DNA from: Halomonas sp.
GTDB taxonomy: Bacteria > Pseudomonadota > Gammaproteobacteria > Pseudomonadales > Halomonadaceae
Assembly (NCBI RefSeq): GCF_017515565.1
Contig: NZ_JAFWFN010000084.1
Span: forward strand, 1-64,000
DNA: 64,000 nt
Direction of reading: 5' to 3'
Below, piece after piece: positions 1 to 64,000 of this stretch (positions are counted from its first letter, which is position 1; every line of letters begins with the position of its first letter). The position numbers were made by a program, and so were the translations under genes. The notes beneath the pieces are model-generated. The model saw nothing but the letters and a program-made list of their open reading frames with translations, was not told the origin of the DNA and searched no databases.

Positions 1-1
1 C

Positions 2-196
2 CGCTGGTGTGACCATATTCTGTTGCTGTACCCCAACGGTGAAGCCTGCTGGGGTCCGCGAGACAACATGCTGGTGCCCAGCGCACTCGAAAGGCTTTAC
101 CAGCAGCGCTTAGCCACGGTACAGGTTGAGGGTGCGCCGGTGTTTGTGCCCATTCAGGCACCCCTTACCGACCATCCGATTAATTCAAGGAAGTAA
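2..196 (+). CDS. ABC transporter ATP-binding protein, C-terminal fragment (probable cobalamin/siderophore importer ATPase)
   Basis: Only the last 64 codons are in the window; the reading frame is open from base 2 to the TAA at 194-196. The visible tail contains CDHILLLYPNGEACWGPRDNM, the pattern found after the H-loop in BtuD/FepC-type importer ATPases, where the regulatory tail ends the protein. The Walker and signature motifs lie upstream, outside the window. The stop is one base before the cobB start, so the two genes are almost certainly one operon. That context favours vitamin B12 or cobinamide import over iron siderophore import, but the substrate cannot be read from this fragment. Confidence 0.55.
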   Translation, partial: RWCDHILLLYPNGEACWGPRDNMLVPSALERLYQQRLATVQVEGAPVFVPIQAPLTDHPINSRK

Positions 197-197
197 C

Positions 198-1511
198 ATG
201 TTGCAAGGTGAAGCGCACGCAGCGTTAATCAGCGCCCCCGGTTCTGGCCAGGGAAAATCCATGGTAACGGCGGCCTTGGCACGGCTGCACCGTAATGCGG
301 GCCGCACCGTGCGGGTGTTTAAACACGGCCCCGACTACCTAGACCCCATGGTGCAAGAGATCGCCTCTGGGCAGCCGGTGTACCAGTTGCACCCCTGGAT
401 GACCGGCGAACACGAATGCCGCTGGCGCTTGGCGAAAGCCGCCCAAGAGGCTGATGTCATTTTAGTGGAAGGCTCCATGGGTCTGTTCGATGGCTCGCCC
501 TCCAGCGCCGATTTGGCCATCTTGGCAGGCATCCCCGCGCTGCTGGTGATTGACGCCTGGGGCATGGCGCAAACTTTTGGCGCGGTGGCTCAAGGGCTTG
601 CCAACTATCACCCGGATCTCGCTATTCATGAAGTGATCGCTAACCGTATTGGCAGCCCTGGCCACGGTAAGCTGCTGGCAGAAAGCATGCCGGAAGGCAT
701 TGCGCTGCTAGGGGCGGTTCCTCGCCACGACGCCATGAAAATCCCCGATCGCCACTTAGGTTTGGTACAAGCCAGCGAGCTAAGCGGCCTGGATGCCCAG
801 CTAGACGCCGCCGCCAAAGTGTTAGAGGAAGCAGGGCTAGGCCGCTTACCTAAACGGGTAACGCTAAGCGCTGAAGACCCCACGCCCGCACCGCAGTACC
901 TAAGCGGCGTACGCATTGCTATAGCCAAAGACGACGCCTTTGCGTTTATCTATCGCGCTAACGTCGATTTATTAGAGGAAATGGGCGCGACGCTGCACTT
1001 CTTCTCGCCGCTTAACGACGCAGCACTGCCAGAATGCGATGCCCTTTGGCTGCCCGGCGGCTACCCAGAACTGCACGCCGCCCGTTTTAGCGCCAACCAG
1101 CCAATGCGCGACGCGATAAGTACCCACCACCGCGCAGGCAAACCGATACTCGCCGAGTGCGGCGGGCTAATGAGCTGCGTAGAGCAGCTGGTCGACGGTG
1201 AAGGCACAAGCCACACGATGATGGGGCTGTTGCCCGGCACCGCCAAAATGGCCGGTAAGCTCACCGCGCTAGGGCTGCAAAGCCTGCACACCCAAAATGG
1301 CGAATTGCGCGGCCACACCTATCACCACTCGCTGCTGGAAACCTCCATGCAGCCGCTGGCCCGCACCCGCAAACTGGCAGGCAGCGAAGCCGAACCGATC
1401 TACCGTGAAGGCGCGCTGGTAGCCAGCTATTTTCATGGCTATTTCCCCTCTGCCCCCAGGCTGGTGGCGGATATCTTTACCGGGCAAACACTGCCAATCG
1501 CGACCCAGTAA
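198..1511 (+). CDS. cobB: Cobyrinate a,c-diamide synthase
   Basis: ATP- and glutamine-dependent enzyme that amidates the a and c side chains of (hydrogeno)cobyrinate in adenosylcobalamin synthesis. 437 residues, normal for CobB/CbiA. The N-terminal half has the P-loop-like SAPGSGQGKS (about 12-21) and KHGPDYLDP. The C-terminal half is a class I glutamine amidotransferase domain with LWLPGGYPELHA and the nucleophile in AECGGLM (Cys321). The reading frame is open farther upstream, but the ATG at 198 is chosen because AAGGAA lies just before it and it abuts the preceding stop. It forms a salvage/late-pathway set with cobO at 2054 and cobQ at 18944; no early corrin-ring genes are seen here. Confidence 0.95.
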   Translation: MLQGEAHAALISAPGSGQGKSMVTAALARLHRNAGRTVRVFKHGPDYLDPMVQEIASGQPVYQLHPWMTGEHECRWRLAKAAQEADVILVEGSMGLFDGSPSSADLAILAGIPALLVIDAWGMAQTFGAVAQGLANYHPDLAIHEVIANRIGSPGHGKLLAESMPEGIALLGAVPRHDAMKIPDRHLGLVQASELSGLDAQLDAAAKVLEEAGLGRLPKRVTLSAEDPTPAPQYLSGVRIAIAKDDAFAFIYRANVDLLEEMGATLHFFSPLNDAALPECDALWLPGGYPELHAARFSANQPMRDAISTHHRAGKPILAECGGLMSCVEQLVDGEGTSHTMMGLLPGTAKMAGKLTALGLQSLHTQNGELRGHTYHHSLLETSMQPLARTRKLAGSEAEPIYREGALVASYFHGYFPSAPRLVADIFTGQTLPIATQ

Positions 1512-1525
1512 TTTTGTGGAATGTT

Positions 1526-1554
1526 TTTTCATAAAGCGTATGTGGGCTATGATA
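1526..1554 (+). promoter_or_regulatory. Candidate sigma-70 promoter for ytoQ
   Basis: TTTTCA at 1526-1531 and TATGAT at 1549-1554 are separated by 17 bases, 40 bases before the ytoQ start. An inverted repeat ATGTGGG (1540-1546) / CCCACAT (1568-1574) straddles the -10 box and could be an operator. Sequence-only prediction. Confidence 0.4.
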
Positions 1555-1593
1555 GGTCGGCTAAATACCCACATTTACTATTGAGGAGCCACC

Positions 1594-2034
1594 ATGAGCT
1601 TTTACGTTTACCTTTCCGGCGAGATTCACACTGACTGGCGTGAAGAGATTCAGCGCGGCGCAGAAGCGGCGGGCCTGGACGTAGTCTTCACCGCCCCCGT
1701 GACCGACCATGACGCCTCTGATGCCGCAGGCGACCACCTGGGCAAACCGGATAACGGCTTCTGGCGCGACCACCAGTCTTCCAAAGTGAACGCCATCCGC
1801 ACCCGCACGATGATTGAACAGGCGGATTTAGTGGTGGTGCGCTTTGGCGACAAGTACAAACAGTGGAATGCTGCGTTTGACGCGGGCTACTGTGCGGCAC
1901 TGGCCAAGCCTTACATCACCCTGCACAGTGAAGAGATTGTTCACCCATTGAAAGAAGTCGACGCCCAAGCACAAGCCTGGTGCACCACTACCGATCAAGT
2001 CGTGGAAACCCTGCGCTACGTGCTGAAAGCGTAA
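1594..2034 (+). CDS. YtoQ family protein
   Basis: 146-residue soluble protein of the YtoQ family, recognised by its start MSFYVYLSGEIHTDWR and the segment VVFTAPVTDHDASD. The fold is thought to resemble nucleoside 2-deoxyribosyltransferase-like proteins; the biochemical role is not established. The ATG has a good ribosome site (GAGGAGCC) a few bases upstream. It sits between cobB and cobO, with cobO starting 19 bases downstream, so it is probably co-transcribed with cobO. That location does not prove a role in cobalamin metabolism. Confidence 0.85.
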   Translation: MSFYVYLSGEIHTDWREEIQRGAEAAGLDVVFTAPVTDHDASDAAGDHLGKPDNGFWRDHQSSKVNAIRTRTMIEQADLVVVRFGDKYKQWNAAFDAGYCAALAKPYITLHSEEIVHPLKEVDAQAQAWCTTTDQVVETLRYVLKA

Positions 2035-2053
2035 CTCACCCCAAGGAGACCCC

Positions 2054-2665
2054 ATGCGCGAAAATGCCAAAACCCCGGAACGCCATGCCCAGCGCATGGC
2101 GGCCAAGCAAAAAATCATGAACGAGCGCATTGCCCGCGCCGATAAAGAGCAGGGCATCTTGCTGGTGCTTACCGGCCCTGGCAAAGGCAAAAGCAGCTCC
2201 GGTTTTGGCATGCTCGCCCGCGCCCTTGGCCACGGCATGAAGGTTGGTGTGGTGCAGTTCATCAAGGGCGCGTTCAGCACCGGCGAAGAAGCCTTCTTCC
2301 GCAACCTGCCCAACGTGGACTACCACGTGATGGGCGAAGGCTACACCTGGGACACCCAAGACCGCGAGCGCGACGTCGCCGCCGCCAACGCCGCCTGGGA
2401 ACAAGCCAAGCGCATGCTCCAAGACGACAGCTACCACATGGTACTGCTCGACGAACTCAACATCGCCCTGCGCTACGAATACCTCGACCTAGACCAAGTC
2501 CTCGACGACCTACAAGCCCGCCCCGAGATGCAGCACGCCATCGTCACTGGCCGCTACGCCCCCCAACAGCTCATTGACCTTGCCGATACCGTTACCGAAA
2601 TGAAAGTGGTTAAACATGCTTTTAAAGATCAAGGCATTAAAGCCCAGAAAGGGATTGAGCTTTAA
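2054..2665 (+). CDS. cobO: Cob(I)yrinic acid a,c-diamide adenosyltransferase (CobA/CobO/BtuR type)
   Basis: Transfers the 5'-deoxyadenosyl group of ATP to reduced corrinoid, making adenosylated cobyrinate diamide or salvaged cobinamide/cobalamin. 203 residues, typical for CobO. The P-loop GPGKGKSS lies at residues 41-48; VVQFIKGAFSTGEE, LDELNIAL and VTGRYAP are the expected family segments. AAGGAG (2042-2047) precedes the ATG by six bases. It follows ytoQ closely and is the last cobalamin gene of this cluster before an accessory region begins. Confidence 0.95.
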   Translation: MRENAKTPERHAQRMAAKQKIMNERIARADKEQGILLVLTGPGKGKSSSGFGMLARALGHGMKVGVVQFIKGAFSTGEEAFFRNLPNVDYHVMGEGYTWDTQDRERDVAAANAAWEQAKRMLQDDSYHMVLLDELNIALRYEYLDLDQVLDDLQARPEMQHAIVTGRYAPQQLIDLADTVTEMKVVKHAFKDQGIKAQKGIEL

Positions 2666-3068
2666 AGGGAAGAGGAGAAACGTAAGGTGTGAATGGTGAA
2701 GGTAAAGTAGCTGAAGCCTATTACCCTTTGGCTATGATTGTTGAGGGCAGTAGTTGTGGGAGGGAGCTTTAGCTCGCGATAACTCAGCCTTCTTGCCCAA
2801 TTCCCCACCGTAGCCAAAAACTGCGCCAGCTCAATATTTTTTGCAACGTCACGTGACTTAAGAAAAATTTATCAATAAGTATGATGGAATCGTAAAAGCG
2901 AGCCAGCACGCGAATTTTGGATATGCTGCCGCGCGAAAAATAACCCCTTTAAATTAGTGATTTGGAGATTTCTGGGCGGCTGTATAACATCAATAAACGA
3001 GCCGTCACGTTCAAAGGTGTTATGTGGCAGGCCATGTAACCACTGTTACAAGTCTTAAGGAATCGTGC
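2666..3068. other. Intergenic region opening the accessory island
   Basis: About 400 bases with no convincing gene. It holds a REP-like element (2755-2782), a perfect palindrome GTCACGTGAC (2848-2857), and an increasingly AT-rich stretch. Near its end lie ATAACA (about 2984-2989) and, some 30 bases later, GTTATGT (3019-3025), which resembles an integron cassette boundary box. Confidence 0.6.
2755..2782. repeat. REP-like palindromic element
   Basis: TGTGGGAGGGAGCTTTAGCTCGCGATAA resembles the REP elements common in pseudomonads and relatives. It contains the short hairpin GAGCT-TT-AGCTC (2764-2775). Only one copy was noticed in the window, so its repetitive nature is inferred from resemblance. 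Confidence 0.45.
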
Positions 3069-3770
3069 ATGGAAGACCCCTATAAAATATTTCGTGTTCT
3101 TATCAAATTTATGGATGAGAGGCATGTGGACTCATTTTTAAATGATGGTCTCTTATTCATGAACAACATTGACTATTTCAGGAGCTACGAGGATGCAGAT
3201 GTAGCACTTCGCGGAGATATTCACGAAGGTTTAGCTGCAACCTATAAAGCTGAGGGGCTCACAATCACGCTAGGTGATCACGTTGTGGAAGGAGCTGTAG
3301 GTAAAGTAGATATACGCTACAACCATGAAGGCGATACTAACATTTACAGCATGACTAAGATCAGTGACGGAAAAATATTGGAGGCAGGTGATTCCGGCCT
3401 TTTCCTATCCGACAAGTTTATAAAATTTGGTAATCGGGCAGTTGTTATCGGTGGCTCAAAAATTATTGAGTTTGAGAATAGGTTAAGAAACGCTCTTGCA
3501 AAAGATATAAATATATACACCCCACGAAAAGACAATGTGCTTGCAAAGCAGGTTTCGTATTTGAGCTGTGAAGAACATCATGGCCAAATGGACGTATTCG
3601 ATAAATTTTCTGATTATTCATGGCAGCACGAGTGGAGAATTGCATTTAAGCAAAAACAGGCAGCGGGGGCATATCCTTTAAAAATTGGTAATCTATCAGA
3701 TATCGCAAGCGTATTTGAAACCGAGCCTTTAATTCGGGATCCTTTAAAACTTATGCCAAGCAACTTGTAA
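3069..3770 (+). CDS. Hypothetical protein in an integron-cassette-like setting
   Basis: 233-residue soluble protein I do not recognise; no signal peptide or membrane segment. The start ATG at 3069 is preceded by AAGGA with about eight bases spacing; an upstream in-frame start is possible but has no ribosome site. The protein begins MEDPYKIFRVLIKFMDERHV and contains WQHEWRIAFKQK near the end, a pattern also seen in DUF2971-like proteins of uncertain role; that link is weak. The gene is clearly more AT-rich than its neighbours. Its TAA stop runs directly into an attC-like sequence, and a GTTATGT box lies 50 bases before the start. Acquired DNA is likely. Confidence 0.75.
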   Translation: MEDPYKIFRVLIKFMDERHVDSFLNDGLLFMNNIDYFRSYEDADVALRGDIHEGLAATYKAEGLTITLGDHVVEGAVGKVDIRYNHEGDTNIYSMTKISDGKILEAGDSGLFLSDKFIKFGNRAVVIGGSKIIEFENRLRNALAKDINIYTPRKDNVLAKQVSYLSCEEHHGQMDVFDKFSDYSWQHEWRIAFKQKQAAGAYPLKIGNLSDIASVFETEPLIRDPLKLMPSNL

Positions 3771-3836
3771 CAAGCGCATGTTGTCGGACTGGATTTCCGC
3801 TGCGCTCCAAACCAGCCGCAAATGCAAGCATTACAC
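3765..3836 (+). other. attC-like integron recombination site, degenerate
   Basis: Begins TTGTAACAAGCGCATG and overlaps the stop codon of the preceding gene, as cassette attC sites often do. The left arm contains GTCGGACTGG, the centre CCGCTGCGC, and the right arm CCAGCCGCAAATGC, so the two arms can pair imperfectly. The 3' box is ATTACAC (3830-3836) instead of the GTTRRRY consensus. It pairs well with TTGTAAC at the 5' end but has lost the crossover G. No integrase gene is in the window. Read as a decayed cassette end, not a proven functional site. Confidence 0.55.
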
Positions 3837-3885
3837 ATCAAGAGGGAGCTTTTCTAAGATCCGTCAATGACGTATATTAGTAATT

Positions 3886-4200
3886 ATTTTCACCATCATC
3901 GAAACCCCCACATTCGAAGCGGATGCCAGAAAAATCTGGACGGCGGAGGAGCGAATTGCCCTCTTCGCCTGGCTGGCGGCCAATCCTGAAGTGGGTGATC
4001 CCATTCCGGGCAGCGGCGGATGCAGAAAGGTTCGGTGGTCGGTAGCGGGTTCTGGAAAGCGCAGTGGAGTGCGCGTCATCTACTTCACCCGGTTGGCAAA
4101 TGGTGAAATCTGGTTGTTGGTGATCTACAAGAAGGCCGTCAGGGAGAATATACCCGCGCATATCCTGAAGGCGATTCGTGAGGTATTAGAAATTGACTAA
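3886..4200 (+). CDS. RelE/HigB-type toxin, no canonical start codon
   Basis: An intact frame runs from after the TGA at 3868-3870 to the TAA at 4198-4200. It encodes IETPTFEADARKIWTAEER, then GSGGCRKVRWS, GVRVIYF and IWLLVIYKKA, the layout of RelE/ParE-superfamily mRNA interferases. The family normally begins just before the IETPTF segment. Here that stretch has no ATG, GTG or TTG; only ATT codons at 3883 and 3886 are near the expected place, and no Shine-Dalgarno is visible. The first normal start, GTG 3991, would remove about a third of the toxin. The antitoxin overlaps its end. Either a rare ATT start is used or the toxin is silenced. Confidence 0.6.
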   Translation: MFTIIETPTFEADARKIWTAEERIALFAWLAANPEVGDPIPGSGGCRKVRWSVAGSGKRSGVRVIYFTRLANGEIWLLVIYKKAVRENIPAHILKAIREVLEID

Positions 4201-4492
4201 AGAGATACTTAGCGCTGAGGAGCTTGGCAACAAGCTGCTTCAATCAGTTAAAGAAATGAAAGCGGGCAAAACCGCACGGGTTAGCCATGTTGAGCCTAAT
4301 GAGGTGGCAGAGGCGAGAGGGAAAACTGGCCTTACGCAGCGAGAGTTTGCCGAGGTGTTGCATATTTCTCCTCGTACGCTTCAGGAATGGGAGCAGGGGC
4401 GGCGCAAGCCGTCTGGGCCAGCCAAGGCATTAATCGAAATTGCTTTTCGTCATCCTGAGGTCATTCGCGAGGATTTCGGGCTTAGGCGTTAA
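4193..4492 (+). CDS. XRE-family antitoxin with helix-turn-helix
   Basis: 99 residues. The C-terminal half has the HTH core TGLTQREFAEVLHISPRTLQ followed by EWEQGRRKPSGPAKALI, typical of HigA/NadS-like antitoxins that pair with RelE/HigB toxins and repress their own operon. The start is TTG at 4193, overlapping the toxin stop by eight bases; no ATG is available before residue 22. The toxin-first order fits HigBA-like modules. Its TAA stop is followed by CAAGCCGC, so TAACAAG again follows a stop codon, as at 3768. Confidence 0.8.
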   Translation: MTKEILSAEELGNKLLQSVKEMKAGKTARVSHVEPNEVAEARGKTGLTQREFAEVLHISPRTLQEWEQGRRKPSGPAKALIEIAFRHPEVIREDFGLRR

Positions 4493-4598
4493 CAAGCCGC
4501 TTCACGGTAAAATTCTCGTATATCGTTATCAAAGACCCATAGGCCGCCTTGAGGGCCTTAGCGTAAACCACCACCCTATGCACCCATCAGGAGCTAAT

Positions 4599-5291
4599 AT
4601 GTGGGACATGAAACCCAATATACCCCTGGCCGTACAGCTGGCTAAAAGAGATGTGCCTGCTCTGGTTTACGATGCGGTGAATCTGGAAGGCGTTGCCATG
4701 ACGCTGCCTGAGGTGCAGACCATTCTTGATGGTATTACCGTGGGTGGGCATCGCATTAGCGATCAGAACATGGCGATCAACCAAGCCAAAGCCTGGGCGT
4801 TCATTTTTGATTTGGTCGAGCAGGGTGAGTTTACATTTGACAAAAAAACGGCTCTGAGTATTCACGAGATCGCCGGAAAAGAAGAAGCGTTAGAGTGGGG
4901 TAAGTTTCGTTCAGGTTATGTCACTATCGCTGGCTCTGAGTATGAGCCGCCTGCTCCCGATGAGTTGGATGCAAAATGGCGAGAAGTTGAGCAACAGGTC
5001 TACAGTGAGGCTGATGTTTACGATCAAGCCATCACGGCATTTTTACAAATGGCTCGCGCTCAGTTTTTTTGGGACGTCAACAAGCGCACTGGCCGTTTCA
5101 TGATGAACGGTATCTTGTTGGCTAACGGCTTCCCGGTGATTAACGTACAAGCCAAACGGCAGCAGGAATTTAACACACTGATGCTCGACTTTTATTCATC
5201 GAATGATATGCGAGCGATGAATACATTTCTACGAAGCTGTTTAGATGAAAAAATTATTCGTAACTTCACGCTAGACCTAAACATGGGTTAG
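4599..5291 (+). CDS. Fic/Doc-family protein with altered catalytic motif
   Basis: 230 residues. The ATG at 4599 is preceded by CAGGAG five bases upstream, so the longer upstream frame is not used. The Fic core motif lies at 155-166, QFFWDVNKRTGR. The NKRT part is Doc-like, but the first position, normally the catalytic His, is Gln. NLEG at 28-31 resembles the glutamate-containing inhibitory helix of Fic enzymes, and FRSGYVTIAG (103-112) is the usual flap region. Fic enzymes transfer AMP or phosphate to proteins, using the His as general base; its absence argues against ordinary catalysis. Similar His-less sequences form a recurrent subfamily as I recall. It lies between the toxin-antitoxin genes and a Rho-like gene. 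Confidence 0.85.
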   Translation: MWDMKPNIPLAVQLAKRDVPALVYDAVNLEGVAMTLPEVQTILDGITVGGHRISDQNMAINQAKAWAFIFDLVEQGEFTFDKKTALSIHEIAGKEEALEWGKFRSGYVTIAGSEYEPPAPDELDAKWREVEQQVYSEADVYDQAITAFLQMARAQFFWDVNKRTGRFMMNGILLANGFPVINVQAKRQQEFNTLMLDFYSSNDMRAMNTFLRSCLDEKIIRNFTLDLNMG

Positions 5292-5341
5292 CACGGGCGT
5301 TAATAGTTAACATCCAAATTTAAAAGGCAATCCACCCTACC

Positions 5342-6298
5342 ATGACCCGCAAAACCCTAAGCCTAAAAACCAAAAAACCACTAGAGCCCAAACCCACCAA
5401 CGAAGTCGAAGACCCAACCCCCAACGACCCCATAACACGCTTCCTAAACGGCACCGCCATCCATCCTTCCCCACGCCTGTATTTAGCGCCCAGTGATCAG
5501 CCGCGCACCGTGCGGGCGATGGATTTGATCACGCCCATCGGCATGGGCCAACGTGGCTTGATTGTGGCTCCGCCCGGTTCTGGCAAAACGACGCTGTTAA
5601 AGTATATCTGCCAAGCCGTGGCAGAGGCTTACCCGGATATAAAGCTGTACGCCTTGCTGATTGATGAGCGCCCGGAAGAAGTGACCGATTTTAGGCGCAG
5701 CGTGTCGGCTGAAGTGCATGCCTCATCGTCAGATGAAAGCTACGCGAACCATGTGCGGATGGCTGATCAGTTGCTGGATACGGCGCGCAAGCAGGCAGGC
5801 GAGGGGCACGATGTGATGATCGTGATCGATTCACTCACAAGGCTTTCGCGGGTTCATAATGCCGAGCAGCGGGGCAACGGGCGCACGATGTCGGGTGGGC
5901 TGGATTCCCGGGCGATGGAAATACCACGCAAACTGTTTGGCGCTGCGCGAAAGATCGAAAACGGCGGCTCGCTCACTATTCTGGCCACCGTGCTGGTGGA
6001 GACGGGAAGCCGTATGGATCAGGTGATTTTTGAGGAGTTCAAGGGCACGGGCAATATGGAGCTGGTGCTATCACGGGACGTGGCCAATCAGCGGATTTTT
6101 CCGGCAATTGATATTGCTAAAAGCAGTACCCGCCGAGAAGAGTTGTTAATTGATGCGAGGGATATTGAGAAAGTACACACCTTGCGCAGAGCGTTAACAC
6201 CTCTTAAGCCTGTTGAAGGCGCGGAGAAGCTGCTTGCGCTGTTGGAGAAATACCCGACGAATGCGGAGCTGTTGGATGCTTTCTCGCCCGCTGAGTAG
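5342..6298 (+). CDS. Rho-like ATPase lacking the N-terminal RNA-binding domain
   Basis: 318 residues against about 419 for Rho. It aligns with the Rho motor domain from LDLxxPIGxGQRGLIVAPP onward: Walker A APPGSGKT (76-83), catalytic DERPEEV (108-114), DSLTRLSR (163-170), the R-loop EEFKGTGN (231-238) and arginine finger segment TRREE (263-267). The first 35 residues are a Lys/Pro/Thr-rich tail, and the OB-fold that binds rut RNA is absent. Real Rho should be encoded elsewhere. The motor residues look intact, so it could form a hexamer, act on Rho, or bind another ligand; the role is not known. A strong terminator-like hairpin follows. Confidence 0.85.
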   Translation: MTRKTLSLKTKKPLEPKPTNEVEDPTPNDPITRFLNGTAIHPSPRLYLAPSDQPRTVRAMDLITPIGMGQRGLIVAPPGSGKTTLLKYICQAVAEAYPDIKLYALLIDERPEEVTDFRRSVSAEVHASSSDESYANHVRMADQLLDTARKQAGEGHDVMIVIDSLTRLSRVHNAEQRGNGRTMSGGLDSRAMEIPRKLFGAARKIENGGSLTILATVLVETGSRMDQVIFEEFKGTGNMELVLSRDVANQRIFPAIDIAKSSTRREELLIDARDIEKVHTLRRALTPLKPVEGAEKLLALLEKYPTNAELLDAFSPAE

Positions 6299-6302
6299 AG
6301 GT

Positions 6303-6341
6303 GAAGCTCACCCTTGACTTCATTCGAGGTGAGCTTCTTTG
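6303..6341. terminator. Rho-independent terminator of the rho-like gene
   Basis: A perfect ten-base stem GAAGCTCACC (6303-6312) / GGTGAGCTTC (6328-6337) with a 15-base loop is followed by TTTGTT. It lies four bases after the rho-like stop and just before the convergent helicase gene. Confidence 0.75.
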
Positions 6342-6348
6342 TTAAGGC

Positions 6349-7548
6349 TTAACGACTGCTTTTTTTAACATGGTTTAAGTTGGAAGCGGGCACGGCTTTT
6401 TTGACCGGGAAGCCTTCCACTTCTTTGCGCTCAATCGTGTTTTTCAAACGCTTTTCAATCGCACACAGGTTTTTAAAGTCGCTGATATCGACAAGCGAGA
6501 TGGCTTCACCGGAGGCACCCGCGCGGCCGGTGCGGCCAATGCGGTGGATGTACTCTTCTGGCTGGAAAGGTAAATCGTAATTCACCACACGGCTGAGTTC
6601 CCCAATATCCAACCCGCGAGCGGCGACGCCCGTAGCCACCAAGTACTTCAGTTCGCCCGATTTGAACTGATCCAACACCTTCTCGCGCATGGCCTGGCTT
6701 CTGCCGCCATGGATAGAGTCCGCTTGAATACCGCGTTTTTCCAACTGAGCCACCAGCTTGGCGGCACTGTGTTTTTTCTCGACAAAAATCAGCGCCTGAT
6801 CCCACGCTTGCTCGTTGATCAAGTGGCTTAACAAGGCGGATTTGGTGTCTTTGTCGACCGTGATCAGCCACTGTTTGATCGTGGCGGCGGCGCGGACATT
6901 GGGCGTAATGGAGATGTCAGCCGCCATGTCGGTCATCTTGCTATCTGAGAACGCGTGGGCGATGGCGCGAACGTCATTGGTCATGGTGGCCGTGAACAGC
7001 AGGTTCTGACGATTCTCCGGCAGGCGCACGATGATTTTGTGAATATCATCGACAAAGCCCATATCGACCATTCTGTCTGCTTCGTCCAGCACCATGACTT
7101 GTAGTTCATCAAAGTGCAGCGCGCGCTGATGCGCCAAATCCAGTAGCCTGCCCGGTGTGGCGACCAGAATGTCCACCCCTTCGATTAAGCGCTCTTTTTG
7201 CGGCGCGGTATCCACACCGCCATACGCGGCCATCGACGTTAAGGGCGTGTGTTTAGCGTATTGAGCCACACTGGCTTCGACCTGAACCGCCAACTCGCGG
7301 GTCGGCACAAGGATCAGCGCACGGATGCGTTTACCGCGCAGCGGTTCTGCTGCTTTACTGAATTGTTCCAGCAGCGGCAGCACAAAGGCAGCGGTTTTGC
7401 CCGTGCCGGTTTGTGCGGTGGCGATTAAGTCTTTACCCGACAGAATGGCGGGAATCGCTTGTTCTTGGATGGGCGTTGGCGTTTGGTAACCGAGTTCAGT
7501 AATCGCTTGAACGAGAGGGCTGGATAAGCCTAGTTTTGAAAAGGGCAT
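6349..7548 (-). CDS. rhlE: DEAD-box RNA helicase, RhlE-like
   Basis: ATP-dependent RNA helicase for RNA remodelling, ribosome assembly or decay. 399 residues from the ATG at 7548; the longer upstream frame is rejected because MPFSKLGLSSPLVQAI is the normal start of RhlE proteins. Motifs in order: Q motif YQTPTPIQEQAIP, motif I AQTGTGKT, Ia PTRELAVQV, TPGRLLDL, motif II DEAD in VLDEADRMVDMGF, motif III TATM instead of the usual SAT, VATGVAARGLDI, and motif VI HRIGRTGRAG. The tail is short and basic, ending near KKSSR. It is convergent with the rho-like gene and marks the end of the accessory stretch. Confidence 0.93.
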   Translation of the reverse strand: MPFSKLGLSSPLVQAITELGYQTPTPIQEQAIPAILSGKDLIATAQTGTGKTAAFVLPLLEQFSKAAEPLRGKRIRALILVPTRELAVQVEASVAQYAKHTPLTSMAAYGGVDTAPQKERLIEGVDILVATPGRLLDLAHQRALHFDELQVMVLDEADRMVDMGFVDDIHKIIVRLPENRQNLLFTATMTNDVRAIAHAFSDSKMTDMAADISITPNVRAAATIKQWLITVDKDTKSALLSHLINEQAWDQALIFVEKKHSAAKLVAQLEKRGIQADSIHGGRSQAMREKVLDQFKSGELKYLVATGVAARGLDIGELSRVVNYDLPFQPEEYIHRIGRTGRAGASGEAISLVDISDFKNLCAIEKRLKNTIERKEVEGFPVKKAVPASNLNHVKKSSR

Positions 7549-7684
7549 TAGAAGCTCTGACAGAGTGTCGTAAGGGGTGTCGAGAATAAAAAGTGGTGCA
7601 GCATAGCGTAAAATCACCCGTTCGTTGCTCGAATAGTCGTTTATTTCTAACCAACCTTTCCCCCGTACCCCCATCCCTACAAGG

Positions 7685-7690
7685 TATAAT
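7685..7690 (+). promoter_or_regulatory. Candidate -10 box upstream of the TPR-like gene
   Basis: A perfect TATAAT lies 75 bases before the gene at 7765. No convincing -35 box is found at 16-18 bases spacing, so this is weak. Confidence 0.3.
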
Positions 7691-7764
7691 CCGCTCACCC
7701 AGCTAAAAGCCTACGCGTTTAATGGCTGTCGTGAAGCCGTTCCAAATGAAAAGAGTAGTGGTCA

Positions 7765-8199
7765 ATGATTAACACCAAAATTTACAAGGCGGTTTACGAA
7801 CTCGCCGAAAAGCTGATGAAGGCCGCTGCCAAAGATGACCGCGCGACCTTTGAAACCTTGTATGCCGAGCTGCAGGCGATTTGTATCGAGCACGAAAACA
7901 CCGATAAAGATCACCCCGAGCAGTGGGAAACCCTGGCAGACTTTGCCGAAGAGCTGGAAGATGCGCTGGCGCTTTACGAAAAAGCTTTGGCAAAAGCTAC
8001 TGCCATGGATTCAAAAGATCATTTGTCATCCATTGGTTTTTCCATGGCGATGTTGCAAGTGGAGTTGGGCCAAACTGACGCTGCTGTCCAAAGCCTTCAG
8101 CAGGCACAAGAGAGCGCGCGTCGCATTGAAGACGGCGATTTGAAAGTAGAAATAGATGAACTACTTGAACAGTTAACGGCAGGCAAACCTGTTGTGTGA
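7765..8199 (+). CDS. Conserved hypothetical protein, TPR-like helical repeats
   Basis: 144-residue acidic soluble protein. The predicted structure is all helical: ALALYEKALAKATAM and AVQSLQQAQESARRI look like tetratricopeptide helices, so a protein-protein contact role is plausible. No catalytic motif is seen. It starts divergently from rhlE across a 216-base gap; the DUF1456 gene follows 79 bases later on the same strand. The ATG at 7765 has only a weak ribosome site. I do not recognise a named family. Confidence 0.75.
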   Translation: MINTKIYKAVYELAEKLMKAAAKDDRATFETLYAELQAICIEHENTDKDHPEQWETLADFAEELEDALALYEKALAKATAMDSKDHLSSIGFSMAMLQVELGQTDAAVQSLQQAQESARRIEDGDLKVEIDELLEQLTAGKPVV

Positions 8200-8278
8200 A
8201 AGATGTAACTGTCCACGCTAGACGCGCGTTCAGCTAACCACTAATGTGTTGAACTTACCTAAGACTAGGGGCTCGGTT

Positions 8279-8749
8279 TTGACCAATAACGATATTTTTC
8301 GCCGTATTCGCTATACCTTTGATTTAAAAGATAACACCATCGTGAATATCTTTGCCCTGGCAGAGGTTGAGGTAACACAGGAGCAGGTAACCGCTTGGCT
8401 GAAAAAAGATGAAGATGACGCCTTCGTCACAATGAAGAACAGGGAGCTGGCGTCGTTTCTGAATGGCTTTATCAGCTTTAAGCGGGGTAAGCGCGAAGGC
8501 CCGCAGCCCGCGCCGGAAGCGCAGTTGAACAATAATATGGTGTTCCAGAAGCTGCGCATTGCGCTGAATTTAAAAGCGGATGACATTTTAGAGATTTTTG
8601 AGCTGGTCGGTTTGCCCTTAAGCAGCCACGAGCTAAGTGCTTTTTTCCGGAAGCCCAGCCATAAGAATTATCGCGAGTGCAAAGACCAAATGCTGCGTAA
8701 CTTCCTGCTTGGCGTTCAGCGTCAGCTGCGGCCCAACGCTGAAAGTTAA
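8279..8749 (+). CDS. DUF1456 family protein (YehS-like)
   Basis: 156 residues with the two tandem helical repeats of DUF1456: TNNDIFRRIRYTFDLKDN near the start and NNNMVFQKLRIALNLKADD in the second half, each followed by a helix ending in LASFLNGF or LRNFLLGVQ. Function is unknown in the family. The start is probably TTG at 8279, with AGGGG (8267-8271) at seven bases, because family members begin at the NND segment. A GTG at 8246 in the same frame would add 11 residues and has no ribosome site. Confidence 0.85.
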   Translation: MTNNDIFRRIRYTFDLKDNTIVNIFALAEVEVTQEQVTAWLKKDEDDAFVTMKNRELASFLNGFISFKRGKREGPQPAPEAQLNNNMVFQKLRIALNLKADDILEIFELVGLPLSSHELSAFFRKPSHKNYRECKDQMLRNFLLGVQRQLRPNAES

Positions 8750-8761
8750 AGTGCTGAAAGG

Positions 8762-9505
8762 CTAGCGCCTCACACAAGCGAAAATCGCATTGCCAGAGGC
8801 GTTATCCCACGGCGTGATGGTGTCGTAGTTATGCTCAAACACATGCACCTCGAAGTAAGGCGCCAGAAGGGCGCTTAACTCTGCAAAACTTACCGCCACC
8901 ATGGGGTGCTCGTCGTTCCAAACCTGGGTCTCTTCCGCGTTCGTTTTTTCGATGCTCAGCCGGAGTGACTGCCTTTCACCGTGCCCGCAGTAATGCCAGC
9001 CAGAACGAAAGGTAAACGTATCGTTTGCCTGCTTGGCGGTGTGTTTAACACATAAGCCGTTGTCGATTTTGTCTTTATCGACCGCATTAAAATAGAACAC
9101 GCCGCCGGCTTTCAACGCGCGGTGGGCGCTGGCAATGCAAGCCGTTAGCTTTTCAGTACCATCGTTGTAATGTATTGAGTACAAAAAGCAGGTGATGAGA
9201 TCGAGGGGTTCGTTAATCTCGAAGGTGCTCATATCTTGCAGCGAGAAGTGCGCTTCTGGGCAGCGCTTGGCGGCGATATCTAGCATCGGTTGGTTAATGT
9301 CCAGCCCACTACTGGTGTAGCCCGCATCAATAAAATGGCGCACATGGGGGCCGGTACCACAGGCTAAATCCAAGTGGGTGGTGCCGCCGTTACCAAAAAT
9401 CTGATGCAGCCTGCGGATGGCGTTACTTTGGGCTTGATAGTCGATGTCTACGCACATCAAATCGTAGTAGCCAGAAAGGTCGGTATAAAGTGCGTTGACG
9501 GACAT
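8762..9505 (-). CDS. Class I SAM-dependent methyltransferase
   Basis: 247-residue soluble methyltransferase. The SAM-binding motif I is HLDLACGTGPHVRHF (about 44-58), followed by GLDINQPMLDIA (motif II) and HFSLQDMSTFEI; LDLITCFLYSIHY is the motif IV region. Substrate unknown. It resembles small-molecule or UbiE-like methyltransferases, with no RNA- or DNA-specific domain. It converges with the DUF1456 gene, 12 bases apart, so their 3' ends may share a terminator, although no clear hairpin is seen. Confidence 0.88.
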   Translation of the reverse strand: MSVNALYTDLSGYYDLMCVDIDYQAQSNAIRRLHQIFGNGGTTHLDLACGTGPHVRHFIDAGYTSSGLDINQPMLDIAAKRCPEAHFSLQDMSTFEINEPLDLITCFLYSIHYNDGTEKLTACIASAHRALKAGGVFYFNAVDKDKIDNGLCVKHTAKQANDTFTFRSGWHYCGHGERQSLRLSIEKTNAEETQVWNDEHPMVAVSFAELSALLAPYFEVHVFEHNYDTITPWDNASGNAIFACVRR

Positions 9506-9664
9506 GGTCGCCTAGTGGTGGAAGCTGAAATAAAAGGGGTGGCGCATAGTAAACGAGCGGGTAGGAATTGAGAAGTGAGGGCTGGATTACGGCTAAAGAA
9601 ATCTGGCTACTTCCCGATAACACCTTAAATGTAGGAAATCTTAACGTCGCCACAAGAGTCCGTT

Positions 9665-10072
9665 ATGCGCAAACTACTCGCCCTTTGTCTTACTACTCTT
9701 CTGCTTTCTCTTCCGGCCCATGCCGAGGCTTCTGTGCAGGCGGCCGAAGCGGCGGCGCTGGCGTGGTTAGCGGCGGTAGATAGCGGTGAGTACCAACAGG
9801 CGTGGGAGGAGGCATCGCCGCTGCTACAAGCGCCACTTTCCTCGGCTATGCTTCAGCGTACTATTTCGCTGTCGCGGCGGGACTTTGGTGCAGCGGAAAC
9901 GCGACGCCGTGTAAGAGTATCGCAGTATACGTCTATGCCCGGTGCACCACGGGGAGACTATAAAGAGTTCACGTTTCAAACGCGTTTTGAAAATAACCCC
10001 AGGGTGATGGAGGTGGTAACGCCCCATCTCGAAAACGGCACTTGGCGCGTTAGCGGCTATTATATTGAATAA
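9665..10072 (+). CDS. DUF4019 domain protein, exported
   Basis: 135 residues. A clear Sec signal peptide (MRKLLALCLTTLLLSLPAHA, cleavage about residue 20) precedes a domain with AALAWLAAVDSGEYQQAWEE and a C-terminal segment FTFQTRFENNP, with WRVSGYYIE at the end. This matches DUF4019, a periplasmic domain of unknown function related in layout to the NTF2-like fold. The start ATG follows a weak ribosome site. It appears to be a single-gene unit. Confidence 0.85.
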   Translation: MRKLLALCLTTLLLSLPAHAEASVQAAEAAALAWLAAVDSGEYQQAWEEASPLLQAPLSSAMLQRTISLSRRDFGAAETRRRVRVSQYTSMPGAPRGDYKEFTFQTRFENNPRVMEVVTPHLENGTWRVSGYYIE

Positions 10073-10193
10073 GAGCATGGCAGCCGCGGTTGGAGAGGCA
10101 ACAGCGCCGCTAAACCAGCGGCGCCAACTCAACGAGTAGTGGAAACAGCTGAGTATAATGATTGAAATAGAACTGCTTAGACAGCGCTATTGG

Positions 10194-10237
10194 GAGAGTT
10201 ACTGAGAGAGTTACTGAGAGAGTTATTGAGAGAGCTG
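10194..10237. repeat. 12-base tandem repeat at the 3' end of the alternative oxidase gene
   Basis: GAGAGTTACTGA is present twice perfectly (10194-10205, 10206-10217), then once with one change (GAGAGTTATTGA, 10218-10229), then partly (GAGAG, 10230-10234). The oxidase stop codon (10223-10225) lies in the third unit. Slippage could therefore alter the gene's last codons or its 3' untranslated region. Confidence 0.85.
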
Positions 10238-10864
10238 ATCAGCAAAATCATGGTTGGTGTCACGGTGGTCTGCTTCATCAGCCCTTACCGCAATCACTAC
10301 CTCACGCAGCCGAGCATCCTGTGGCAAGTTCCAGTAGTCGATAGCGATTTGCGGAGCGGGAATGTTTTCGTATTCGCCGCGATCAATCCCCTCTAGGTAC
10401 TCGGTGTAGCTGTAAACGGCTTCCTCTTCTAAGTAACCCACTACCCGGTGGGCGGTTTTGCTGGAGCAGAGGTAAAGCAAGAAAAACAGGTTAAAGAAAA
10501 TACCTTGCGCCAACATAATAATGAAACGCTCAAAGCGGTTGGGTTTGGCCACTTCGATAAACGTCATCAAGTGCATACGCTCATTTTCAGCTTCATCAAG
10601 CAGCGTACGAATCCAGCCGTCATCATCTTTAATTCGCCGCAGGGCATGTAAATGCTGAATGGCGCCTCCTACCATGCCTGGCACCGCGGCCACGGTTTCT
10701 AAAATTACCGCTCGATGGCCATAGCGGCCTGCAAAAAAAACGTCTGCAAAAAAGCGCATAAAGCGTACTAACCGATAAGCAATGCGGTCAGAAAATCCGC
10801 GTGGTTGATAGTGGGTCTGCTTCGTATCGCTTTCGGTTGAACGGTCGTTGGTGGTGCGCATCAT
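10223..10864 (-). CDS. aox: Alternative oxidase (cyanide-insensitive ubiquinol oxidase)
   Basis: Di-iron membrane-bound oxidase that passes electrons from ubiquinol to oxygen without proton pumping. 213 residues, as in bacterial AOX. Iron ligands are visible: Glu56 in ILETVAA, Glu95 and His98 in EAENERMH, a Glu in [11 protein letters not shown] (146-148), and Glu197/His200 in RADEADHRD. Hydrophobic stretches at about 53-70 and 115-134 give the monotopic membrane attachment. It is transcribed alone, with an inverted repeat about 80 bases upstream. AOX is scattered in marine gammaproteobacteria and often responds to nitric oxide or respiratory stress; regulation here is not shown. Confidence 0.93.
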
Positions 10865-10940
10865 TCTGTTCCTTATCTGAAATGTTCTAGTGGTACGACT
10901 TCTGTATAAGAGTCTGGTTCACGCAGGATGGGTAAACAAT

Positions 10941-10958
10941 GTAAGAGTTAGTGCTTAC
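10941..10958. promoter_or_regulatory. Inverted repeat upstream of aox, possible operator
   Basis: GTAAG-N8-CTTAC lies about 80-95 bases before the oxidase start codon, within a short AT-rich stretch. It is a plausible regulator site for aox (leftward) or for the divergent nfeD gene. The cognate factor is not identifiable. Confidence 0.3.
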
Positions 10959-11130
10959 TTTTACTTAATTTATGGCGATCCCACCCAGGGGTGCTACGTT
11001 AAAAAGAGGTTCTGATATTAACAGCTGCTTTCCGGTTTCTATGTGCTGTATAGGTTTTGTGAAACTAAGCGGTGTTGTAGTGGTCACTGTTGTAAGACTT
11101 AGGTGATGGCGCGAAGCGCGAGGAGCGATC

Positions 11131-12492
11131 ATGCATGCCTTTTCTCTCAAATCGCATTGGTTCTGGATGCTTCTTGCTGGCGTCATAATGGCCACGTTGT
11201 CATTTGCATGGCAGGCGATGGCGCAAAATAGTGGTGGTAAGGCGCTGGTGCTCAGCATTGAGGGTGCCATTGGGCCAGCAACGAAAGATTATTTTGGGCG
11301 TGGCCTTCGTCGGGCTCAAGAGCAGAACAGTGATCTCGTCATTGTCGAGTTAAACACGCCCGGCGGGCTGGTTGAAACTACCCGTGACATTATCCAAACC
11401 ATGCTCAATTCCGAAACCCCTGTGGTTATGTATGTATCGCCAAGTGGCGCACGAGCGGCAAGTGCTGGCACCTATTTGATGTATGGCAGTCATGTGGCGG
11501 CCATGGCACCTGCGACCCATTTAGGTTCGGCAACGCCAGTGCAAATGGGTGGCTCTGGCTTCGCTAGCGGTGAGGAAGACACAGACGAAGGTGACGCAAA
11601 AGAGCCAGAGCGTGAAGGCAGTGCGATGGATCGAAAGGTACTAGAGGATGCCGTTAGCTTTATTCGGGGCTTGGCCGAGCGCCACGGACGCAACGCAGAT
11701 TGGGCGGAAGAAGCGGTACGCGACGCGGTAAATCTCACCGCCAATCAAGCACTAGAGCAAAATGTGATTGATGTCGTCGCAACAGATATAGATGATCTGT
11801 TAGCGCAGCTGGACGGTATGACGGTGGTGATGAAGCGAGGTGATGTCACACTGGCGACGGAAAACCTTATAGTTGAGCGCTTTGATCCTGATTGGCGGAC
11901 CCAACTGCTGTCATTGATCACCAATCCCAATATTGCCTACTTCTTAATGATTATCGGCTTTTACGGGCTGATTTTCGAACTCTCAAGCCCTGGTAGCTTA
12001 TTTCCCGGGACCATCGGCGTTATTTCGCTTCTATTAGCGCTTTTTGCTTTTCAGGTACTGCCCATTAATTATGCGGGCCTTGCGCTGGTCTTGGTGGGGC
12101 TGACACTTATGGTGGGAGAAGCGCTACTACCCAGTTTTGGCATATTAGGGGCAGGCGGTATTGTTGCCTTTGTGCTTGGCTCGGTAATGCTGATGGATGC
12201 TGAATACCTGGCTATTTCGCTACCACTAATCGGTGGAGTAGCGCTACTTTCAGCAAGTTTGATGTTATGGACACTCACTCGGTTTGCCACACTACGTAGA
12301 AGGCCCGTGCACAGTGGGGCAGAACAGCTTATTGGGGCGCACGCGGTGGCTTTAGATGACTTTCATACCCAGGGCCATGTGCGCCTGCACGGCGAGCGCT
12401 GGAATGCGGCGTGTGATGTGCCCGTTAAGCAAGGCGATCCCTTAAAGGTAGTAAGGCTGGATGGGCTAACCGTGCATGTAACGCCCTCTTAA
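11131..12492 (+). CDS. NfeD family membrane-bound serine protease
   Basis: 453 residues: N-terminal signal/anchor (about 10-33), a ClpP-like protease domain, a transmembrane cluster, and a C-terminal OB-fold NfeD domain. The protease part has ELNTPGGLVETT and VSPSGARAASAGTYL, the latter carrying the catalytic Ser; the family uses a Ser-Lys dyad. Four or five hydrophobic helices follow (about 270-380). NfeD long-form proteins cleave stomatin/slipin partners at their C-terminus, and the next gene is exactly such a slipin, 29 bases downstream. ATG 11131 follows GAGGAGCG. Confidence 0.92.
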   Translation: MHAFSLKSHWFWMLLAGVIMATLSFAWQAMAQNSGGKALVLSIEGAIGPATKDYFGRGLRRAQEQNSDLVIVELNTPGGLVETTRDIIQTMLNSETPVVMYVSPSGARAASAGTYLMYGSHVAAMAPATHLGSATPVQMGGSGFASGEEDTDEGDAKEPEREGSAMDRKVLEDAVSFIRGLAERHGRNADWAEEAVRDAVNLTANQALEQNVIDVVATDIDDLLAQLDGMTVVMKRGDVTLATENLIVERFDPDWRTQLLSLITNPNIAYFLMIIGFYGLIFELSSPGSLFPGTIGVISLLLALFAFQVLPINYAGLALVLVGLTLMVGEALLPSFGILGAGGIVAFVLGSVMLMDAEYLAISLPLIGGVALLSASLMLWTLTRFATLRRRPVHSGAEQLIGAHAVALDDFHTQGHVRLHGERWNAACDVPVKQGDPLKVVRLDGLTVHVTPS

Positions 12493-12521
12493 TCAAAACC
12501 AACGGCTAGACGAGGTGTGCA

Positions 12522-13307
12522 ATGATGCTTTCTTATTTGGTTCCCGTTGTGTTGGTAGTGATGCTATTCGCTGCCTCAATTCGTATTTTGCCGGAGTATA
12601 AACGCGGGGTTGTGTTTTTCCTTGGGCGATTTCAAACGGTGAAAGGACCAGGGCTTGTAATCGTGATTCCTGGGGTTCAGAAAATGGACGTCGTGGATTT
12701 GCGTGTTATCACCATGGATGTTCCAGAGCAGGACGTTATTTCTCAGGATAACGTGACGGTTAAAGTGAATGCAGTGCTCTACTTCCGTGTAGTAGACCCT
12801 GAAAAAGCGATTATTCAAGTGGAGAACTTCACTCAGGCTACCAGCCAGCTGGCGCAAACGACCCTTCGCTCAGTGCTGGGTAAGCATGACCTTGATGAGA
12901 TGCTTTCAGAACGGGATAAGCTTAACGATGATATTCAAGAGATCATCGACACCCAGACCGAAGCATGGGGGATAAAGGTCGCGAACGTTGAGATTAAACA
13001 CGTCGATCTAGACGAGAGCATGATTCGCGCCATTGCTCGCCAAGCAGAAGCTGAGCGAGAGCGTCGCGCCAAAGTAATTCACGCAGAGGGCGAGCTACAA
13101 GCGTCCAAGAAGCTAGTGGAAGCCGCCAATGTGATGCAGGAAAACTCTGCCGCACTGCAGTTACGCTACCTGCAAACCATGAGCGATATGAGCAATAAAA
13201 ATGCCTCAACCATTATTTTCCCGCTACCCATGGATATTATGGAAGCGTTTAAAGATATGAAGGCACATAGAGCGACAAGGTCGAATAATAAACAAGACGA
13301 TACATAG
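12522..13307 (+). CDS. Slipin (stomatin-like SPFH-domain) membrane protein
   Basis: 261 residues: one N-terminal membrane segment (about 4-20), then the SPFH/Band 7 domain with [37 protein letters not shown] and [19 protein letters not shown], followed by a charged coiled coil ([19 protein letters not shown]) and the C-terminal [16 protein letters not shown] expected to be the NfeD cleavage region. Slipins form oligomeric rings in lipid microdomains. Operon with the NfeD protease upstream. Two adjacent ATGs (12522 and 12525) are both usable. Confidence 0.93.
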
Positions 13308-13345
13308 TGATTGCTGCCAACGCTGCCCCTTTAATAGCAGGCCTG

Positions 13346-13957
13346 CTAAGAGGCTAAGCGCAGCGCGAAGCCAATCAGCAGCGTGCCAAATACCCAGTTC
13401 TGTATTTTTTGCTTTTTTTGATTGCCCGCAACCCAGCGCTGCATTTTTGCCCCAATGCAGGCATAAAACGCGTCAAATATTAGCCCTACGCCCACCAGCA
13501 TGGCCCCTAGCAGCGTGAATTGAAGCGCAACCGTACTTTGTTCTGCATGCACAAACTGGGGCAGTAGCACCGAGCAGAAAAGCAGCGACTTTGGGTTCAG
13601 TAGGTTGGTTAGCAGTCCGCGCCGCAAGGCCATGTAATAGCTTCCTTTAAGCGGTGTCGCGTGCTGTTGGGTAGTAGAGCTAGGCCGTGCGCGGATAAGC
13701 TGCAAAGCCAGCCAAACCAAGTAGGCGGCACCAACGTAGCGAACTACATCAAATAGCCACGGAGCCGCAATAAAAAGTGCTGCTAACCCTAACCCTGCCA
13801 AGGCGACATGCGCGCCTCTGGCAATTGCCAGCCCGAGCGCAGTAGCCAGCCCGTGGCCACGGCCAAGGCTGCTGCTAGTATGCAGAACGAGCAGCATATC
13901 AGGGCCGGGTATTAGGTAAACGATGGCTAAAGCGCCTATAAAAAGCCCGAACTCCAT
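13346..13957 (-). CDS. LysE/RhtB family amino-acid exporter
   Basis: 203 residues, about six transmembrane helices. The N-terminal signature LIPGPDMLLVLHTSSSLGRG and NLLNPKSLLFCSVLLPQF are hallmarks of RhtB-type exporters of amino acids such as homoserine, threonine or leucine. It is divergent from an Lrp/AsnC regulator gene 142 bases away, a common arrangement in which the regulator senses the amino acid and controls the exporter. Its 3' end overlaps a 12-base palindrome AGCAGGCCTGCT (13336-13347), which may act in termination. Substrate not predictable. Confidence 0.9.
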   Translation of the reverse strand: MEFGLFIGALAIVYLIPGPDMLLVLHTSSSLGRGHGLATALGLAIARGAHVALAGLGLAALFIAAPWLFDVVRYVGAAYLVWLALQLIRARPSSTTQQHATPLKGSYYMALRRGLLTNLLNPKSLLFCSVLLPQFVHAEQSTVALQFTLLGAMLVGVGLIFDAFYACIGAKMQRWVAGNQKKQKIQNWVFGTLLIGFALRLAS

Positions 13958-14058
13958 GGTTGCGTCCTGTTAGTGACAAATCGCGTTGAGAGGAGGCTCA
14001 TGATAACGTTAAAGCGCTAAGCGTTATCTTGCCATTTACACCTATAGGAATTGATTTT

Positions 14059-14075
14059 TTGGCATTTTGTGCCAA
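14059..14075. promoter_or_regulatory. Probable Lrp-family operator between lysE-type and lrp-type genes
   Basis: Perfect dyad TTGGCA-TTTTG-TGCCAA in an AT-rich tract, 25 bases before the regulator start and within the divergent intergenic region. Size and base pattern suit a dimer of an Lrp/AsnC protein. Assignment to the adjacent regulator is inference. Confidence 0.55.
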
Positions 14076-14099
14076 TTTTGATAATGGAAATAATCATAT

Positions 14100-14573
14100 A
14101 TGCCAAATAGCACGTTGGATGCTACCGACCGCCGACTGCTTGCGTTACTCCAAGGCGATGCGCGTTTGACGAATGTAGAGCTAGCAGAGAGAGTGAACTT
14201 GTCACCGTCTCCTTGTTTACGCCGTGTGCGGCGCTTGGAAGAGAGCGGCATTATTCGCGGCTATCATGCTGAGCTTGATCGCCGAAGCGTTGGCTTAGAG
14301 TTAACCGTGTTTGTTGGTATTAAAGTAGAGCGCCACCATGAAGAGCAGGCAAACGCCTTCCGCGAAGCCGTCGTGAAATTACCTGAAGTGGTAACAGCGC
14401 ACCTTGTCTCTGGTGAGTCAGATTTTCTGCTACAAGTAGTGGTGCCTAGCCTCGCGGCTTACGATGCCTTTCTGACAGGTACGCTGCTGCGTCTGCCAGG
14501 AGTAAGCGATATCCGCAGCAATTTTGCGATTCAGCCGGTGAAGGAGTACGGAATTTTGCCGCTAACGTATTGA
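14100..14573 (+). CDS. Lrp/AsnC family transcriptional regulator
   Basis: 157 residues. The N-terminal HTH is typical: LDATDRRLLALLQGDARLT, AERVNLSPSPCLRRVRRLEE, SGIIRGYHAEL. The C-terminal RAM effector domain includes VVTAHLVSGESDFLLQVVV. These proteins bind an amino acid and switch oligomeric state. Divergent position suggests it controls the exporter at 13346-13957 and itself through the dyad at 14059-14075. ATG 14100 has little Shine-Dalgarno sequence. Confidence 0.93.
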   Translation: MPNSTLDATDRRLLALLQGDARLTNVELAERVNLSPSPCLRRVRRLEESGIIRGYHAELDRRSVGLELTVFVGIKVERHHEEQANAFREAVVKLPEVVTAHLVSGESDFLLQVVVPSLAAYDAFLTGTLLRLPGVSDIRSNFAIQPVKEYGILPLTY

Positions 14574-14777
14574 GATAAAGAGTCTATGGTTTGGTTGGCG
14601 TGGTACTTGGTTTTTACAATTGAAACGTTTTTGGGCATCTAACCGTATTGCGCAAGATTCGGGTAGGCCTGGTGGCATAGGGTGGCTAAGCTTGTTCTTT
14701 GTTCTGAGCCTTATGTTTTGGCTCTATGGTTCTCGGCTCTGTGCTTTTCCTCGTTTAGCTCCGATGAGATCGTCTTT

Positions 14778-15641
14778 ATGAATGACTATGCCCGTATCGA
14801 AAAAGCGATGGCCTATATGGTGGCCAATGCCGCCAGCCAGCCAAGTTTGGAAACAGTGGCGGCGCAGGTGCATTTGAGTGCTTACCATTTCCAGCGGCTA
14901 TTTTGTCGTTTTGCGGGTATCAGCCCCAAGCGCTTTTTACAGGCGCTGACCTTGGAGCGGGGAAAGCAACTGATCGCAGCGTCAGAAAGCCTTACCAACA
15001 CCGTGCATGCACTAGGGCTGAGCGGCGGCTCGCGGCTTTACGATCACTTTGTGCAGTTAGAAGCGGTCACGCCAGGTGAATTTAAACGCCAGGGGGAGGG
15101 GCTAGAGATTGCGTATGGGGTGCATCCCACGCCTTTTGGCGAGATGTTAGTGGCGATGACACCGAGAGGGATTTGCCGAATGGCCTTTGTGGCGTCTACC
15201 AGCCAGGAAGCGCTGCTGGCGGAACTCGCGAAACAGTGGCCACGCAGTACACTCTGCCATCGCTCTGACGCCACCCGCTATGCGGTAGATGCAATGTTTA
15301 CAAGACCTGCAGAGGCGACGTCCACTAACGCGACGCCTGCCGCGCTGTCACTACACGTAAGCGGTACTAATTTTCAGATTGCCGTATGGCGCGCCTTGCT
15401 GACTATTCCTGAAGGGCAACTGGCGAGCTACTCTCGGATTGCCCAGGCACTAGGCACGCCGAAATCATCACGAGCGGTGGGTAATGCGGTAGGCGCTAAC
15501 CCCATTGCACTGTGGATTCCTTGCCATCGGGTAATCCAACAAAGCGGTGCGCTAGGCGGCTACCGCTGGGGCATTGAAACCAAGCAGCAGGTGCAGGCGT
15601 GGGAAGCGGCTCGGCATTCTCCCTTGCTTGAGCCGCCTTAA
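14778..15641 (+). CDS. AraC-type HTH fused to O6-alkylguanine-DNA alkyltransferase (Ada-like)
   Basis: 287 residues from ATG 14778. Residues about 7-103 are an AraC-family HTH domain (VHLSAYHFQRLFCRFAGISP, TPGEFKRQG). Residues about 115-280 are an Ogt domain with the acceptor Cys249 in WIPCHRVI and the conserved GGYRWGIETKQ. The N-terminal metal-binding domain of full Ada, which takes methyl groups from phosphotriesters and turns Ada into an activator, is missing. The protein can thus repair O6-methylguanine, but the usual switch is absent. A longer upstream frame (from 14682) is hydrophobic and not family-like. Only eight bases separate it from the convergent glutaminase gene. Confidence 0.92.
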   Translation: MNDYARIEKAMAYMVANAASQPSLETVAAQVHLSAYHFQRLFCRFAGISPKRFLQALTLERGKQLIAASESLTNTVHALGLSGGSRLYDHFVQLEAVTPGEFKRQGEGLEIAYGVHPTPFGEMLVAMTPRGICRMAFVASTSQEALLAELAKQWPRSTLCHRSDATRYAVDAMFTRPAEATSTNATPAALSLHVSGTNFQIAVWRALLTIPEGQLASYSRIAQALGTPKSSRAVGNAVGANPIALWIPCHRVIQQSGALGGYRWGIETKQQVQAWEAARHSPLLEPP

Positions 15642-15648
15642 CTCTGAA

Positions 15649-16569
15649 TCAGTGCCCAAACACCGACCAACCAGTGTGTTGGACAAACATTTCCAGGGCG
15701 CGCGTGCCTAGCAGGCTATTGCCATATTTATCCAGCCCCGGTGACCATACGGCAAGCGAGCCGCGACCAGGGGCAACCGCTAAAATGCCACCGCCCACGC
15801 CGCTTTTGCCAGGCAAGCCGACGCGGAAAGCGAACTCTCCTGAGGCATCGTAGTGGCCGCACATCATCATAAGTGAATTAATCCGGCGCGCTCGCTGAGG
15901 CGATACCACGCGCAAATCGCTCGGCTGATTGACGCCGTCAGAGGCCAAAAACAACCCGGCGTGGGCAAGTTGGTCACAGCTCATGGCAATTGCACACTGG
16001 TGAAAGTAGGTGCCGAGCACCTTGTCGACATCATGACGCAGGCGGCCAAAGGCTTTCATAAAGTGTGCAAGCGATGCGTTGCGGTCTTTATGCTGCATTT
16101 CGGAAGCCGCTACCTGATGGTCAAAGCAGATACTGTTATCGTCGGCGATGTAGCGCACAAAGCTAAGAATTTCTGCCAGTGTCTCTTTAGGCTCGTGGCC
16201 CATCATGATGACGTCAACGATTGCAATCGCCCCAGCATTGATAAACGGATTGCGCGGTTTGCCGCCTTCGTGTTCCAACTGCACAATTGAATTGAAGGGG
16301 TCGCCAGATGGCTCTCGCCCGACCTGGGACCATAAACCGTCGCCCCATTTACCCAGCGCAATGGTTAGCGTGAAGACCTTGGAGATGCTCTGAATCGAAA
16401 AAGGGGTGGTGGCGCAGCCCGCAGAGTAACGTTGGCCATCTACTGTGGCCAGGCTAATGGCAAACTGGCGAGGGTCCACATGAGCAAGCTGGGGAATGTA
16501 GTCCGCCACTTTGCCTCGTTCGGTTTCAAGGGCTAGCTCGGCGACAATATCATTGAGTAATTCTTGCAT
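15649..16569 (-). CDS. glsA: Glutaminase (beta-lactamase-fold, GlsA/GlsB type)
   Basis: Hydrolyses L-glutamine to glutamate and ammonia. 306 residues, standard size. The Ser-x-x-Lys active site is in [25 protein letters not shown] and the C-terminal [15 protein letters not shown] are diagnostic. Cytosolic, no signal. The ATG at 16569 starts MQELLNDIV as in the family. In halophiles glutamate is also a compatible solute and acid-resistance currency, but that role here is inference. Single gene, convergent with the Ada-like gene. Confidence 0.95.
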
Positions 16570-16764
16570 TTAATACGTATTCGTTTGGCAGCGTGAGGCG
16601 CTACCCTAGCGGAAATTAGCAAGCTTGTCTGCTGGAACCCCCATCCCTTGCGTATGGAGTTCTCTCAGTATTAAATGCCTAAGCAGTAAGCAGCTCCTCT
16701 TTTCGTATACCGCCTGTAGGAGGCATTTACGTAAAGCCTCACATTGATACAAAAGGTGGCTATG

Positions 16765-18933
16765 ATGCTTAAACAGCGGCCTCTCTTCCTGACAGTGGGG
16801 ATAGCGATGGGGCTGTCTTTATCAGGATGTAGCTCAAGCGGCGGCGGCGGCCAGTACGCTTCAGGCGGTTCGTTATCTCGTCCTAGTCCTGTCCCTCTCG
16901 AGCCTGGGCTGGTCCGTGTTGCAGTGGCTGACAGCGCTTTTGATGTCGCCGCTATTACCAACGCTGAACGAGTGATCGACAGCTTAGATGTCTATACCAA
17001 CACGACAAATGTCAGCGGTGTGGATGAATGGCACGGTAATGCGGTGGCATCGACGATTACTGGGGGCACGCTAGGAAACTCTCGCCTTGATCTGCTCAAA
17101 ATAGAAGATAGCCAGGGCGATACCTTCAGCAATGCACTTGATTATGCCATTGGTGAAGCCGCCGCAAGGGGCGCGCGAGTGATAAATGCAAGTTTCTCTC
17201 GTCGCCTTGAAGCGAGCGACCCTCGGCTTTCATTTAATGGTGTGTCATCTGCCGTGTCTTTTCAACGCGTGGTGAATGCCAACGATGGTAAAGGGGCTGT
17301 TTACGTGGTCAGCGCTGGCAACAGTGGAAGCGCTATCGATACCAAGGGCAACGCTATTTATGATCGGTACCCCGACTTGTATCGGATGATGCTTATTGCG
17401 GTAGGTACGACAGAAGATGGCTCGATTCATCCACTCAGTAGCTATCCAGGTGACGATAATCGTCTACAAGAGCGCACGTTAGGCGCTGAATATGCCAATC
17501 GTAAAGAGGGTGCTCAAGGTACTTCTATCTCTGCAGCGCGTGTCTCCGAGTACGCGGCGGGAATTGTTGCTCAATGGCCTCATCTGACGGCCCGAGAAGC
17601 AAGCCAGCGACTGCTGGATACCGCTCGACAAGATAATGAGCTATTTCAGCATAATAGTTGTGGCGAAACAGGCACCTTGAATTGCGGCGCTTTTTATCTA
17701 GGCCAGGGCCAAGCAGATATCGCTGCGGCGCTAGCACCAGAAGGAGAACTGGTGGTAAGCCAAGGCCAGCGTATATCGGAAGGTGGTGAGTCGGCGGATA
17801 GCTCATTTATGCAGCTTTCCGGTGCTTATGGTAATTCGGTAGCTGCGTCTGGTGTGCTTGATAATATAGCGGTATTCGATACGCTCGGGCGCGATTACCA
17901 GTTCAACCTGGGGTTGCACACGCAGCCGCGCAGGCTGCACGCCAACCAACTGCGTAACCAAATGGAGCAGCTTGCACTGGCATCCGCTTATAGACCACAG
18001 AGGCACTCAGTGGCGTATGGCAATTATCGTTTTACCTCTAGCAGTAATCGCCTGGGAGATCTCTTAAGCAGCCGTTTTGACGGCACCTTTGGTGACGTCC
18101 AACTGAGCGTATTTAGTTTTTCTGGCGACCAGCCTGACCCCATGAGTAGCTACATGGAGTCGGCCATAATGCCGATGCTCTCCTTTCAAGCAGGGTCTGA
18201 ATTGACCCAGGCGTTTGAGTCAGTCAGCGGTGTAAAAACTCGCTACCCGCTGGGTGAACGGCTAAGCGTGACGGCCTCCCACTGGGTCGGTGGCTTAAAC
18301 GACACGGAAAGCTCCAGTGGCTACCGTGCTAACCGTTCAGATGTAGGGGTAGCACTTCAGGTGTCACCCGCCCTTAGTGTTAGTGGCTATGTGGGCCAAT
18401 TAGACGAGCAGCAAGGCTTGCTGGGTGCCAGTGGTAGCGGAGCGCTGGGGTTGGGTGAACAAAACCAAATGGCGTTTGCAGGCGTTGGCTTACAGGCAGC
18501 ATTCAATAACGGTCTTAGCGGTTTTGCAGAGTTTGAGCAGGGGCGAGGCAACGCTGTGGGCAGCGGTCTGTTGACCCGTATAGATGATATGAGGGCGCAG
18601 CAAATGGCGCTTGGCGTACAGTGGTCTGGAAGCGGTCAGCGTGCTGATGAACGCGCTGCATTTACCCTCCGCCAGCCACTGCGAATCGCAAGCGCAAATG
18701 CACTCTTCGATGTGCCAGTAGGGCGTCACTTAGACGGTAGCGTCATACGCGAGACGCGCAGTGCCTCGCTGGAGCCTTCAGGTCGTCAATTGGATATCGA
18801 GCTGGGGTACGCATTCCCTACTAGTGACCGCAGCCTGTGGCAATTTAATCTCTTGCACACGCTTGAACCAGGCCATGATGCTGATGCCCCAAGCGATACC
18901 GCTGCGATGGTAAATTACACTTACGCTTGGTGA
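16765..18933 (+). CDS. S8 (subtilisin-like) serine peptidase, lipoprotein-type signal, autotransporter-like C-terminus
   Basis: 722 residues. The N-terminus ends in lipobox LSGC (Cys22), followed by a Ser/Gly linker. Catalytic residues: Asp56 in VAVADSAFD, His90 in EWHGNAVAS, oxyanion Asn186 in VSAGNSGS and Ser254 in [10 protein letters not shown] (the usual Pro after GTSxAA is Arg). From about residue 370 the segment [20 protein letters not shown] begins a barrel-like C-terminal region with alternating hydrophobic strands, ending in aromatic YTYAW, as in subtilase autotransporters. ATG 16765 is five bases after AGGTGG; ATG 16762 is equally possible. cobQ follows after ten bases. Confidence 0.85.
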
Positions 18934-18943
18934 TTGGCAGACT

Positions 18944-20395
18944 ATGACCACATTGATGATTCAGGGCACCACCTCGGATGCGGGCAAAAGCACGGTGGTT
19001 GCCGGGCTTTGTCGCGTGTTAAAGCGCCATGGTATTTCAGTCGCGCCATTTAAACCGCAAAACATGGCGCTCAATAGTGCCGTCACTAGCGACGGCGGTG
19101 AAATTGGCCGCTCCACTGCGCTACAAGCTCAGGCGGCAGGGGTGGTTCCCCATAGTGATATGAATCCGGTGCTGCTCAAGCCCGAAACCGATCGCGGCGC
19201 TCAGGTGATTCTGCGCGGCAAGGTGCATGGCCATATGGATGCACTGGATTACCATGCGTTTAAGCGCACGGCGAAAGAGAGCGTCATGGCGGCATGGCAG
19301 GCACTGGAAAGCCGTTTTGATGTGATTATTGCTGAAGGCGCGGGCAGCCCGGCGGAAATCAATCTGCGTAAAGGTGACATCGCCAATATGGGCTTTGCCG
19401 AAGCTGCCGATTGCCCGGTATTGTTGGTGGGCGATATTGACCGTGGCGGCGTATTTGCCCAGCTAGTGGGCACGCTAGCGCTACTAAGTGACAGCGAGCA
19501 AGCGCGCACCAAAGGCTTTATTGTGAACCGTTTTCGGGGCGATATTGCCCTGCTTGAACCAGGGCTTGAGTGGTTGGAAGCGCGTACTGGCAAGCCGGTA
19601 CTGGGCACGTTGCCCTATGTGCAGGGGTTGCTGTTGGATGCCGAAGACAGTATTGGCCTAACCCAGGCCCCGCAGGCCAGCCAACCCCTTAATGTCATCG
19701 TCCCCGCGCTACCGCGCATGAGCAACCACACGGATTTCGACCCGCTGCGCCTGCATCCGCAGGTATCGCTGACGTTTGTAGGGCCTGACCGGCCCATACC
19801 CCCGGCGGATGTGATTCTCCTGCCCGGCAGCAAAAGTACGGCCAGCGACTTGGCATGGCTTAAGCGCCAAGGCTGGGAAGCAGCGATTACCCGCCACCTG
19901 CGCTATGGCGGCAAAGTGATGGGTATTTGCGGCGGTTTTCAAATGCTGGGTGAGTGGGTAGATGATCCAGATGGGTTAGAAGGTATGCCTGGGAAAGTTG
20001 CTGGGCTTGGGCTGCTACCGATGACCACGCGAATGGTGGCAGGCAAGCAATTACGCAATGTTAGCGGTTCGATGGTGGGGCAGGGCGCGGCAGTGGAGGG
20101 TTACGAGATTCACAATGGTATTAGCGAAGGACCGGCCCTCAACCAGCCACTGCTTGACCTAGGCAGCCATCGGGATGGGGCAATAAGTAGCGATGGCCAG
20201 ATATTAGGCACCTATGTGCACGGCGTATTTGACCACCCCGAAGCCTGCCAAGCACTGCTCTCGCGCTTAGGATTAACAACTACGGTGAAGGTCGATTACC
20301 GCGCCCACCGTGAGATAGAGCTGGATCGTTTGGCAGATACGTTAGAAGAACACGTGGATATAAGCGCGATACTCGCGATGCTCAATGTGAACTAA
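18944..20395 (+). CDS. cobQ: Cobyric acid synthase
   Basis: ATP/glutamine-dependent amidation of adenosylcobyrinate a,c-diamide at four positions to cobyric acid. 483 residues. N-terminal [19 protein letters not shown] carries the ATP-binding loop, with [11 protein letters not shown] and [14 protein letters not shown] following. The C-terminal glutamine amidotransferase domain has Cys329 in [10 protein letters not shown] and His in [11 protein letters not shown]. It lies away from cobB/cobO in this window, right after the protease gene, with no riboswitch visible upstream. Later nucleotide-loop genes are not in the window. Confidence 0.96.
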
Positions 20396-20419
20396 ACGAA
20401 CCACAGAGCTGGGAGCTGG

Positions 20420-20808
20420 TTAACCGCGCTGGCGCGTGGCCATTAAGGTGATTTCGACAGCGCTGCCACCGCAGAGGTGTGGCGATTCCGTGCAGGTGCG
20501 CGCGGGATAACGTCCAGGCTCAAAAAATTCTGCATAAACACTGTCTAGCGCGTTGATCTGTTTTAAATCTGTTAAATGTATATCCACCCGCACAACATCC
20601 GCTAAGCTGCCGCCCTCTTGCTGAAGCATGCGATTAAGTTCGTGCATCACTAACTGTGTTTCCTCTTTAACATTGCCGCGGGCAGCTTGACCATTAGAAA
20701 TATCGGCAACGGTAAGGCCCGAAATAACACATAGTGGTCATCAATGACCATGTGGCTTCCAGGAAAGCTGGGCTTGGGCAGCGTCGGGTCGTTGTTAAAC
20801 TGTGGCAT
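20420..20808 (-). pseudogene. ridA: RidA family protein, frameshifted
   Basis: The gene reads leftward from ATG 20808, with AAGGAG a few bases upstream. It gives MPQFNNDPTLPKPSFPGSHM then VIDDHYV, after which the frame shifts. The rest, ISGLTVADISNGQAARGNV to PARTCTESPHL and VEITLMATRQRG, is in another frame and is a normal RidA (Rid/YjgF/UK114 enamine deaminase) sequence. One missing base near 20724-20728 explains the break: 389 nucleotides, one short of 130 codons. RidA hydrolyses reactive 2-aminoacrylate-type enamines. Either a recent pseudogene or a sequencing error. Confidence 0.85.
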
Positions 20809-20822
20809 TCGTTCTCCTTAAC

Positions 20823-20842
20823 GACAAAATAGCCGTTTTGTC
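20823..20842. promoter_or_regulatory. Perfect inverted repeat upstream of ridA
   Basis: GACAAAA-TAGCCG-TTTTGTC lies 15-34 bases before the ridA start, overlapping where the leader or promoter would be. It could be an operator or a leader hairpin. The factor is unknown. Confidence 0.4.
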
Positions 20843-20983
20843 TCTAATGCGACTGTGGTTGTTGAATGTGGTTCCCTTCTATTAAGAGGGTGGTGCTGGC
20901 GGTGGCTTTGCTCTACGCTGGCGGGCTTTTAAAACGCGCCAGAGTCGTTTTGGCGTCATGATCAAGCGCAAAGAGAGAGCGTA

Positions 20984-21541
20984 ATGAAGGTAGTTCATAT
21001 TAGTCAGAGCGCCCCGCGCGATGCGAGCTTGGCAACCCTGTGTGCCGAGGTTTACGGTCAGCAGGCAGGGCTAACGCCGCTGGTGGTATTTACAGGCACA
21101 AAAAACGTGCTGTTTGCCCAAGAGGCTGCACGGTTATTAGCGGGCGTTGATGGTGAAGGAAAGCCTCTAGCACTTGCACTGCTGGTGCTGGATGAAAAAG
21201 GTCAGGGTATGACCGTCACCCATGCCTGCGAATTTAAACAAGGCGCTAAAGCACGCTTAATCAGTGAGCTCAGCTTAAAAGCACCGCTGCGTGTTGAGGT
21301 GGCTAGCGACCAAGAAGAAGCGTTTTACCAGCAGTGCGGTATTAAACGCTGGTTTGATAGTGAAGGTAAGCGGGTCGGTTTAGGCGCGCGTCATCCTGCT
21401 AAAAGTAGCGATGAGTTAGTGCCCACCCTTCATCTGGATGAAGCGCTAATTTTGCGCCGTTTTAAGCATGACCCCAGCGCATTTTCTGAGGCTAAAGAGG
21501 CTTTTCTGTCGGGCTTAAATAACTTTCCCAGCACGTTTTGA
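20984..21541 (+). CDS. Hypothetical protein, possibly GNAT-like
   Basis: 185-residue soluble protein I do not recognise. It starts MKVVHISQSAPRDASL and has a central alternating pattern with ALALLVLDEKGQGMTV, which reads like two beta strands joined by a turn. AFYQQCGIKRWF resembles the FYxxxGF stretch of GNAT acetyltransferases, but the acetyl-CoA loop (RxxGxG/A) is not evident, so that assignment is only a suggestion. It stands alone, divergent from ridA and followed by a GC-rich hairpin. Confidence 0.7.
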   Translation: MKVVHISQSAPRDASLATLCAEVYGQQAGLTPLVVFTGTKNVLFAQEAARLLAGVDGEGKPLALALLVLDEKGQGMTVTHACEFKQGAKARLISELSLKAPLRVEVASDQEEAFYQQCGIKRWFDSEGKRVGLGARHPAKSSDELVPTLHLDEALILRRFKHDPSAFSEAKEAFLSGLNNFPSTF

Positions 21542-21859
21542 GCTTAATGCCGCCGCGTTAAGAGGGCGGCCTTGCCTATAAGACTAAAAGATAACGTTTA
21601 CGTTAACGTCATTTTGCGATGGGCTATTGCCTGCATGTAAGCGTTATCTTAACAAGTTTTAGCCGATTTTAGTGGTTTTTGCTGCCTTATAAGCGGTTTG
21701 CGCTCTTTCAGTTATTGCAATATTAGGTGCGTTTTAGCAGGGCCATGCACGAAAGGTCGAATGTTATCTTGATTAATAGCTGAGTAAAAAGTACTCAACT
21801 AACAACAACAATACTCAAGGATATTAATAATGAATAACCAGACACCGTGAGGAAACGCT
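21542..21859. other. Intergenic region before the permease
   Basis: Holds a possible hairpin GCCGCC...GGGCGGC shortly after the preceding stop (about 21549-21570), a perfect palindrome ACGTTAACGT (21600-21609), then AT-rich sequence. AAGGA precedes ATG 21830, which opens a six-codon frame (MNNQTP, stop TGA 21848-21850) in the same frame as the permease that begins at GTG 21860. Confidence 0.55.
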
Positions 21860-23260
21860 GTGCTGCTCAAACGTAAATACGGGGAAGAACATCCCTACTG
21901 GCCCGTTGGCCCCTTCAAAGTTCGTTTGCCCTTTATCCATTTCCGCTGGGAAATACCCGAGACCATTCAGGCGCTGGTCATGTTTGTTATCGGGCTGGGG
22001 ATGATTCCGCTTTTGGAGCAGTATCTAGGGCTTCCCTATGAAGTGGCACTAGCGTACGTCGTGGTGTGTGGTATCGGTTTTATTCTTCCTCCCTTGCTTG
22101 GGGTGCCTTTTGTAGCTGGGTGGATTACTCCCGCTATTCCCGTGGTGCTGCTGTTTATTGGCCAGTTTGAGCCGGGGCCGGAAGCTATTCGCGCGATGGT
22201 GGCCCTGCAGCTAATGGTCACGGCAATTTTCTTGTTCATGGCAGTGACGCGCTTAGGTACGAAGCTGGTTAACAGCGTGCCGGATTCCATCAAAGCGGGC
22301 ATTTTGTTAGGCGCGGGTATCGCGGCAATTAGTGGCGAAATCAGCGTGGGTGGGCGGCTATATGAAACACCGATCTCGCTAGGCATTGGGGGCTTGATAA
22401 CGCTTTATGTCCTCTTCTCGCTCTCGTTTCGTGACCTAACGGAAAAATTCCGCTGGGCGCGTAATATCGCCGCCTATGGAATGGTGCCCGGTATGTTAAT
22501 CACCATGGCGATTGGCTGGGGGGTGGCGGAATACCCGATGCCTACGGTGGAGTGGGGCATTGCCGTGCCGGACTTTGGCGGAATCTGGGCCTACCTGCCG
22601 TTTACCATTGGTGCGCCAGGTATTGATCTACTGGTCGCCGCTATACCTACCGCTATCATCGCTTACATTATTGCCTTTGGTGACATCATTGTTGGTCAGA
22701 GCTTGATCAAACGCGTGGATCATTTGCGGCCAGATGAAAAGATTGAAGTGAATGTCGATCGCGTTCACCTGATTACCGGCTTGCGAAACCTAATGCACTC
22801 TCTATTCGCCCCTTATCCAGGCTTAGCAGGGCCGCTTTTTACCGGTGCAATGGCCACCATTGCTGAACGCTACCGGTATGGCCGTAGCGCCATGGATACA
22901 ATCTATTCAGGGGCCTCGGTGTTTTGGATTGTAGGTTTTCTAGCGCTGTTTTTACTGCCGCTGGTAACGCTATTTCGCCCGGTACTGCCTATAGCGCTAT
23001 CGATTACCCTGCTGATTACCGGCTATCTGTGTATTGCGGTTGCCGTAGAGCAGATCAAAAACGCAACGGCCATGGGAGTCGCTGGCATTATGGGTGTGGT
23101 GCTTGCTACACACGGCGCAGCATGGGGGCTGGGCATTGGGGTGATTCTCTACTTCATGATTGAACACCGTGCGCGCAGCCATGCGGACGATGAAGCCGAC
23201 GAACCTATCCATGTGGAAGAAGATGCGGCGGTCGAGGTAGAAGAGAAACCGATTAGTTAG
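21860..23260 (+). CDS. Solute carrier family 23 / NCS2-like permease
   Basis: 466 residues with about 12 hydrophobic segments. It opens with a short basic region, LLKRKYGEEHPYWPVGPFKV, and ends in an acidic tail (DDEADEPIHVEEDAAVEVEE). AYIIAFGDIIVGQSLIKRV and GLAGPLFTGAMATIAERY fit the UraA/UapA transporter fold, though the classic NCS2 signature is not exact; substrate unknown, perhaps a nucleobase or an organic anion. The start is taken as GTG 21860 with GAGGA at six bases. ATG 21830 is in the same frame but cut off by TGA at codon seven. A strong terminator follows. Confidence 0.82.
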   Translation: MLLKRKYGEEHPYWPVGPFKVRLPFIHFRWEIPETIQALVMFVIGLGMIPLLEQYLGLPYEVALAYVVVCGIGFILPPLLGVPFVAGWITPAIPVVLLFIGQFEPGPEAIRAMVALQLMVTAIFLFMAVTRLGTKLVNSVPDSIKAGILLGAGIAAISGEISVGGRLYETPISLGIGGLITLYVLFSLSFRDLTEKFRWARNIAAYGMVPGMLITMAIGWGVAEYPMPTVEWGIAVPDFGGIWAYLPFTIGAPGIDLLVAAIPTAIIAYIIAFGDIIVGQSLIKRVDHLRPDEKIEVNVDRVHLITGLRNLMHSLFAPYPGLAGPLFTGAMATIAERYRYGRSAMDTIYSGASVFWIVGFLALFLLPLVTLFRPVLPIALSITLLITGYLCIAVAVEQIKNATAMGVAGIMGVVLATHGAAWGLGIGVILYFMIEHRARSHADDEADEPIHVEEDAAVEVEEKPIS

Positions 23261-23292
23261 GTAAGACGCTGCGCTAATACGAACTGTTTTAC

Positions 23293-23327
23293 AAACCGGC
23301 TGGTTCCATAGACCTGCCGGTTTTTTT
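23293..23327 (+). terminator. Rho-independent terminator of the permease gene
   Basis: Stem AAACCGGC (23293-23300) / GCCGGTTT (23316-23323), with extra inner pairs GGT/ACC, runs directly into a seven-base T run. Confidence 0.85.
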
Positions 23328-23435
23328 GCAACATCACGTTCGAGTTTAAGCAACAAAAATACTTAGTGTTGTCATGATGTTGCTTGTTTAGCCCGGTAAA
23401 ATACTTGTTAACTGTTAATTAAGAGGTAAAAGCGT

Positions 23436-23966
23436 ATGGCGTTAGCGATAAGGGATACCCACTCTCGCTATGGTTTGGTGAGTAGGGCGCTGCATTGGGC
23501 GATGGCGATGTTCTTTATATGGCAGTTTAGCGGTGCCACGGCACGGGTGTTTTTGGAAGATACTGGACTGGAATCTTTCTTATGGGGTACACACCGTACT
23601 GTGGGCGTAACGCTTATGGCGCTTATTTTGTTACGCATTGTGTGGGCGCTCATCAATGCCTCGCGCCGTCCGCCCTCAGTGAGCGTGATGGCGAAACTGG
23701 GTCATTTGGCGCTGTACGGGTTAATGCTTACCGTACCCACGATTGCCTTAATACGCCAGTATGGCTCGGGCCGGGCATTGGATGTTTTTGGGGTCAATCT
23801 AATGCCGGGGTTTGAGGGTGAGCGCATTGATTGGATGGTAGACATTGGCGGCTTGCTGCACGGCGAGCTGGGCTGGGCGATGTTAGCGCTTGTCGTCGGC
23901 CATATTGTGATGGCAATTTTGCACCGCAGGCTAACCAATCATGATGTACTAAAACGCATGGCGTGA
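23436..23966 (+). CDS. Cytochrome b561 family protein
   Basis: 176-residue membrane cytochrome b with four hydrophobic helices. Haem-ligand histidines are expected in SRALHWAMAM, WGTHRTVGV, LLHGELGW and GHIVMAILHRR; the layout fits the bacterial CybB-like dihaem b561 family, which exchanges electrons with quinones. It begins MALAIRDTHSRYGLVSRALHW, the usual start for the family. It has its own AT-rich upstream region with AGAGG before the ATG and a terminator after it. Confidence 0.9.
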   Translation: MALAIRDTHSRYGLVSRALHWAMAMFFIWQFSGATARVFLEDTGLESFLWGTHRTVGVTLMALILLRIVWALINASRRPPSVSVMAKLGHLALYGLMLTVPTIALIRQYGSGRALDVFGVNLMPGFEGERIDWMVDIGGLLHGELGWAMLALVVGHIVMAILHRRLTNHDVLKRMA

Positions 23967-24013
23967 TTCGTCAGCGTTGTTGACCTGGCTATTGTAAGCC
24001 AGCGTATTGAAAA

Positions 24014-24048
24014 CGCGCCTCGCTCTATTAGCGGGGCGCGCTTTTTTT
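24014..24048. terminator. Bidirectional terminator between cytochrome b561 and VWA genes
   Basis: Stem CGCGCCTCGC (24014-24023) / GCGGGGCGCG (24031-24040), one G-T pair, with T run 24042-24048 on the plus strand and a TTTTC run on the other side for the leftward gene. Confidence 0.85.
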
Positions 24049-24054
24049 AGCCTT

Positions 24055-25233
24055 CTACTTAGCCAACTGACGCATGGCGGTTTCTAAACCTTCCATCGTC
24101 ATGGGGTACATGCGGTCTTCGATGATTTCGCGGATTAGCTGAGTTGAGTAGGTGTACTCCCAGGCCCGGGGCGGCATAGGGTTAAGCCACGCCAAGCGCG
24201 GAAACGTATCAGCCAAGCGTTTTAGCCACACGCCTCCGGGTTCATCATTGAAGTGTTCCACGCTGCCACCCGAGTGAGTGACTTCGTAAGGCGACATAGC
24301 GGCATCACCGACAATCACCACCTGATAGTCCGCTCCGTAGGTATGCAATACATCCATGGTCGGAATGCGTTCATTACCGCGACGTTGGTTGTTGCGCCAA
24401 ACGCCTTCGTATAAGCAGTTATGAAAGTAGTAGTGCTCAAGGTGTTTAAACTCTGAGCGGGCCGCTGAGAACAGCTCTTCGCAGACGCGAATGTGGTCAT
24501 CCATGGAGCCGCCCACATCTAAAAACAGCAGCACTTTAACCGCGTTGTGGCGCTCTGGGCGCATTTGGACATTTAACAAGCCGCCATCGCGAGCAGTTTC
24601 ACGAATGGTGCTGTCCACGTCAAACTCTTCAAGTGCCCCTTGTCGGGCAAACTTGCGTAGCCGTCGTAGCGCCATTTTGATATTGCGGGTGCCGAGTTCA
24701 AGCGAATCATCGTAATCGCGAAAGCGCCGTTCGTCCCATACCTTGGTGGCGCGACGGTGGCGCGAGCCATCCTGGCCAATGCGTATCCCTTCTGGATTGT
24801 AGCCGTAGGCGCCAAAAGGGCTTGTGCCACCGGTGCCAATCCACTTGTTGCCGCCCGCATGGCGCTCTTTCTGCTCTTCGAGCCGCTTTTTAAACGTCTC
24901 GATCAGCTCTTCGAGTCCGCCCAGGGATTCAATTTTGGCTTTCTCTTCGTCGCTGAGCTGCTTCTCAAATTCCCGGCGTAGCCACTCATCAGGGATCAGC
25001 GCCTCAATGGCGGCGTCCATATCCTCAATGCCTTTAAACCAGGTGGCAAAGGCGCGGTCGAAACGGTCGAAGTAGCGCTCATCTTTGACCATCACGGTGC
25101 GGGCTACTTGATAAAATGCTTCCATATCGGCAAACACGACGCCACGTTCAACCACCGCATGGAGGTCAAGCAGTTCGCGGAGTGAGACGGGCACACCGGC
25201 GCGTTTTAGTGTGTCGAACAGGCTGATAAACAT
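24055..25233 (-). CDS. VWA domain protein, CoxE-like partner of MoxR ATPase
   Basis: 392 residues. The N-terminal half is helical and charged, with a conserved GGTSPFGAYGYNPEG linker. The C-terminal half is a von Willebrand A domain with the metal-binding MIDAS start FLDVGGSMDDH and VGDAAMSPYEV. Such proteins work with MoxR AAA+ ATPases to insert cofactors or activate metalloenzymes (CoxD/CoxE). Here the ATPase gene ends three bases upstream, so they form an operon. The client is not evident. No membrane segment. Confidence 0.9.
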   Translation of the reverse strand: MFISLFDTLKRAGVPVSLRELLDLHAVVERGVVFADMEAFYQVARTVMVKDERYFDRFDRAFATWFKGIEDMDAAIEALIPDEWLRREFEKQLSDEEKAKIESLGGLEELIETFKKRLEEQKERHAGGNKWIGTGGTSPFGAYGYNPEGIRIGQDGSRHRRATKVWDERRFRDYDDSLELGTRNIKMALRRLRKFARQGALEEFDVDSTIRETARDGGLLNVQMRPERHNAVKVLLFLDVGGSMDDHIRVCEELFSAARSEFKHLEHYYFHNCLYEGVWRNNQRRGNERIPTMDVLHTYGADYQVVIVGDAAMSPYEVTHSGGSVEHFNDEPGGVWLKRLADTFPRLAWLNPMPPRAWEYTYSTQLIREIIEDRMYPMTMEGLETAMRQLAK

Positions 25234-25236
25234 CGT

Positions 25237-26091
25237 TTAACGGCCTGAGCCTTTCTGGCGGCGCAGCATAAAGGCCAAGCGCTCCAGTAACTGAGTATCC
25301 TGCTCGTTTTTGACCAGCGCACCTGCCATGGGGGGCAGCGCTTTGGCCGGGTCACGGTTATAGAGCGCTTCTTGGGCAAGCTCATCACTCATCAGTAGCT
25401 TTAGCCAATCCACTAGTTCAGAGGTAGAGGGCTTTTTCTTGAGCCCTGGGGCGTTGCGCAGATCGAAAAACACTTCCAAAGCTTCGCCGACCAGCCTGGG
25501 GGCGATATCCGGAAAGTGGACATCCACAATTGCTTGCATGGTCTCGCGGTCGGGGAATTCGATGTAATGGAAAAAGCAGCGACGTAGGAAGGCGTCGGGC
25601 AGCTCTTTTTCGTTATTAGAGGTGATCACAATAATCGGGCGCTGCTCGGCACGAATGGTTTCGCCGGTTTCATAAACATGAAACTCCATACGATCTAGCT
25701 CTTGAAGCAGGTCGTTGGGGAATTCGATATCCGCTTTGTCGATTTCATCAATCAGCAGTACGACACGCTCGCCTGCGGTGAAAGCTTCCCACAGCTTGCC
25801 CGGCTTGATGTAGTTACCTACGTTTTCCACGCCTTCAACGCCCAATTGGGAATCGCGCAGGCGGCTGACCGCGTCGTACTCATAAAGCCCCTGGGCGGCT
25901 TTGGTACTGGACTTGATATGCCAGGTAATCAGCTTAGTGCCAAGGGATTCAGCGAGCTCCTCGGCCAGCAGTGTTTTACCGGTACCGGGTTCGCCTTTAA
26001 TGAGCAGCGGACGCTGCAGCACCACGGCGGCGTTCACCGCCTGCTTAAGTGCATTGGTTGCGATATAGGAAGAAGTGGAATCAAACGCCAT
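25237..26091 (-). CDS. MoxR-family AAA+ ATPase
   Basis: 284 residues from ATG 26091; the reading frame continues upstream, but MAFDSTSSYIATNALKQAVN is the usual N-terminus and has GAGG eight bases before it. Walker A GEPGTGKT (33-40), Walker B VVLLIDEIDKAD, sensor 1 VITSNNEKELPDAFLRRCFF. Chaperone-like ATPase working with the VWA protein encoded next. The AcoR-like regulator gene lies about 100 bases upstream on the same strand, so co-transcription is possible. Confidence 0.92.
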   Translation of the reverse strand: MAFDSTSSYIATNALKQAVNAAVVLQRPLLIKGEPGTGKTLLAEELAESLGTKLITWHIKSSTKAAQGLYEYDAVSRLRDSQLGVEGVENVGNYIKPGKLWEAFTAGERVVLLIDEIDKADIEFPNDLLQELDRMEFHVYETGETIRAEQRPIIVITSNNEKELPDAFLRRCFFHYIEFPDRETMQAIVDVHFPDIAPRLVGEALEVFFDLRNAPGLKKKPSTSELVDWLKLLMSDELAQEALYNRDPAKALPPMAGALVKNEQDTQLLERLAFMLRRQKGSGR

Positions 26092-26195
26092 GGGGGAGTG
26101 CCTCGGCTTGTCGAAACGAGTTTTTAAAAATAGATTCAAACAAGTGTACGTGAGGGTAAACCCCAAGGCCAACTAGTGGATGGAGAGAGTGGCTA

Positions 26196-28181
26196 TCAGC
26201 CCTGCCAGTTGGGGGGCACAATTCCCTGGCGCTGCATTTGCCGGTATACCGTGGGGCGTGAAACGCCTAGCTCGCGGGCAACCGCGCTTATATTCCAGTG
26301 ATGTTGCTTGAGCAGGTGGGTAAGTGAATCTGAAAGGGCTTCACTGGCGTTCGTTTCAAGTTGGGCCGCCGCGCTGCGGGTAATTCGCTGGCTAAGGCAC
26401 TGTTCTGGCAGATCGTGAACGGTGATTTCGTCACTTTCCGAAGTGGCTAGGGCAAAGGCGAGGGCGTTTTTAAGCTGGCGGATATTGCCGGGCCAGGAAT
26501 ACGCGAGCAGCGCACTAATGGCATCTGCGCGCAGGCGCGGCGAGGCACGCGTGGCGCGTTCGGCAGCGACGTCTTCAAACACGCGGCGAATAACAAATAG
26601 TTTATCGGCGCGTTCACGTAGCGCGGGCAGGCGGAGTTGCGCACCGTTGAGCCGGTAATAGAGGTCTTCGCGGAACTCCCCTTGCTGGATCATTTCTTCG
26701 ATATGCCGATGGGTGGCCGTAATAACGCGAATATCGATCTTTACCGGGGTGTTAGCCCCTAGCGGCATCACTTCCCGTTCGGAAAGCACGCGCAACAGCC
26801 GGGTTTGTAGTGCTAATGGCATATCGCCGATTTCGTCTAAAAACAGCGTGCCTCCATGGGCCTGCGGAATAAGCCCGCGCATCCCTTTTGGGCGGCCACC
26901 GGTAAAGGCGCCAGGTTCGTAGCCAAACAATTCGCTTTCAATCAGTGACTCGGGAATGGCCGCACAGTTGACCGCAATAAACGGTTGTTTGGCGCGGTTG
27001 CCGCTTTCATGCAGCGCCCGTGCAACCACCTCTTTGCCGGTGCCGGTTTCGCCGCTAATCAGTACGTTAACGTTTGCTTCATTACGCAGGCGTTCGGCCA
27101 GTTTTTGTACTTTGCGCATGGCGGGGTCATCGGCACCCAGCCGAGCTAAGGGTTCCGGCAGCTCAGAAGCAGACGGCATGGCCTGTTGCACCATGCGGGG
27201 GCGGCGGGGTTCAAGCAAACTAATAAAGTGGATGGTGCTGCTGGCGCGAGCGCGGAAGGCGCGCAGTTGATCATCAGTGCTGCTATTAATGCTGAGTATA
27301 TCGGTGATCTCACACTCAAATAGTTCGCTAAGCATTGGGGTGTGATTCGCTGACCAAGGTGGCCAGCGGTGCTGGTGTTCAGCGATTAGCTCGCGGCCCA
27401 CGGCGTTGGCAGCGATTACCTGTCCATTCTCCTCAATGGCGATTAAACCGCGCCCGTTTACATGCACAAATTCCCGCGAGGTATCTAGACGCACCATTAG
27501 GCAGTTGCGGTAGCGCTGAAGAAAATAAGCATCCTCAATCATGCGTGCATAAAGCGTTACCAGCGATAGGCTGAAATTCTGGCTTTCGTGCTGGGCAGGC
27601 GACTTCAGCGCGGAGATATCTAACACGGCCATCACATTACCCTGAGGGTCAGCAATGGGAGCGGCGGTGCAGGTCAGCGAAATATGGGAAGCATCGAAGT
27701 GCTCCTGGCGGTGGCAGATGATGGCCTGGCGATCATGTAGACAGGTTCCAACAGCGCAGGTGCCGGCAAAGCGTTCATCCCAGTCAGCCCCCAGGTATAG
27801 GCCTGCTTTGCGTAACTGCTGGTCCTGGTTGGGATCACCGCGAAACTCAACGGTAATGCCGCGATGGTCGGTGACCAGTAGCACGTAGCCAAGCTGGGCT
27901 ATTTGCCCATAGAGCTGATCGACCCCGGCACGGGCGACATGCAGTAACTCATCAACGGATTCGCGGTGTTCAATCAGTGTTTGCTGGGGCACCACCCTTG
28001 CTGGGCGGGGGTGAGTGGGGTCTAGCTGATATTCGTTCAGGCAGCGCAGCCAGGAACGACGAATGGTGGCCTGCGCAGGCAAGCAGGGGTCTTCTAGCCC
28101 TTCACCAAGCTGAAAAATATGCTCGATATGTCGACGCTGTTCAGATTGAAGCCGTGTGGGTAAAGGCGTGTGATGCAGCAT
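26196..28181 (-). CDS. acoR: Sigma-54-dependent regulator, AcoR-like
   Basis: 661 residues: N-terminal GAF/PAS-type sensor region (about 50-330), AAA+ domain with Walker A GETGTGKEVV, the loop GAFTGGRPKG (GAFTGA with the last Ala as Gly, usual in AcoR-type activators), Walker B LFLDEIGDMP, and a C-terminal Fis-type HTH (HHWNISAVARELGVSRPTVY). It activates RNA polymerase with sigma-54 in response to a small molecule, acetoin or a diol in relatives. It is divergent from a flavoprotein and a butanediol dehydrogenase gene. A -24/-12 promoter and nested upstream palindromes lie in the gap. Confidence 0.92.
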   Translation of the reverse strand: MLHHTPLPTRLQSEQRRHIEHIFQLGEGLEDPCLPAQATIRRSWLRCLNEYQLDPTHPRPARVVPQQTLIEHRESVDELLHVARAGVDQLYGQIAQLGYVLLVTDHRGITVEFRGDPNQDQQLRKAGLYLGADWDERFAGTCAVGTCLHDRQAIICHRQEHFDASHISLTCTAAPIADPQGNVMAVLDISALKSPAQHESQNFSLSLVTLYARMIEDAYFLQRYRNCLMVRLDTSREFVHVNGRGLIAIEENGQVIAANAVGRELIAEHQHRWPPWSANHTPMLSELFECEITDILSINSSTDDQLRAFRARASSTIHFISLLEPRRPRMVQQAMPSASELPEPLARLGADDPAMRKVQKLAERLRNEANVNVLISGETGTGKEVVARALHESGNRAKQPFIAVNCAAIPESLIESELFGYEPGAFTGGRPKGMRGLIPQAHGGTLFLDEIGDMPLALQTRLLRVLSEREVMPLGANTPVKIDIRVITATHRHIEEMIQQGEFREDLYYRLNGAQLRLPALRERADKLFVIRRVFEDVAAERATRASPRLRADAISALLAYSWPGNIRQLKNALAFALATSESDEITVHDLPEQCLSQRITRSAAAQLETNASEALSDSLTHLLKQHHWNISAVARELGVSRPTVYRQMQRQGIVPPNWQG

Positions 28182-28276
28182 GGCGTTACTCAGTGGGCGC
28201 TGTTGTTATTGTCCTTTTAGCCTATGCGCTTTTCCCCCGGAGTCAACGTAGGCCGCTTACGCCGTTAGTCGTGCGT

Positions 28277-28317
28277 TACACCTGTAATGTTTAGCTGTAA
28301 ACAGCGTGACAGGTGTA
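28277..28317. promoter_or_regulatory. Nested inverted repeats, probable activator-binding site (UAS)
   Basis: Outer repeat TACACCTGT (28277-28285) / ACAGGTGTA (28309-28317); inner repeat TGTTTA-GCTG-TAAACA (28288-28303). Both are perfect and nearly share a centre, about 105 bases upstream of the -24 element. Position and symmetry fit an enhancer for the divergently encoded AcoR-like activator. Confidence 0.7.
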
Positions 28318-28399
28318 CGGCACTTTTGCTGTCTTATCTATTTATATGTACGTGACTAAATTTATTATTTTTCAATAGCTTATTTTTTATATGGTTGGT

Positions 28400-28416
28400 T
28401 TGGCACGGCGGCTGCT
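28400..28416 (+). promoter_or_regulatory. Sigma-54 (-24/-12) promoter of the flavoprotein-bdh operon
   Basis: TTGGCACGGCGGCTGCT matches the -24/-12 consensus with exactly ten bases between GG (28402-28403) and GC (28414-28415). Transcription should start near 28427, which rules out an upstream start codon at 28391. Confidence 0.85.
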
Positions 28417-28474
28417 ATGTATTGGGTGCATCACAGTGAACGCAACAATAACAAATGCACATGGAGTATCCGCT

Positions 28475-30289
28475 ATGTCAAAGATAACGGCACAAGTCCC
28501 GCAAACCGCCACGGCGACTGTTCAAAAGTGGCTAAGTGATTTTGATAAGGCACTGCAAGGCCAGGATGCTCAGCGCGTGCTGTCTCTGTTTGGAGACGAG
28601 TGCTACTGGCGCGACTTTCTTACCTTTACCTGGAATTTAAAAACCTGCGAAGGCAAAGACGAAATTCAGGCCATGCTCAATGCCACGCTCAATAACGCAC
28701 AGCCTTCGAATTGGCAGCTAGAAGGCGAGGCGACGCAAAACGGCGATATCTATGATGCTTGGTTTACCTTTGAAACAGCGGTTGCCAGCGGTAAAGGCTA
28801 TTTGCGCCTTAAGGAAGGCAAGTGTTGGACGCTGTTAACCACCATGCAAGCGCTGAATGACTACCCTGAGCAGTGCAATCACCATCGCCCAAAAGGGGCC
28901 GAACACGGTGCCAATAAGCAGCGTGAAACGTGGTTGGAGTCACGACAGCGTGAAGAAGCTGAGCTTGGCTACACCCAGCAACCTTACTGCGTGATTATTG
29001 GCGGTGGCCAGGGCGGCATCGGCTTAGGCGCACGGTTAAGGCAATTGGGTGTGCCAACGATAATCATTGAGCGAAACGAGCGCGCGGGGGATTCCTGGCG
29101 TAATCGCTACAAATCACTCTGCTTGCACGATCCAGTGTGGTACGACCACCTTCCCTATATTCCCTTTCCTGACAACTGGCCAGTATTTGCCCCGAAAGAC
29201 AAAGTGGGCGATTGGCTTGAGATGTACACAAAAGTGATGGAGCTCAACTATTGGAGTTCCACAGAGTGTCAGAATGCTAGCTATGACGAGGCCGCAGGAG
29301 AGTGGGTGGTTAAGGTTAAGCGCAACGGCGAAGAGATTACGCTACGACCCAAGCAGCTGGTGTTGGCCACTGGGATGTCGGGCATGGCGAATGTGCCGAA
29401 ATTCCCAGGCGCTGAAAGTTTCCAAGGCGAGCAGCAGCACTCTAGCCAGCACCCAGGGCCGGATGCCTATAAAGGTAAGAAGTGCGTCATTTTGGGCTCG
29501 AATAATTCGGCTCATGATATTGCTGCCGCGCTATGGGAGCACGATGCCGATGTCACCATGCTGCAGCGCTCATCTACCCATATTGTGAAGTCGGATTCGC
29601 TGATGGAAGAGGTGCTAGGGCCGCTTTATTCGGAAGAAGCGGTGGCGAGTGGCTTAACCCATGAAAAAGCCGATTTGGTGTTTGCCTCGATTCCGTACAA
29701 GGTACTGCCGGATTTCCAGCGCCCCGCCTTTGAGGCGATTAAAAAGCGCGACGCCGAGTTTTACCAAAAGCTTGAAGATGCAGGCTTTATGCTCGATTTC
29801 GGTGATGACGAATCGGGGCTGTTTTTGAAGTATCTGCGCCGTGGTTCTGGTTATTACATTGATGTAGGCGCCTGTGACCTGGTGGCCAGTGGTGACATCA
29901 AGCTGCGCAGCGGCGTGGGCATTGAGCACATTAACCCACACTCCATCACGCTTACCGACGGCAGTGAGCTGGACGCTGACCTGATCGTCTACGCCACCGG
30001 CTATGGCTCGATGAATGGCTGGGCGGCACGGCTTATATCTCAAGAAGTGGCCGATAAAGTCGGCAAGTGCTGGGGATTAGGTTCCGACACCACCAAAGAC
30101 CCCGGCCCATGGGAAGGCGAACTACGCAATATGTGGAAGCCCACTCAGCAAGAGGCGCTGTGGTTCCATGGTGGCAACCTACATCAGTCGCGGCACTACT
30201 CACGTTATTTGGCGCTGCAGTTAAAAGCACGCATGGAAGGGCTAGACACCCCTGTTTATGGCCTGCAGCCAGTTCATCACAGAGCATAA
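28475..30289 (+). CDS. FAD/NAD(P)-dependent oxidoreductase, flavin monooxygenase-like, with N-terminal NTF2-like domain
   Basis: 604 residues from ATG 28475 (GGAG eight bases upstream). Residues about 10-125 look like a SnoaL/NTF2-like domain (DALQGQDAQRVLSLFGDECYW is in this fold's style). From about 170 the FAD fold starts, VIIGGGQGGIGLG, then NERAGDSWRNRY. The NADPH fold CVILGSNNSAHDIA lies near 337. This resembles flavin-containing and Baeyer-Villiger-like monooxygenases. The sigma-54 promoter and AcoR-type regulator suggest oxidation of a ketone or acetoin-like substrate; that is inference. Operon with the dehydrogenase downstream (32 bases). Confidence 0.87.
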   Translation: MSKITAQVPQTATATVQKWLSDFDKALQGQDAQRVLSLFGDECYWRDFLTFTWNLKTCEGKDEIQAMLNATLNNAQPSNWQLEGEATQNGDIYDAWFTFETAVASGKGYLRLKEGKCWTLLTTMQALNDYPEQCNHHRPKGAEHGANKQRETWLESRQREEAELGYTQQPYCVIIGGGQGGIGLGARLRQLGVPTIIIERNERAGDSWRNRYKSLCLHDPVWYDHLPYIPFPDNWPVFAPKDKVGDWLEMYTKVMELNYWSSTECQNASYDEAAGEWVVKVKRNGEEITLRPKQLVLATGMSGMANVPKFPGAESFQGEQQHSSQHPGPDAYKGKKCVILGSNNSAHDIAAALWEHDADVTMLQRSSTHIVKSDSLMEEVLGPLYSEEAVASGLTHEKADLVFASIPYKVLPDFQRPAFEAIKKRDAEFYQKLEDAGFMLDFGDDESGLFLKYLRRGSGYYIDVGACDLVASGDIKLRSGVGIEHINPHSITLTDGSELDADLIVYATGYGSMNGWAARLISQEVADKVGKCWGLGSDTTKDPGPWEGELRNMWKPTQQEALWFHGGNLHQSRHYSRYLALQLKARMEGLDTPVYGLQPVHHRA

Positions 30290-30321
30290 AACACACAGAG
30301 TGTGGAACCAAGGAGCAGCTA

Positions 30322-31386
30322 ATGAGCCAGTCAATGATGCAGGCAGCAGTTTGGTACGCAGCGAAAGATCTTCGCGTTGAGCAAATGCCGATACCGACGA
30401 TTAACGACCCCCATGAGGTAAAGGTAAAAGTGGCGGCATGTGGTATTTGTGGCAGCGATTTGCATGAATACGCTGCCGGGCCAATTTTTATTCCAGTAGA
30501 TAAGCCACACCCCATTAGCGGTGAGCAAGCACCGATCATCATGGGTCATGAATTCGCCGGTGAAGTGGTTGAGGTAGGCGACAAAGTAACACGGGTGAAA
30601 GTGGGTGACCGTGTTGCCATAGAGCCGATTCTTTCACCGAATAAGGATGGCGCTTACCAGATGGAGCGCTATAACCTTACGCCGCTATTGGGCTTCCATG
30701 GCCTTTCCGGCGGTGGTGGTGGCTTCTCGGAGTTCACTGTGATGGGTGAACACATGGTGCATAAGCTGCCGGATGATCTCAGCTTTGAGCAAGGGGCATT
30801 GGTGGAACCAGCGGCGGTCGCTTTGCACGCAGTTCGCCAAAGCAGTTTGAAAGCAGGGGATAGCGCGGCAGTCTTTGGCGCAGGCCCGATTGGGTTAATG
30901 ACCATCGAGGCACTAAAAGCAGCCGGTGCTGCTCAGATATACGCTGTCGAGGTAGCACCTTCACGTAAAGCCAAAGCCGAAGCGCTGGGTGCTATCGTAG
31001 TGGACCCGCAGCAAGAAGACGCTGTGGCGAAGCTGCAAACGTTAAGTAACGGCGGTGTTGACGTGGCGTTCGAGGTGACTGGGATTCCTGCCGTGCTGAA
31101 CCAGTCCTTGCATAGCACCCACGAAGGTGGGGAAGTGATTGTGGTCAGTATTTGGGAGGGGGAGGCGAGCTTTCAGCCTAACGACCTGGTTATAAAAGAG
31201 CGCACCATGAAAGGGATTATTGCCTATCGCCATGTCTACCCGGCGGTGATGGCGCTAATGCAGCGCGGCTACTTCCGCGCTGAAGACATGGTGACTCAGC
31301 GTATTCCGCTAGCGGATATTGTGGAGGAGGGATTTGAAGCGCTGTTAAATGATAAGGCACAGGTGAAAATTATCGTAACGCCTTAG
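30322..31386 (+). CDS. Zinc-type alcohol dehydrogenase, 2,3-butanediol dehydrogenase-like
   Basis: 354 residues from ATG 30322; AAGGAG six bases before. Medium-chain dehydrogenase with catalytic zinc ligands Cys40 (ACGICGSD), His76-Glu77 (GHEFAGEVVEVGD) and NAD-binding VFGAGPIGLMTI. It closely resembles (R,R)-butanediol/acetoin dehydrogenases. The four-cysteine structural zinc loop usually found after RVAIEP is replaced by a cysteine-free stretch (SPNKDGAYQMERYNL). It is the second gene of the sigma-54 operon, in line with diol or acetoin metabolism. No clear terminator directly after. Confidence 0.88.
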   Translation: MSQSMMQAAVWYAAKDLRVEQMPIPTINDPHEVKVKVAACGICGSDLHEYAAGPIFIPVDKPHPISGEQAPIIMGHEFAGEVVEVGDKVTRVKVGDRVAIEPILSPNKDGAYQMERYNLTPLLGFHGLSGGGGGFSEFTVMGEHMVHKLPDDLSFEQGALVEPAAVALHAVRQSSLKAGDSAAVFGAGPIGLMTIEALKAAGAAQIYAVEVAPSRKAKAEALGAIVVDPQQEDAVAKLQTLSNGGVDVAFEVTGIPAVLNQSLHSTHEGGEVIVVSIWEGEASFQPNDLVIKERTMKGIIAYRHVYPAVMALMQRGYFRAEDMVTQRIPLADIVEEGFEALLNDKAQVKIIVTP

Positions 31387-31425
31387 CTAGTACTGCTTTA
31401 ACAACGCTACGTTGACGCATTGTGA

Positions 31426-31471
31426 AGCAAGGGCACCCTGAAATGCGCAGCGCTGGTGCATTTTGCTTGCT
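31426..31471. promoter_or_regulatory. Nested inverted repeats upstream of a sigma-54 promoter
   Basis: AGCAAG (31426-31431) / CTTGCT (31466-31471) encloses AAATGC (31441-31446) / GCATTT (31458-31463). GGCACC and GGTGCA half-sites also lie inside. It is centred about 95 bases before the -24 box, so it could be an activator site; it could also fold as a 3' hairpin for the dehydrogenase mRNA. Confidence 0.4.
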
Positions 31472-31545
31472 GCGATGCGTTATAAATAATTTAAAGAAAA
31501 TAAGATTTTATCTAAGTATTTGTTTTTAAATATTTATTAAAAATT

Positions 31546-31561
31546 TGGCACACGGCTCGCA
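31546..31561 (+). promoter_or_regulatory. Sigma-54 (-24/-12) promoter of a small RNA
   Basis: TGGCACACGGCTCGCA has the full -24 TGGCAC, and GC at 31559-31560 exactly ten bases after GG (31547-31548). It lies in an AT-rich region with no protein start nearby; the expected transcription start is near 31572. Confidence 0.7.
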
Positions 31562-31571
31562 ATGTATTAAG

Positions 31572-31711
31572 CAAGATGCAAATGAATAGAGTAGATATAT
31601 GCAAGATGCCTCTCTCCCTTCTTTGCTACATCGCACCAGCCTTTGCTGGTAAGCGATACATAAAGTGAGCTGGCGTGCTCCACCTGGGTCCCCTTCGGGG
31701 GACTCTTTTTT
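31572..31711 (+). ncRNA. Candidate sigma-54-dependent small RNA
   Basis: About 140 bases between a -24/-12 promoter and a strong intrinsic terminator, with no protein frame. The 5' part has a nine-base direct repeat GCAAGATGC (31571-31579 and 31601-31609). Next is a pyrimidine-rich single-stranded stretch CCTCTCTCCCTTCTTT (31609-31624), which could pair with Shine-Dalgarno sequences. Then a hairpin ATCGC-ACCAGC-CTTT-GCTGGT-AA-GCGAT (31630-31657), a short GAGC/GCTC stem, and the terminator. It is reminiscent of sigma-54-controlled Hfq-linked RNAs such as CrcZ, but no shared sequence was recognised. Alternatively it is an attenuated leader of ompW. Confidence 0.6.
31686..31711 (+). terminator. 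Intrinsic terminator with UUCG tetraloop
   Basis: GTCCCC-TTCG-GGGGAC (31688-31703), extendable by a G-T and a G-C pair, is followed by TCTTTTTTA. One of the strongest terminators in the window, and it has no upstream protein gene of its own. Confidence 0.9.
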
Positions 31712-31812
31712 ATGCCTGTTACTTTGAGCCTAACGCTATATAGCTCAACGGTTTGTTTGAAAACCAAAACTTATATTAAAATTACACATAAAATTTAAGA
31801 ACGCTGTTCGGC

Positions 31813-31840
31813 TTGTATATCTTGTATAGTTAGCTAGTAT
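31813..31840 (+). promoter_or_regulatory. Candidate ompW promoter
   Basis: TTGTAT (31813-31818) and TAGTAT (31835-31840), 16 bases apart, in an AT-rich region 69 bases before the ATG. Confidence 0.3.
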
Positions 31841-31908
31841 CAATAGGACAGACATATTTCGGTCTACCTGCATCTTCCCCCTGAGTTGAACGCAAGAGGA
31901 TTGCCCTG

Positions 31909-32517
31909 ATGAGCAAGATTAAACTGATTACATCTGCCGTTATTTCCGCTGGTACATTAATGGCAAGTCAAGCAGCGCTTGCTTATGAAGCAGGTGATAC
32001 GTTTGTCCGTTTTGGCGCTGCTCAAACGGATACCGGTTCTGGGAACGGTAACGTAGTTGAGGCATCACTGAATGTCCAAAGTGCTCGAGGCTTTACTTTC
32101 GGTGCTGGCTATCTATTTACTGACAATGTCGGTCTTGAATTAAACAGCTCAGAAAAATTTGAGCATGACCTTAACACCACCCCTGGTGGCGATGTTGGTA
32201 GTGTAGACCGCATGCCCGTTAACCTGCTGGTCAACTATTACCCAATGGGTGGTATGGATTCTAAGGTTCAGCCCTACGTGGGTGCCGGTTTAAACTACAC
32301 GCGCTTCTCCGGCGAGCCAGCAGGCCTGAGCATTGATGAAAGTTATGGGGTAGTAGGTCAGGCAGGCGTCGATTTAGCGGTAACGCATAACTTTATGCTA
32401 AACGGCTTTATTAACTATGCTGACATAAGTGCTGATATTAATTCTGCTGGCGACACTATCGGAAAAGTAGATATTGATCCGGTCACCATTGGCGGCGGCG
32501 TTACCTATCGCTTCTAA
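31909..32517 (+). CDS. ompW: OmpW family outer-membrane protein
   Basis: 202 residues. Sec signal peptide ending in ASQAALA (about residue 25), mature start YEAGDTFVRFGAAQTD. Eight beta strands are expected, with segments TFGAGYLFTDNVGLEL, VNLLVNYYPMGG, VQPYVGAGLNYTRF and a final GGGVTYRF ending in Phe, the barrel C-terminus signal. OmpW forms a narrow hydrophobic channel for small hydrophobic compounds and responds to salt and redox stress in other bacteria. AGAGGA lies before the ATG. Terminator immediately after. Confidence 0.92.
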   Translation: MSKIKLITSAVISAGTLMASQAALAYEAGDTFVRFGAAQTDTGSGNGNVVEASLNVQSARGFTFGAGYLFTDNVGLELNSSEKFEHDLNTTPGGDVGSVDRMPVNLLVNYYPMGGMDSKVQPYVGAGLNYTRFSGEPAGLSIDESYGVVGQAGVDLAVTHNFMLNGFINYADISADINSAGDTIGKVDIDPVTIGGGVTYRF

Positions 32518-32569
32518 TCAATGCCGCAAACGCTGTTTCAGCATGTCTGAAGGTAGCAAGTTTGCACAA

Positions 32570-32597
32570 AACGCCCGGCTTTGTCGGGCGTTTTTTT
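32570..32597 (+). terminator. Rho-independent terminator of ompW
   Basis: Stem AACGCCCG (32570-32577) / CGGGCGTT (32585-32592), seven-base loop, then continuing T run to 32597. May also serve pepQ from the opposite side. Confidence 0.9.
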
Positions 32598-32604
32598 GGG
32601 TAAA

Positions 32605-33909
32605 TTACTGCGAGGGCGTTAGGTTTTCGTAGCCGCTTTCGGTAATCAGTACGTTGTCTTCAAATCGAATGCCGCCACAAGGCGCCAACGCATCTACTAA
32701 TTCCCAATTAATCGGTAGCGATGTTTTACGCAGCGGTGCCAGTAGCATCGGAATAAAATAGAGGCCTGGTTCGATGGTGACCACCATGCCTGCGCGCAGT
32801 GTCCGTATCAGGCGCAGTGCTGGGTGCAATGCAGGCGCAGCTGCTGGGGTGCCATCTGGGTGACGAAGCCCTGCCACGTCATGTACTTGGAGCCCCAAAG
32901 AGTGCCCCAACCCGTGAGGGCAAAAGGCCCGCGTTACCCCTTCATTAACAGCTTCTTCTAGGCTGCCTTTGAAAAGATCGTGGGCAATTAAAATCTCGCC
33001 CAAATGCTGGTGCATTTGCTCATGCAGTGCAACAAACTCGACCCCAGGTGCTGTGCTCTGTACGAGCGTATCTTTTAGGCCGTGCATCGCAGTAATTAAA
33101 TCGCTAAACACGCCGGGTGCGTCAGGGCCTGCATGGGTGCGGGTTATGTCGGCACAGTAACCGCGAAAGCGTCGACCTGCGTCTACCAACAGGCTGTGAC
33201 GCTGCTTAGGGGTATGCAGGTCATAGTGTTGATAGTGCAGCACCCCAGCATGGCTATTCTGACCAATAATATTTTGATACGGCACGTCAGATTCACGCTG
33301 ACGACTGGCGCCTAGATAAGCCAGCTGGATATTCAGCTCCCCTGAGGCACCGACGAATGCAGCCTGAGCGGCTTGGTGCCCGGCGATAGCCAAACGGTTT
33401 GCTTCGCGCAAGCAAGCGATCTCGTAAGCCGTTTTGAACAGTCGTAGCTCATCAAGCGAGTGGATCAGTGCGGTGGGCTGATGTTCTGCTTGAATGGCTT
33501 GTTGCGTGCTTGCTTCTAGGGAGTTTATGTCGCCAATCACCGCAGCGCGACCCGTGAGGGGAGGCGTTATTTTGTCGCTGCACAGATGCACATCAAGTTC
33601 AGCTACCCAAGGTTCTTCAGGTAGACGCGTGGGTAAATGCCAGAAATCAGCCGGCGCATATAAATAAAGCTGCGGACGTTTGCCTGGTTGAATGACAAGC
33701 CAGCTATGCTGCACATCGGCAAGCCCCACCCAGTGCATAAAGTGACCATAGGCTTGAAACGTAGGTGTTTGGTCGTCGGCGAAATGGACGTTGGCATGGC
33801 CGCTGTAAATAGCTAGGCTGTCGATCTCTTGGGCTATCAAAATGTCGCTATAGGCGCGCTGCAAATGCGCTAAATGGTCTCGCTGTAAATTAAATAGGGT
33901 GGTTGACAT
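32605..33909 (-). CDS. pepQ: Xaa-Pro dipeptidase
   Basis: Metallopeptidase splitting dipeptides with C-terminal proline. 434 residues from ATG 33909 with AAGGA about nine bases before. The pita-bread metal site is complete: two Asp in DAGRRFRGYCADITRTH, His in GLGHSLGLQVHD, Glu in TIEPGLYF and Glu in RFEDNVLIT. It is the last gene of a leftward block with a LysR regulator and a dpp-type peptide importer, so imported proline dipeptides could be its substrate. Homologues can also hydrolyse organophosphates (OPAA), an incidental activity. Confidence 0.93.
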   Translation of the reverse strand: MSTTLFNLQRDHLAHLQRAYSDILIAQEIDSLAIYSGHANVHFADDQTPTFQAYGHFMHWVGLADVQHSWLVIQPGKRPQLYLYAPADFWHLPTRLPEEPWVAELDVHLCSDKITPPLTGRAAVIGDINSLEASTQQAIQAEHQPTALIHSLDELRLFKTAYEIACLREANRLAIAGHQAAQAAFVGASGELNIQLAYLGASRQRESDVPYQNIIGQNSHAGVLHYQHYDLHTPKQRHSLLVDAGRRFRGYCADITRTHAGPDAPGVFSDLITAMHGLKDTLVQSTAPGVEFVALHEQMHQHLGEILIAHDLFKGSLEEAVNEGVTRAFCPHGLGHSLGLQVHDVAGLRHPDGTPAAAPALHPALRLIRTLRAGMVVTIEPGLYFIPMLLAPLRKTSLPINWELVDALAPCGGIRFEDNVLITESGYENLTPSQ

Positions 33910-33923
33910 AACTCGGTGTCCTT

Positions 33924-34835
33924 TCAATGTCGTGGTGGAGTGAGTTCACTCCATAGCCCATCCAGTTCGGCATGATGCTGGCTTTGATGGCGGTATAAGC
34001 GGAGTTCCATGGGTACATCCCAGCGGCTATCGCCTGCTCTTACCAAGGTGCCTTTAGCAAGCTCAGCGGTTACGTTGCGTTCAGGGAGCCAACTCATGCC
34101 ATAGCCAAGCAGCACTAGCTCTTTAATACCGGCGGCATAGAGGTTTTCACTCTGTGCCGTCAGGTAGGTGCTTTGGGGCATGCGGGCAAGGTGTGCTTTT
34201 ACCGCTGAACCCAGCAATCCGCGTTTTGGGTAGGCAAGCCAAGGGGCTGGCTGTTGCCGAGTGCTCGGTAAAAGGGCGCAGGGTGAACCTTGGCTATTTA
34301 GCCCAGTAACTGGAATCAGACGTTCGTGACCTATCACGCGGTAGGTACATGCGCTGGTATCAATATCTAAATCACAGCGTCCTATGGGCCAATAACACAT
34401 GGCTAGATCGCATTCCGCCCTGGCAAGCGCTTGAAAATAGTCACTGGCTACCCAGCCGGTGGCGCGCAGGTAAGGTTGTACGCGCTCCTGCCAGCCCATC
34501 TTGGCTAGCCATTCGGGTAAGAAATGCGGCAGTAAGCTTTGGGGGGCGGCCACCATAATACGCCGCTGCTGCCCAGCGCTGATCTCTCGCACACGGTCTC
34601 GGGCCAGGCGTACACGGTCGGTAACCTGCTCGCAGAGTGTCAAAAACTCTTCTCCCGCGGGCGTGAGCGAGAGCGGCAGCGTTTGCCGATTTATCAGCGT
34701 AACGCCCATCTCCTCTTCCAGCAGCTTAATTCGCCGGGAGAACGTGGGCTGAGTCACGTGTTGCTCGTCGGCGGCGCGGGAGAAATGTCGCGTTCTGGCC
34801 AGGGCAATAAAGTCTTCTAGCCAGCGAATTTCCAT
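33924..34835 (-). CDS. LysR-family transcriptional regulator of the peptide cluster
   Basis: 303 residues from ATG 34835, GAGG seven bases before; a longer frame upstream overlaps the region just after dppF and is not family-like. N-terminal HTH MEIRWLEDFIALARTRHFSRA, AADEQHVTQPTFSRRIKLLE. The effector domain follows with typical alternating segments. It lies between dppF and pepQ, all on the same strand, with 14 bases to pepQ, so it probably regulates peptide uptake and is co-transcribed. The conserved dyad upstream of dppA could be its site. Confidence 0.9.
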   Translation of the reverse strand: MEIRWLEDFIALARTRHFSRAADEQHVTQPTFSRRIKLLEEEMGVTLINRQTLPLSLTPAGEEFLTLCEQVTDRVRLARDRVREISAGQQRRIMVAAPQSLLPHFLPEWLAKMGWQERVQPYLRATGWVASDYFQALARAECDLAMCYWPIGRCDLDIDTSACTYRVIGHERLIPVTGLNSQGSPCALLPSTRQQPAPWLAYPKRGLLGSAVKAHLARMPQSTYLTAQSENLYAAGIKELVLLGYGMSWLPERNVTAELAKGTLVRAGDSRWDVPMELRLYRHQSQHHAELDGLWSELTPPRH

Positions 34836-34884
34836 GCCATACCTCGTAGTGCTCTCAGGCGCGATGCTTTGTTGAGGGCGATCT

Positions 34885-35946
34885 TCATAGGCGACCTTCT
34901 TCCACAGCGTGGCATGCGACGCGGGTGCCGTCGTCCTGCGTTCGCAGTGTAGGAATTTCCTGCTTGCAGCGGGCGTTGGCGTAGGGGCAGCGCCCGTGGA
35001 AGACACAGCCGCTGGGTAAGTTGACTGGCGTAGGCACTTCGCCGGTTAGGCGGATATGCTGTGGCCTGTCATCTTTCAGCCGTGGAATCGCCGAGAGCAG
35101 CGCCTGAGTGTAGGGGTGGCGCGGCTTCTCAAACAGCGTGGCCGTTGTAGCAATCTCGCATACTGTACCTAAATACATCACTGCTACCCGGGTGCCGAAA
35201 TGCTCTACCACGGCTAAGTCATGGGTAATAAATAGGTAAGTTAGGTTACGATCACGCTGTGCATCCATTAGCAGGTTGAGCACTTGGGCCTGAATGGAAA
35301 CGTCTAGCGCTGAAATGGGCTCATCTGCGACGATAAACTCAGGGTCAACCGCCAAAGCGCGTGCGATCGCGATGCGCTGGCGCTGGCCACCGGAAAATTC
35401 ATGCCCAAAGCGCTTGCCCCAGTCAGGGTCAATGCCCACTGAGCGCATTACTTCTCCAACTTTGTCGAGAATTTGCTGGCGATTCCAGTTCGGGTGATGC
35501 AGGCGCAGCGGTTCTTCCAGGGTTTGCTGAATGGTCATGCGTGGGTTGAGCGATGCATAAGGATTCTGGAAAATCATCTGCATGCGCTTGCGATAGGGCA
35601 GCAGCTGACGCGAACTCAGGTTGTCGATACGCTGGCCATCGTAGCTAATCTCGCCTTCGGTAGGCGTAATCAGGCCCATCACTGTGCGTGCTACCGTTGA
35701 TTTACCACAGCCGGACTCACCCACCACACAGAGTGCTTCACCGCGTTTGATATCTAAATTAACGCCGTTAATGGCATGCACATGCTCTTGATGGCGAACC
35801 AGCTTGCCGCCTTTAAATCGCAGTTGATCTAGGAAATCGCCTGATAGCGAAAAGCGCTTCTTTAGCCCACGAATTTGCAACAGTGATTCGCTGCTCTCTT
35901 CGTTTTGTGTAGGGTTGGCGATGAGCGTTTCTGCCTGTGCACTCAT
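34885..35946 (-). CDS. dppF: Di/oligopeptide ABC transporter ATP-binding protein (DppF-like)
   Basis: 353 residues. Walker A GESGCGKST, signature FSGGQRQRIAIARAL, Walker B FIVADEPISALD, H-loop in FITHDLAVVEHF, and the C-terminal oligopeptide-transporter extension with Cys-rich PSGCVFHGRCPYANARCKQE, which in DppD/F binds a metal cluster or stabilises the protein. The ATG overlaps the dppD stop by four bases (ATGA). One of two ATPases of the importer. Confidence 0.93.
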   Translation of the reverse strand: MSAQAETLIANPTQNEESSESLLQIRGLKKRFSLSGDFLDQLRFKGGKLVRHQEHVHAINGVNLDIKRGEALCVVGESGCGKSTVARTVMGLITPTEGEISYDGQRIDNLSSRQLLPYRKRMQMIFQNPYASLNPRMTIQQTLEEPLRLHHPNWNRQQILDKVGEVMRSVGIDPDWGKRFGHEFSGGQRQRIAIARALAVDPEFIVADEPISALDVSIQAQVLNLLMDAQRDRNLTYLFITHDLAVVEHFGTRVAVMYLGTVCEIATTATLFEKPRHPYTQALLSAIPRLKDDRPQHIRLTGEVPTPVNLPSGCVFHGRCPYANARCKQEIPTLRTQDDGTRVACHAVEEGRL

Positions 35947-36959
35947 GAGGTTTCCTCCTTCAGGCGACGGTCTTCTAGCATTTCAGCTACCATGTGGCAG
36001 GCCACTTGGCAGTTGCCTGAGGTGACGAATCCAGGGACTTGCTGGGTACATGCCGGGCGGGGCTGGCCATCGGCACGGTTGATGAAGTCGCAGCGGGGAC
36101 GGAAGGCGCAGCCATTAGGTAAATTGGACAATGAGGGCATGCTGCCACGGATTTGGTTGAGCCTTTCTCCTGGGGTCGCCATTTGTGGCAGGGCGTTAAT
36201 TAGCCCCTGGGTGTAGGGGTGCTGTGGGTCGTTGATGATTTCCCTGGTGGGGCCTTGTTCAATTACTCGGCCTGCATACATAACCAGCATGTGTTGGGTA
36301 ACTTGGCTAACAACACCTAGGTCGTGGGTGATTAATATAAGCCCGACATTGTGCTGCTCGCATAGCTCTAGCAGCAGCGCCATGATTTCCGCTTGAATAG
36401 TCACATCCAGTGCGGTGGTGGGCTCATCGGCAATGATAATGTCGGGGTCGAGCAGCAGTGCGATGGCAATAATAATCCGCTGGCGCATACCCCCGGAAAG
36501 CTCGTGGGGGTACTGATCCAGACGCGTTTCCGGCGATGGAATCTGCACTTGGCGCAGCTTGTCCAGTGCGATGCTGCGCGCCTCTTTTGATGAAATACGC
36601 CGATGCGCCTTTAGGCACTCCAGCATTTGCTCACCAATCGAGAGAACCGGGTTTAGCGTCATCATCGGGTCTTGGAAAATCATCGAGATGCGGTTGCCGC
36701 GCACCTTACGCAGGCCGCGCTCAGACATCGTATTAAGCGTTTGGCCTTCAAATTTAATGCTTCCCCCAGCAATAAAACCGGGCTTAGCGATCAAATTCAG
36801 TAGTGAGAAGGCGGCGACCGATTTACCGGCGCCGGACTCTCCGACAATTCCTAAACGCTCGCCGCGCTCAAGGGTGAAATTAACATCGCGTAGGGCGCGC
36901 ACTTCGCCCTGGCGAAGGGCAAAGCGAACATCGAGTTGAGAAACTTCAAGTAGTGCCAT
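35943..36959 (-). CDS. dppD: Di/oligopeptide ABC transporter ATP-binding protein (DppD-like)
   Basis: 338 residues. Walker [10 protein letters not shown], signature [17 protein letters not shown], Walker [16 protein letters not shown]-loop [13 protein letters not shown]-terminal cysteine motif [11 protein letters not shown]. It pairs with the DppF-like ATPase, whose gene overlaps its end. Seven bases separate it from dppC upstream. Confidence 0.93.
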
Positions 36960-36966
36960 GGTGCCC

Positions 36967-37908
36967 TCAGCCTTTATAAAGTCGTGGGTTCATGACATCG
37001 CGCAGCCAGTCACCCAATAGATTGATAGACAGCACCAGCACTACTAGCACCGCACCAGGAATCAACGTAATCCACCAGGAACCCGACTGTATGTAATCAA
37101 AGCCTGCTTTGATCAACGATCCCAGCGATGGGTGAGTTTCTGGCATCCCCAGGCCCAAGAACGATAGCGCCGCCTCGGAAATTATTGCGTTGGCAATCTG
37201 TACCGTAGAGATAACGAAAATAGGTGAGAGCGTGTTGGGCAGTACATGACGGAACATAATGCGCTTGCTGCGCAGGCCCATCACGCGGGCGGCGTCCACG
37301 TACTCTTTGCTTTTCTCAGCCAACACCGAGGCGCGCACCGTTCTTGCGTACTGCGGCCACTCGGCCAAGCCGATAATCAAAATCAGCATAAGTACCGCGT
37401 ATTGGCTGTAAAAGGCGCTACCCATGGTGGCCTTAACCACGGCACCTACCACAATGGCCACCATTAGAGTCGAGAACGATAGCTGGATATCTGCCAGGCG
37501 CATCAAGAAAGCATCAACGCGGCCACCCAAATAGCCGGCCATTAAGCCGAAGGTGACACCAAGCAGTGCCTGAAGGAATACGGCACCAAAGCCAATCAGT
37601 AGCGATACCCGGGTGCCGTAAAGCACAATCGACCATAAATCGCGGCCCTGGGCGTCGGTGCCTAGTGCGTAGCGGTCGTCGGCGCCGTCGATCCAGAAAG
37701 GCGGCAATTCAGAGTCGAGAATATCAATTTGGCGCAGGTCATAAGGGTCAGTGGGTGCCAATAGCGGTGAGGCGAAGGCGGCAATGACCATGCAAAGGAA
37801 TACGGCCAAACACAGCTGAGCGGTGCGGTCGCGTTTGAAGCTGTACCACAAAAAGGAATCGCGTAGGCGTTCCCAGCGGCTGGGTGAAGCATTCGTTGTC
37901 ATTGTCAT
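36967..37908 (-). CDS. dppC: Di/oligopeptide ABC transporter permease (DppC-like)
   Basis: 313 residues, six membrane helices. N-terminal cytoplasmic helix with DRTAQLCLAVFLCMV, LGTDAQGRDLWSIVLYGTR typical of DppC/OppC, and the EAA loop YVDAARVMGLRSKRIMFRHV that contacts the ATPases. Start overlaps the dppB stop by four bases. Confidence 0.93.
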   Translation of the reverse strand: MTMTTNASPSRWERLRDSFLWYSFKRDRTAQLCLAVFLCMVIAAFASPLLAPTDPYDLRQIDILDSELPPFWIDGADDRYALGTDAQGRDLWSIVLYGTRVSLLIGFGAVFLQALLGVTFGLMAGYLGGRVDAFLMRLADIQLSFSTLMVAIVVGAVVKATMGSAFYSQYAVLMLILIIGLAEWPQYARTVRASVLAEKSKEYVDAARVMGLRSKRIMFRHVLPNTLSPIFVISTVQIANAIISEAALSFLGLGMPETHPSLGSLIKAGFDYIQSGSWWITLIPGAVLVVLVLSINLLGDWLRDVMNPRLYKG

Positions 37909-38954
37909 GCGGGCTTCCCGGTCAGTTTAACGGTGGGGTTCACCAGTCCGTAGATCAAGTCCACAATTGTATTAGTGACCACAAAAATAACGCCGACAAT
38001 CATCAGGTAGGAGACAATCAACGGAATATCGGCATGGTTTATTGCATCTAAGAACATCAAGCCCATGCCCGGCCATTGGAAAACGGTCTCGGTTAAAATG
38101 GTGTAAGCAACCATGGTGCCGATTTGAACACCACCGACAGTAATCACGGGTAGCATGGTGTTCTTAAGCGCGTGAACAAAGTAAACACGGCGCATAGAAA
38201 TGCCTTTGGCGCGGGCATACTTCACATATTCAGATTGCAGCACTTCCATCATTTCGGCTCGGATCAGTCGAATGAACAGCGGTAGCATAATAGAGGCAAG
38301 TGCAACCGAAGGCAGTACCAAGTGCTTTATGCCATCCCAGGTAGCGAGATTGGTATCCCAGTTACCCACCACGTTGACTAAGTCATAGCCACGTCCAAAG
38401 GAAGGCATATTACCTTGCGTGGAGAAGAAGCTATTCAGCCACGCTCCCCAGCCGGTGGTTTCAGGAAAGAGCGTCACAGTAACGCCTATGGAAAAAATTT
38501 GGATAAGCAAGATGGCGGTAAGAAAGACCGGAATTGAAATACCAATAATGGAAACACCCATAAAAAGCCGTGAAATCGGTGATCGCGGCTTAATCGCGCT
38601 ATAAACGCCAATGGGGACAGAAAAAACTACGATTATCAGCGTTGCAGCAAATACCAGCTCTAAGGTTGCAGGTAAGTGTCTGGCGATCACTGATAGAGCA
38701 GGCTCGCGATAAAAGTACGAATATCCAAAATCGCCTTGAACCGCGTTTTTAGCAAAACGTACATACTGTACTAAGAACGGGTCATTAAGGCCCAGGCGCT
38801 CACGAATAGCTTCCCGCTCGCTTTCAGGTACTGACTGTCCGACCATCTGTTGTACAGGGTCACCCAGGTTATCCTGGATGGCGAAGGCCAGTACACTGAT
38901 GATAAACATCACCAATATAGCGTGCATCAGCCGCTTGATTAGAAAAGCAATCAT
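37905..38954 (-). CDS. dppB: Di/oligopeptide ABC transporter permease (DppB-like)
   Basis: 349 residues, six helices. Starts MIAFLIKRLMHAILVMFIIS, with the family segments DPFLVQYVRF and EAA-loop YVKYARAKGISMRRVYFVHA. ATG 38954 is preferred over GTG 38966 because AGGTGG lies at a suitable distance before it. It follows dppA after a 141-base gap holding a stable hairpin. Confidence 0.92.
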   Translation of the reverse strand: MIAFLIKRLMHAILVMFIISVLAFAIQDNLGDPVQQMVGQSVPESEREAIRERLGLNDPFLVQYVRFAKNAVQGDFGYSYFYREPALSVIARHLPATLELVFAATLIIVVFSVPIGVYSAIKPRSPISRLFMGVSIIGISIPVFLTAILLIQIFSIGVTVTLFPETTGWGAWLNSFFSTQGNMPSFGRGYDLVNVVGNWDTNLATWDGIKHLVLPSVALASIMLPLFIRLIRAEMMEVLQSEYVKYARAKGISMRRVYFVHALKNTMLPVITVGGVQIGTMVAYTILTETVFQWPGMGLMFLDAINHADIPLIVSYLMIVGVIFVVTNTIVDLIYGLVNPTVKLTGKPA

Positions 38955-39030
38955 GGCGTACGCCACCTATGCAATAGGTTTAATTAAGGAGTAGGGCGGG
39001 TCTCGTTGCTGGTCATCAACAAATAAACTA

Positions 39031-39060
39031 CTTCGCCCCCCAGTTACCTGGAGAGCGAAG
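39031..39060 (-). promoter_or_regulatory. Hairpin between dppA and dppB
   Basis: CTTCGC (39031-39036) / GCGAAG (39055-39060) with inner CCAG (39040-39043) / CTGG (39048-39051). On the leftward transcript it lies right after dppA. Such intercistronic hairpins commonly protect the binding-protein mRNA or partly terminate, giving more binding protein than permease. Confidence 0.55.
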
Positions 39061-39095
39061 CATCCTTGCTTATTAATGCGGCAAGACGAGAGAAC

Positions 39096-40667
39096 TTAGC
39101 GGTTGATTACTAAGTCACCCAGGTATGGGAAGTCGGTTGCGTTAACTACCGGCTCAATTTCGACACCATCTGCTGCGGCATAGGCCAGGTTTTGCCAGTG
39201 CAGCATGATGTAGCCAACATCTTCATAAAGCATGGCTTCAGCTTCACGTAGCATTTCGTTACGTTTTTCGAGATCAGTTTCGCTGTCTGCTTGGGTAACT
39301 AGCGCATCGATCTCTTCGTTGCAGTAGCTGCCGTAGTTGTACTGGCCCGCACCCGTCTCTTCATCAATACAGAAAGAGAGATACTGGAAGAAGTTAGCGC
39401 TGTCTTCGGTATCAGAGTGCCAGCCAATCATAGCCATGTCTGATTGGCGGGTATCGTATTCCGGCCAATACTGGGCTAATGGCATGGTGCGTAAGCTGAC
39501 ATTAATATTGATACGCGCCAACATGTTAGCCACGGCTTGGGCGATTTGTGCATCATTAACGTAGCGGTTATTGGGCGCAATCATTTCCACGCTAAAGCCG
39601 TCTTCATAGCCTGCTTCCGCCATTAGTTCCTGGGCACGCTCCAGATCGTAACGCGGAACAAGGTCAGGATTGTGGCCCGAATAGCCTTCAGGAGAGAACT
39701 GGCCTGCGGGCGTTGCGAAACCGCGCATTAAGCGGTCGGCAATGCCCTCTTGGTTGATGGCAAGGTCAACCGCTTGGCGGACGCGAGCGTCCTGGAAGGC
39801 TTCAACCCGCTCTTCATTCAGCTGGAAGCCGATGATGCGCGTGCCGGGAATTTCATAAAGGTTTGCACCTTGGGCATCGCGAACACGGTCTAAATCGTTA
39901 GGCGGTACGGCATCAATAAAATCAACGCCGCCAGAGAGAAGCGCCGCAACGCGGGAGGCGTTTTCAGCAATGGGCGTCAGTACGATGCGTGAAACATTGC
40001 CTTCGGTTTCGGTATCCCAGTAATCTTCGAAACGCTCAAAATCAACCCGTACACCCTGGCGGCGGTCGGTGACGATGAACGGGCCGGTACCGGAGACGTT
40101 GCGCGATGCAAAGGAGTTGCCCGCTTTAACGATTTCTGATTTGTCGTTTCCGTCGTCGGTTTCGCCGGTGTAAAACTCGCTATCCATGGGGAAAATGTAG
40201 GTAGCAAGGTTGAGCAGCAGCGGGTAGGGCTCAGTAGTGGTGATTTCTACGGTGTAGTCATCAACCGCTTCAACACTGGCTATCGGCTCGAAAATAGCGC
40301 GATAGTCTGGGCTCTCTTTTAAACGCTCAATGGTCCATACCACGTCTTTGGCAGTGAATTCGTTGCCGGAGTGGAAGGTAACGCCTTCACGCAGCGTCAT
40401 GCGCATATGGGTGTCGTCTACTTGCTCCCACTCAGTGGCCAAGCGCGCTTCAAATTGAAAGTCTTTGGTCCAGCGAACCAGCGGGTCAAAGGCTAAGTGT
40501 GAAAAGCGTAATACGCCGCCAGAAAGCTGCTCATGGAGGTCGAGGGTTTCAGGGTCAGCGGAGTAGCCAATACGCAGTGTTTCAGCGCTTGCCGCCATCG
40601 GTAGCATTGCAGTGCCCGCAACAGCGGCGCCAATAATGGAGGCTAGTAGCGTTTTCTTGAGCGTCAT
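39096..40667 (-). CDS. dppA: Di/oligopeptide ABC transporter substrate-binding protein
   Basis: 523 residues from ATG 40667, GGGAA six bases before. Sec signal peptide (about 1-28, ending MAASAE). SBP family 5 features: TLRIGYSADPETLDLHEQLS, RMTLREGVTFHSGNEFTAKD, FQLNEERVEAF and DARVRQAVDLAINQEGIADR. No lipobox, so a free periplasmic protein. It presents peptides to the DppBCDF membrane complex. Exact ligand (di-, tri- or proline peptides) cannot be read off. Confidence 0.93.
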   Translation of the reverse strand: MTLKKTLLASIIGAAVAGTAMLPMAASAETLRIGYSADPETLDLHEQLSGGVLRFSHLAFDPLVRWTKDFQFEARLATEWEQVDDTHMRMTLREGVTFHSGNEFTAKDVVWTIERLKESPDYRAIFEPIASVEAVDDYTVEITTTEPYPLLLNLATYIFPMDSEFYTGETDDGNDKSEIVKAGNSFASRNVSGTGPFIVTDRRQGVRVDFERFEDYWDTETEGNVSRIVLTPIAENASRVAALLSGGVDFIDAVPPNDLDRVRDAQGANLYEIPGTRIIGFQLNEERVEAFQDARVRQAVDLAINQEGIADRLMRGFATPAGQFSPEGYSGHNPDLVPRYDLERAQELMAEAGYEDGFSVEMIAPNNRYVNDAQIAQAVANMLARININVSLRTMPLAQYWPEYDTRQSDMAMIGWHSDTEDSANFFQYLSFCIDEETGAGQYNYGSYCNEEIDALVTQADSETDLEKRNEMLREAEAMLYEDVGYIMLHWQNLAYAAADGVEIEPVVNATDFPYLGDLVINR

Positions 40668-40698
40668 AATTGTTCCCATGAATGATTGTTTATTGTTC

Positions 40699-40747
40699 GT
40701 TTTACACGTTGGTCACGGTGTTGTTGTTCATAGGTGACCAGTAAAAC
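40699..40747. promoter_or_regulatory. Long interrupted dyad upstream of dppA
   Basis: GTTTTAC (40699-40705) and GGTCAC (40711-40716) are mirrored by GTGACC (40734-40739) and GTAAAAC (40741-40747). It lies 32-80 bases before the dppA start. It could be the operator of the LysR-type regulator encoded in the cluster, or a leader stem. Confidence 0.5.
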
Positions 40748-40911
40748 AGACACGGCCAGCTCGTAAGCTATCTAGCTAACATAGAGAGAGCCCGTTGCGT
40801 CATACAATCGAAATAATGACACGCATCATTCATCTGCCGAATGAGATGGCTAGAAGCGGCAGGGCGGCGCCAGGTGTTTAGACGAAAGTTGATACTGTTG
40901 GCAGTAAACTA

Positions 40912-40929
40912 GCAGGCCAAATGGCCTGC
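40912..40929 (-). terminator. Hairpin after the glutaredoxin gene
   Basis: GCAGGCC-AAAT-GGCCTGC, perfect seven-base stem 15 bases beyond the leftward glutaredoxin stop. The T run after it is weak (TAGTTTA on the leftward strand). Confidence 0.5.
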
Positions 40930-40943
40930 CTTAAGCGAATTTT

Positions 40944-41330
40944 TTAGCCAAAGCGCTGATGTAGCAAGCGATTAATGGCATCCGACTCGTAAAGCCATTC
41001 GTGCCGCCCATCTTCATGGGTGATTTTTAAGCAGGGTACTTTAACCTTGCCACCGCCTTCTTGTAGTGCCTTTTTGTGCTCGGGATCTAACTGAGCGTCC
41101 CGTGTTTCAATTTTCAGCCCCAGGCGGGCAATTTCTTTGCGTACTTTGATACAAAACGGGCAGGTGCGAAATTGATAAAGCGCTAGGCTTTTGCACGCTT
41201 GATCTACCTCGGCCTGCTCTTCAGGGGTGCGCTCTACCGATTTAGGTGTAGAAAGCTTTTCTGAGATCAGCATGACCGGTGCGAGCACAAGACGTACGCC
41301 GCGGAAAAAGTAACGAATCAGGATGCGCAT
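40944..41330 (-). CDS. Glutaredoxin-like thioredoxin-fold protein, membrane-anchored
   Basis: 128 residues. An N-terminal hydrophobic/amphipathic segment (MRILIRYFFRGVRLVLAPVM) is followed by a glutaredoxin/GST-N domain with active site RTCPFCIKVR and the cis-Pro region KVKVPCLKI. Disulfide reductase or glutathione-dependent role likely. Transcribed leftward as its own unit, upstream of dppA but with a hairpin in between; divergent from mpl. Confidence 0.88.
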   Translation of the reverse strand: MRILIRYFFRGVRLVLAPVMLISEKLSTPKSVERTPEEQAEVDQACKSLALYQFRTCPFCIKVRKEIARLGLKIETRDAQLDPEHKKALQEGGGKVKVPCLKITHEDGRHEWLYESDAINRLLHQRFG

Positions 41331-41553
41331 GGATAGTTCCTCTGACCAACACCGTGGCTAGACGATGTGGTTAAGTGGTTTATTAAATGGATGGGCGCAT
41401 CCTGCAACAATACGCCGAATTTGTCACTTTCTAGCCCCGTGACGTGAAGCCGCAATGATGATGGGATGAGCAGCGTGGCTTAGCGTGCTAATCTCAGCGG
41501 CTATTTTCTATATGTTATGTCGGCTTTTACGGCAAAGGGAAAGGAGCTACCCC

Positions 41554-42930
41554 ATGCATCTCCATATTATCGGTATTTGTGGCACCTTTATGGGTAGCTT
41601 GGCGCTATTGGCTCGGGAGCTAGGGCACCAGGTTAGTGGCTCCGACGCCAATGTTTATCCCCCCATGAGCACCCAGCTTGAACAAGCAGGCATTACGTTA
41701 ATGGAGGGCTACCGTGCGGAAAATTTGTCAGCGGCAATCGACATGGTGGTGGTGGGTAATGCGCTCTCTCGGGGTAACCCCGAGGTAGAGGAGCTGCTCA
41801 ATAGCGAGCTGTGCTACACCTCGGGCGCCCAGTGGCTTGCCGACCATGTGTTGCCTAATCGGCAGGTTATTGCGGTGGCCGGCACCCACGGTAAAACAAC
41901 CACAGCAAGCCTACTGGCATGGCTTTTAGAGAGCGCAGGGCAGTCCCCCGGCTTTTTAATTGGTGGTGTGCCGCGTAATTTTGGTGTGTCTGCCCGACTG
42001 GGCAGCCCCGAGGCGCCGTTTGTGGTTGAGGCGGATGAGTACGACACCGCTTTTTTTGATAAACGCTCCAAGTTTGTGCATTACCGCCCCACCATTGCTG
42101 TGCTGAACAATCTTGAGTTTGATCATGCAGATATTTTTCCTGATCTAGCGGCTATTGAGCGCCAGTTTCACCACCTAGTGCGCACGGTGCCCAGCAAGGG
42201 CCAGCTGCTGATCGCCGATCAGGAGCCTGCCTTGGAGCGGGTGCTAGGGATGGGCGCCTGGACGCCAGTAGAGCGCTTTGGTTGCTTAGCCACCAGCGAG
42301 TGGCAGCTAAGCCTGGAGCGCTCGGATGGAAGTCGTTTTCAGGTGCTGTACCGCGGTGTTAATGGGGAAGAAGACGGCGTTGTAGAGTGGTCGTTAACCG
42401 GTGAACACAATGCCCGCAATGCCTTGGCAGCGCTGGCGGTGGCGCATCGCTGTGGGGTTGATTTGCCCCGTGCGTGTGCTGCGCTGTCGCGCTTTCAGAC
42501 CCCACGGCGCCGCCAAGAGGTGCTAGGTGAAGTAGGGGGAGTGCAGGTGATTGATGATTTTGCCCATCACCCAACCGCCATCGCCGCTACGTTACAAGGG
42601 CTGCGTGCGGCCACTACCAAGGGGCGTTTGTTAGCGGTGATTGAGCCTCGCTCCAATACCATGCGCTTAGGTGCACTGCGTGAGCAATTAAATGACAGCG
42701 TTGCTGAAGCGGACGCGGTGTTTTGGTTTCAGCCCGAAGGCCTCGATTGGTCAATGGAAACGTTTGTGGCAGAGCAGGGCGAGTGCGCTCAGCTATTTAG
42801 CACTATCGAGTCGCTGGTCGAGGCCGTTGTCACTCAAGCGTCACCGCAAGACCGTATTGTCGTAATGTCGAATGGTGGCTTTGAAGGTGTCCATGAACGC
42901 CTATTAACCGCATTAGCTGCTAAGGAGTAA
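41554..42930 (+). CDS. mpl: UDP-N-acetylmuramate:L-alanyl-gamma-D-glutamyl-meso-diaminopimelate ligase
   Basis: Recycles the tripeptide of old peptidoglycan by ligating it to UDP-MurNAc. 458 residues from ATG 41554, AAGGAG seven bases before. Mur-ligase motifs: IIGICGTFMGSLALLA at the N-terminus, ATP loop AVAGTHGKTTTASLL, central NNLEFDHADIF and C-terminal VIDDFAHHPTAI. Cytosolic. ubiX follows after five bases; the reading upstream of this ATG has no ribosome site. Confidence 0.95.
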   Translation: MHLHIIGICGTFMGSLALLARELGHQVSGSDANVYPPMSTQLEQAGITLMEGYRAENLSAAIDMVVVGNALSRGNPEVEELLNSELCYTSGAQWLADHVLPNRQVIAVAGTHGKTTTASLLAWLLESAGQSPGFLIGGVPRNFGVSARLGSPEAPFVVEADEYDTAFFDKRSKFVHYRPTIAVLNNLEFDHADIFPDLAAIERQFHHLVRTVPSKGQLLIADQEPALERVLGMGAWTPVERFGCLATSEWQLSLERSDGSRFQVLYRGVNGEEDGVVEWSLTGEHNARNALAALAVAHRCGVDLPRACAALSRFQTPRRRQEVLGEVGGVQVIDDFAHHPTAIAATLQGLRAATTKGRLLAVIEPRSNTMRLGALREQLNDSVAEADAVFWFQPEGLDWSMETFVAEQGECAQLFSTIESLVEAVVTQASPQDRIVVMSNGGFEGVHERLLTALAAKE

Positions 42931-42935
42931 GTTGC

Positions 42936-43613
42936 GTGGCGAAGATTAGTTCCGATAACCCAAGTTCTACTTTTAAGCCACCGGTTACCGTGGCCTTAAC
43001 CGGTGCATCGGGGGCGCAATATGGCTTACGGTTGATCGATGTGCTGGTAGAGGCCGGGCATGAAGTATGGGTGATGATATCTAAAGCCGCACACATGGTG
43101 ATAGCCACTGAAACAGAGGTATCGCTGCCAGCGCAACCTGGGCGTTTAGTCGAGGCGTTAAGTCAGCGTAGTGGAGCTAAACCAGGGCAAATCCGCTGTT
43201 TCGGGCGTGAGGACTGGATGGCGCCTGTGGCGTCCGGTTCTGGTGCACCTTCGGCAATGGTGGTGTGTCCTTGCTCTACCGGGACTCTCTCTGCGGTGGC
43301 AACCGGAGCAAGCAATAACTTAATTGAGCGCGCGGCAGATGTCGCCATCAAGGAGCGTCGAACCTTGGTGATGGTACCCCGGGAAAGCCCTTTTTCTCCC
43401 ATTCATTTAGAGCATATGCTGGCGCTTAGCCGCCTAGGCGTAGTGATTCTTCCTGCAGCGCCGGGGTTTTATCATCAGCCGCAAACCATCGAAGACCTTA
43501 TCGACTTTATTGTTGCCCGAATACTCAACCAGTTGGGCATTAGCCATCGTCTGATACCGCGCTGGGGAGAAGCGCATCAGACATCCAGCGATACACAACA
43601 TAAGGATTTGTAA
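42936..43613 (+). CDS. ubiX: Flavin prenyltransferase UbiX
   Basis: Makes prenylated FMN, the cofactor of the UbiD decarboxylase in ubiquinone synthesis. 225 residues. Starts at GTG 42936, with AAGGAG eight bases upstream. Characteristic parts: VALTGASGAQYGLRLID, VVCPCSTGTLSAVATGAS and RRTLVMVPRESPFSPIHLEHM. Operon with mpl, as in several relatives. Confidence 0.95.
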   Translation: MAKISSDNPSSTFKPPVTVALTGASGAQYGLRLIDVLVEAGHEVWVMISKAAHMVIATETEVSLPAQPGRLVEALSQRSGAKPGQIRCFGREDWMAPVASGSGAPSAMVVCPCSTGTLSAVATGASNNLIERAADVAIKERRTLVMVPRESPFSPIHLEHMLALSRLGVVILPAAPGFYHQPQTIEDLIDFIVARILNQLGISHRLIPRWGEAHQTSSDTQHKDL

Positions 43614-43615
43614 CG

Positions 43616-44239
43616 GTGATGTCTTGGGCCATGTTGTCGGTGTTTGTGCCAACCTTTTTGTTTGTTTCGCTTACGCCAGGCATGTGTATGACCCTTGCCA
43701 TGGTGTTGGGTATGACCCAGGGCGTTAAGTGTACGCTTTGGATGATGGTGGGAGAACTCATTGGGGTTGGTCTTGTAGCTGCTGCAGCCGGCGCTGGCGT
43801 GGCCGCCTTAATGCTTCGCCAGCCGGAGTTGTTTACGGCTTTTAAATGGGCAGGTGGTGCTTATCTTGCCTACCTGGGGGTTATGATGTGGCGCTCCCGG
43901 GGGCGCATGGCGATCCCCAGTGAGCTGGATGCTGGCCCCGCTGCAGGGCGGTTGCAATTGGCCATGCAGGGCTTAGTGACCGCCGTTGCAAACCCTAAAG
44001 GCTGGGCATTTTTTATGGTGTTACTACCGCCTTTTTTAGACAGCAGCCGCCCACTAGCACCGCAGCTTAGCATTTTGATTGTAGTTATTCTTACCATTGA
44101 GTTTGCCAGCATGCTGGTTTACGCCACCGGCGGTAAAACGCTACGTCAGGTGTTGGGTAAAAGCGGCAATGTGCGGTTGCTTAATCGAATTGCTGGCACG
44201 CTGATGTTGGGGGTAGGCGTCTGGTTAGCACTGGGTTAA
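43616..44239 (+). CDS. LysE/RhtB family exporter
   Basis: 207 residues, about six transmembrane helices. Start GTG 43616 (or ATG 43619), AAGGA nine bases before. VSLTPGMCMTLAMVLGMTQG is the variant of the LysE signature, and VANPKGWAFFMVLLPPF the second conserved block. Close spacing to ubiX (two bases) suggests co-transcription. Substrate not predictable; paralogue of the exporter at 13346. Confidence 0.9.
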   Translation: MMSWAMLSVFVPTFLFVSLTPGMCMTLAMVLGMTQGVKCTLWMMVGELIGVGLVAAAAGAGVAALMLRQPELFTAFKWAGGAYLAYLGVMMWRSRGRMAIPSELDAGPAAGRLQLAMQGLVTAVANPKGWAFFMVLLPPFLDSSRPLAPQLSILIVVILTIEFASMLVYATGGKTLRQVLGKSGNVRLLNRIAGTLMLGVGVWLALG

Positions 44240-44265
44240 CAAGGCAAGTAAATAGAGTACGGCTA

Positions 44266-44284
44266 CCGCCCGTTATGCGGGCGG
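44266..44284. terminator. Hairpin between convergent genes
   Basis: CCGCCCG-TTATG-CGGGCGG, perfect seven-base stem overlapping the stop of the leftward DedA-PAP2 gene; no strong T run. Confidence 0.5.
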
Positions 44285-45682
44285 CAAGAAGATAACGCGT
44301 AACGTAACCAGAAACAGCGATGCGCCAGCTAGCAGTACCCACGGGCAGGGGGGCAAAGGCGACCGGTAGCGACGCTGCCAGCTAAGCCGTACCAACGCGC
44401 ACACCACCAAGCCGAGAAGGGCGCCGCCAATTAAGTCACTTAACCAATGTACGCCTATCACTAAGCGGGATAGCGCCATTGGGGTGGCCAGAACAATGGC
44501 TAGCCAATACACCCAAAAGTGGCGCTTACGCGGCAGTCCAGCCACTAAAAAAGCAGCGGCCAGGCCAATCACCACCACCGATGTAGAGGTGTGGGCGCTA
44601 GGGTAGGCGAGTGAACCCGTTAGATGGTCGGGGGTGAAAGGCCGTTCACGACCAAAAATAGCCTTGCCCAAGGTATTTAGTAGGGCAATGCCACCCACCG
44701 CTGCGCCCCAGTGATAAAAGGCATCCCAGCGCTTGTGCACCAAAAACCACAGCCCCCAGGGGATGAGTAGCGCTGCAATACCGAGCTTATCGCCGATATC
44801 TGCCAGTATTAAGCTTGAGGTAACCAACACATCGTTGCTTAGCCAGTTAAATAGCCGCTGAGCCTGAAGGTCCATGAGTAGGGGGCCGTCGTGCTGCATG
44901 ACCAGTAGCGTCCAGGCGGACACGCTGGCGAGTGCCACGATGAACAGCAGAAGCGAAGCTAGTGGAACCTCTCCGGATCGGCTCATGGAGAGCCAGGGAC
45001 GCCGCATGAAGGGGATGCGGCGAATGATGCGCGCAATGCCTAGATACGCCCAGCCGTGGCGACCAACCTGCGCTCTGCCCCAGGAAAACACCACGGCTAG
45101 CACTACCACGCTTGCGGCCATCATAATCGCAGCGGCTTCTACGTCAGGTGGCAGGTCTAGGCGCTGTTGCCACGTTCGGCCTAATAGATAGCCTGGCAGC
45201 ACATAAGCTGGCGCCCATAGCGCTGCTGATGAAACGTTGGCCCACAAAAACGTGCGGGCAGGCATGCGCATCATACCTGCAATTAGCGGGATAATAGGGC
45301 GTACCGGGCCTACAAAGCGGCCAATAAACACCGAATAGATCCCATAGCGTTCAAAAAAACGCGCGCCACGCCCTAGCCACTCTGGATGATGCACCAGTGG
45401 CCAGCGCTGGGTTACCTGCTCGCGGTGATGGTAGCCCAGCTTATAGCTAATGCCATCGCCTAGCACGGCGCCAATGAAGGCAGCGCCAACAAGCCAGGGG
45501 AGGCCAAGGGATTGGTGCCCGGCAACAGAGGCGGCCGCGGTAATTAATACCACCCCAGGAACCAGCAAGCCAACGAGTGCGAGAGACTCAGCCAGCGCGA
45601 TGAGTAAAACCAGCAGCAGTAACATGGTGGGCGACATCGAAAGCGCAAAAAGTGAATCAACTACAGACACAGACAGCTCCAT
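44273..45682 (-). CDS. DedA (VTT) - PAP2 phosphatase fusion membrane protein
   Basis: 469 residues with many membrane helices. The N-terminal VTT/DedA domain (about 20-200) has GDGISYKLGYHH, GRFVGPVRPIIPLIAG and a Pro-rich re-entrant segment. The C-terminal PAP2 domain (about 260-440) has KAIFGRERP, YPSAHTS and SRLVIGVHWLSD, the three phosphatase motifs. DedA domains move lipids such as undecaprenyl phosphate across the membrane; PAP2 domains dephosphorylate undecaprenyl pyrophosphate or phosphatidyl phosphates. The fusion suggests coupled flipping and dephosphorylation of lipid carriers. Followed (upstream) by two GGDEF-like genes on the same strand. Confidence 0.92.
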   Translation of the reverse strand: MELSVSVVDSLFALSMSPTMLLLLVLLIALAESLALVGLLVPGVVLITAAASVAGHQSLGLPWLVGAAFIGAVLGDGISYKLGYHHREQVTQRWPLVHHPEWLGRGARFFERYGIYSVFIGRFVGPVRPIIPLIAGMMRMPARTFLWANVSSAALWAPAYVLPGYLLGRTWQQRLDLPPDVEAAAIMMAASVVVLAVVFSWGRAQVGRHGWAYLGIARIIRRIPFMRRPWLSMSRSGEVPLASLLLFIVALASVSAWTLLVMQHDGPLLMDLQAQRLFNWLSNDVLVTSSLILADIGDKLGIAALLIPWGLWFLVHKRWDAFYHWGAAVGGIALLNTLGKAIFGRERPFTPDHLTGSLAYPSAHTSTSVVVIGLAAAFLVAGLPRKRHFWVYWLAIVLATPMALSRLVIGVHWLSDLIGGALLGLVVCALVRLSWQRRYRSPLPPCPWVLLAGASLFLVTLRVIFLPPA

Positions 45683-45693
45683 ATATAAAAGGG

Positions 45694-46626
45694 TTAGGCC
45701 TCAACCAATGCCTGGGCGCGCGCTTCCAGGCGCTTCACGTAACGTTCAAAACTTTCGGTTCGGCACGGTAAGCACACGCTAATACGGGTGTCTAAATGAC
45801 CTGTTTCGACGAGCACGCAGCGTGATAATGCCCGCTGAAGCCGTTCACGCACTAATAAAGCGCCGCTTTCGCTCGTGTCTGGAAGCACTAGCCAAAAAGT
45901 GGCGTTGCCTGCTCGGCCAAGCACATCATGGTCGCGGCAGCGGCTATTGACCTCGCTGCAAAGTGTGCCCAGTAGCGCTAATTGAGCACGCTGTCCAAAC
46001 TGCTCTTCTGCCATATCTAGCTGGGGTAGATGAAGCACTAGCACGGCAAGGCGTTTGTTAAGCATTGCTGCGCGCTGATACTCATTGTTTAGCCGCTCCT
46101 TTAAGGTGTCGATATGGTAAGCGTTGCAGTCGCTGTCGTTAGGGTCTGTTGCTCTCAGTAGTGCCCGCCTGCGGGCATGCTCCCAGGGGGGGAGCGCTGA
46201 TAGCAGAATAAGGGCGAGATAACCCAGCGCAAAGGTGGATGAAATATCACTGGTGCTGGGTAGCAGCCACCAAAGGGGTGTACAGAGCAAGTTCAAAAAA
46301 AGTGCGCCCCATAACGGCAGAAGCAAAAAAGAGGCGGCAACAGGCAACCCCAGCCAGATAAGCGGTGTGGAGGGTTGATAGTACATGGCAGCTAGAATCA
46401 CCACGTAGGTGCTTGCGAGTAAAATGGCCCGCGGGATAGCGGGTGTTAATCCCTGGCTGTAGTGCATCAATAGGGCGGTTAATAGAAATAAGGTGACAAA
46501 CAGGGGGATTAATAAGTCGCGGTAGTCACCCATCGCGTATAGCCACAATGTGTAAGCGGCCATGACGACGACGCTGCCACTATAAGCCAGTGTCATTAAC
46601 CACTTTGGTAGCTGGTGCTCAGTCAT
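45694..46626 (-). CDS. Membrane protein with degenerate GGDEF domain
   Basis: 310 residues. Five or six helices (about 8-145) are followed by a cytosolic domain in the GGDEF fold: RLAVLVLHLPQLDMAEEQFG matches the start, and RDHDVLGRAGNATFWLVLPD sits where the active loop should be. GGDEF is replaced by GNATF, so cyclic-di-GMP synthesis is unlikely; the domain may be a binding or signalling relic. Overlaps the upstream gene by four bases (ATGA). Confidence 0.85.
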   Translation of the reverse strand: MTEHQLPKWLMTLAYSGSVVVMAAYTLWLYAMGDYRDLLIPLFVTLFLLTALLMHYSQGLTPAIPRAILLASTYVVILAAMYYQPSTPLIWLGLPVAASFLLLPLWGALFLNLLCTPLWWLLPSTSDISSTFALGYLALILLSALPPWEHARRRALLRATDPNDSDCNAYHIDTLKERLNNEYQRAAMLNKRLAVLVLHLPQLDMAEEQFGQRAQLALLGTLCSEVNSRCRDHDVLGRAGNATFWLVLPDTSESGALLVRERLQRALSRCVLVETGHLDTRISVCLPCRTESFERYVKRLEARAQALVEA

Positions 46627-47477
46627 GGCGCGTTCCCAAACGTCTTGGCAGGAGAGGTATGCAGCATTTCCAGAGTGAGCGTTGAAAGCTCCACGTCCAT
46701 CAGCGATGTATGGTGGTAAAGCACTTTTTCAGGCAGAGCGTTGCAAATCAACCCACGGCGTTGGGCGCCCTCCTTTGGCGAGCGCGAGAGCAGCAATATA
46801 ACTAACGCCGTGCCATTTAAGCGATAAACGTTTTCAAATGCGTAAGTTAGCTCGCAGAGTTTTTGTGCCGATGCCCAAAGCTGATGACGTTTAACGTATA
46901 TGACGACTACTTCAGCGTAAATTGCCTCTCGTTCAGAGCGGATTTGCTCCCGGGCTAAGTCGCGTAATAGCTGCTCGCCAGCCCATAAGTTGAGCCCCGG
47001 TATTAGCCGTAAGCGTTGCTGAATCGCTCCGTTTATATCAATCAGTTGGCGTGTTTTCGATACCGCCAATAGCCCTAACGCCGTTAGTGTTGTAAGCAGT
47101 AATAGCCATTCTGGCTTGCTGAGAAAAGGGGCGATCATTATCCAGCTTAATAGGGCGGCACTGGTGTTAAAGGCGATTGCCACAGGTCTTTGCGGCAGCA
47201 TATAAACGGCTGCAAAAACCCATATTAGTATGCTATGCCGCTCCGGGGCGGCGACAATTAAGCAAAGTAGCAGGCCGCCAGCCAGCATTTGCCAGGGCAA
47301 GCCTCTAGCCCGGCGGTGGCTGAAATCCAGCAGCAGCGCGGTAATCAACAGCCATCCAACCGAAAGCCACAGCACCAGCGCGGCAGCAGGTGGGGCGGTG
47401 GGTGTCCAGAGTGCCAGCACCACAGCGGCAGCCAGTAAATTGGTTCTTAGTAGGCGTATTTTGTACTTGCTTTGCAT
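46623..47477 (-). CDS. Membrane protein, GGDEF-like but without signature
   Basis: 284 residues. About five helices (10-140), then a soluble domain with EAIYAEVVVIYVKRHQLWAS, and ENVYRLNGTALVILLLSRSP in the position of a GGDEF loop; no catalytic signature is recognisable. Similar layout to the protein encoded next, so the two may be an ancient duplication and may act as a pair. First gene of the leftward unit; divergent from proA. Confidence 0.75.
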   Translation of the reverse strand: MQSKYKIRLLRTNLLAAAVVLALWTPTAPPAAALVLWLSVGWLLITALLLDFSHRRARGLPWQMLAGGLLLCLIVAAPERHSILIWVFAAVYMLPQRPVAIAFNTSAALLSWIMIAPFLSKPEWLLLLTTLTALGLLAVSKTRQLIDINGAIQQRLRLIPGLNLWAGEQLLRDLAREQIRSEREAIYAEVVVIYVKRHQLWASAQKLCELTYAFENVYRLNGTALVILLLSRSPKEGAQRRGLICNALPEKVLYHHTSLMDVELSTLTLEMLHTSPAKTFGNAP

Positions 47478-47711
47478 GGTGGCTTACTATTCACCTTTAA
47501 TAACGGAGGCTGGTTCACGGCCGTGCCGTGGTGCTGTTTGATAACGTTGCCGTGTCGAGATTAGGCATCTAATACCCCAGTATAACGCCCAAATGGCGTA
47601 ACATACTGTTAAGCATTCAGTACCACGGTCACCATAGCTTCTATATAGCTTTTACACATAACATTTGCCTACAACCACCTCACACGCTACGCCACTAACC
47701 AGGGAGACAAT

Positions 47712-49019
47712 ATGAGCGGTTCTAACACGTTCCAGGATGAAGCCCAACGCCACTTGGCTGCTGGGGATGTGCCCGCTTATATGCAGGCGCTCGGGCAGGG
47801 TGCCCGTGCAGCGGCCGTTGAACTGCGCCGCGCGGATACGGGACTCAAAAATCGTGCACTTGAGGCGATGGCAGCGCGCTTAGCAGCCTCTAGAGCGATG
47901 ATTCTAGAAGCCAATGCACTCGATATGCAGCGCGGTCAACAAAATGGTTTAGACAGTGCGCTGCTGGATCGCTTAGCGCTCTCCGATAGTCGAGTCGATG
48001 CCATGATTGAAGGGCTGCGTCAGGTGGCTGGGCTACCCGACCCGGTGGGCGAAATCGACGAGATGAACTACCGCCCAAGTGGTATTCAAGTGGGCAAAAT
48101 GCGCGTGCCGCTGGGGGTTATCGGCATCATTTATGAGTCGCGCCCCAATGTCACCCTTGAAGCTGCAAGCCTTTGCTTAAAATCCGGTAATGCCTGCTTA
48201 TTACGCGGGGGATCAGAAGCCAGCGCCTCAAATGCTGCCATTAGCAGCTGTATCCAGCAAGGCTTGGCCGATGTCGGCTTGCCAGCGGGCGCTGTCCAGG
48301 TAGTGGCAACCACCGATCGCGCTGCGGTAGGCGCGATGATCAGCATGCCTGAGTATGTGGATGTGATTATTCCGCGAGGCGGCAAGTCGTTGATTGAGCG
48401 TATTTCCCGCGAAGCGAAGGTGCCCGTCATCAAGCACCTAGATGGCGTTTGTCATGTGTATATCGATACAACGGCAGACCCAGCCAAAGCATTAGCCATT
48501 GCGGTTAATGCTAAAACCCACCGTTATGGAACCTGCAACACCATGGAAACTCTGTTGGTGGACGCGCCTATTGCCGATATTGTGCTGCCAGAGCTGGCCC
48601 GTGCCTATGCACAGCATGACGTGGAGCTACGGGGCTGTGAGCGCACCCAGGCGTTGTTGCCGCAAGCCGTCGAAGCAACAGAAGAAGATTGGCATGCAGA
48701 ATACTTGGCCCCGGTGTTATCCATCAAGGTCGTTGATGGTATGGACTCAGCGATTGCGCACATAGAGAAGTACGGGTCACACCATACCGATGCCATTGTT
48801 ACCCAGGATTACTCCCTTGCCCGCCGCTTTATGGCAGAAGTGGACTCTAGCTCGGTGATTGTTAATGCTTCTACCCGTTTTGCAGACGGCTTTGAGTACG
48901 GGCTTGGGGCAGAAATTGGCATATCCACCGACAAGCTGCACGCCAGAGGCCCTGTCGGGCTGCAGGGGCTGACAACACAGAAGTACATCGTGTTTGGAGA
49001 TGGTCAGGTTCGGCAATGA
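47712..49019 (+). CDS. proA: Gamma-glutamyl phosphate reductase
   Basis: Second step of proline synthesis, NADPH reduction of glutamyl-5-phosphate to the semialdehyde. 435 residues. Typical parts: [19 protein letters not shown] (as [16 protein letters not shown]), [27 protein letters not shown] and the catalytic Cys in [14 protein letters not shown]-like [17 protein letters not shown]. Proline is a main compatible solute in halophiles. The stop overlaps nadD by four bases, the same proA-nadD order as in Pseudomonas. Confidence 0.97.
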
Positions 49020-49675
49020 GTCATACGCTATTAAAGGTCGGCATGCTGGGTGGAACCTTTGACCCGGTACATTTGGGCCATTTGCGCAGCGCAGTGGAGG
49101 TTCGCGAGGCGCTGGGGCTAGATTGGCTACACATGATTCCGGCGCCCAAGCCGCCTTTGCGAGACATCCCGCAGGTCTCGCCCGACCAACGTTTTGAGCT
49201 GCTCAAAAAGGGTATAGCCGATACGCCGGGCATTATTGCTGATGGGCGTGAGCTGCGCCGGGAGGGCCCCTCCTACAGCGTTGATACGTTGGCAGAGTTA
49301 CGCAGTGAGTACGGCAGTGAGGTGCCGCTAACCATGATTATTGGCTTTGATGCGTTTTTACGGCTGGCAAAATGGCACAAAGTGGACGAAATATTTACCT
49401 TAGCGCACCTTGTGGTGATAGCTCGGCCCGGTTATCAAACACCTTGGCCTCTAGCGCTGAAGGAACTGGTGGGTAATCGTGAAGTCGATAGTGTGTCAGC
49501 GCTCATGAAGCGCCCTAGTGGTTCAATGCTATCGCTCACGCTGCCCTCAATGATGGCGATTTCTGCTACTTATGTAAGAGAGCGCCTAAAAGCAGGTGAG
49601 AGTGTGCGTTATCTGCTTCCGGAAGCAGTGGAAAGAAGCATTTTACAGCAGGGGTTTTACCAAACGTACGAATAG
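49016..49675 (+). CDS. nadD: Nicotinate-nucleotide adenylyltransferase
   Basis: Makes deamido-NAD from nicotinate mononucleotide and ATP. 219 residues. Nucleotide-binding [13 protein letters not shown] near the N-terminus and [10 protein letters not shown] (the SxTxxR motif) near the C-terminus. Overlaps proA; rsfS follows after 144 bases. Confidence 0.96.
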
Positions 49676-49819
49676 CGCTGGCAGTCATGAAAGAAGCCGT
49701 TACAATGGCCCGCTTAACGGCGGCTGATTGATATTAGCTTTAAAGCACTGTTGATTGCCGTTTTTATTACCCGTTCTACGACTTAGTCTTATCTTCACAA
49801 GGGGTTGCCTTCAGGAGCC

Positions 49820-50206
49820 ATGCACATCGATACACTTAAAAGCCTAGCGATTGACGCGCTAGAAGAGCTAAAAGCACGCGACATTACCCAGTTAGATGTT
49901 TCCAAGCTAACCGAAGTCACCGATTTAATGGTGATTGCTAGCGGAACTTCGACACGTCATGTCTCCGCGCTAGCGCAGAACGTGGTAGAAAAAGCCAAAG
50001 CCGCCGGTCTTAAGCCCCGCGGTGTAGAAGGTGGCGATAACGCTGATTGGGTGCTTGTTGATTTGGGTGACATCGTTGTCCACATCATGCTGCCCGATGC
50101 ACGCGCACTGTACGACCTTGAACGTCTATGGGCAGACCTGCCAAACGATGCTGGCGCAATCGGTGAATCACTGAAACGCTTAGAAGAGCGGGTCACTATG
50201 TCATGA
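49820..50206 (+). CDS. rsfS: Ribosomal silencing factor RsfS
   Basis: Binds uL14 on the 50S subunit and blocks subunit joining when nutrients are scarce. 128 residues from ATG 49820; a TTG at 49805 is in frame but would add only five residues. Family parts: [20 protein letters not shown] and [18 protein letters not shown]. The Shine-Dalgarno AGGAG is only two bases from the ATG, so the exact start is not certain. Overlaps rlmH by four bases. Confidence 0.93.
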
Positions 50207-50670
50207 GAATACGGCTGTTAGCGGTGGGGACGAAGATGCCTGGATGGGTGGAAGAGGGCGTTGAAACCTACCGCAAACGGTTGCCAAGGGATTTTAATTT
50301 AGAAATTGAAGAGATCCCTCTGGGCCAACGGGGCAAAAATGCTGATGTTGCCAAAGCTCGTGCCCAAGAAGCCCAGCGTATTCGTGACAAGCTGCGTGGT
50401 GATGAATATATCGTGGCATTAGAGGTTAAAGGTAAGACATGGAGTACCGAGCAGCTCGCTCAAGAAGCCGATGCTTGGCGCATGATGGGGCGTGATATTG
50501 TGCTTCTCGTTGGTGGTCCTGATGGTTTAGAGCCCTCGCTTTCAGCGTTGGCTGATAAGGCTTGGTCGCTCTCTTCTCTCACGCTGCCGCACCCGTTAGT
50601 GCGTATTATGCTGGCAGAGCAGTTATACCGTGCGTGGACCCTGTTAGTCGGTCATCCTTATCATCGCTAG
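50203..50670 (+). CDS. rlmH: 23S rRNA (pseudouridine1915-N3)-methyltransferase
   Basis: SPOUT methyltransferase acting on the intersubunit bridge of the 70S ribosome. 155 residues, standard length. [19 protein letters not shown] at the start, [14 protein letters not shown] as the trefoil-knot SAM site, and a C-terminal [13 protein letters not shown]. Coupled to rsfS by an ATGA overlap, the usual arrangement. Confidence 0.97.
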
Positions 50671-50741
50671 GCGTGCTAAAACTGAGCCATTTCTATGGCT
50701 ACTGTTGCGTCATTTGTTAGATTTGAGAGTCATCTTTTGCC

Positions 50742-52649
50742 ATGCCACAGCGCCTTGATACGCTAAAAAACTCCGAGCAAGAGCTGCGTATTTTCCGTGT
50801 CAGGGCGCTGCTTGCCGTCTTGGTAGTTATTGTATTGACCAGTCTGCTGACTGGTCGCCTCGCTTATTTGCAGATTACTCAGCATGACCTTTATAGCACT
50901 CGCTCAGAAAAAAACCGTGTGCGTGTTGAGCCGTTACCGCCCAACCGAGGGCTTATCTATGACCGTAACGGAACCTTACTTGCTGAAAATCGCCCCACCT
51001 ACAATCTGACCCTAGTTCGTGAGCGTGTCGATAATTTGGATGACACGCTGACGCTGCTGGTTGATCTTCTAGAGTTGCCCGAAGAGGATATCGACGCCTT
51101 TAATGTTCGCTCACGTCAGCGCCAGCGTCCGTTCCAGCCTGCGCTATTGATGAGTGATTTAAGCGAAAACCAAATTGCACGCCTTGCGGTAAACCGTCAT
51201 CGATTGCCCGGTGTGGAAGTGGAAGCTCAGTTACTGCGCTACTATCCCGATGCCGAGGTGATGGCTCATGCCCTAGGGTATGTGGGGCGCATTAACGCTG
51301 AAGAGATGCAAACCCTGGACACCGGCCGTTATGCAGGCACGCACTTTATTGGAAAAACCGGCGTAGAACGGTTTTACGAAGACCAGTTACACGGCCAGGC
51401 AGGGCTACGCAAGGTAGAAACTAATGCACGTGGTCGTGTGTTAAGAGAGCTAGGGCGCACCGACCCCGTTCCTGGAGAAAACCTGACCCTTACACTGGAT
51501 AAATCGCTACAGATGTTGGCCTATGAACTGATGGATGGCCGACGTGGATCTATTGTGGCGGTTATGCCGGATACAGGGGAAATTCTGGCGATGGTTTCAA
51601 CGCCTGGCTTTGACAGTAACCAGTTTGTGACCGGTATCGATGTTGCTTCGTATAGGGCGCTCCAGGAAAATATCGACTTACCGCTATTTAATTGTGCTAT
51701 CCGCGGGCACTATCCGCCCGGCTCCACCATTAAACCGTTCCTTGCTTTAGCGGGCTTAGTGGAGGGGGCAATTACGCCTGATAGCACGATAAACGATCCA
51801 GGGTTTTATCAATTACCCAATGATACTCGGCGCTACCGCAACTGGCTCCGCTGGGGCCATGGCCGGGTTGATATGGAGCGCTCTATAGCTGTTTCCAACA
51901 ACACTTACTACTATTCGCTGGCGCACGACCTGGGTATCGACAAGCTACATGAGCAGATGAGTAACTTTGGCTTTGGCCAGCGGGTAGCCCACGATGTGCA
52001 AGGTGAAAGCACTGGACTGATGCCGTCTCGGGATTGGAAGCGTGGTCGTTTTAATCAGCCCTGGTATCCGGGTGAAACGCTCTCGGTGGGTATTGGTCAA
52101 GGGTATTGGCAGGTGACCCCACTGCAGCTAGCCAGCGCAACGGCTGCCTTGGCGAATCGAGGTCATTGGGTGAAGCCACGCCTTGCTCTAGAAGTGGGTA
52201 ATCAACCGGTTCCACGTGATCTCCCTGACACCTTGCCTGATATTGAGCTTGATAACGAAGGCTGGTGGGGGCGCATCTTTAGCGGTATGGAAAAAGTACT
52301 TACCGGTAGTGAGGGCACCGCCCGTCGTACTGGGGTGGGGCTTGAGTATCGTATGGGGGGTAAGTCGGGGACTGCTCAGGTCTTTTCGCTGGGGCAGGAT
52401 CAGCGCTACAACGCAGAAGAGTTAGAAGAGCGCCTGCGAGATCACGCGCTTTTTATGGCCTTTGCGCCCCTTGAGAATCCACAAATTGCGGTATCGGTAA
52501 TTGTTGAAAACGCTGGAGGGGGAAGTACCCACGCGGCGCACTTGGCTCGCGCGATGACCGATGCTTGGCTTCTAAAAGAGCGTGCGCCAGAGGTGGATGA
52601 AGTGCGTGATGCATTAGAAGAAGACTCTGTTGGCGTGGAGGGTAATTAA
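50742..52649 (+). CDS. mrdA: Peptidoglycan D,D-transpeptidase, penicillin-binding protein 2
   Basis: Elongation transpeptidase of the rod complex. 635 residues: one membrane helix (about 22-42), PBP dimer domain, and transpeptidase domain with active Ser in PPGSTIKPFLALAG, SxN in IAVSNNTYYY and KSGT in GGKSGTAQVF. Acts with RodA, whose gene overlaps its last base pair region (TAATG). Acidic C-terminal tail. Confidence 0.97.
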   Translation: MPQRLDTLKNSEQELRIFRVRALLAVLVVIVLTSLLTGRLAYLQITQHDLYSTRSEKNRVRVEPLPPNRGLIYDRNGTLLAENRPTYNLTLVRERVDNLDDTLTLLVDLLELPEEDIDAFNVRSRQRQRPFQPALLMSDLSENQIARLAVNRHRLPGVEVEAQLLRYYPDAEVMAHALGYVGRINAEEMQTLDTGRYAGTHFIGKTGVERFYEDQLHGQAGLRKVETNARGRVLRELGRTDPVPGENLTLTLDKSLQMLAYELMDGRRGSIVAVMPDTGEILAMVSTPGFDSNQFVTGIDVASYRALQENIDLPLFNCAIRGHYPPGSTIKPFLALAGLVEGAITPDSTINDPGFYQLPNDTRRYRNWLRWGHGRVDMERSIAVSNNTYYYSLAHDLGIDKLHEQMSNFGFGQRVAHDVQGESTGLMPSRDWKRGRFNQPWYPGETLSVGIGQGYWQVTPLQLASATAALANRGHWVKPRLALEVGNQPVPRDLPDTLPDIELDNEGWWGRIFSGMEKVLTGSEGTARRTGVGLEYRMGGKSGTAQVFSLGQDQRYNAEELEERLRDHALFMAFAPLENPQIAVSVIVENAGGGSTHAAHLARAMTDAWLLKERAPEVDEVRDALEEDSVGVEGN

Positions 52650-53812
52650 TGGCGGCCTGGCAGACACTCTCCCGTTCTTTTCGTAGTTACCCCGTGCGGC
52701 CTCCAAGTAGCGGTATTGCGCGACGTAAAAGCATTTGGGAGCGTATTCATCTCGACCCTTGGTTGATAGGCATGCTGCTGGTGCTCATGGTGGCGGGTCT
52801 GTTTGTCCTCTACAGTGCTTCTGGCCAGCGTATCGAAGCAGTCGTGGCCCAAGCCATTCGTTTTGGCGTTGCACTGGTCGGCATGGTCATTATTGCGCAA
52901 TTCTCTCCCTCTACTTTCCTGCGTTGGGCACCTTTTGCTTATGGTGTGGGGCTTGCCATGCTTATTGCGGTAGAACTCGTTGGAGATGTGGGGATGGGGG
53001 CTAAGCGGTGGCTAGTCATTCCTGGTGTTATACGCTTTCAACCCTCCGAGATGATGAAGCTAGCCGTACCGTTGATGGTGGCGGCTTACCTGAACCGCTG
53101 CCCGCTGCCGCCCCGCCTTCGCGATATTGCGGTGTGTGGCTTAATCATTGGTTTGCCCGTTGTGCTGACGGCTATTCAGCCAGATTTAGGCACCTCGTTA
53201 CTAGTGACTAGCGCGGCAGTAATTGTAGTGCTGTTGGCAGGTCTTTCCTGGCGGCTTATCGGCTTTGTTGGCGCACTAGTTGCCGCTGGGTTGCCGCTGC
53301 TGTGGATGAATATGCATAACTATCAGCGTCAGAGGGTGCTGACGTTTCTAGACCCGGAAAGCGACCCTTTAGGTGCGGGGTGGAATATTATCCAGTCTAC
53401 CACGGCAATTGGCAGTGGTGGTTTATGGGGCAAAGGCTGGTTGGACGGTACTCAATCCCAGCTTGAGTTTCTCCCAGAACGCCATACGGATTTTATTATT
53501 GCAGTATTGGGCGAAGAGTTTGGTCTTGTCGGAATGTTATTGCTACTGGCGCTTTATGTCATGATTGTGGGGCGCGGGATGTGGTTAGCCACGTCTTCCC
53601 AGGATACTTTCGGGCGGCTGGTGGCGGGCAGTATTATTCTGACGTTTTTCATTTATGTTTTTGTTAATGTCGGTATGGTCAGCGGCATTCTGCCGGTGGT
53701 TGGTGTGCCGCTACCCTTAGTGAGTTACGGCGGCACCTCAAGCGTGACCTTATTGGCTGGGTTCGGTATTCTCATGTCGATTCATGCGCATCGTCGTTTG
53801 TTACCGCGCTGA
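52649..53812 (+). CDS. rodA: Rod shape-determining SEDS glycosyltransferase
   Basis: Polymerises lipid II glycan chains for cylinder elongation. 387 residues with about ten helices. Family parts: VLYSASGQ near the start, GAKRWLVIPGVIRFQPSEMM, LTAIQPDLGTSLLV, LPERHTDFIIAVLGEEFG and PLPLVSYGGTSSVTLLAGFG. The ATG overlaps the mrdA stop. Starting residues MAAWQTLSRSFRSY are longer than usual before the first helix. Confidence 0.96.
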   Translation: MAAWQTLSRSFRSYPVRPPSSGIARRKSIWERIHLDPWLIGMLLVLMVAGLFVLYSASGQRIEAVVAQAIRFGVALVGMVIIAQFSPSTFLRWAPFAYGVGLAMLIAVELVGDVGMGAKRWLVIPGVIRFQPSEMMKLAVPLMVAAYLNRCPLPPRLRDIAVCGLIIGLPVVLTAIQPDLGTSLLVTSAAVIVVLLAGLSWRLIGFVGALVAAGLPLLWMNMHNYQRQRVLTFLDPESDPLGAGWNIIQSTTAIGSGGLWGKGWLDGTQSQLEFLPERHTDFIIAVLGEEFGLVGMLLLLALYVMIVGRGMWLATSSQDTFGRLVAGSIILTFFIYVFVNVGMVSGILPVVGVPLPLVSYGGTSSVTLLAGFGILMSIHAHRRLLPR

Positions 53813-53851
53813 TGGTCTAAGCGTTATGGTTTTCACAGGAGTGGTGAGTTA

Positions 53852-54874
53852 ATGAACAGGGCCCGAAACAACGCAGGTAGTTATTTGATGGCTGTCGTAA
53901 TGGCATGCTCAATCCCTGCCGTATGGGCTGAGGAGCAGGCGCATTTTGACCCGCAGCACCATGAGCGTACCCAGCAGTTGGTTGATGAACTGGTAGCCCA
54001 AGGATTGCCAGAAGCTTGGCTGACAGAAACATTCAACCAAGCCAACTATAGCCAGGGCGTGCTGGATGCTATGGAGGGTGCGGCTGAGCGCCGCCTAAGC
54101 TGGCATGAGTATCGGGAAATATTCATGACCGATCAGCGAATCGAGGAGGGCGCTGCTTTTATCCAGGAACATGCAGATACGCTCGCCCGTGCTGAAGAGG
54201 TATATGGGGTTCCCCGTGAGGTTATTACCGCTATTATTGGCGTGGAAACCTACTATGGGCGCCATAAAGGTCGCCATCGGGTACTCGATTCGCTGGCAAC
54301 ATTGGCATTTCATCACCCGGTGCGTGGCGATTTCTTCCGCGGTGAGCTGGCTGCATTCTTACAGATTGCTCATGAGCAGGGTGTTGAGCCAACAGCGCTA
54401 TATGGCTCCTATGCTGGCGCCATGGGCTATCCGCAATTTATCCCTACTAGTTACCAAGCCTATGCCGTTGATTTCGACGACGACGGTATTCGTGACCTAT
54501 GGGAAAATCCTGTCGATGCGATTGGCAGCGTGGCCAATTATTTCGCGGTGCATGGTTGGCAGCGTGACGGCACTATTTATCACGAAGCGAGTGGGCCCAG
54601 CTCACCGCCAGAGACACTAAGCTTTAATCAAACGCGTTCGCCCACGGTTACCGTGGCGGATGTAGTAGATGCAGGGATTGAGCCTGAGACAGTGCTCGAA
54701 CCAACGCTTCCCGCCGTACCCTTGATGCTGGAGTTCGCCGACGGCAGTATCCGCTACCGGTTGGGTGAGTACAATTTCTACGTTATTACCCGATACAACC
54801 ACAGCCATCTCTACGCAATGGCGGTGGCGGAGTTATCTGAAGCCATTGAGCGGCAGGTAGAGGACCAAGGATGA
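53852..54874 (+). CDS. mltB: Membrane-associated lytic murein transglycosylase B
   Basis: 340 residues. Signal peptide (about 1-28, ending PAVWA). Catalytic Glu in AIIGVETYYGRHKGRHRVLD; GSYAGAMGYPQFIPTSYQAY is diagnostic of the SltB/MltB family. No lipobox Cys at the signal end, so likely periplasmic and soluble. Cleaves glycan strands to make 1,6-anhydro-MurNAc. It sits between rodA and rlpA, as in Pseudomonas. Overlaps rlpA by four bases. Confidence 0.93.
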   Translation: MNRARNNAGSYLMAVVMACSIPAVWAEEQAHFDPQHHERTQQLVDELVAQGLPEAWLTETFNQANYSQGVLDAMEGAAERRLSWHEYREIFMTDQRIEEGAAFIQEHADTLARAEEVYGVPREVITAIIGVETYYGRHKGRHRVLDSLATLAFHHPVRGDFFRGELAAFLQIAHEQGVEPTALYGSYAGAMGYPQFIPTSYQAYAVDFDDDGIRDLWENPVDAIGSVANYFAVHGWQRDGTIYHEASGPSSPPETLSFNQTRSPTVTVADVVDAGIEPETVLEPTLPAVPLMLEFADGSIRYRLGEYNFYVITRYNHSHLYAMAVAELSEAIERQVEDQG

Positions 54875-55884
54875 AAACAGTGCTGACAGATGTCCGGGGT
54901 GTGGCTGGAGCTGTCACTATCGTGGCCCTAATGAGTGGCTGCGCTAGTCAAGAAACCCAGCGAGCCAGTGTTGATACGGATCGCCCTTCGAGTGCTTCCA
55001 CATCGAGTAGCGCTGTTGCAACTGGCGGTTCCAGTAGTGCTGGCACTAGCGGTGGGCGCTACGCGATGTCAGGTGATGCTTATCCGCTTGAGCCACCGGA
55101 TGTAAGCAAAGTACCGGATGCTGAACCGCGCATTGAGCCTTTATCGCGTGCGGGCAATCGCTCAACCTATGAGGTGTGGGGTGAAACCTACAGGGTGTTG
55201 CCTGATTCAAAAGGGTATGCACGGCAGGGCACGGCCTCCTGGTACGGCGAGAAATTCCATGGTTACGCCACGTCTAACGGTGAAATTTACGACATGTACA
55301 AAATGACGGCTGCCCACCGTTCTTTGCCGTTGCCAACCTTTGCCCGAGTGACCAGTTTAGATAACGGTGAGTCAGTGATTGTGCGGGTGAATGATCGTGG
55401 ACCCTTCCATAGTGATCGTGAAATCGACCTTTCTTACGCGGCGGCGGCACGCTTAGGGTTTTTAGAAAATGGTACTGGGCCGGTTCGCGTCGAAGCGATA
55501 GACCCTGCTCAATGGCTTGCGGAACGGGGCAGAGGTGGCAGCGCATCAGAGACAAGAACGGCAACGGCTCAAGCTGCTCCTGCTTCAAGTACTTCAGCAT
55601 CCACAGCAGAAGCGCCCCAGCGACAAGCTGTCTCTCAAGCACAAACGGCTAGTGGACAAGAAGCGGGAACTGCTGTGTATCTGCAAATTGCCGCGCTGGG
55701 AACTGCCGAAGGCGCTGAGCAACTGCAGCGGCGTCTGCAGGGTGAGCTTGCACACTCAGTACGCGTAATGAGTGATGCAGACGTTCACCGTGTGCAGGTA
55801 GGGCCGGTAATGCCTGCCCAAGAGACGCAAGCCCGAGAGGCATTGCGCCACGCAGGTTTCCCACAAGTGTTTGTCGTGAGATAA
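54871..55884 (+). CDS. rlpA: Septal ring lytic transglycosylase RlpA, lipoprotein
   Basis: 337 residues. Signal with lipobox LMSGCAS, a long Ser/Ala/Gly linker, then double-psi beta-barrel with QGTASWYGEKFHGYATSNGE, RVNDRGPFHSDREIDLSY, a Gln/Ala/Ser-rich linker and a C-terminal SPOR domain (VYLQIAALGTAEGAEQLQRR to the end) that binds denuded glycan at the septum. Confidence 0.95.
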   Translation: MKTVLTDVRGVAGAVTIVALMSGCASQETQRASVDTDRPSSASTSSSAVATGGSSSAGTSGGRYAMSGDAYPLEPPDVSKVPDAEPRIEPLSRAGNRSTYEVWGETYRVLPDSKGYARQGTASWYGEKFHGYATSNGEIYDMYKMTAAHRSLPLPTFARVTSLDNGESVIVRVNDRGPFHSDREIDLSYAAAARLGFLENGTGPVRVEAIDPAQWLAERGRGGSASETRTATAQAAPASSTSASTAEAPQRQAVSQAQTASGQEAGTAVYLQIAALGTAEGAEQLQRRLQGELAHSVRVMSDADVHRVQVGPVMPAQETQAREALRHAGFPQVFVVR

Positions 55885-55954
55885 GTCGCCCTTTTATTTA
55901 TCCTTAATGGCGTGTCTCGTCACGTCCATTTTCTATGTAGGTGAGAAGTTAGTA

Positions 55955-57154
55955 ATGAATATAGTAATGTCGTTTCGTCGTTCAGCTCAGCTCTGCTTGT
56001 TTGCGGCAATGACGGTGGTAGCGCTACCTGCCTCGGCCCAGCCGGCTCCTCAGCCACAGACAATTATTCCAGCTGCGCCACAGCTTGCGGCAAGCTCGTG
56101 GATACTGATGGATGCTCATAGCGGTCGTGTGCTTGCTGAGCATAACTCCGATGAGCGTTTGCCCCCGGCAAGTCTCACCAAGCTGATGACCGCTTACCTA
56201 GTCGAGCGTGAGCTGGATCGCGGCACCATTAGCCTCACCGACATGGTGAACATCAGCGAGAGAGCATGGCGCACCGGCGGCTCCAAGATGTTTATTGAAG
56301 TGGGCGATCGTGTCTCAGTCGATGACCTGTTGCATGGCATAATTATTGTTTCAGGCAACGATGCCAGTGTCGCTATTGCCGAGCACTTGGCTGGGGGGGA
56401 AGCACCCTTTGCGGATTTAATGAACCAGCATGCCACGCGTTTAGGCATGAATAACACAAACTTTCAAAATGCCACCGGGCTGCCGGGTGATAATCACTAC
56501 TCAACCGCTCGCGATATGGCGCTGCTTTCCCAATACATCATTAATGATTACCCTGAGCACTATGCGATCTATTCCGAGCGCACCTTCACCTTTAGCGGCA
56601 TCGACCAACCCAACCGCAATCGGCTGCTGTGGCGCGACCCCACGGTTGATGGCTTGAAAACCGGCTGGACAACAGAGGCCGGTTACGGCTTGGTAGCCTC
56701 AGCCAAGCGTGATGATATGCGTCTAATATCTGTTGTGATGGGTACAAATTCAGAGGAGGCGCGTGCTCAAGAGACGCAGAAACTGCTCAGCTACGGCTTT
56801 CGCTTCTATGAAACCATGAAACTCTATGAGCGAGGCGCTGTGCTTGCGACGCCGCGAGTGTGGGGTGGCGAAATGAACGAGCTACGGGTTGGGGTCAACG
56901 AAGAAGTATTCATGACGCTACCGCGCAATCGCAATGAAGAGCTTCGCGCGCGCCTTAATCTCAAGCAAGATCTGCAAGCGCCCGTTGCTGTAGGCGATGA
57001 AGTAGGTACCTTAGAAGTGTATCTTGGCGAGGATATGGTTGGTGACCGTCAACTGGTTGCCCTTGAAAATGTTGAAGAGGGTGGATTGTTTAAGCGGTTG
57101 TTTGATCAGGTCAGGCGCTTTTTCAGCGGCTTGGTCAGTAACTTCACCAGCTAA
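55955..57154 (+). CDS. dacA: D-alanyl-D-alanine carboxypeptidase (PBP5/6 family)
   Basis: Removes the terminal D-Ala of peptidoglycan pentapeptides. 399 residues from ATG 55955 (ATG 55967 also possible). Signal peptide ending ASAQP. Active site SLTK in PPASLTKLMTAYL, SGN in IVSGNDASVAIA, KTG in LKTGWTTEAGYGL. The C-terminal amphipathic helix GLFKRLFDQVRRFF anchors it to the inner membrane. Confidence 0.96.
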   Translation: MNIVMSFRRSAQLCLFAAMTVVALPASAQPAPQPQTIIPAAPQLAASSWILMDAHSGRVLAEHNSDERLPPASLTKLMTAYLVERELDRGTISLTDMVNISERAWRTGGSKMFIEVGDRVSVDDLLHGIIIVSGNDASVAIAEHLAGGEAPFADLMNQHATRLGMNNTNFQNATGLPGDNHYSTARDMALLSQYIINDYPEHYAIYSERTFTFSGIDQPNRNRLLWRDPTVDGLKTGWTTEAGYGLVASAKRDDMRLISVVMGTNSEEARAQETQKLLSYGFRFYETMKLYERGAVLATPRVWGGEMNELRVGVNEEVFMTLPRNRNEELRARLNLKQDLQAPVAVGDEVGTLEVYLGEDMVGDRQLVALENVEEGGLFKRLFDQVRRFFSGLVSNFTS

Positions 57155-57265
57155 TGCCGTACGCTTTTCTCTAGTTAATGGCACTTTCTTTAGAGGGCTA
57201 GGGGCACGGTCGATGGCCTTGGCTCCTAGTTACCCGCTCTCTTATTTGGTAATTGAAGGCAACTT

Positions 57266-57577
57266 ATGAAAAAGGATGCAAAAAAAGGGCTTCGCGACTT
57301 GCGGCAGCCTGCCGCGCCCCCACCTCCCAAAATTACCTTTCCTTGTGATTACTCGCTGAAAGTGGTGGGCGATGCTGCTGAAGACTTTGCAGCCTGCGTG
57401 TGTCAAGTAATCCATAGGCATGCGCCTGGTTTTGATGAAAGCCTCATTCAGGTGGTGGATAGCCGCAACGGTCGTTTTCAGTCGGTGCGTATTGTAATTA
57501 AGGCAACGGGCGAACAACAGCTTAGTCAGTTGTTTGACGCTTTAAAAGCCACTGGCCGCGTGCACATGGTGGTGTAG
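57266..57577 (+). CDS. ybeD: DUF493 family protein (YbeD)
   Basis: 103 residues, ferredoxin-like ACT-type fold expected. [16 protein letters not shown] and [20 protein letters not shown] match YbeD. Conserved between dacA and lipB in many gammaproteobacteria; function not settled, possibly regulatory. Two bases separate it from lipB. Confidence 0.94.
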
Positions 57578-57579
57578 CA

Positions 57580-58224
57580 ATGAACGCCCCCATTGAGCTT
57601 CATCGTCTTGGCCGCAGCGCGTACTTGCCCGTGTGGGAATCAATGCGTGCGCTGACTGATACGCGAGGCGAAGCAACCTCCGATCAGTTTTGGCTCGTCG
57701 AGCATGACCCTGTGTTTACCCAAGGGCAGGCAGGTAAACCTGAGCATTTATTAATGCCGGGTGATATTCCCGTGGTACAAACTGACCGTGGCGGCCAAGT
57801 TACATACCACGGCCCTGGTCAGGTAGTGCTCTATCCGCTGTTAGATATTCGCCGCAGCAAGATTGGTGTGCGTGACCTGGTTACCGCCCTTGAAAATGCA
57901 GTGATTAGCGTACTCAGTGAGTATGGGGTTAGTGCTCGCGCTAGGCCAGATGCACCGGGAGTATATGTGGATACGGCGCTAGGGGAGGCAAAAATTGCCT
58001 CGCTAGGATTACGTATTAGGCGGGGGGCAAGCTATCACGGTGTGGCGCTCAATGTAGATGCAGATCTATCCCCGTTTGCGCGTATCAATCCCTGTGGGTA
58101 TGCCGGCATGCCGGTAACCCGTTTAGCAGATCTGGTCGCAATCAAGCCTGATCATCAAGTGGGGGAGCAACTAGCGTTTGCATTAGCCGCAGAGCTAAAG
58201 CGTGAGCTAGTAACCATCGCATAA
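57580..58224 (+). CDS. lipB: Octanoyl-ACP:protein N-octanoyltransferase
   Basis: Transfers octanoate from ACP to the lipoyl domains of dehydrogenase complexes. 214 residues. [40 protein letters not shown] with the active Lys, and [14 protein letters not shown] with the active Cys. Follows ybeD closely. Its partner lipA, normally on the same strand, is here convergent. Confidence 0.96.
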
Positions 58225-58262
58225 CGGTAGTACCAAAAAATCGGCGGTATAATTTAGGAGGT

Positions 58263-58324
58263 TGCCGCTGTAAATAGGAGAGGGTATCTCCAACGTGCTC
58301 TCAGCACGCACATTTACAGCGGCA
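58263..58324. other. Structured inverted-repeat element between lipB and lipA
   Basis: Perfect 13-base outer stem TGCCGCTGTAAAT (58263-58275) / ATTTACAGCGGCA (58312-58324) encloses two perfect hairpins: GGAGA-GGGTA-TCTCC (58277-58291) and CGTGCT-CTC-AGCACG (58294-58308). Together they form a three-way junction on either strand. No T run follows, so it is not a standard terminator. A perfect TATAAT (58248-58253) sits just before it, but without a -35. Could be a structured RNA, a protein-binding 3' element or a small mobile element. Confidence 0.8.
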
Positions 58325-58332
58325 TAGGCGTG

Positions 58333-59385
58333 TTAGCCTACGTTCAATGCGGGAATCCGGCCGGTATCTGTTTCTTGGCCTGGCACGGCTGCAGGTGAAG
58401 CAAGACCGAGATTGTTTTTCTCAAACACGCGGTCAGCACGATAGCTAGAGCGCACCAAAGGCCCTGAGGGGACTTCCATAAAGCCTTTTTCTAGGCCCAG
58501 TACGCGGTAGCGGTCGAACTCTTCTGGGGTTACCCAGCGTTCTACGGCAAGGTGGTTTTTGGTCGGGCGCAGGTATTGACCAAGAGTTACGATATCAACG
58601 CCAATCTCACGTAGGTCGTCGAAGGTCTGTAAGATCTCTTCGTCAGTCTCACCGAGTCCTAACATCAAGCTGGTTTTAGTAATGATATCGGGACGATGCT
58701 GCTTAGCATGCGCCAAAACATCGAGCGTTTTGCGATAGCCAGCGCGTGGATCCCGTACCTTTTGGGTTAAGCGTTCTACAGTTTCAACATTCTGGGCAAA
58801 CACCTCCAGCCCGGAGTCCACAACCCGTTCAATAGCGTCTTTTTGTCCATCAAAGTCGGGGGTTAGCGCTTCAACAACAACCTCTGGCGTGCGCGCCTTA
58901 ATAGCGCGAATACAGTTGGCATAATGTGTCGCGCCACCGTCGTCTAAATCATCGCGATCGACGGAGGTAAGCACGATATAGCGAAGCCCCATTAATTCAA
59001 CCGACTTGGCCGTGTTTTCAGGCTCTTCTGTGTCCAGCCAACCTTTAGGGTTGCCAGTATCTACTGCACAAAAGCGGCATGCGCGGGTACATACGGAGCC
59101 CATCAGCATAATGGTAGCGGTACCGTTGCTCCAGCATTCGCCCATATTGGGGCAATGCGATTCGGCGCACACGGTGCTAAGGCGGTGAGTAGCGACATTT
59201 TTCTTAACCGCTTCAAACCGTTCGCCACCAGGAATCTGAGCGCGTAACCACTTAGGCTTACGCTCAAGAGAAGGGGCATCCGCCTGCGCTTTGCGTTGCT
59301 TCATGCCGTCTTTGATCACCGTCATGCCGTGTTCATTGCGGAATTTTTCACCGCTGGGCACACGCTGTGAGGGGTTATTGCTCAT
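58333..59385 (-). CDS. lipA: Lipoyl synthase
   Basis: Radical SAM enzyme that inserts two sulfurs into protein-bound octanoate. 350 residues from ATG 59385 (GAGG about nine bases before), the usual MSNNPSQRV-like short leader. Auxiliary cluster [12 protein letters not shown] and SAM cluster CTRACRFC are intact; [10 protein letters not shown] and [17 protein letters not shown] follow. Ends nine bases from the three-stem element, convergent with lipB. Confidence 0.97.
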
Positions 59386-59535
59386 AGAAAAGAGCCTCTC
59401 GACTGTGCGGCAGGCCAGCATCACTCCGCGTTAAAACTGACCAAGCCCTGAGTACGCTAAATCATACGTAGGTAGTAGGGTAATGTAACATATCTCATAG
59501 AGAACAAGACACTCTAGGCACGTTTCATGCGCTGC

Positions 59536-60522
59536 CTAAACAGGGAGCATAGGCAGGCAAGAGACACCGTGACTGGGTAACGGGCTTGAGGGCGTTTGAA
59601 AGTAGCGGCGATACTCGTCTAAATGCTCCCGGGTAAAGCGTAAAAAGAGCTCCGCAACCGGCGTGGGGAAATGGTCACGGCGGTGAACGGCGCACCAAGA
59701 GCGGCGGATAGGAAAGTTGGGTAATGCCAGCGATGCGAGTAACCCCTGCTCAAGCTCTAGCTGTACCGCTAAACATGGGAGTACCGCAATGCCCAGGTGC
59801 GCCATGACGCCCTGTTTGATCGCTTCGTTGGTGCCTAATTCTATGCGATGGGGAAGGCCCACCTCTTGGTCGGCTGCCAGCTGTTCAAAGGCATTGCGTA
59901 CCCCCGAGCCGGGTTCGCGCATTAAGACGTAATGGCGGGCAAAATCAGCTAGAGAGGGTGCAGGGGAGTGTAATAGCGGGTGGTCAGGCCATACGACGGC
60001 GATTAGCTCATTATCTAAAATGGGCATAACGACCAAGCCGTCGTCGTCAGGCACCATTGCCATAATCACTACGTCGTCTTTCTGTTGCGCTAGCCTTTCA
60101 AGCGCTTGGCTACGGTTACACACTTTTAAGCGTATTCGAACGTCAGGATAGCGCGCACGAAAGCGAGCAAGCAGGTAAGGCACTACATATTGGGCGGATG
60201 AAACGGCCGCGATATTAAGTTCGCCGCTAATTTTGCCGTTAATGTCCGAGAGGTTCATCTGAAGCCGAGAAAGTTGACCAATGATCTCTCGGGTAGAGAG
60301 TGCCAACGTGTCCGCTGCGGGCAGTACATGGAGAGTTTTGCCCGCATATTTAAACAGCGGTTGGCCTACTGCCTGCTCAAGCTGACGGATCTGAGCGCTG
60401 ACAGCGGGTTGGGTAAGGCCGAGCTGTTCTGCCGCGCGGGAATAAGAGCGCTGGCGATGCACTTCCTGAAATACTTGGAGTTGACGAAAGGTCAGGCGGT
60501 TTAGCAGCGTAGGGGACGACAT
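59536..60522 (-). CDS. LysR-family regulator, CbbR-like
   Basis: 328 residues. HTH LNRLTFRQLQVFQEVHRQRS, AAEQLGLTQPAVSAQIRQLE; effector domain with GELNIAAVSSAQYVVPYLLA. Sequence style is that of CbbR/RbcR-type regulators, though no carbon-fixation genes are nearby, so the target is open. On the same strand as lipA, which lies about 150 bases downstream; divergent from the DUF3141 gene, which it might control. Confidence 0.9.
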   Translation of the reverse strand: MSSPTLLNRLTFRQLQVFQEVHRQRSYSRAAEQLGLTQPAVSAQIRQLEQAVGQPLFKYAGKTLHVLPAADTLALSTREIIGQLSRLQMNLSDINGKISGELNIAAVSSAQYVVPYLLARFRARYPDVRIRLKVCNRSQALERLAQQKDDVVIMAMVPDDDGLVVMPILDNELIAVVWPDHPLLHSPAPSLADFARHYVLMREPGSGVRNAFEQLAADQEVGLPHRIELGTNEAIKQGVMAHLGIAVLPCLAVQLELEQGLLASLALPNFPIRRSWCAVHRRDHFPTPVAELFLRFTREHLDEYRRYFQTPSSPLPSHGVSCLPMLPV

Positions 60523-60858
60523 AAAACAACCTCTCGGTAATACCCTCCAGCGATGGTGAACGCTGTAACAATAAGTTGCTCAGTAACTCTATTATTGTGC
60601 ATTTGTTGTAATGTGCTGTAGCCGTAAGTAGCACAGTAGCAAGCGCTTATAAAAGCATTTCTTCATGAAAGACAGCGTTTTAAAGTTTGCGCTAATTAGG
60701 CGATGCTACCACTGAAGCAGTCAGCCGTCTTTAGTGCTATGTCGTGAGAATTGATTAAGGGAGGCATCGACGTCACGCGAAGAGTAGCCTAAACTATATT
60801 GCATTGCAGCATCATTGCTTCGGGATTGATGCCTCGCATCAATCCAATGGGAGGATCT
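60523..60858. other. Divergent intergenic region between the CbbR-like gene and DUF3141 gene
   Basis: 336 bases without a gene. AT-rich left part, the box TATATT (60795-60800) as a possible -10 of the DUF3141 gene, and a strong leader hairpin at 60823-60845. An alternative stem GCATCA (60809-60814) / TGATGC (60827-60832) is mutually exclusive with it. Confidence 0.5.
60823..60845 (+). promoter_or_regulatory. Leader hairpin just before the DUF3141 ribosome site
   Basis: GGATTGATGC-CTC-GCATCAATCC, perfect ten-base stem ending five bases before GGAGG (60850-60854). In the mRNA it may affect access to the ribosome site; the alternative upstream pairing could open it. No T run, so not a terminator. 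Confidence 0.65.
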
Positions 60859-63489
60859 ATGAACTTTCTCGCTAATCCTTTACTACCTGGCCAAGGGCTC
60901 AGTCGCGCTTGGCCAGGAGCCACCAATGATTTGTCAGCGCTACCCGGCGGGGAAGCCCTTGCCAGCGTCATCGACCCTTTTGGGTTCGGGCGTGCCGCCA
61001 TGTCGTACTGGCGTGACAGCCTTGAGCGCAACATCCTCTACTGGGATGTAATGCGTGAGCGCGGCAACCAATATCTTGAACATATGGAGCAAACTAAGCC
61101 CAATGTGCTTGGTTTTGATACCGAAGTATTAGTCGATGGGCGTACACTGCCTAATCCTACTAACTACGAATTGCTGCGTGTTCATCCCCCCGCCAATACG
61201 CAAATTGACCCCCAGAAGCGTCCCTTTGTGGTAGTTGACCCCCGTGCTGGTCACGGCCCAGGTATCGGCGGCTTTAAGCCTGACAGTGAGTTGGGGGTAG
61301 CCTTAAAGGCTGGACACCCATGCTATTTCATTGGGTTTTTGCCTTTCCCTGAACCCGGCCAAACCGTCGAAGATGTGGTTGAGGCGGAGATTGCTTTTTT
61401 ACGCCATGTTATTGCGTTACACCCTGATACGGACGAAAAACCGATGGTGGTAGGAAACTGCCAGGCGGGGTGGCAAATTATGATGGCTGCTGCGCTGGAG
61501 CCAGACGTTTTTGGCCCCATTCTCATTGCCGGTGCGCCGCTCTCTTATTGGGCAGGTGAGCATGACAATGCGCCTATGCGCTATACCGGCGGTATGACAG
61601 GGGGAAGCTGGATTACCGCGTTAACCAGTGATCTAGGTAACGGTCTGTTTGATGGCGCTTGGTTGGTGCAGAATTTTGAGCGTCTCAATCCGGCGAATAC
61701 ATACTGGAAAAAACAGTTTCATCTCTACTCAAATATCGATACTGAAAAAGAGCGGTATCTAGAATTTGAGCGCTGGTGGGGCGGCCACGTGGTTTTGGGT
61801 GGTGAAGAAATCCAGTACATCGTGGATAACCTCTTTGTTGGAAATCGCCTTTCCACCGCGCAGCTAGTCACTCGGGATGGTCGCCGTATTGACTTGCGCA
61901 ATGTTCGCTCACCGGTCGTGGTGTTTTGCTCACGGGGTGATGATATTACGCCGCCTCCTCAAGCGCTTGGCTGGATTCGTGATCTATACGAAGGCGAAGA
62001 AGATATCATCGCCAACGAGCAGACCATTGTGTACTGCCTTCACGATACGACGGGGCACCTTGGGATCTTTGTTTCCGGCAGTGTGTCACGTAAGGAGCAC
62101 TCAGAGTTTACGGCGAACATGGACTACATCGATGTAATGCCCCCGGGGCTTTACGAGACGACTGTATCCCATGCCAGTGAGCGCGATGATGCCGAGCTGA
62201 TCGAGCGAGATTATCTACTAGAGTTCACCGCGCGTAACTTTGAAGAGCTAGACCGCGATGTGATGCACAAGCCCGAAGATGATCGGCGTTTCGCGACCGT
62301 TGCGCGTATTTCTGAGATAAATCTCGGTTTTTATCGTCTATTTATGCAGCCTTGGTTGCGCGCGGTGATGACGCCGGAAGCGGCGCGTTGGACTCGCCGC
62401 ATGCACCCGATTCGCTTGGGTTATAAGCTGCTTTCCGATCGTAATCCGTTAACGGTACCGCTACCGGTAATGGCAGAAAACGTACGCCGCAATCGCCAGG
62501 AGATAGGCCAGGATAACTTTTTCAAAGCCCTGGAAACGATGGCGTCTGACCAAATTACTGCGGGGCTAAATGCTTGGCGAGACCTGCGCGACAGCTCCAC
62601 TGAACGCCTGTTTATGGACATTTATGGACAGCCTCTCCTGCAGGCGGCGGTTGGCTTACATGGGGATGCGCATGTGCATCGCCGCCGTCCTGGCGCCGAG
62701 CCGGAGCACCGTCGCTTTATGGAGAACCGCAAAAACGAGCTGCGTAAAAAGTTCTCTCATGGCGGAACCCATGAAGCTGCCATGCGTTCGATTATTTACG
62801 TGCTGGGTGGTGCAACGGCCACGGATGAGCGTAACTTTAAACGGCTACGCGCTTCCCGCGCCGAGCTTGAGCCAACATCCTCGCTAAGCGACTTCAAGCA
62901 CTTGGTGCGTGAACAGTTCTTTTTGCTGAAAATGGATCGGGAGCAGGCGCTCAATACCCTACCTGACCTGCTTAAAGGGCAAAGCAATGATGAAATTGAT
63001 AGCCAAGTAGAGCACCTAGAGCATGTTTTTGCAGCCAGTGGGGAGCTGTCTGAGCACGCCGCTGAGCGCTTTAGTCAGGTAAAAGCCCTGTTTGATAAAG
63101 CGCGTTCTGCTAAGCCTAAACCTGCGGTGGCTAAACAAGCGGCGGCTCCTGCCGCGGTAGAGAAAACGCCTCAGAAAGTACCTGAGAAAGCTGCGCAAAA
63201 GTCACCTGATACATCGGTTGAAAAAGTCTCCGAGAAGGTGTCAGAGAAAGCAGTACCTGAGAAAGCAGCTGCAGCTAAATCAGAGGTGAAAACGGCTGAT
63301 CATAGCGCTAAAGAAGCCACTGAGACTGCCGGTAAAGCCGCTAGTGAAAGCCCCGCTGCAACTCCTGCTAAGGGTACAGCGACTTCGACGGCTGATAAAA
63401 AGCAGGCGGCGACGCCTGGTGATAATGCCGAGGCAGAGAAGCCAAAACCTGCCTCAGTGGCGCGACGTAAAACACCGCGCAAACGTTAA
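60859..63489 (+). CDS. DUF3141 protein, PhaC-like alpha/beta hydrolase with Lys/Ala/Pro-rich tail
   Basis: 876 residues from ATG 60859 (GGGAGG just upstream). Residues about 100-420 are an alpha/beta-hydrolase domain with Cys201 in VGNCQAGWQ where PHA synthases have their lipase-box Cys, Asp361/362 in CSRGDDITPP and His400 in DTTGHLGIFVSG, so a Cys-Asp-His triad is likely. A long middle region is helical. The last 115 residues are low-complexity Lys/Ala/Pro/Glu/Thr repeats, ending RRKTPRKR, as in phasin-like DNA/granule-binding tails. A role in polyhydroxyalkanoate metabolism is plausible in a halomonad but not shown. Terminator follows. Confidence 0.87.
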   Translation: MNFLANPLLPGQGLSRAWPGATNDLSALPGGEALASVIDPFGFGRAAMSYWRDSLERNILYWDVMRERGNQYLEHMEQTKPNVLGFDTEVLVDGRTLPNPTNYELLRVHPPANTQIDPQKRPFVVVDPRAGHGPGIGGFKPDSELGVALKAGHPCYFIGFLPFPEPGQTVEDVVEAEIAFLRHVIALHPDTDEKPMVVGNCQAGWQIMMAAALEPDVFGPILIAGAPLSYWAGEHDNAPMRYTGGMTGGSWITALTSDLGNGLFDGAWLVQNFERLNPANTYWKKQFHLYSNIDTEKERYLEFERWWGGHVVLGGEEIQYIVDNLFVGNRLSTAQLVTRDGRRIDLRNVRSPVVVFCSRGDDITPPPQALGWIRDLYEGEEDIIANEQTIVYCLHDTTGHLGIFVSGSVSRKEHSEFTANMDYIDVMPPGLYETTVSHASERDDAELIERDYLLEFTARNFEELDRDVMHKPEDDRRFATVARISEINLGFYRLFMQPWLRAVMTPEAARWTRRMHPIRLGYKLLSDRNPLTVPLPVMAENVRRNRQEIGQDNFFKALETMASDQITAGLNAWRDLRDSSTERLFMDIYGQPLLQAAVGLHGDAHVHRRRPGAEPEHRRFMENRKNELRKKFSHGGTHEAAMRSIIYVLGGATATDERNFKRLRASRAELEPTSSLSDFKHLVREQFFLLKMDREQALNTLPDLLKGQSNDEIDSQVEHLEHVFAASGELSEHAAERFSQVKALFDKARSAKPKPAVAKQAAAPAAVEKTPQKVPEKAAQKSPDTSVEKVSEKVSEKAVPEKAAAAKSEVKTADHSAKEATETAGKAASESPAATPAKGTATSTADKKQAATPGDNAEAEKPKPASVARRKTPRKR

Positions 63490-63797
63490 ACAAGGGTTTG
63501 GTAACGTATACGCCCCTGCTAAAAAGCAGGGGCGTTTTGTTTGATTGCACTTAATTAGGGTTGCCGTCCTTGTGGCGGCAGTCTAGTGTCTAGCTACTTT
63601 GTGATAAAAACTTATGGGGCCTCAGCATGGCTCTGGTCACGTTCAGTGTGGCGCCCTACGTCGTGGTTGCCACTGGCGCTTAAGTAAGTGCTGGGGTAGG
63701 GTAGGCGCATTTTTCACGCAGTCGCTAATATTAATTGATGCGGCGCCGTATTCAGAGCATGGGCTGGATAGCCTAAGCAATAGGAAAGTGGAGCACT
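63490..63797. other. Intergenic region before topA
   Basis: 308 bases holding the DUF3141 terminator and the topA leader. A short frame here (63614-63805) has no ribosome site or family features and was not accepted. No clear -35/-10 pair was found for topA. Confidence 0.5.
63510..63540 (+). terminator. Rho-independent terminator of the DUF3141 gene
   Basis: ACGCCCCTGCT-AAAA-AGCAGGGGCGT, an eleven-base perfect stem (63510-63520 / 63525-63535), followed by TTTGTTTG. Confidence 0.9.
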
Positions 63798-64000
63798 ATG
63801 GGTAAGTCACTGGTCATCGTCGAATCGCCAGCGAAAGCGAAGACGATAAATAAGTACCTCGGCAACGATTTCATCGTCAAGTCGAGCGTGGGTCATATAC
63901 GTGACCTACCGACCAGCGGCTCAGGTAAGGCAGCCTCCGATCCCAAGGAGCGCGCTCGCCAGGCCGCGGCAACGCGTAAGATGTCCGTGGAAGAGAAGGC
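63798..64000 (+). CDS. topA: DNA topoisomerase I, N-terminal part
   Basis: Relaxes negative supercoils. Only the first 67 codons are present. [20 protein letters not shown] is the diagnostic TOPRIM-domain start, followed by [21 protein letters not shown] lies a few bases before the ATG. The tail [19 protein letters not shown]-like insertion before the window edge is usual in gammaproteobacterial TopA. Confidence 0.95.

Follow-up and report, generated by a model that had tools for sequence, protein, structure and literature searches.

A conserved locus of Halomonas for a probable small RNA with signs of NtrC/sigma-54 control and complementarity to the leader of urtB

The interval 31546-31711 of the window (the whole stretch of 64,000 nucleotides of Halomonas sp. 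DNA that was analysed) very probably encodes a conserved small RNA (sRNA) of Halomonas-type bacteria. The features of the locus are collected in Table 1. The GG (31547-48) and GC (31559-60) of the -24/-12 box are separated by ten bases, the predicted RNA start (31572) lies about 12 bases 3' of this box, and the terminator consists of a stem of eight pairs (31686-31705) and a T-run that reaches 31711. Both the sigma-54-type box and the UUCG-loop terminator are present as the initial annotation had described them. Single elements of this kind are easily matched by chance. The promoter pattern TGGCACNNNNNTYGC has 29 matches in the genome of this strain and 27 for its reversed control, so the box taken alone says little, and terminator-like sites between 29000 and 34000 number seven against 5.4 expected. 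Because such chance matches prove little, conservation decides: a TGGCAC/T...TCGC box is found 5' of the RNA at all 49 intact loci of the genus that were read, and the helices of the RNA covary. Loss of the promoter in close relatives, which had been named as an argument against the RNA, is thus not seen at any of these intact loci.

Table 1. Features of the sRNA locus, with positions in the window
Feature	Position	Strand	Basis or remark
NtrC-type site TGCGCAGCGCTGGTGCA	31444..31460	+	10/12 consensus positions in the window
Sigma-54 -24/-12 promoter TGGCACACGGCTCGC	31546..31560	+	kept in 49/49 intact genus loci
Small RNA (very probable), about 140 nt	31572..31711	+	start estimated from spacing to the -12 box
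SL1, 5' stem-loop with internal CCC	31579..31625	+	31579-31591 pairs with 31612-31625
SL2, stem-loop (AUCGC...GCGAU)	31630..31657	+	4/5 pairs changed on both sides
3' module GUGAGCUGGCGUGCUCC, hairpin GAGC-UGGCGU-GCUC	31665..31681	+	invariant in alignments
Proposed seed UGGCGUGCUCC	31671-31681	+	complementary to urtB leaders
Intrinsic terminator, UUCG loop and U-run	31686..31711	+	sequence, alignment, covariation

The family-wide search that the initial annotation had proposed was carried out at the DNA level; of the 275 family genomes, 222 have a match, although some of these matches, mainly in other genera, consist of the 3' module alone. A covariance model of the 3' module (R1) matches 77 of the 82 genus genomes. 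When the GTDB genome set was searched for an exact match of 19 bases, at least 119 loci were returned; the genera titled among the 80 loci listed are Halomonas, Vreelandella, Chromohalobacter, Salinicola, Modicisalibacter and others, and for 80 of these 80 we take the titled genera to belong to Halomonadaceae. When 390 genomes of the order were searched, 161 had a hit at E <= 0.01, and no hit outside the family exceeded 35.7 bits, against 74.6 for the window. Seven weak hits were inspected as possible homologues outside the family and all resembled plain terminators, as did one weak hit in another genus of the family (L089). The stand-alone gene was counted in 72 genus genomes, of which 49 intact loci and one truncated locus were read directly and the remaining 22 were assigned by module score. 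At the truncated locus (L119, genome G231) the promoter and the 5' domain seem to have been lost; what is left, close to the end of a contig and behind the dehydrogenase gene, is the last part and a module in which one base is changed.

The upstream dehydrogenase gene, a putative member of an aco operon, is found at 18 of 30 genus loci, and ompW is found near the sRNA at 27 of 30. A link between the RNA and either neighbour is unsupported, because the sRNA persists at loci where these genes were not found nearby. At 8 of the 12 other-genus loci listed, the -24 box stands only 55-60 bases before the module, so that a minimal form of the RNA there seems to comprise SL2, the module and the terminator. 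Other genera (L033, L040, L049, L032, L051) also have a second class of RNA with a gene of its own, in which the same 3' module is joined to a different 5' part and the box is unusual, as in TGGCATGGATTTCGAATAG; these RNAs are possible paralogues.

The initial annotation did not recognize the sequence, and no family in Rfam 15 fits it: the window has no match at or above a gathering threshold, and the top sub-threshold hit by E-value, STnc100, scores 18.0 bits where 47 are needed (E 0.11). As far as these searches go, the sRNA appears to represent a new family.

None of 200 shuffles folds as well as the predicted RNA (z -3.3). Covariation was counted on an alignment of 44 of the 48 distinct RNAs, from which the structure had itself been drawn; L124, L125 and L130, which have a different 5' part, and L021, which has a long insertion, were dropped beforehand. 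In the full structure (SL1, SL2, module hairpin and terminator), 98.0% of cells are paired and 12 of 25 pairs are changed on both sides; the covariation score was attained in none of 500 shuffles. Of the five covariation measures, one, the number of further pair types, was equalled in 89 of 500 shuffles; the other measures drop strongly when the partners are slid, and RNAalifold predicts the same helices. SL1 is formed by two helices with 11 pairs, six of them changed on both sides (e.g., CG:28/UA:15 and AU:26/GC:17). The hairpin that had looked conserved in the first reading is SL2, and its helix does covary. Two other elements of that reading are present in the sequence with a different meaning. 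The pyrimidine-rich segment CTCTCTCCCTTCTTTGC (31610-31626), taken to be available for pairing with Shine-Dalgarno sequences, is the 3' arm of the covarying SL1 and not a free anti-Shine-Dalgarno stretch. The nine-base direct repeat GCAAGATGC (31571-31579 and 31601-31609) is not conserved; its 5' copy occurs in one of the 44 aligned rows and is absent from the other 43. The module hairpin never varies and therefore lies outside the reach of the covariation test.

The window RNA does contain a frame of 30 codons, MQMNRVDICKMPLSLLCYIAPAFAGKRYIK, which raises the possibility of a small protein gene or a dual-function RNA. The frame is open over at least 25 codons in just 15 of the 49 loci and is shorter or absent in the other 34; a small-protein gene was accordingly set aside as a very improbable reading. 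The conservation, the covariation and the anatomy of the promoter support the original proposal of a regulatory RNA of the sigma-54 type that lacks a conserved protein frame.

The 3' module is invariant in all 44 rows of the alignment used for covariation (A2) and in all 29 rows of another (A1), whose rows had been found through the module. The sequence GUGAGCUGGCGUGCUCC recurs shortly 3' of the stop codon of an ammonium transporter gene, again with a terminator behind it. In the genus, the module stands behind an AmtB-like C-terminus at all 23 loci read for this, which comprise 18 of the 45 second copies in genomes with two matches and the sole copies of five genomes. The exact 17-mer is present at 18 of these 23 loci; the amtB copy deviates from it at five, and also in the genome of the window, where the diverged copy GTGAGCAGGCTTGCTCC follows a gene matched at 689.7 bits by TIGR03644 (ammonium transporter, marine subtype). 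In this copy (L053, C77:32316), the loop reads AGGCUU for UGGCGU and the stem is kept. An arrangement of the module behind an amtB-like C-terminus, as judged by the look of that C-terminus, was also seen in genera g5, g8, g12, g15, g17 and g21.

The sRNA looks as if it is switched on by the nitrogen-starvation regulator NtrC. Upstream sites were scored against TGCACY-N5-RGTGCA, which we take to be the NtrC consensus. The best NtrC-type site reaches at least 9 of 12 positions at 46 of the 49 loci, against 18.6% of dinucleotide shuffles, and at least 10 of 12 at 25 loci, against 2.9%; at 37 of 49 loci the distance from its start to the TGG in the downstream -24 box is 100-103 bases. At single loci the site is often unremarkable (reached by up to 146 of 200 shuffles), and the case for NtrC therefore rests on the set as a whole and on the fixed position. 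The P-II/amtB operon of the same genome has a box, TGGCACGGTATGCGC, and two NtrC-like sites 32 bases apart, in the same layout as the sRNA promoter; the protein encoded first resembles P-II, with 175 bits, slightly below the curated cut-off of 181. The 3' module is thus present in two transcripts whose promoters are of the NtrC/sigma-54 type. A TGGCGCA-N4/5-TTGC box and sites that look NtrC-like on reading the sequence were seen upstream of urtA in 7 of 7 genomes. NtrC itself is encoded in the genome (752 bits), as is Hfq.

The inverted repeats upstream of the promoter had been proposed to be the enhancer of an RNA of the CrcZ type. That they may serve as an enhancer fits their resemblance to an NtrC site; the assignment to the CrcZ type is not supported. 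The Halomonas sRNA resembles CrcZ as a sigma-54-driven stand-alone sRNA, and these two properties are what a sponge sequestering Hfq/Crc under the control of CbrB would have in its favor. However, AANAANAA, which we take to be the Hfq/Crc motif present in several copies in CrcZ, does not occur in the window RNA, the upstream site is NtrC-like, and the most conserved part is a module that is common to amtB 3'UTRs and complementary to urtB leaders. A CrcZ-type sponge is, on these grounds, barely conceivable. CrcZ of Pseudomonas is under CbrA/B control (PMC9308961).

A candidate target was sought with the complement of the 17-mer, allowing up to three mismatches, in ten genus genomes, and with that of the 11-mer in the genome of the window. 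Among the matches listed, the only place hit in more than three genomes is the intergenic region between urtA and urtB (7 of 10). UrtB was verified with TIGR03409 (415.8 bits), and a partial UrtA, whose frame continues upstream, matches TIGR03407 (261.3 bits). In the genome of the window, the site pattern GGRGCACGCYR has 18 other matches, and only the one between urtA and urtB lies outside an open frame of at least 80 codons. UrtB is present in 75 of the 82 genus genomes, and all 75 leaders were read. A gap-free 11-nt complement to UGGCGUGCUCC, with G.U allowed, occurs in 58 of them, against 0 of 75 on the antisense strand and 2 of 75 reversed leaders; for a 9-nt complement the counts are 64, 2 and 2 of 75, and a looser core of the site is present in 67. 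A 9-nt match of UUCUUUGCU in 54 of the 75 leaders was judged to be loose G.U matching and was dropped.

Among the 58 leaders the site takes the forms GGAGCACGCTA (45), GGGGCACGCCA (7), GGAGCACGCTG (3), GGGGCACGCTA (2) and GGAGCACGCCA (1). The variable positions are A/G, C/U and A/G, all of which still pair with the unchanged sRNA through G.U. The site forms a conserved island in a variable leader: each of its positions holds 1.4-2.0 bits, whereas most of the 25 preceding positions hold roughly 0.1-0.6, a contrast that is partly due to the choice of the 58 leaders by match. The median distance from the end of the site to the AUG of urtB is 34 nt. In many leaders (L218-L267, L324-L348) a hairpin of variable sequence and similar form ends directly at the proposed site, and it may protect the 3' end of urtA.

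The sRNA and urtB also occur together. Over the 82 genomes, both are present in 72, urtB only in three, the sRNA only in none and neither in seven (Fisher p about 3e-8, ignoring phylogeny); in this count, 22 of the 72 are assigned by score, some genomes are incomplete and the truncated locus of G231 is taken as present. Since relatives are not independent, such counts overstate the number of events. Two of the seven genomes that lack both are just 71-79% complete, and the joint absence may follow genome reduction.

The site is not universal. The full site is absent from 17 of the 75 genus leaders and even the loose core from eight, and seven of these eight genomes have the sRNA gene (G272, G256, G270, G232, G200, G260, G268); in the first three, a longer intergenic insert replaces the site. 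A repeat-like insert of the GTAGCGCCCATGGATGGG type was observed between urtA and urtB at L221, L229, L230, L288, L291, L305 and L308, and the site is missing from the carriers that belong to the genus (L221, L229, L230). In other genera, the full 11-mer occurs in none of 30 urtB leaders and the loose core in 15 (in L314 only through a loose alternative). RNAduplex energies prove little by themselves, because those of 10 of 50 genus leaders and 17 of 30 other leaders are reached by more than 5 of 100 shuffles and the lowest of all belongs to L313, a leader with no site. The RNAduplex run used wrong start codons for L248, L254 and L255, and both it and the folding run used a wrongly parsed leader L296. 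The sRNA might have other main targets under the same NtrC/sigma-54 control, the complementarity to urtB being coincidental or reflecting a cis element of urt. The absence of the full site from other genera would agree with this, as would the scope of the search, which covered one 17-mer in ten genomes and one 11-mer in a single genome. We nevertheless consider it unlikely, given that the urt site alone, among the matches listed, was hit in more than three of the ten genomes, and given its conservation in an otherwise variable leader.

These observations are best explained by a stand-alone nitrogen-starvation sRNA under NtrC/sigma-54 control that pairs with the urtB mRNA and sets the level of UrtB relative to UrtA, a reading that we hold to be probable. 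When nitrogen is limiting, NtrC would turn on urt and the P-II/amtB operon along with the sRNA. Sigma-54 RNA polymerase would transcribe the sRNA as far as its own terminator; the RNA would act in trans, and its seed in the 3' module would pair with GGRGCACGCYR between urtA and urtB. Hfq, whose gene is present, may assist; the RNA ends in a U-run. Pairing would change the output of UrtB, and probably of UrtCDE, relative to that of UrtA. The direction of this effect is most likely repression, which is favored because GlnZ, an sRNA of Enterobacteriaceae, represses sucA and because its repression of a transporter was proposed to act as feedback.

The same sRNA could instead activate urtB, by freeing the start region or by breaking a terminator-like hairpin between urtA and urtB (GGGAG-CACGCUAC-CUCCC-UUUUUU). 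In several leaders, L223 among them, reading by eye places the site in the 5' arm and loop of a potential hairpin with U6 behind it. The distance to the AUG also suits activation, and some leaders are predicted to fold with the site paired to the urtB start; such pairing of the leader motif in cis, if it occurs, also weighs against the preferred reading. However, many leaders show no U-run hairpin, the predicted folds favor the upstream hairpin over it, and in L249-L253 the site abuts an AAAGGA ribosome-binding site, which predicts repression. Because only some leaders have this hairpin, a terminator/antitermination switch was not adopted as a general feature of the urtB leader. Activation, the main rival reading, seems to us rather doubtful.

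Repression of urtB by the NtrC/sigma-54 sRNA, the preferred reading, can be compared with two known systems. NrsZ of Pseudomonas is described in reviews as an NtrB/C- and RpoN-dependent RNA of about 226 nt that is processed and targets rhlA, and its gene sits in the spacer adjoining ntrC (PMC9308961, PMC8395346); it has the conserved motif ACAGGCAG (PMC9308961). The Halomonas sRNA shares with it a stand-alone gene, a 5' stem-loop and, as judged from the DNA, a sigma-54 promoter and putative NtrC-type control. Unlike NrsZ, it adjoins ompW, with the NtrC gene on another contig (G000:C48), and ACAGGCAG is found in none of the 49 RNAs; membership of the NrsZ family was rejected on account of this motif. 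GlnZ of Enterobacteriaceae is an NtrC-induced sRNA released from the glnA 3'UTR, which represses sucA by pairing in the sdhB-sucA intergenic region far upstream of the start; it also regulates glnP of a glutamine transporter, and this is the repression proposed as feedback (PMC9731577). The GlnZ system and that of Halomonas both have a nitrogen-regulated mRNA with an sRNA module in its 3'UTR and an intergenic pairing site, a predicted one in Halomonas, upstream of a start codon. The Halomonas sRNA is set apart from GlnZ by its host mRNA, amtB, by a stand-alone gene that shares the module and by the proposed target, urtB. Release from a glnA 3'UTR does not apply to it; the gene stands alone with its own promoter, and the other copies that were read lie behind amtB. 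The sRNA would thus work like NrsZ in its control and like GlnZ in its logic, and it is a member of neither, because ACAGGCAG is absent and both locus and host mRNA differ.

More tentatively, and with somewhat less than even confidence, we suggest that the regulator has two sources, the dedicated sRNA gene and the 3' end of the amtB mRNA, both acting on the mRNA of the urea transporter. If this is true, a hierarchy of nitrogen sources would be set from RNA to RNA inside one regulon, possibly through pairing of hairpin with hairpin in the intergenic region of an operon.

Among the papers listed in searches of an open-licence library, which leaves subscription journals mostly uncovered, no account of the sRNA, of its proposed link to the urea transporter or of the amtB 3' module was found. 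Some Halomonadaceae are industrial hosts for bioplastic production, typically under nitrogen limitation, and synthetic sRNAs have been used in H. bluephagenesis (PMC13101641). The locus described here would offer a clean case in which one seed module is common to an sRNA with its own gene and to the 3'UTR of an mRNA under the same control. For the Halomonadaceae it would provide a candidate for a native sRNA that responds to nitrogen, together with a named target and a seed that can be tested.
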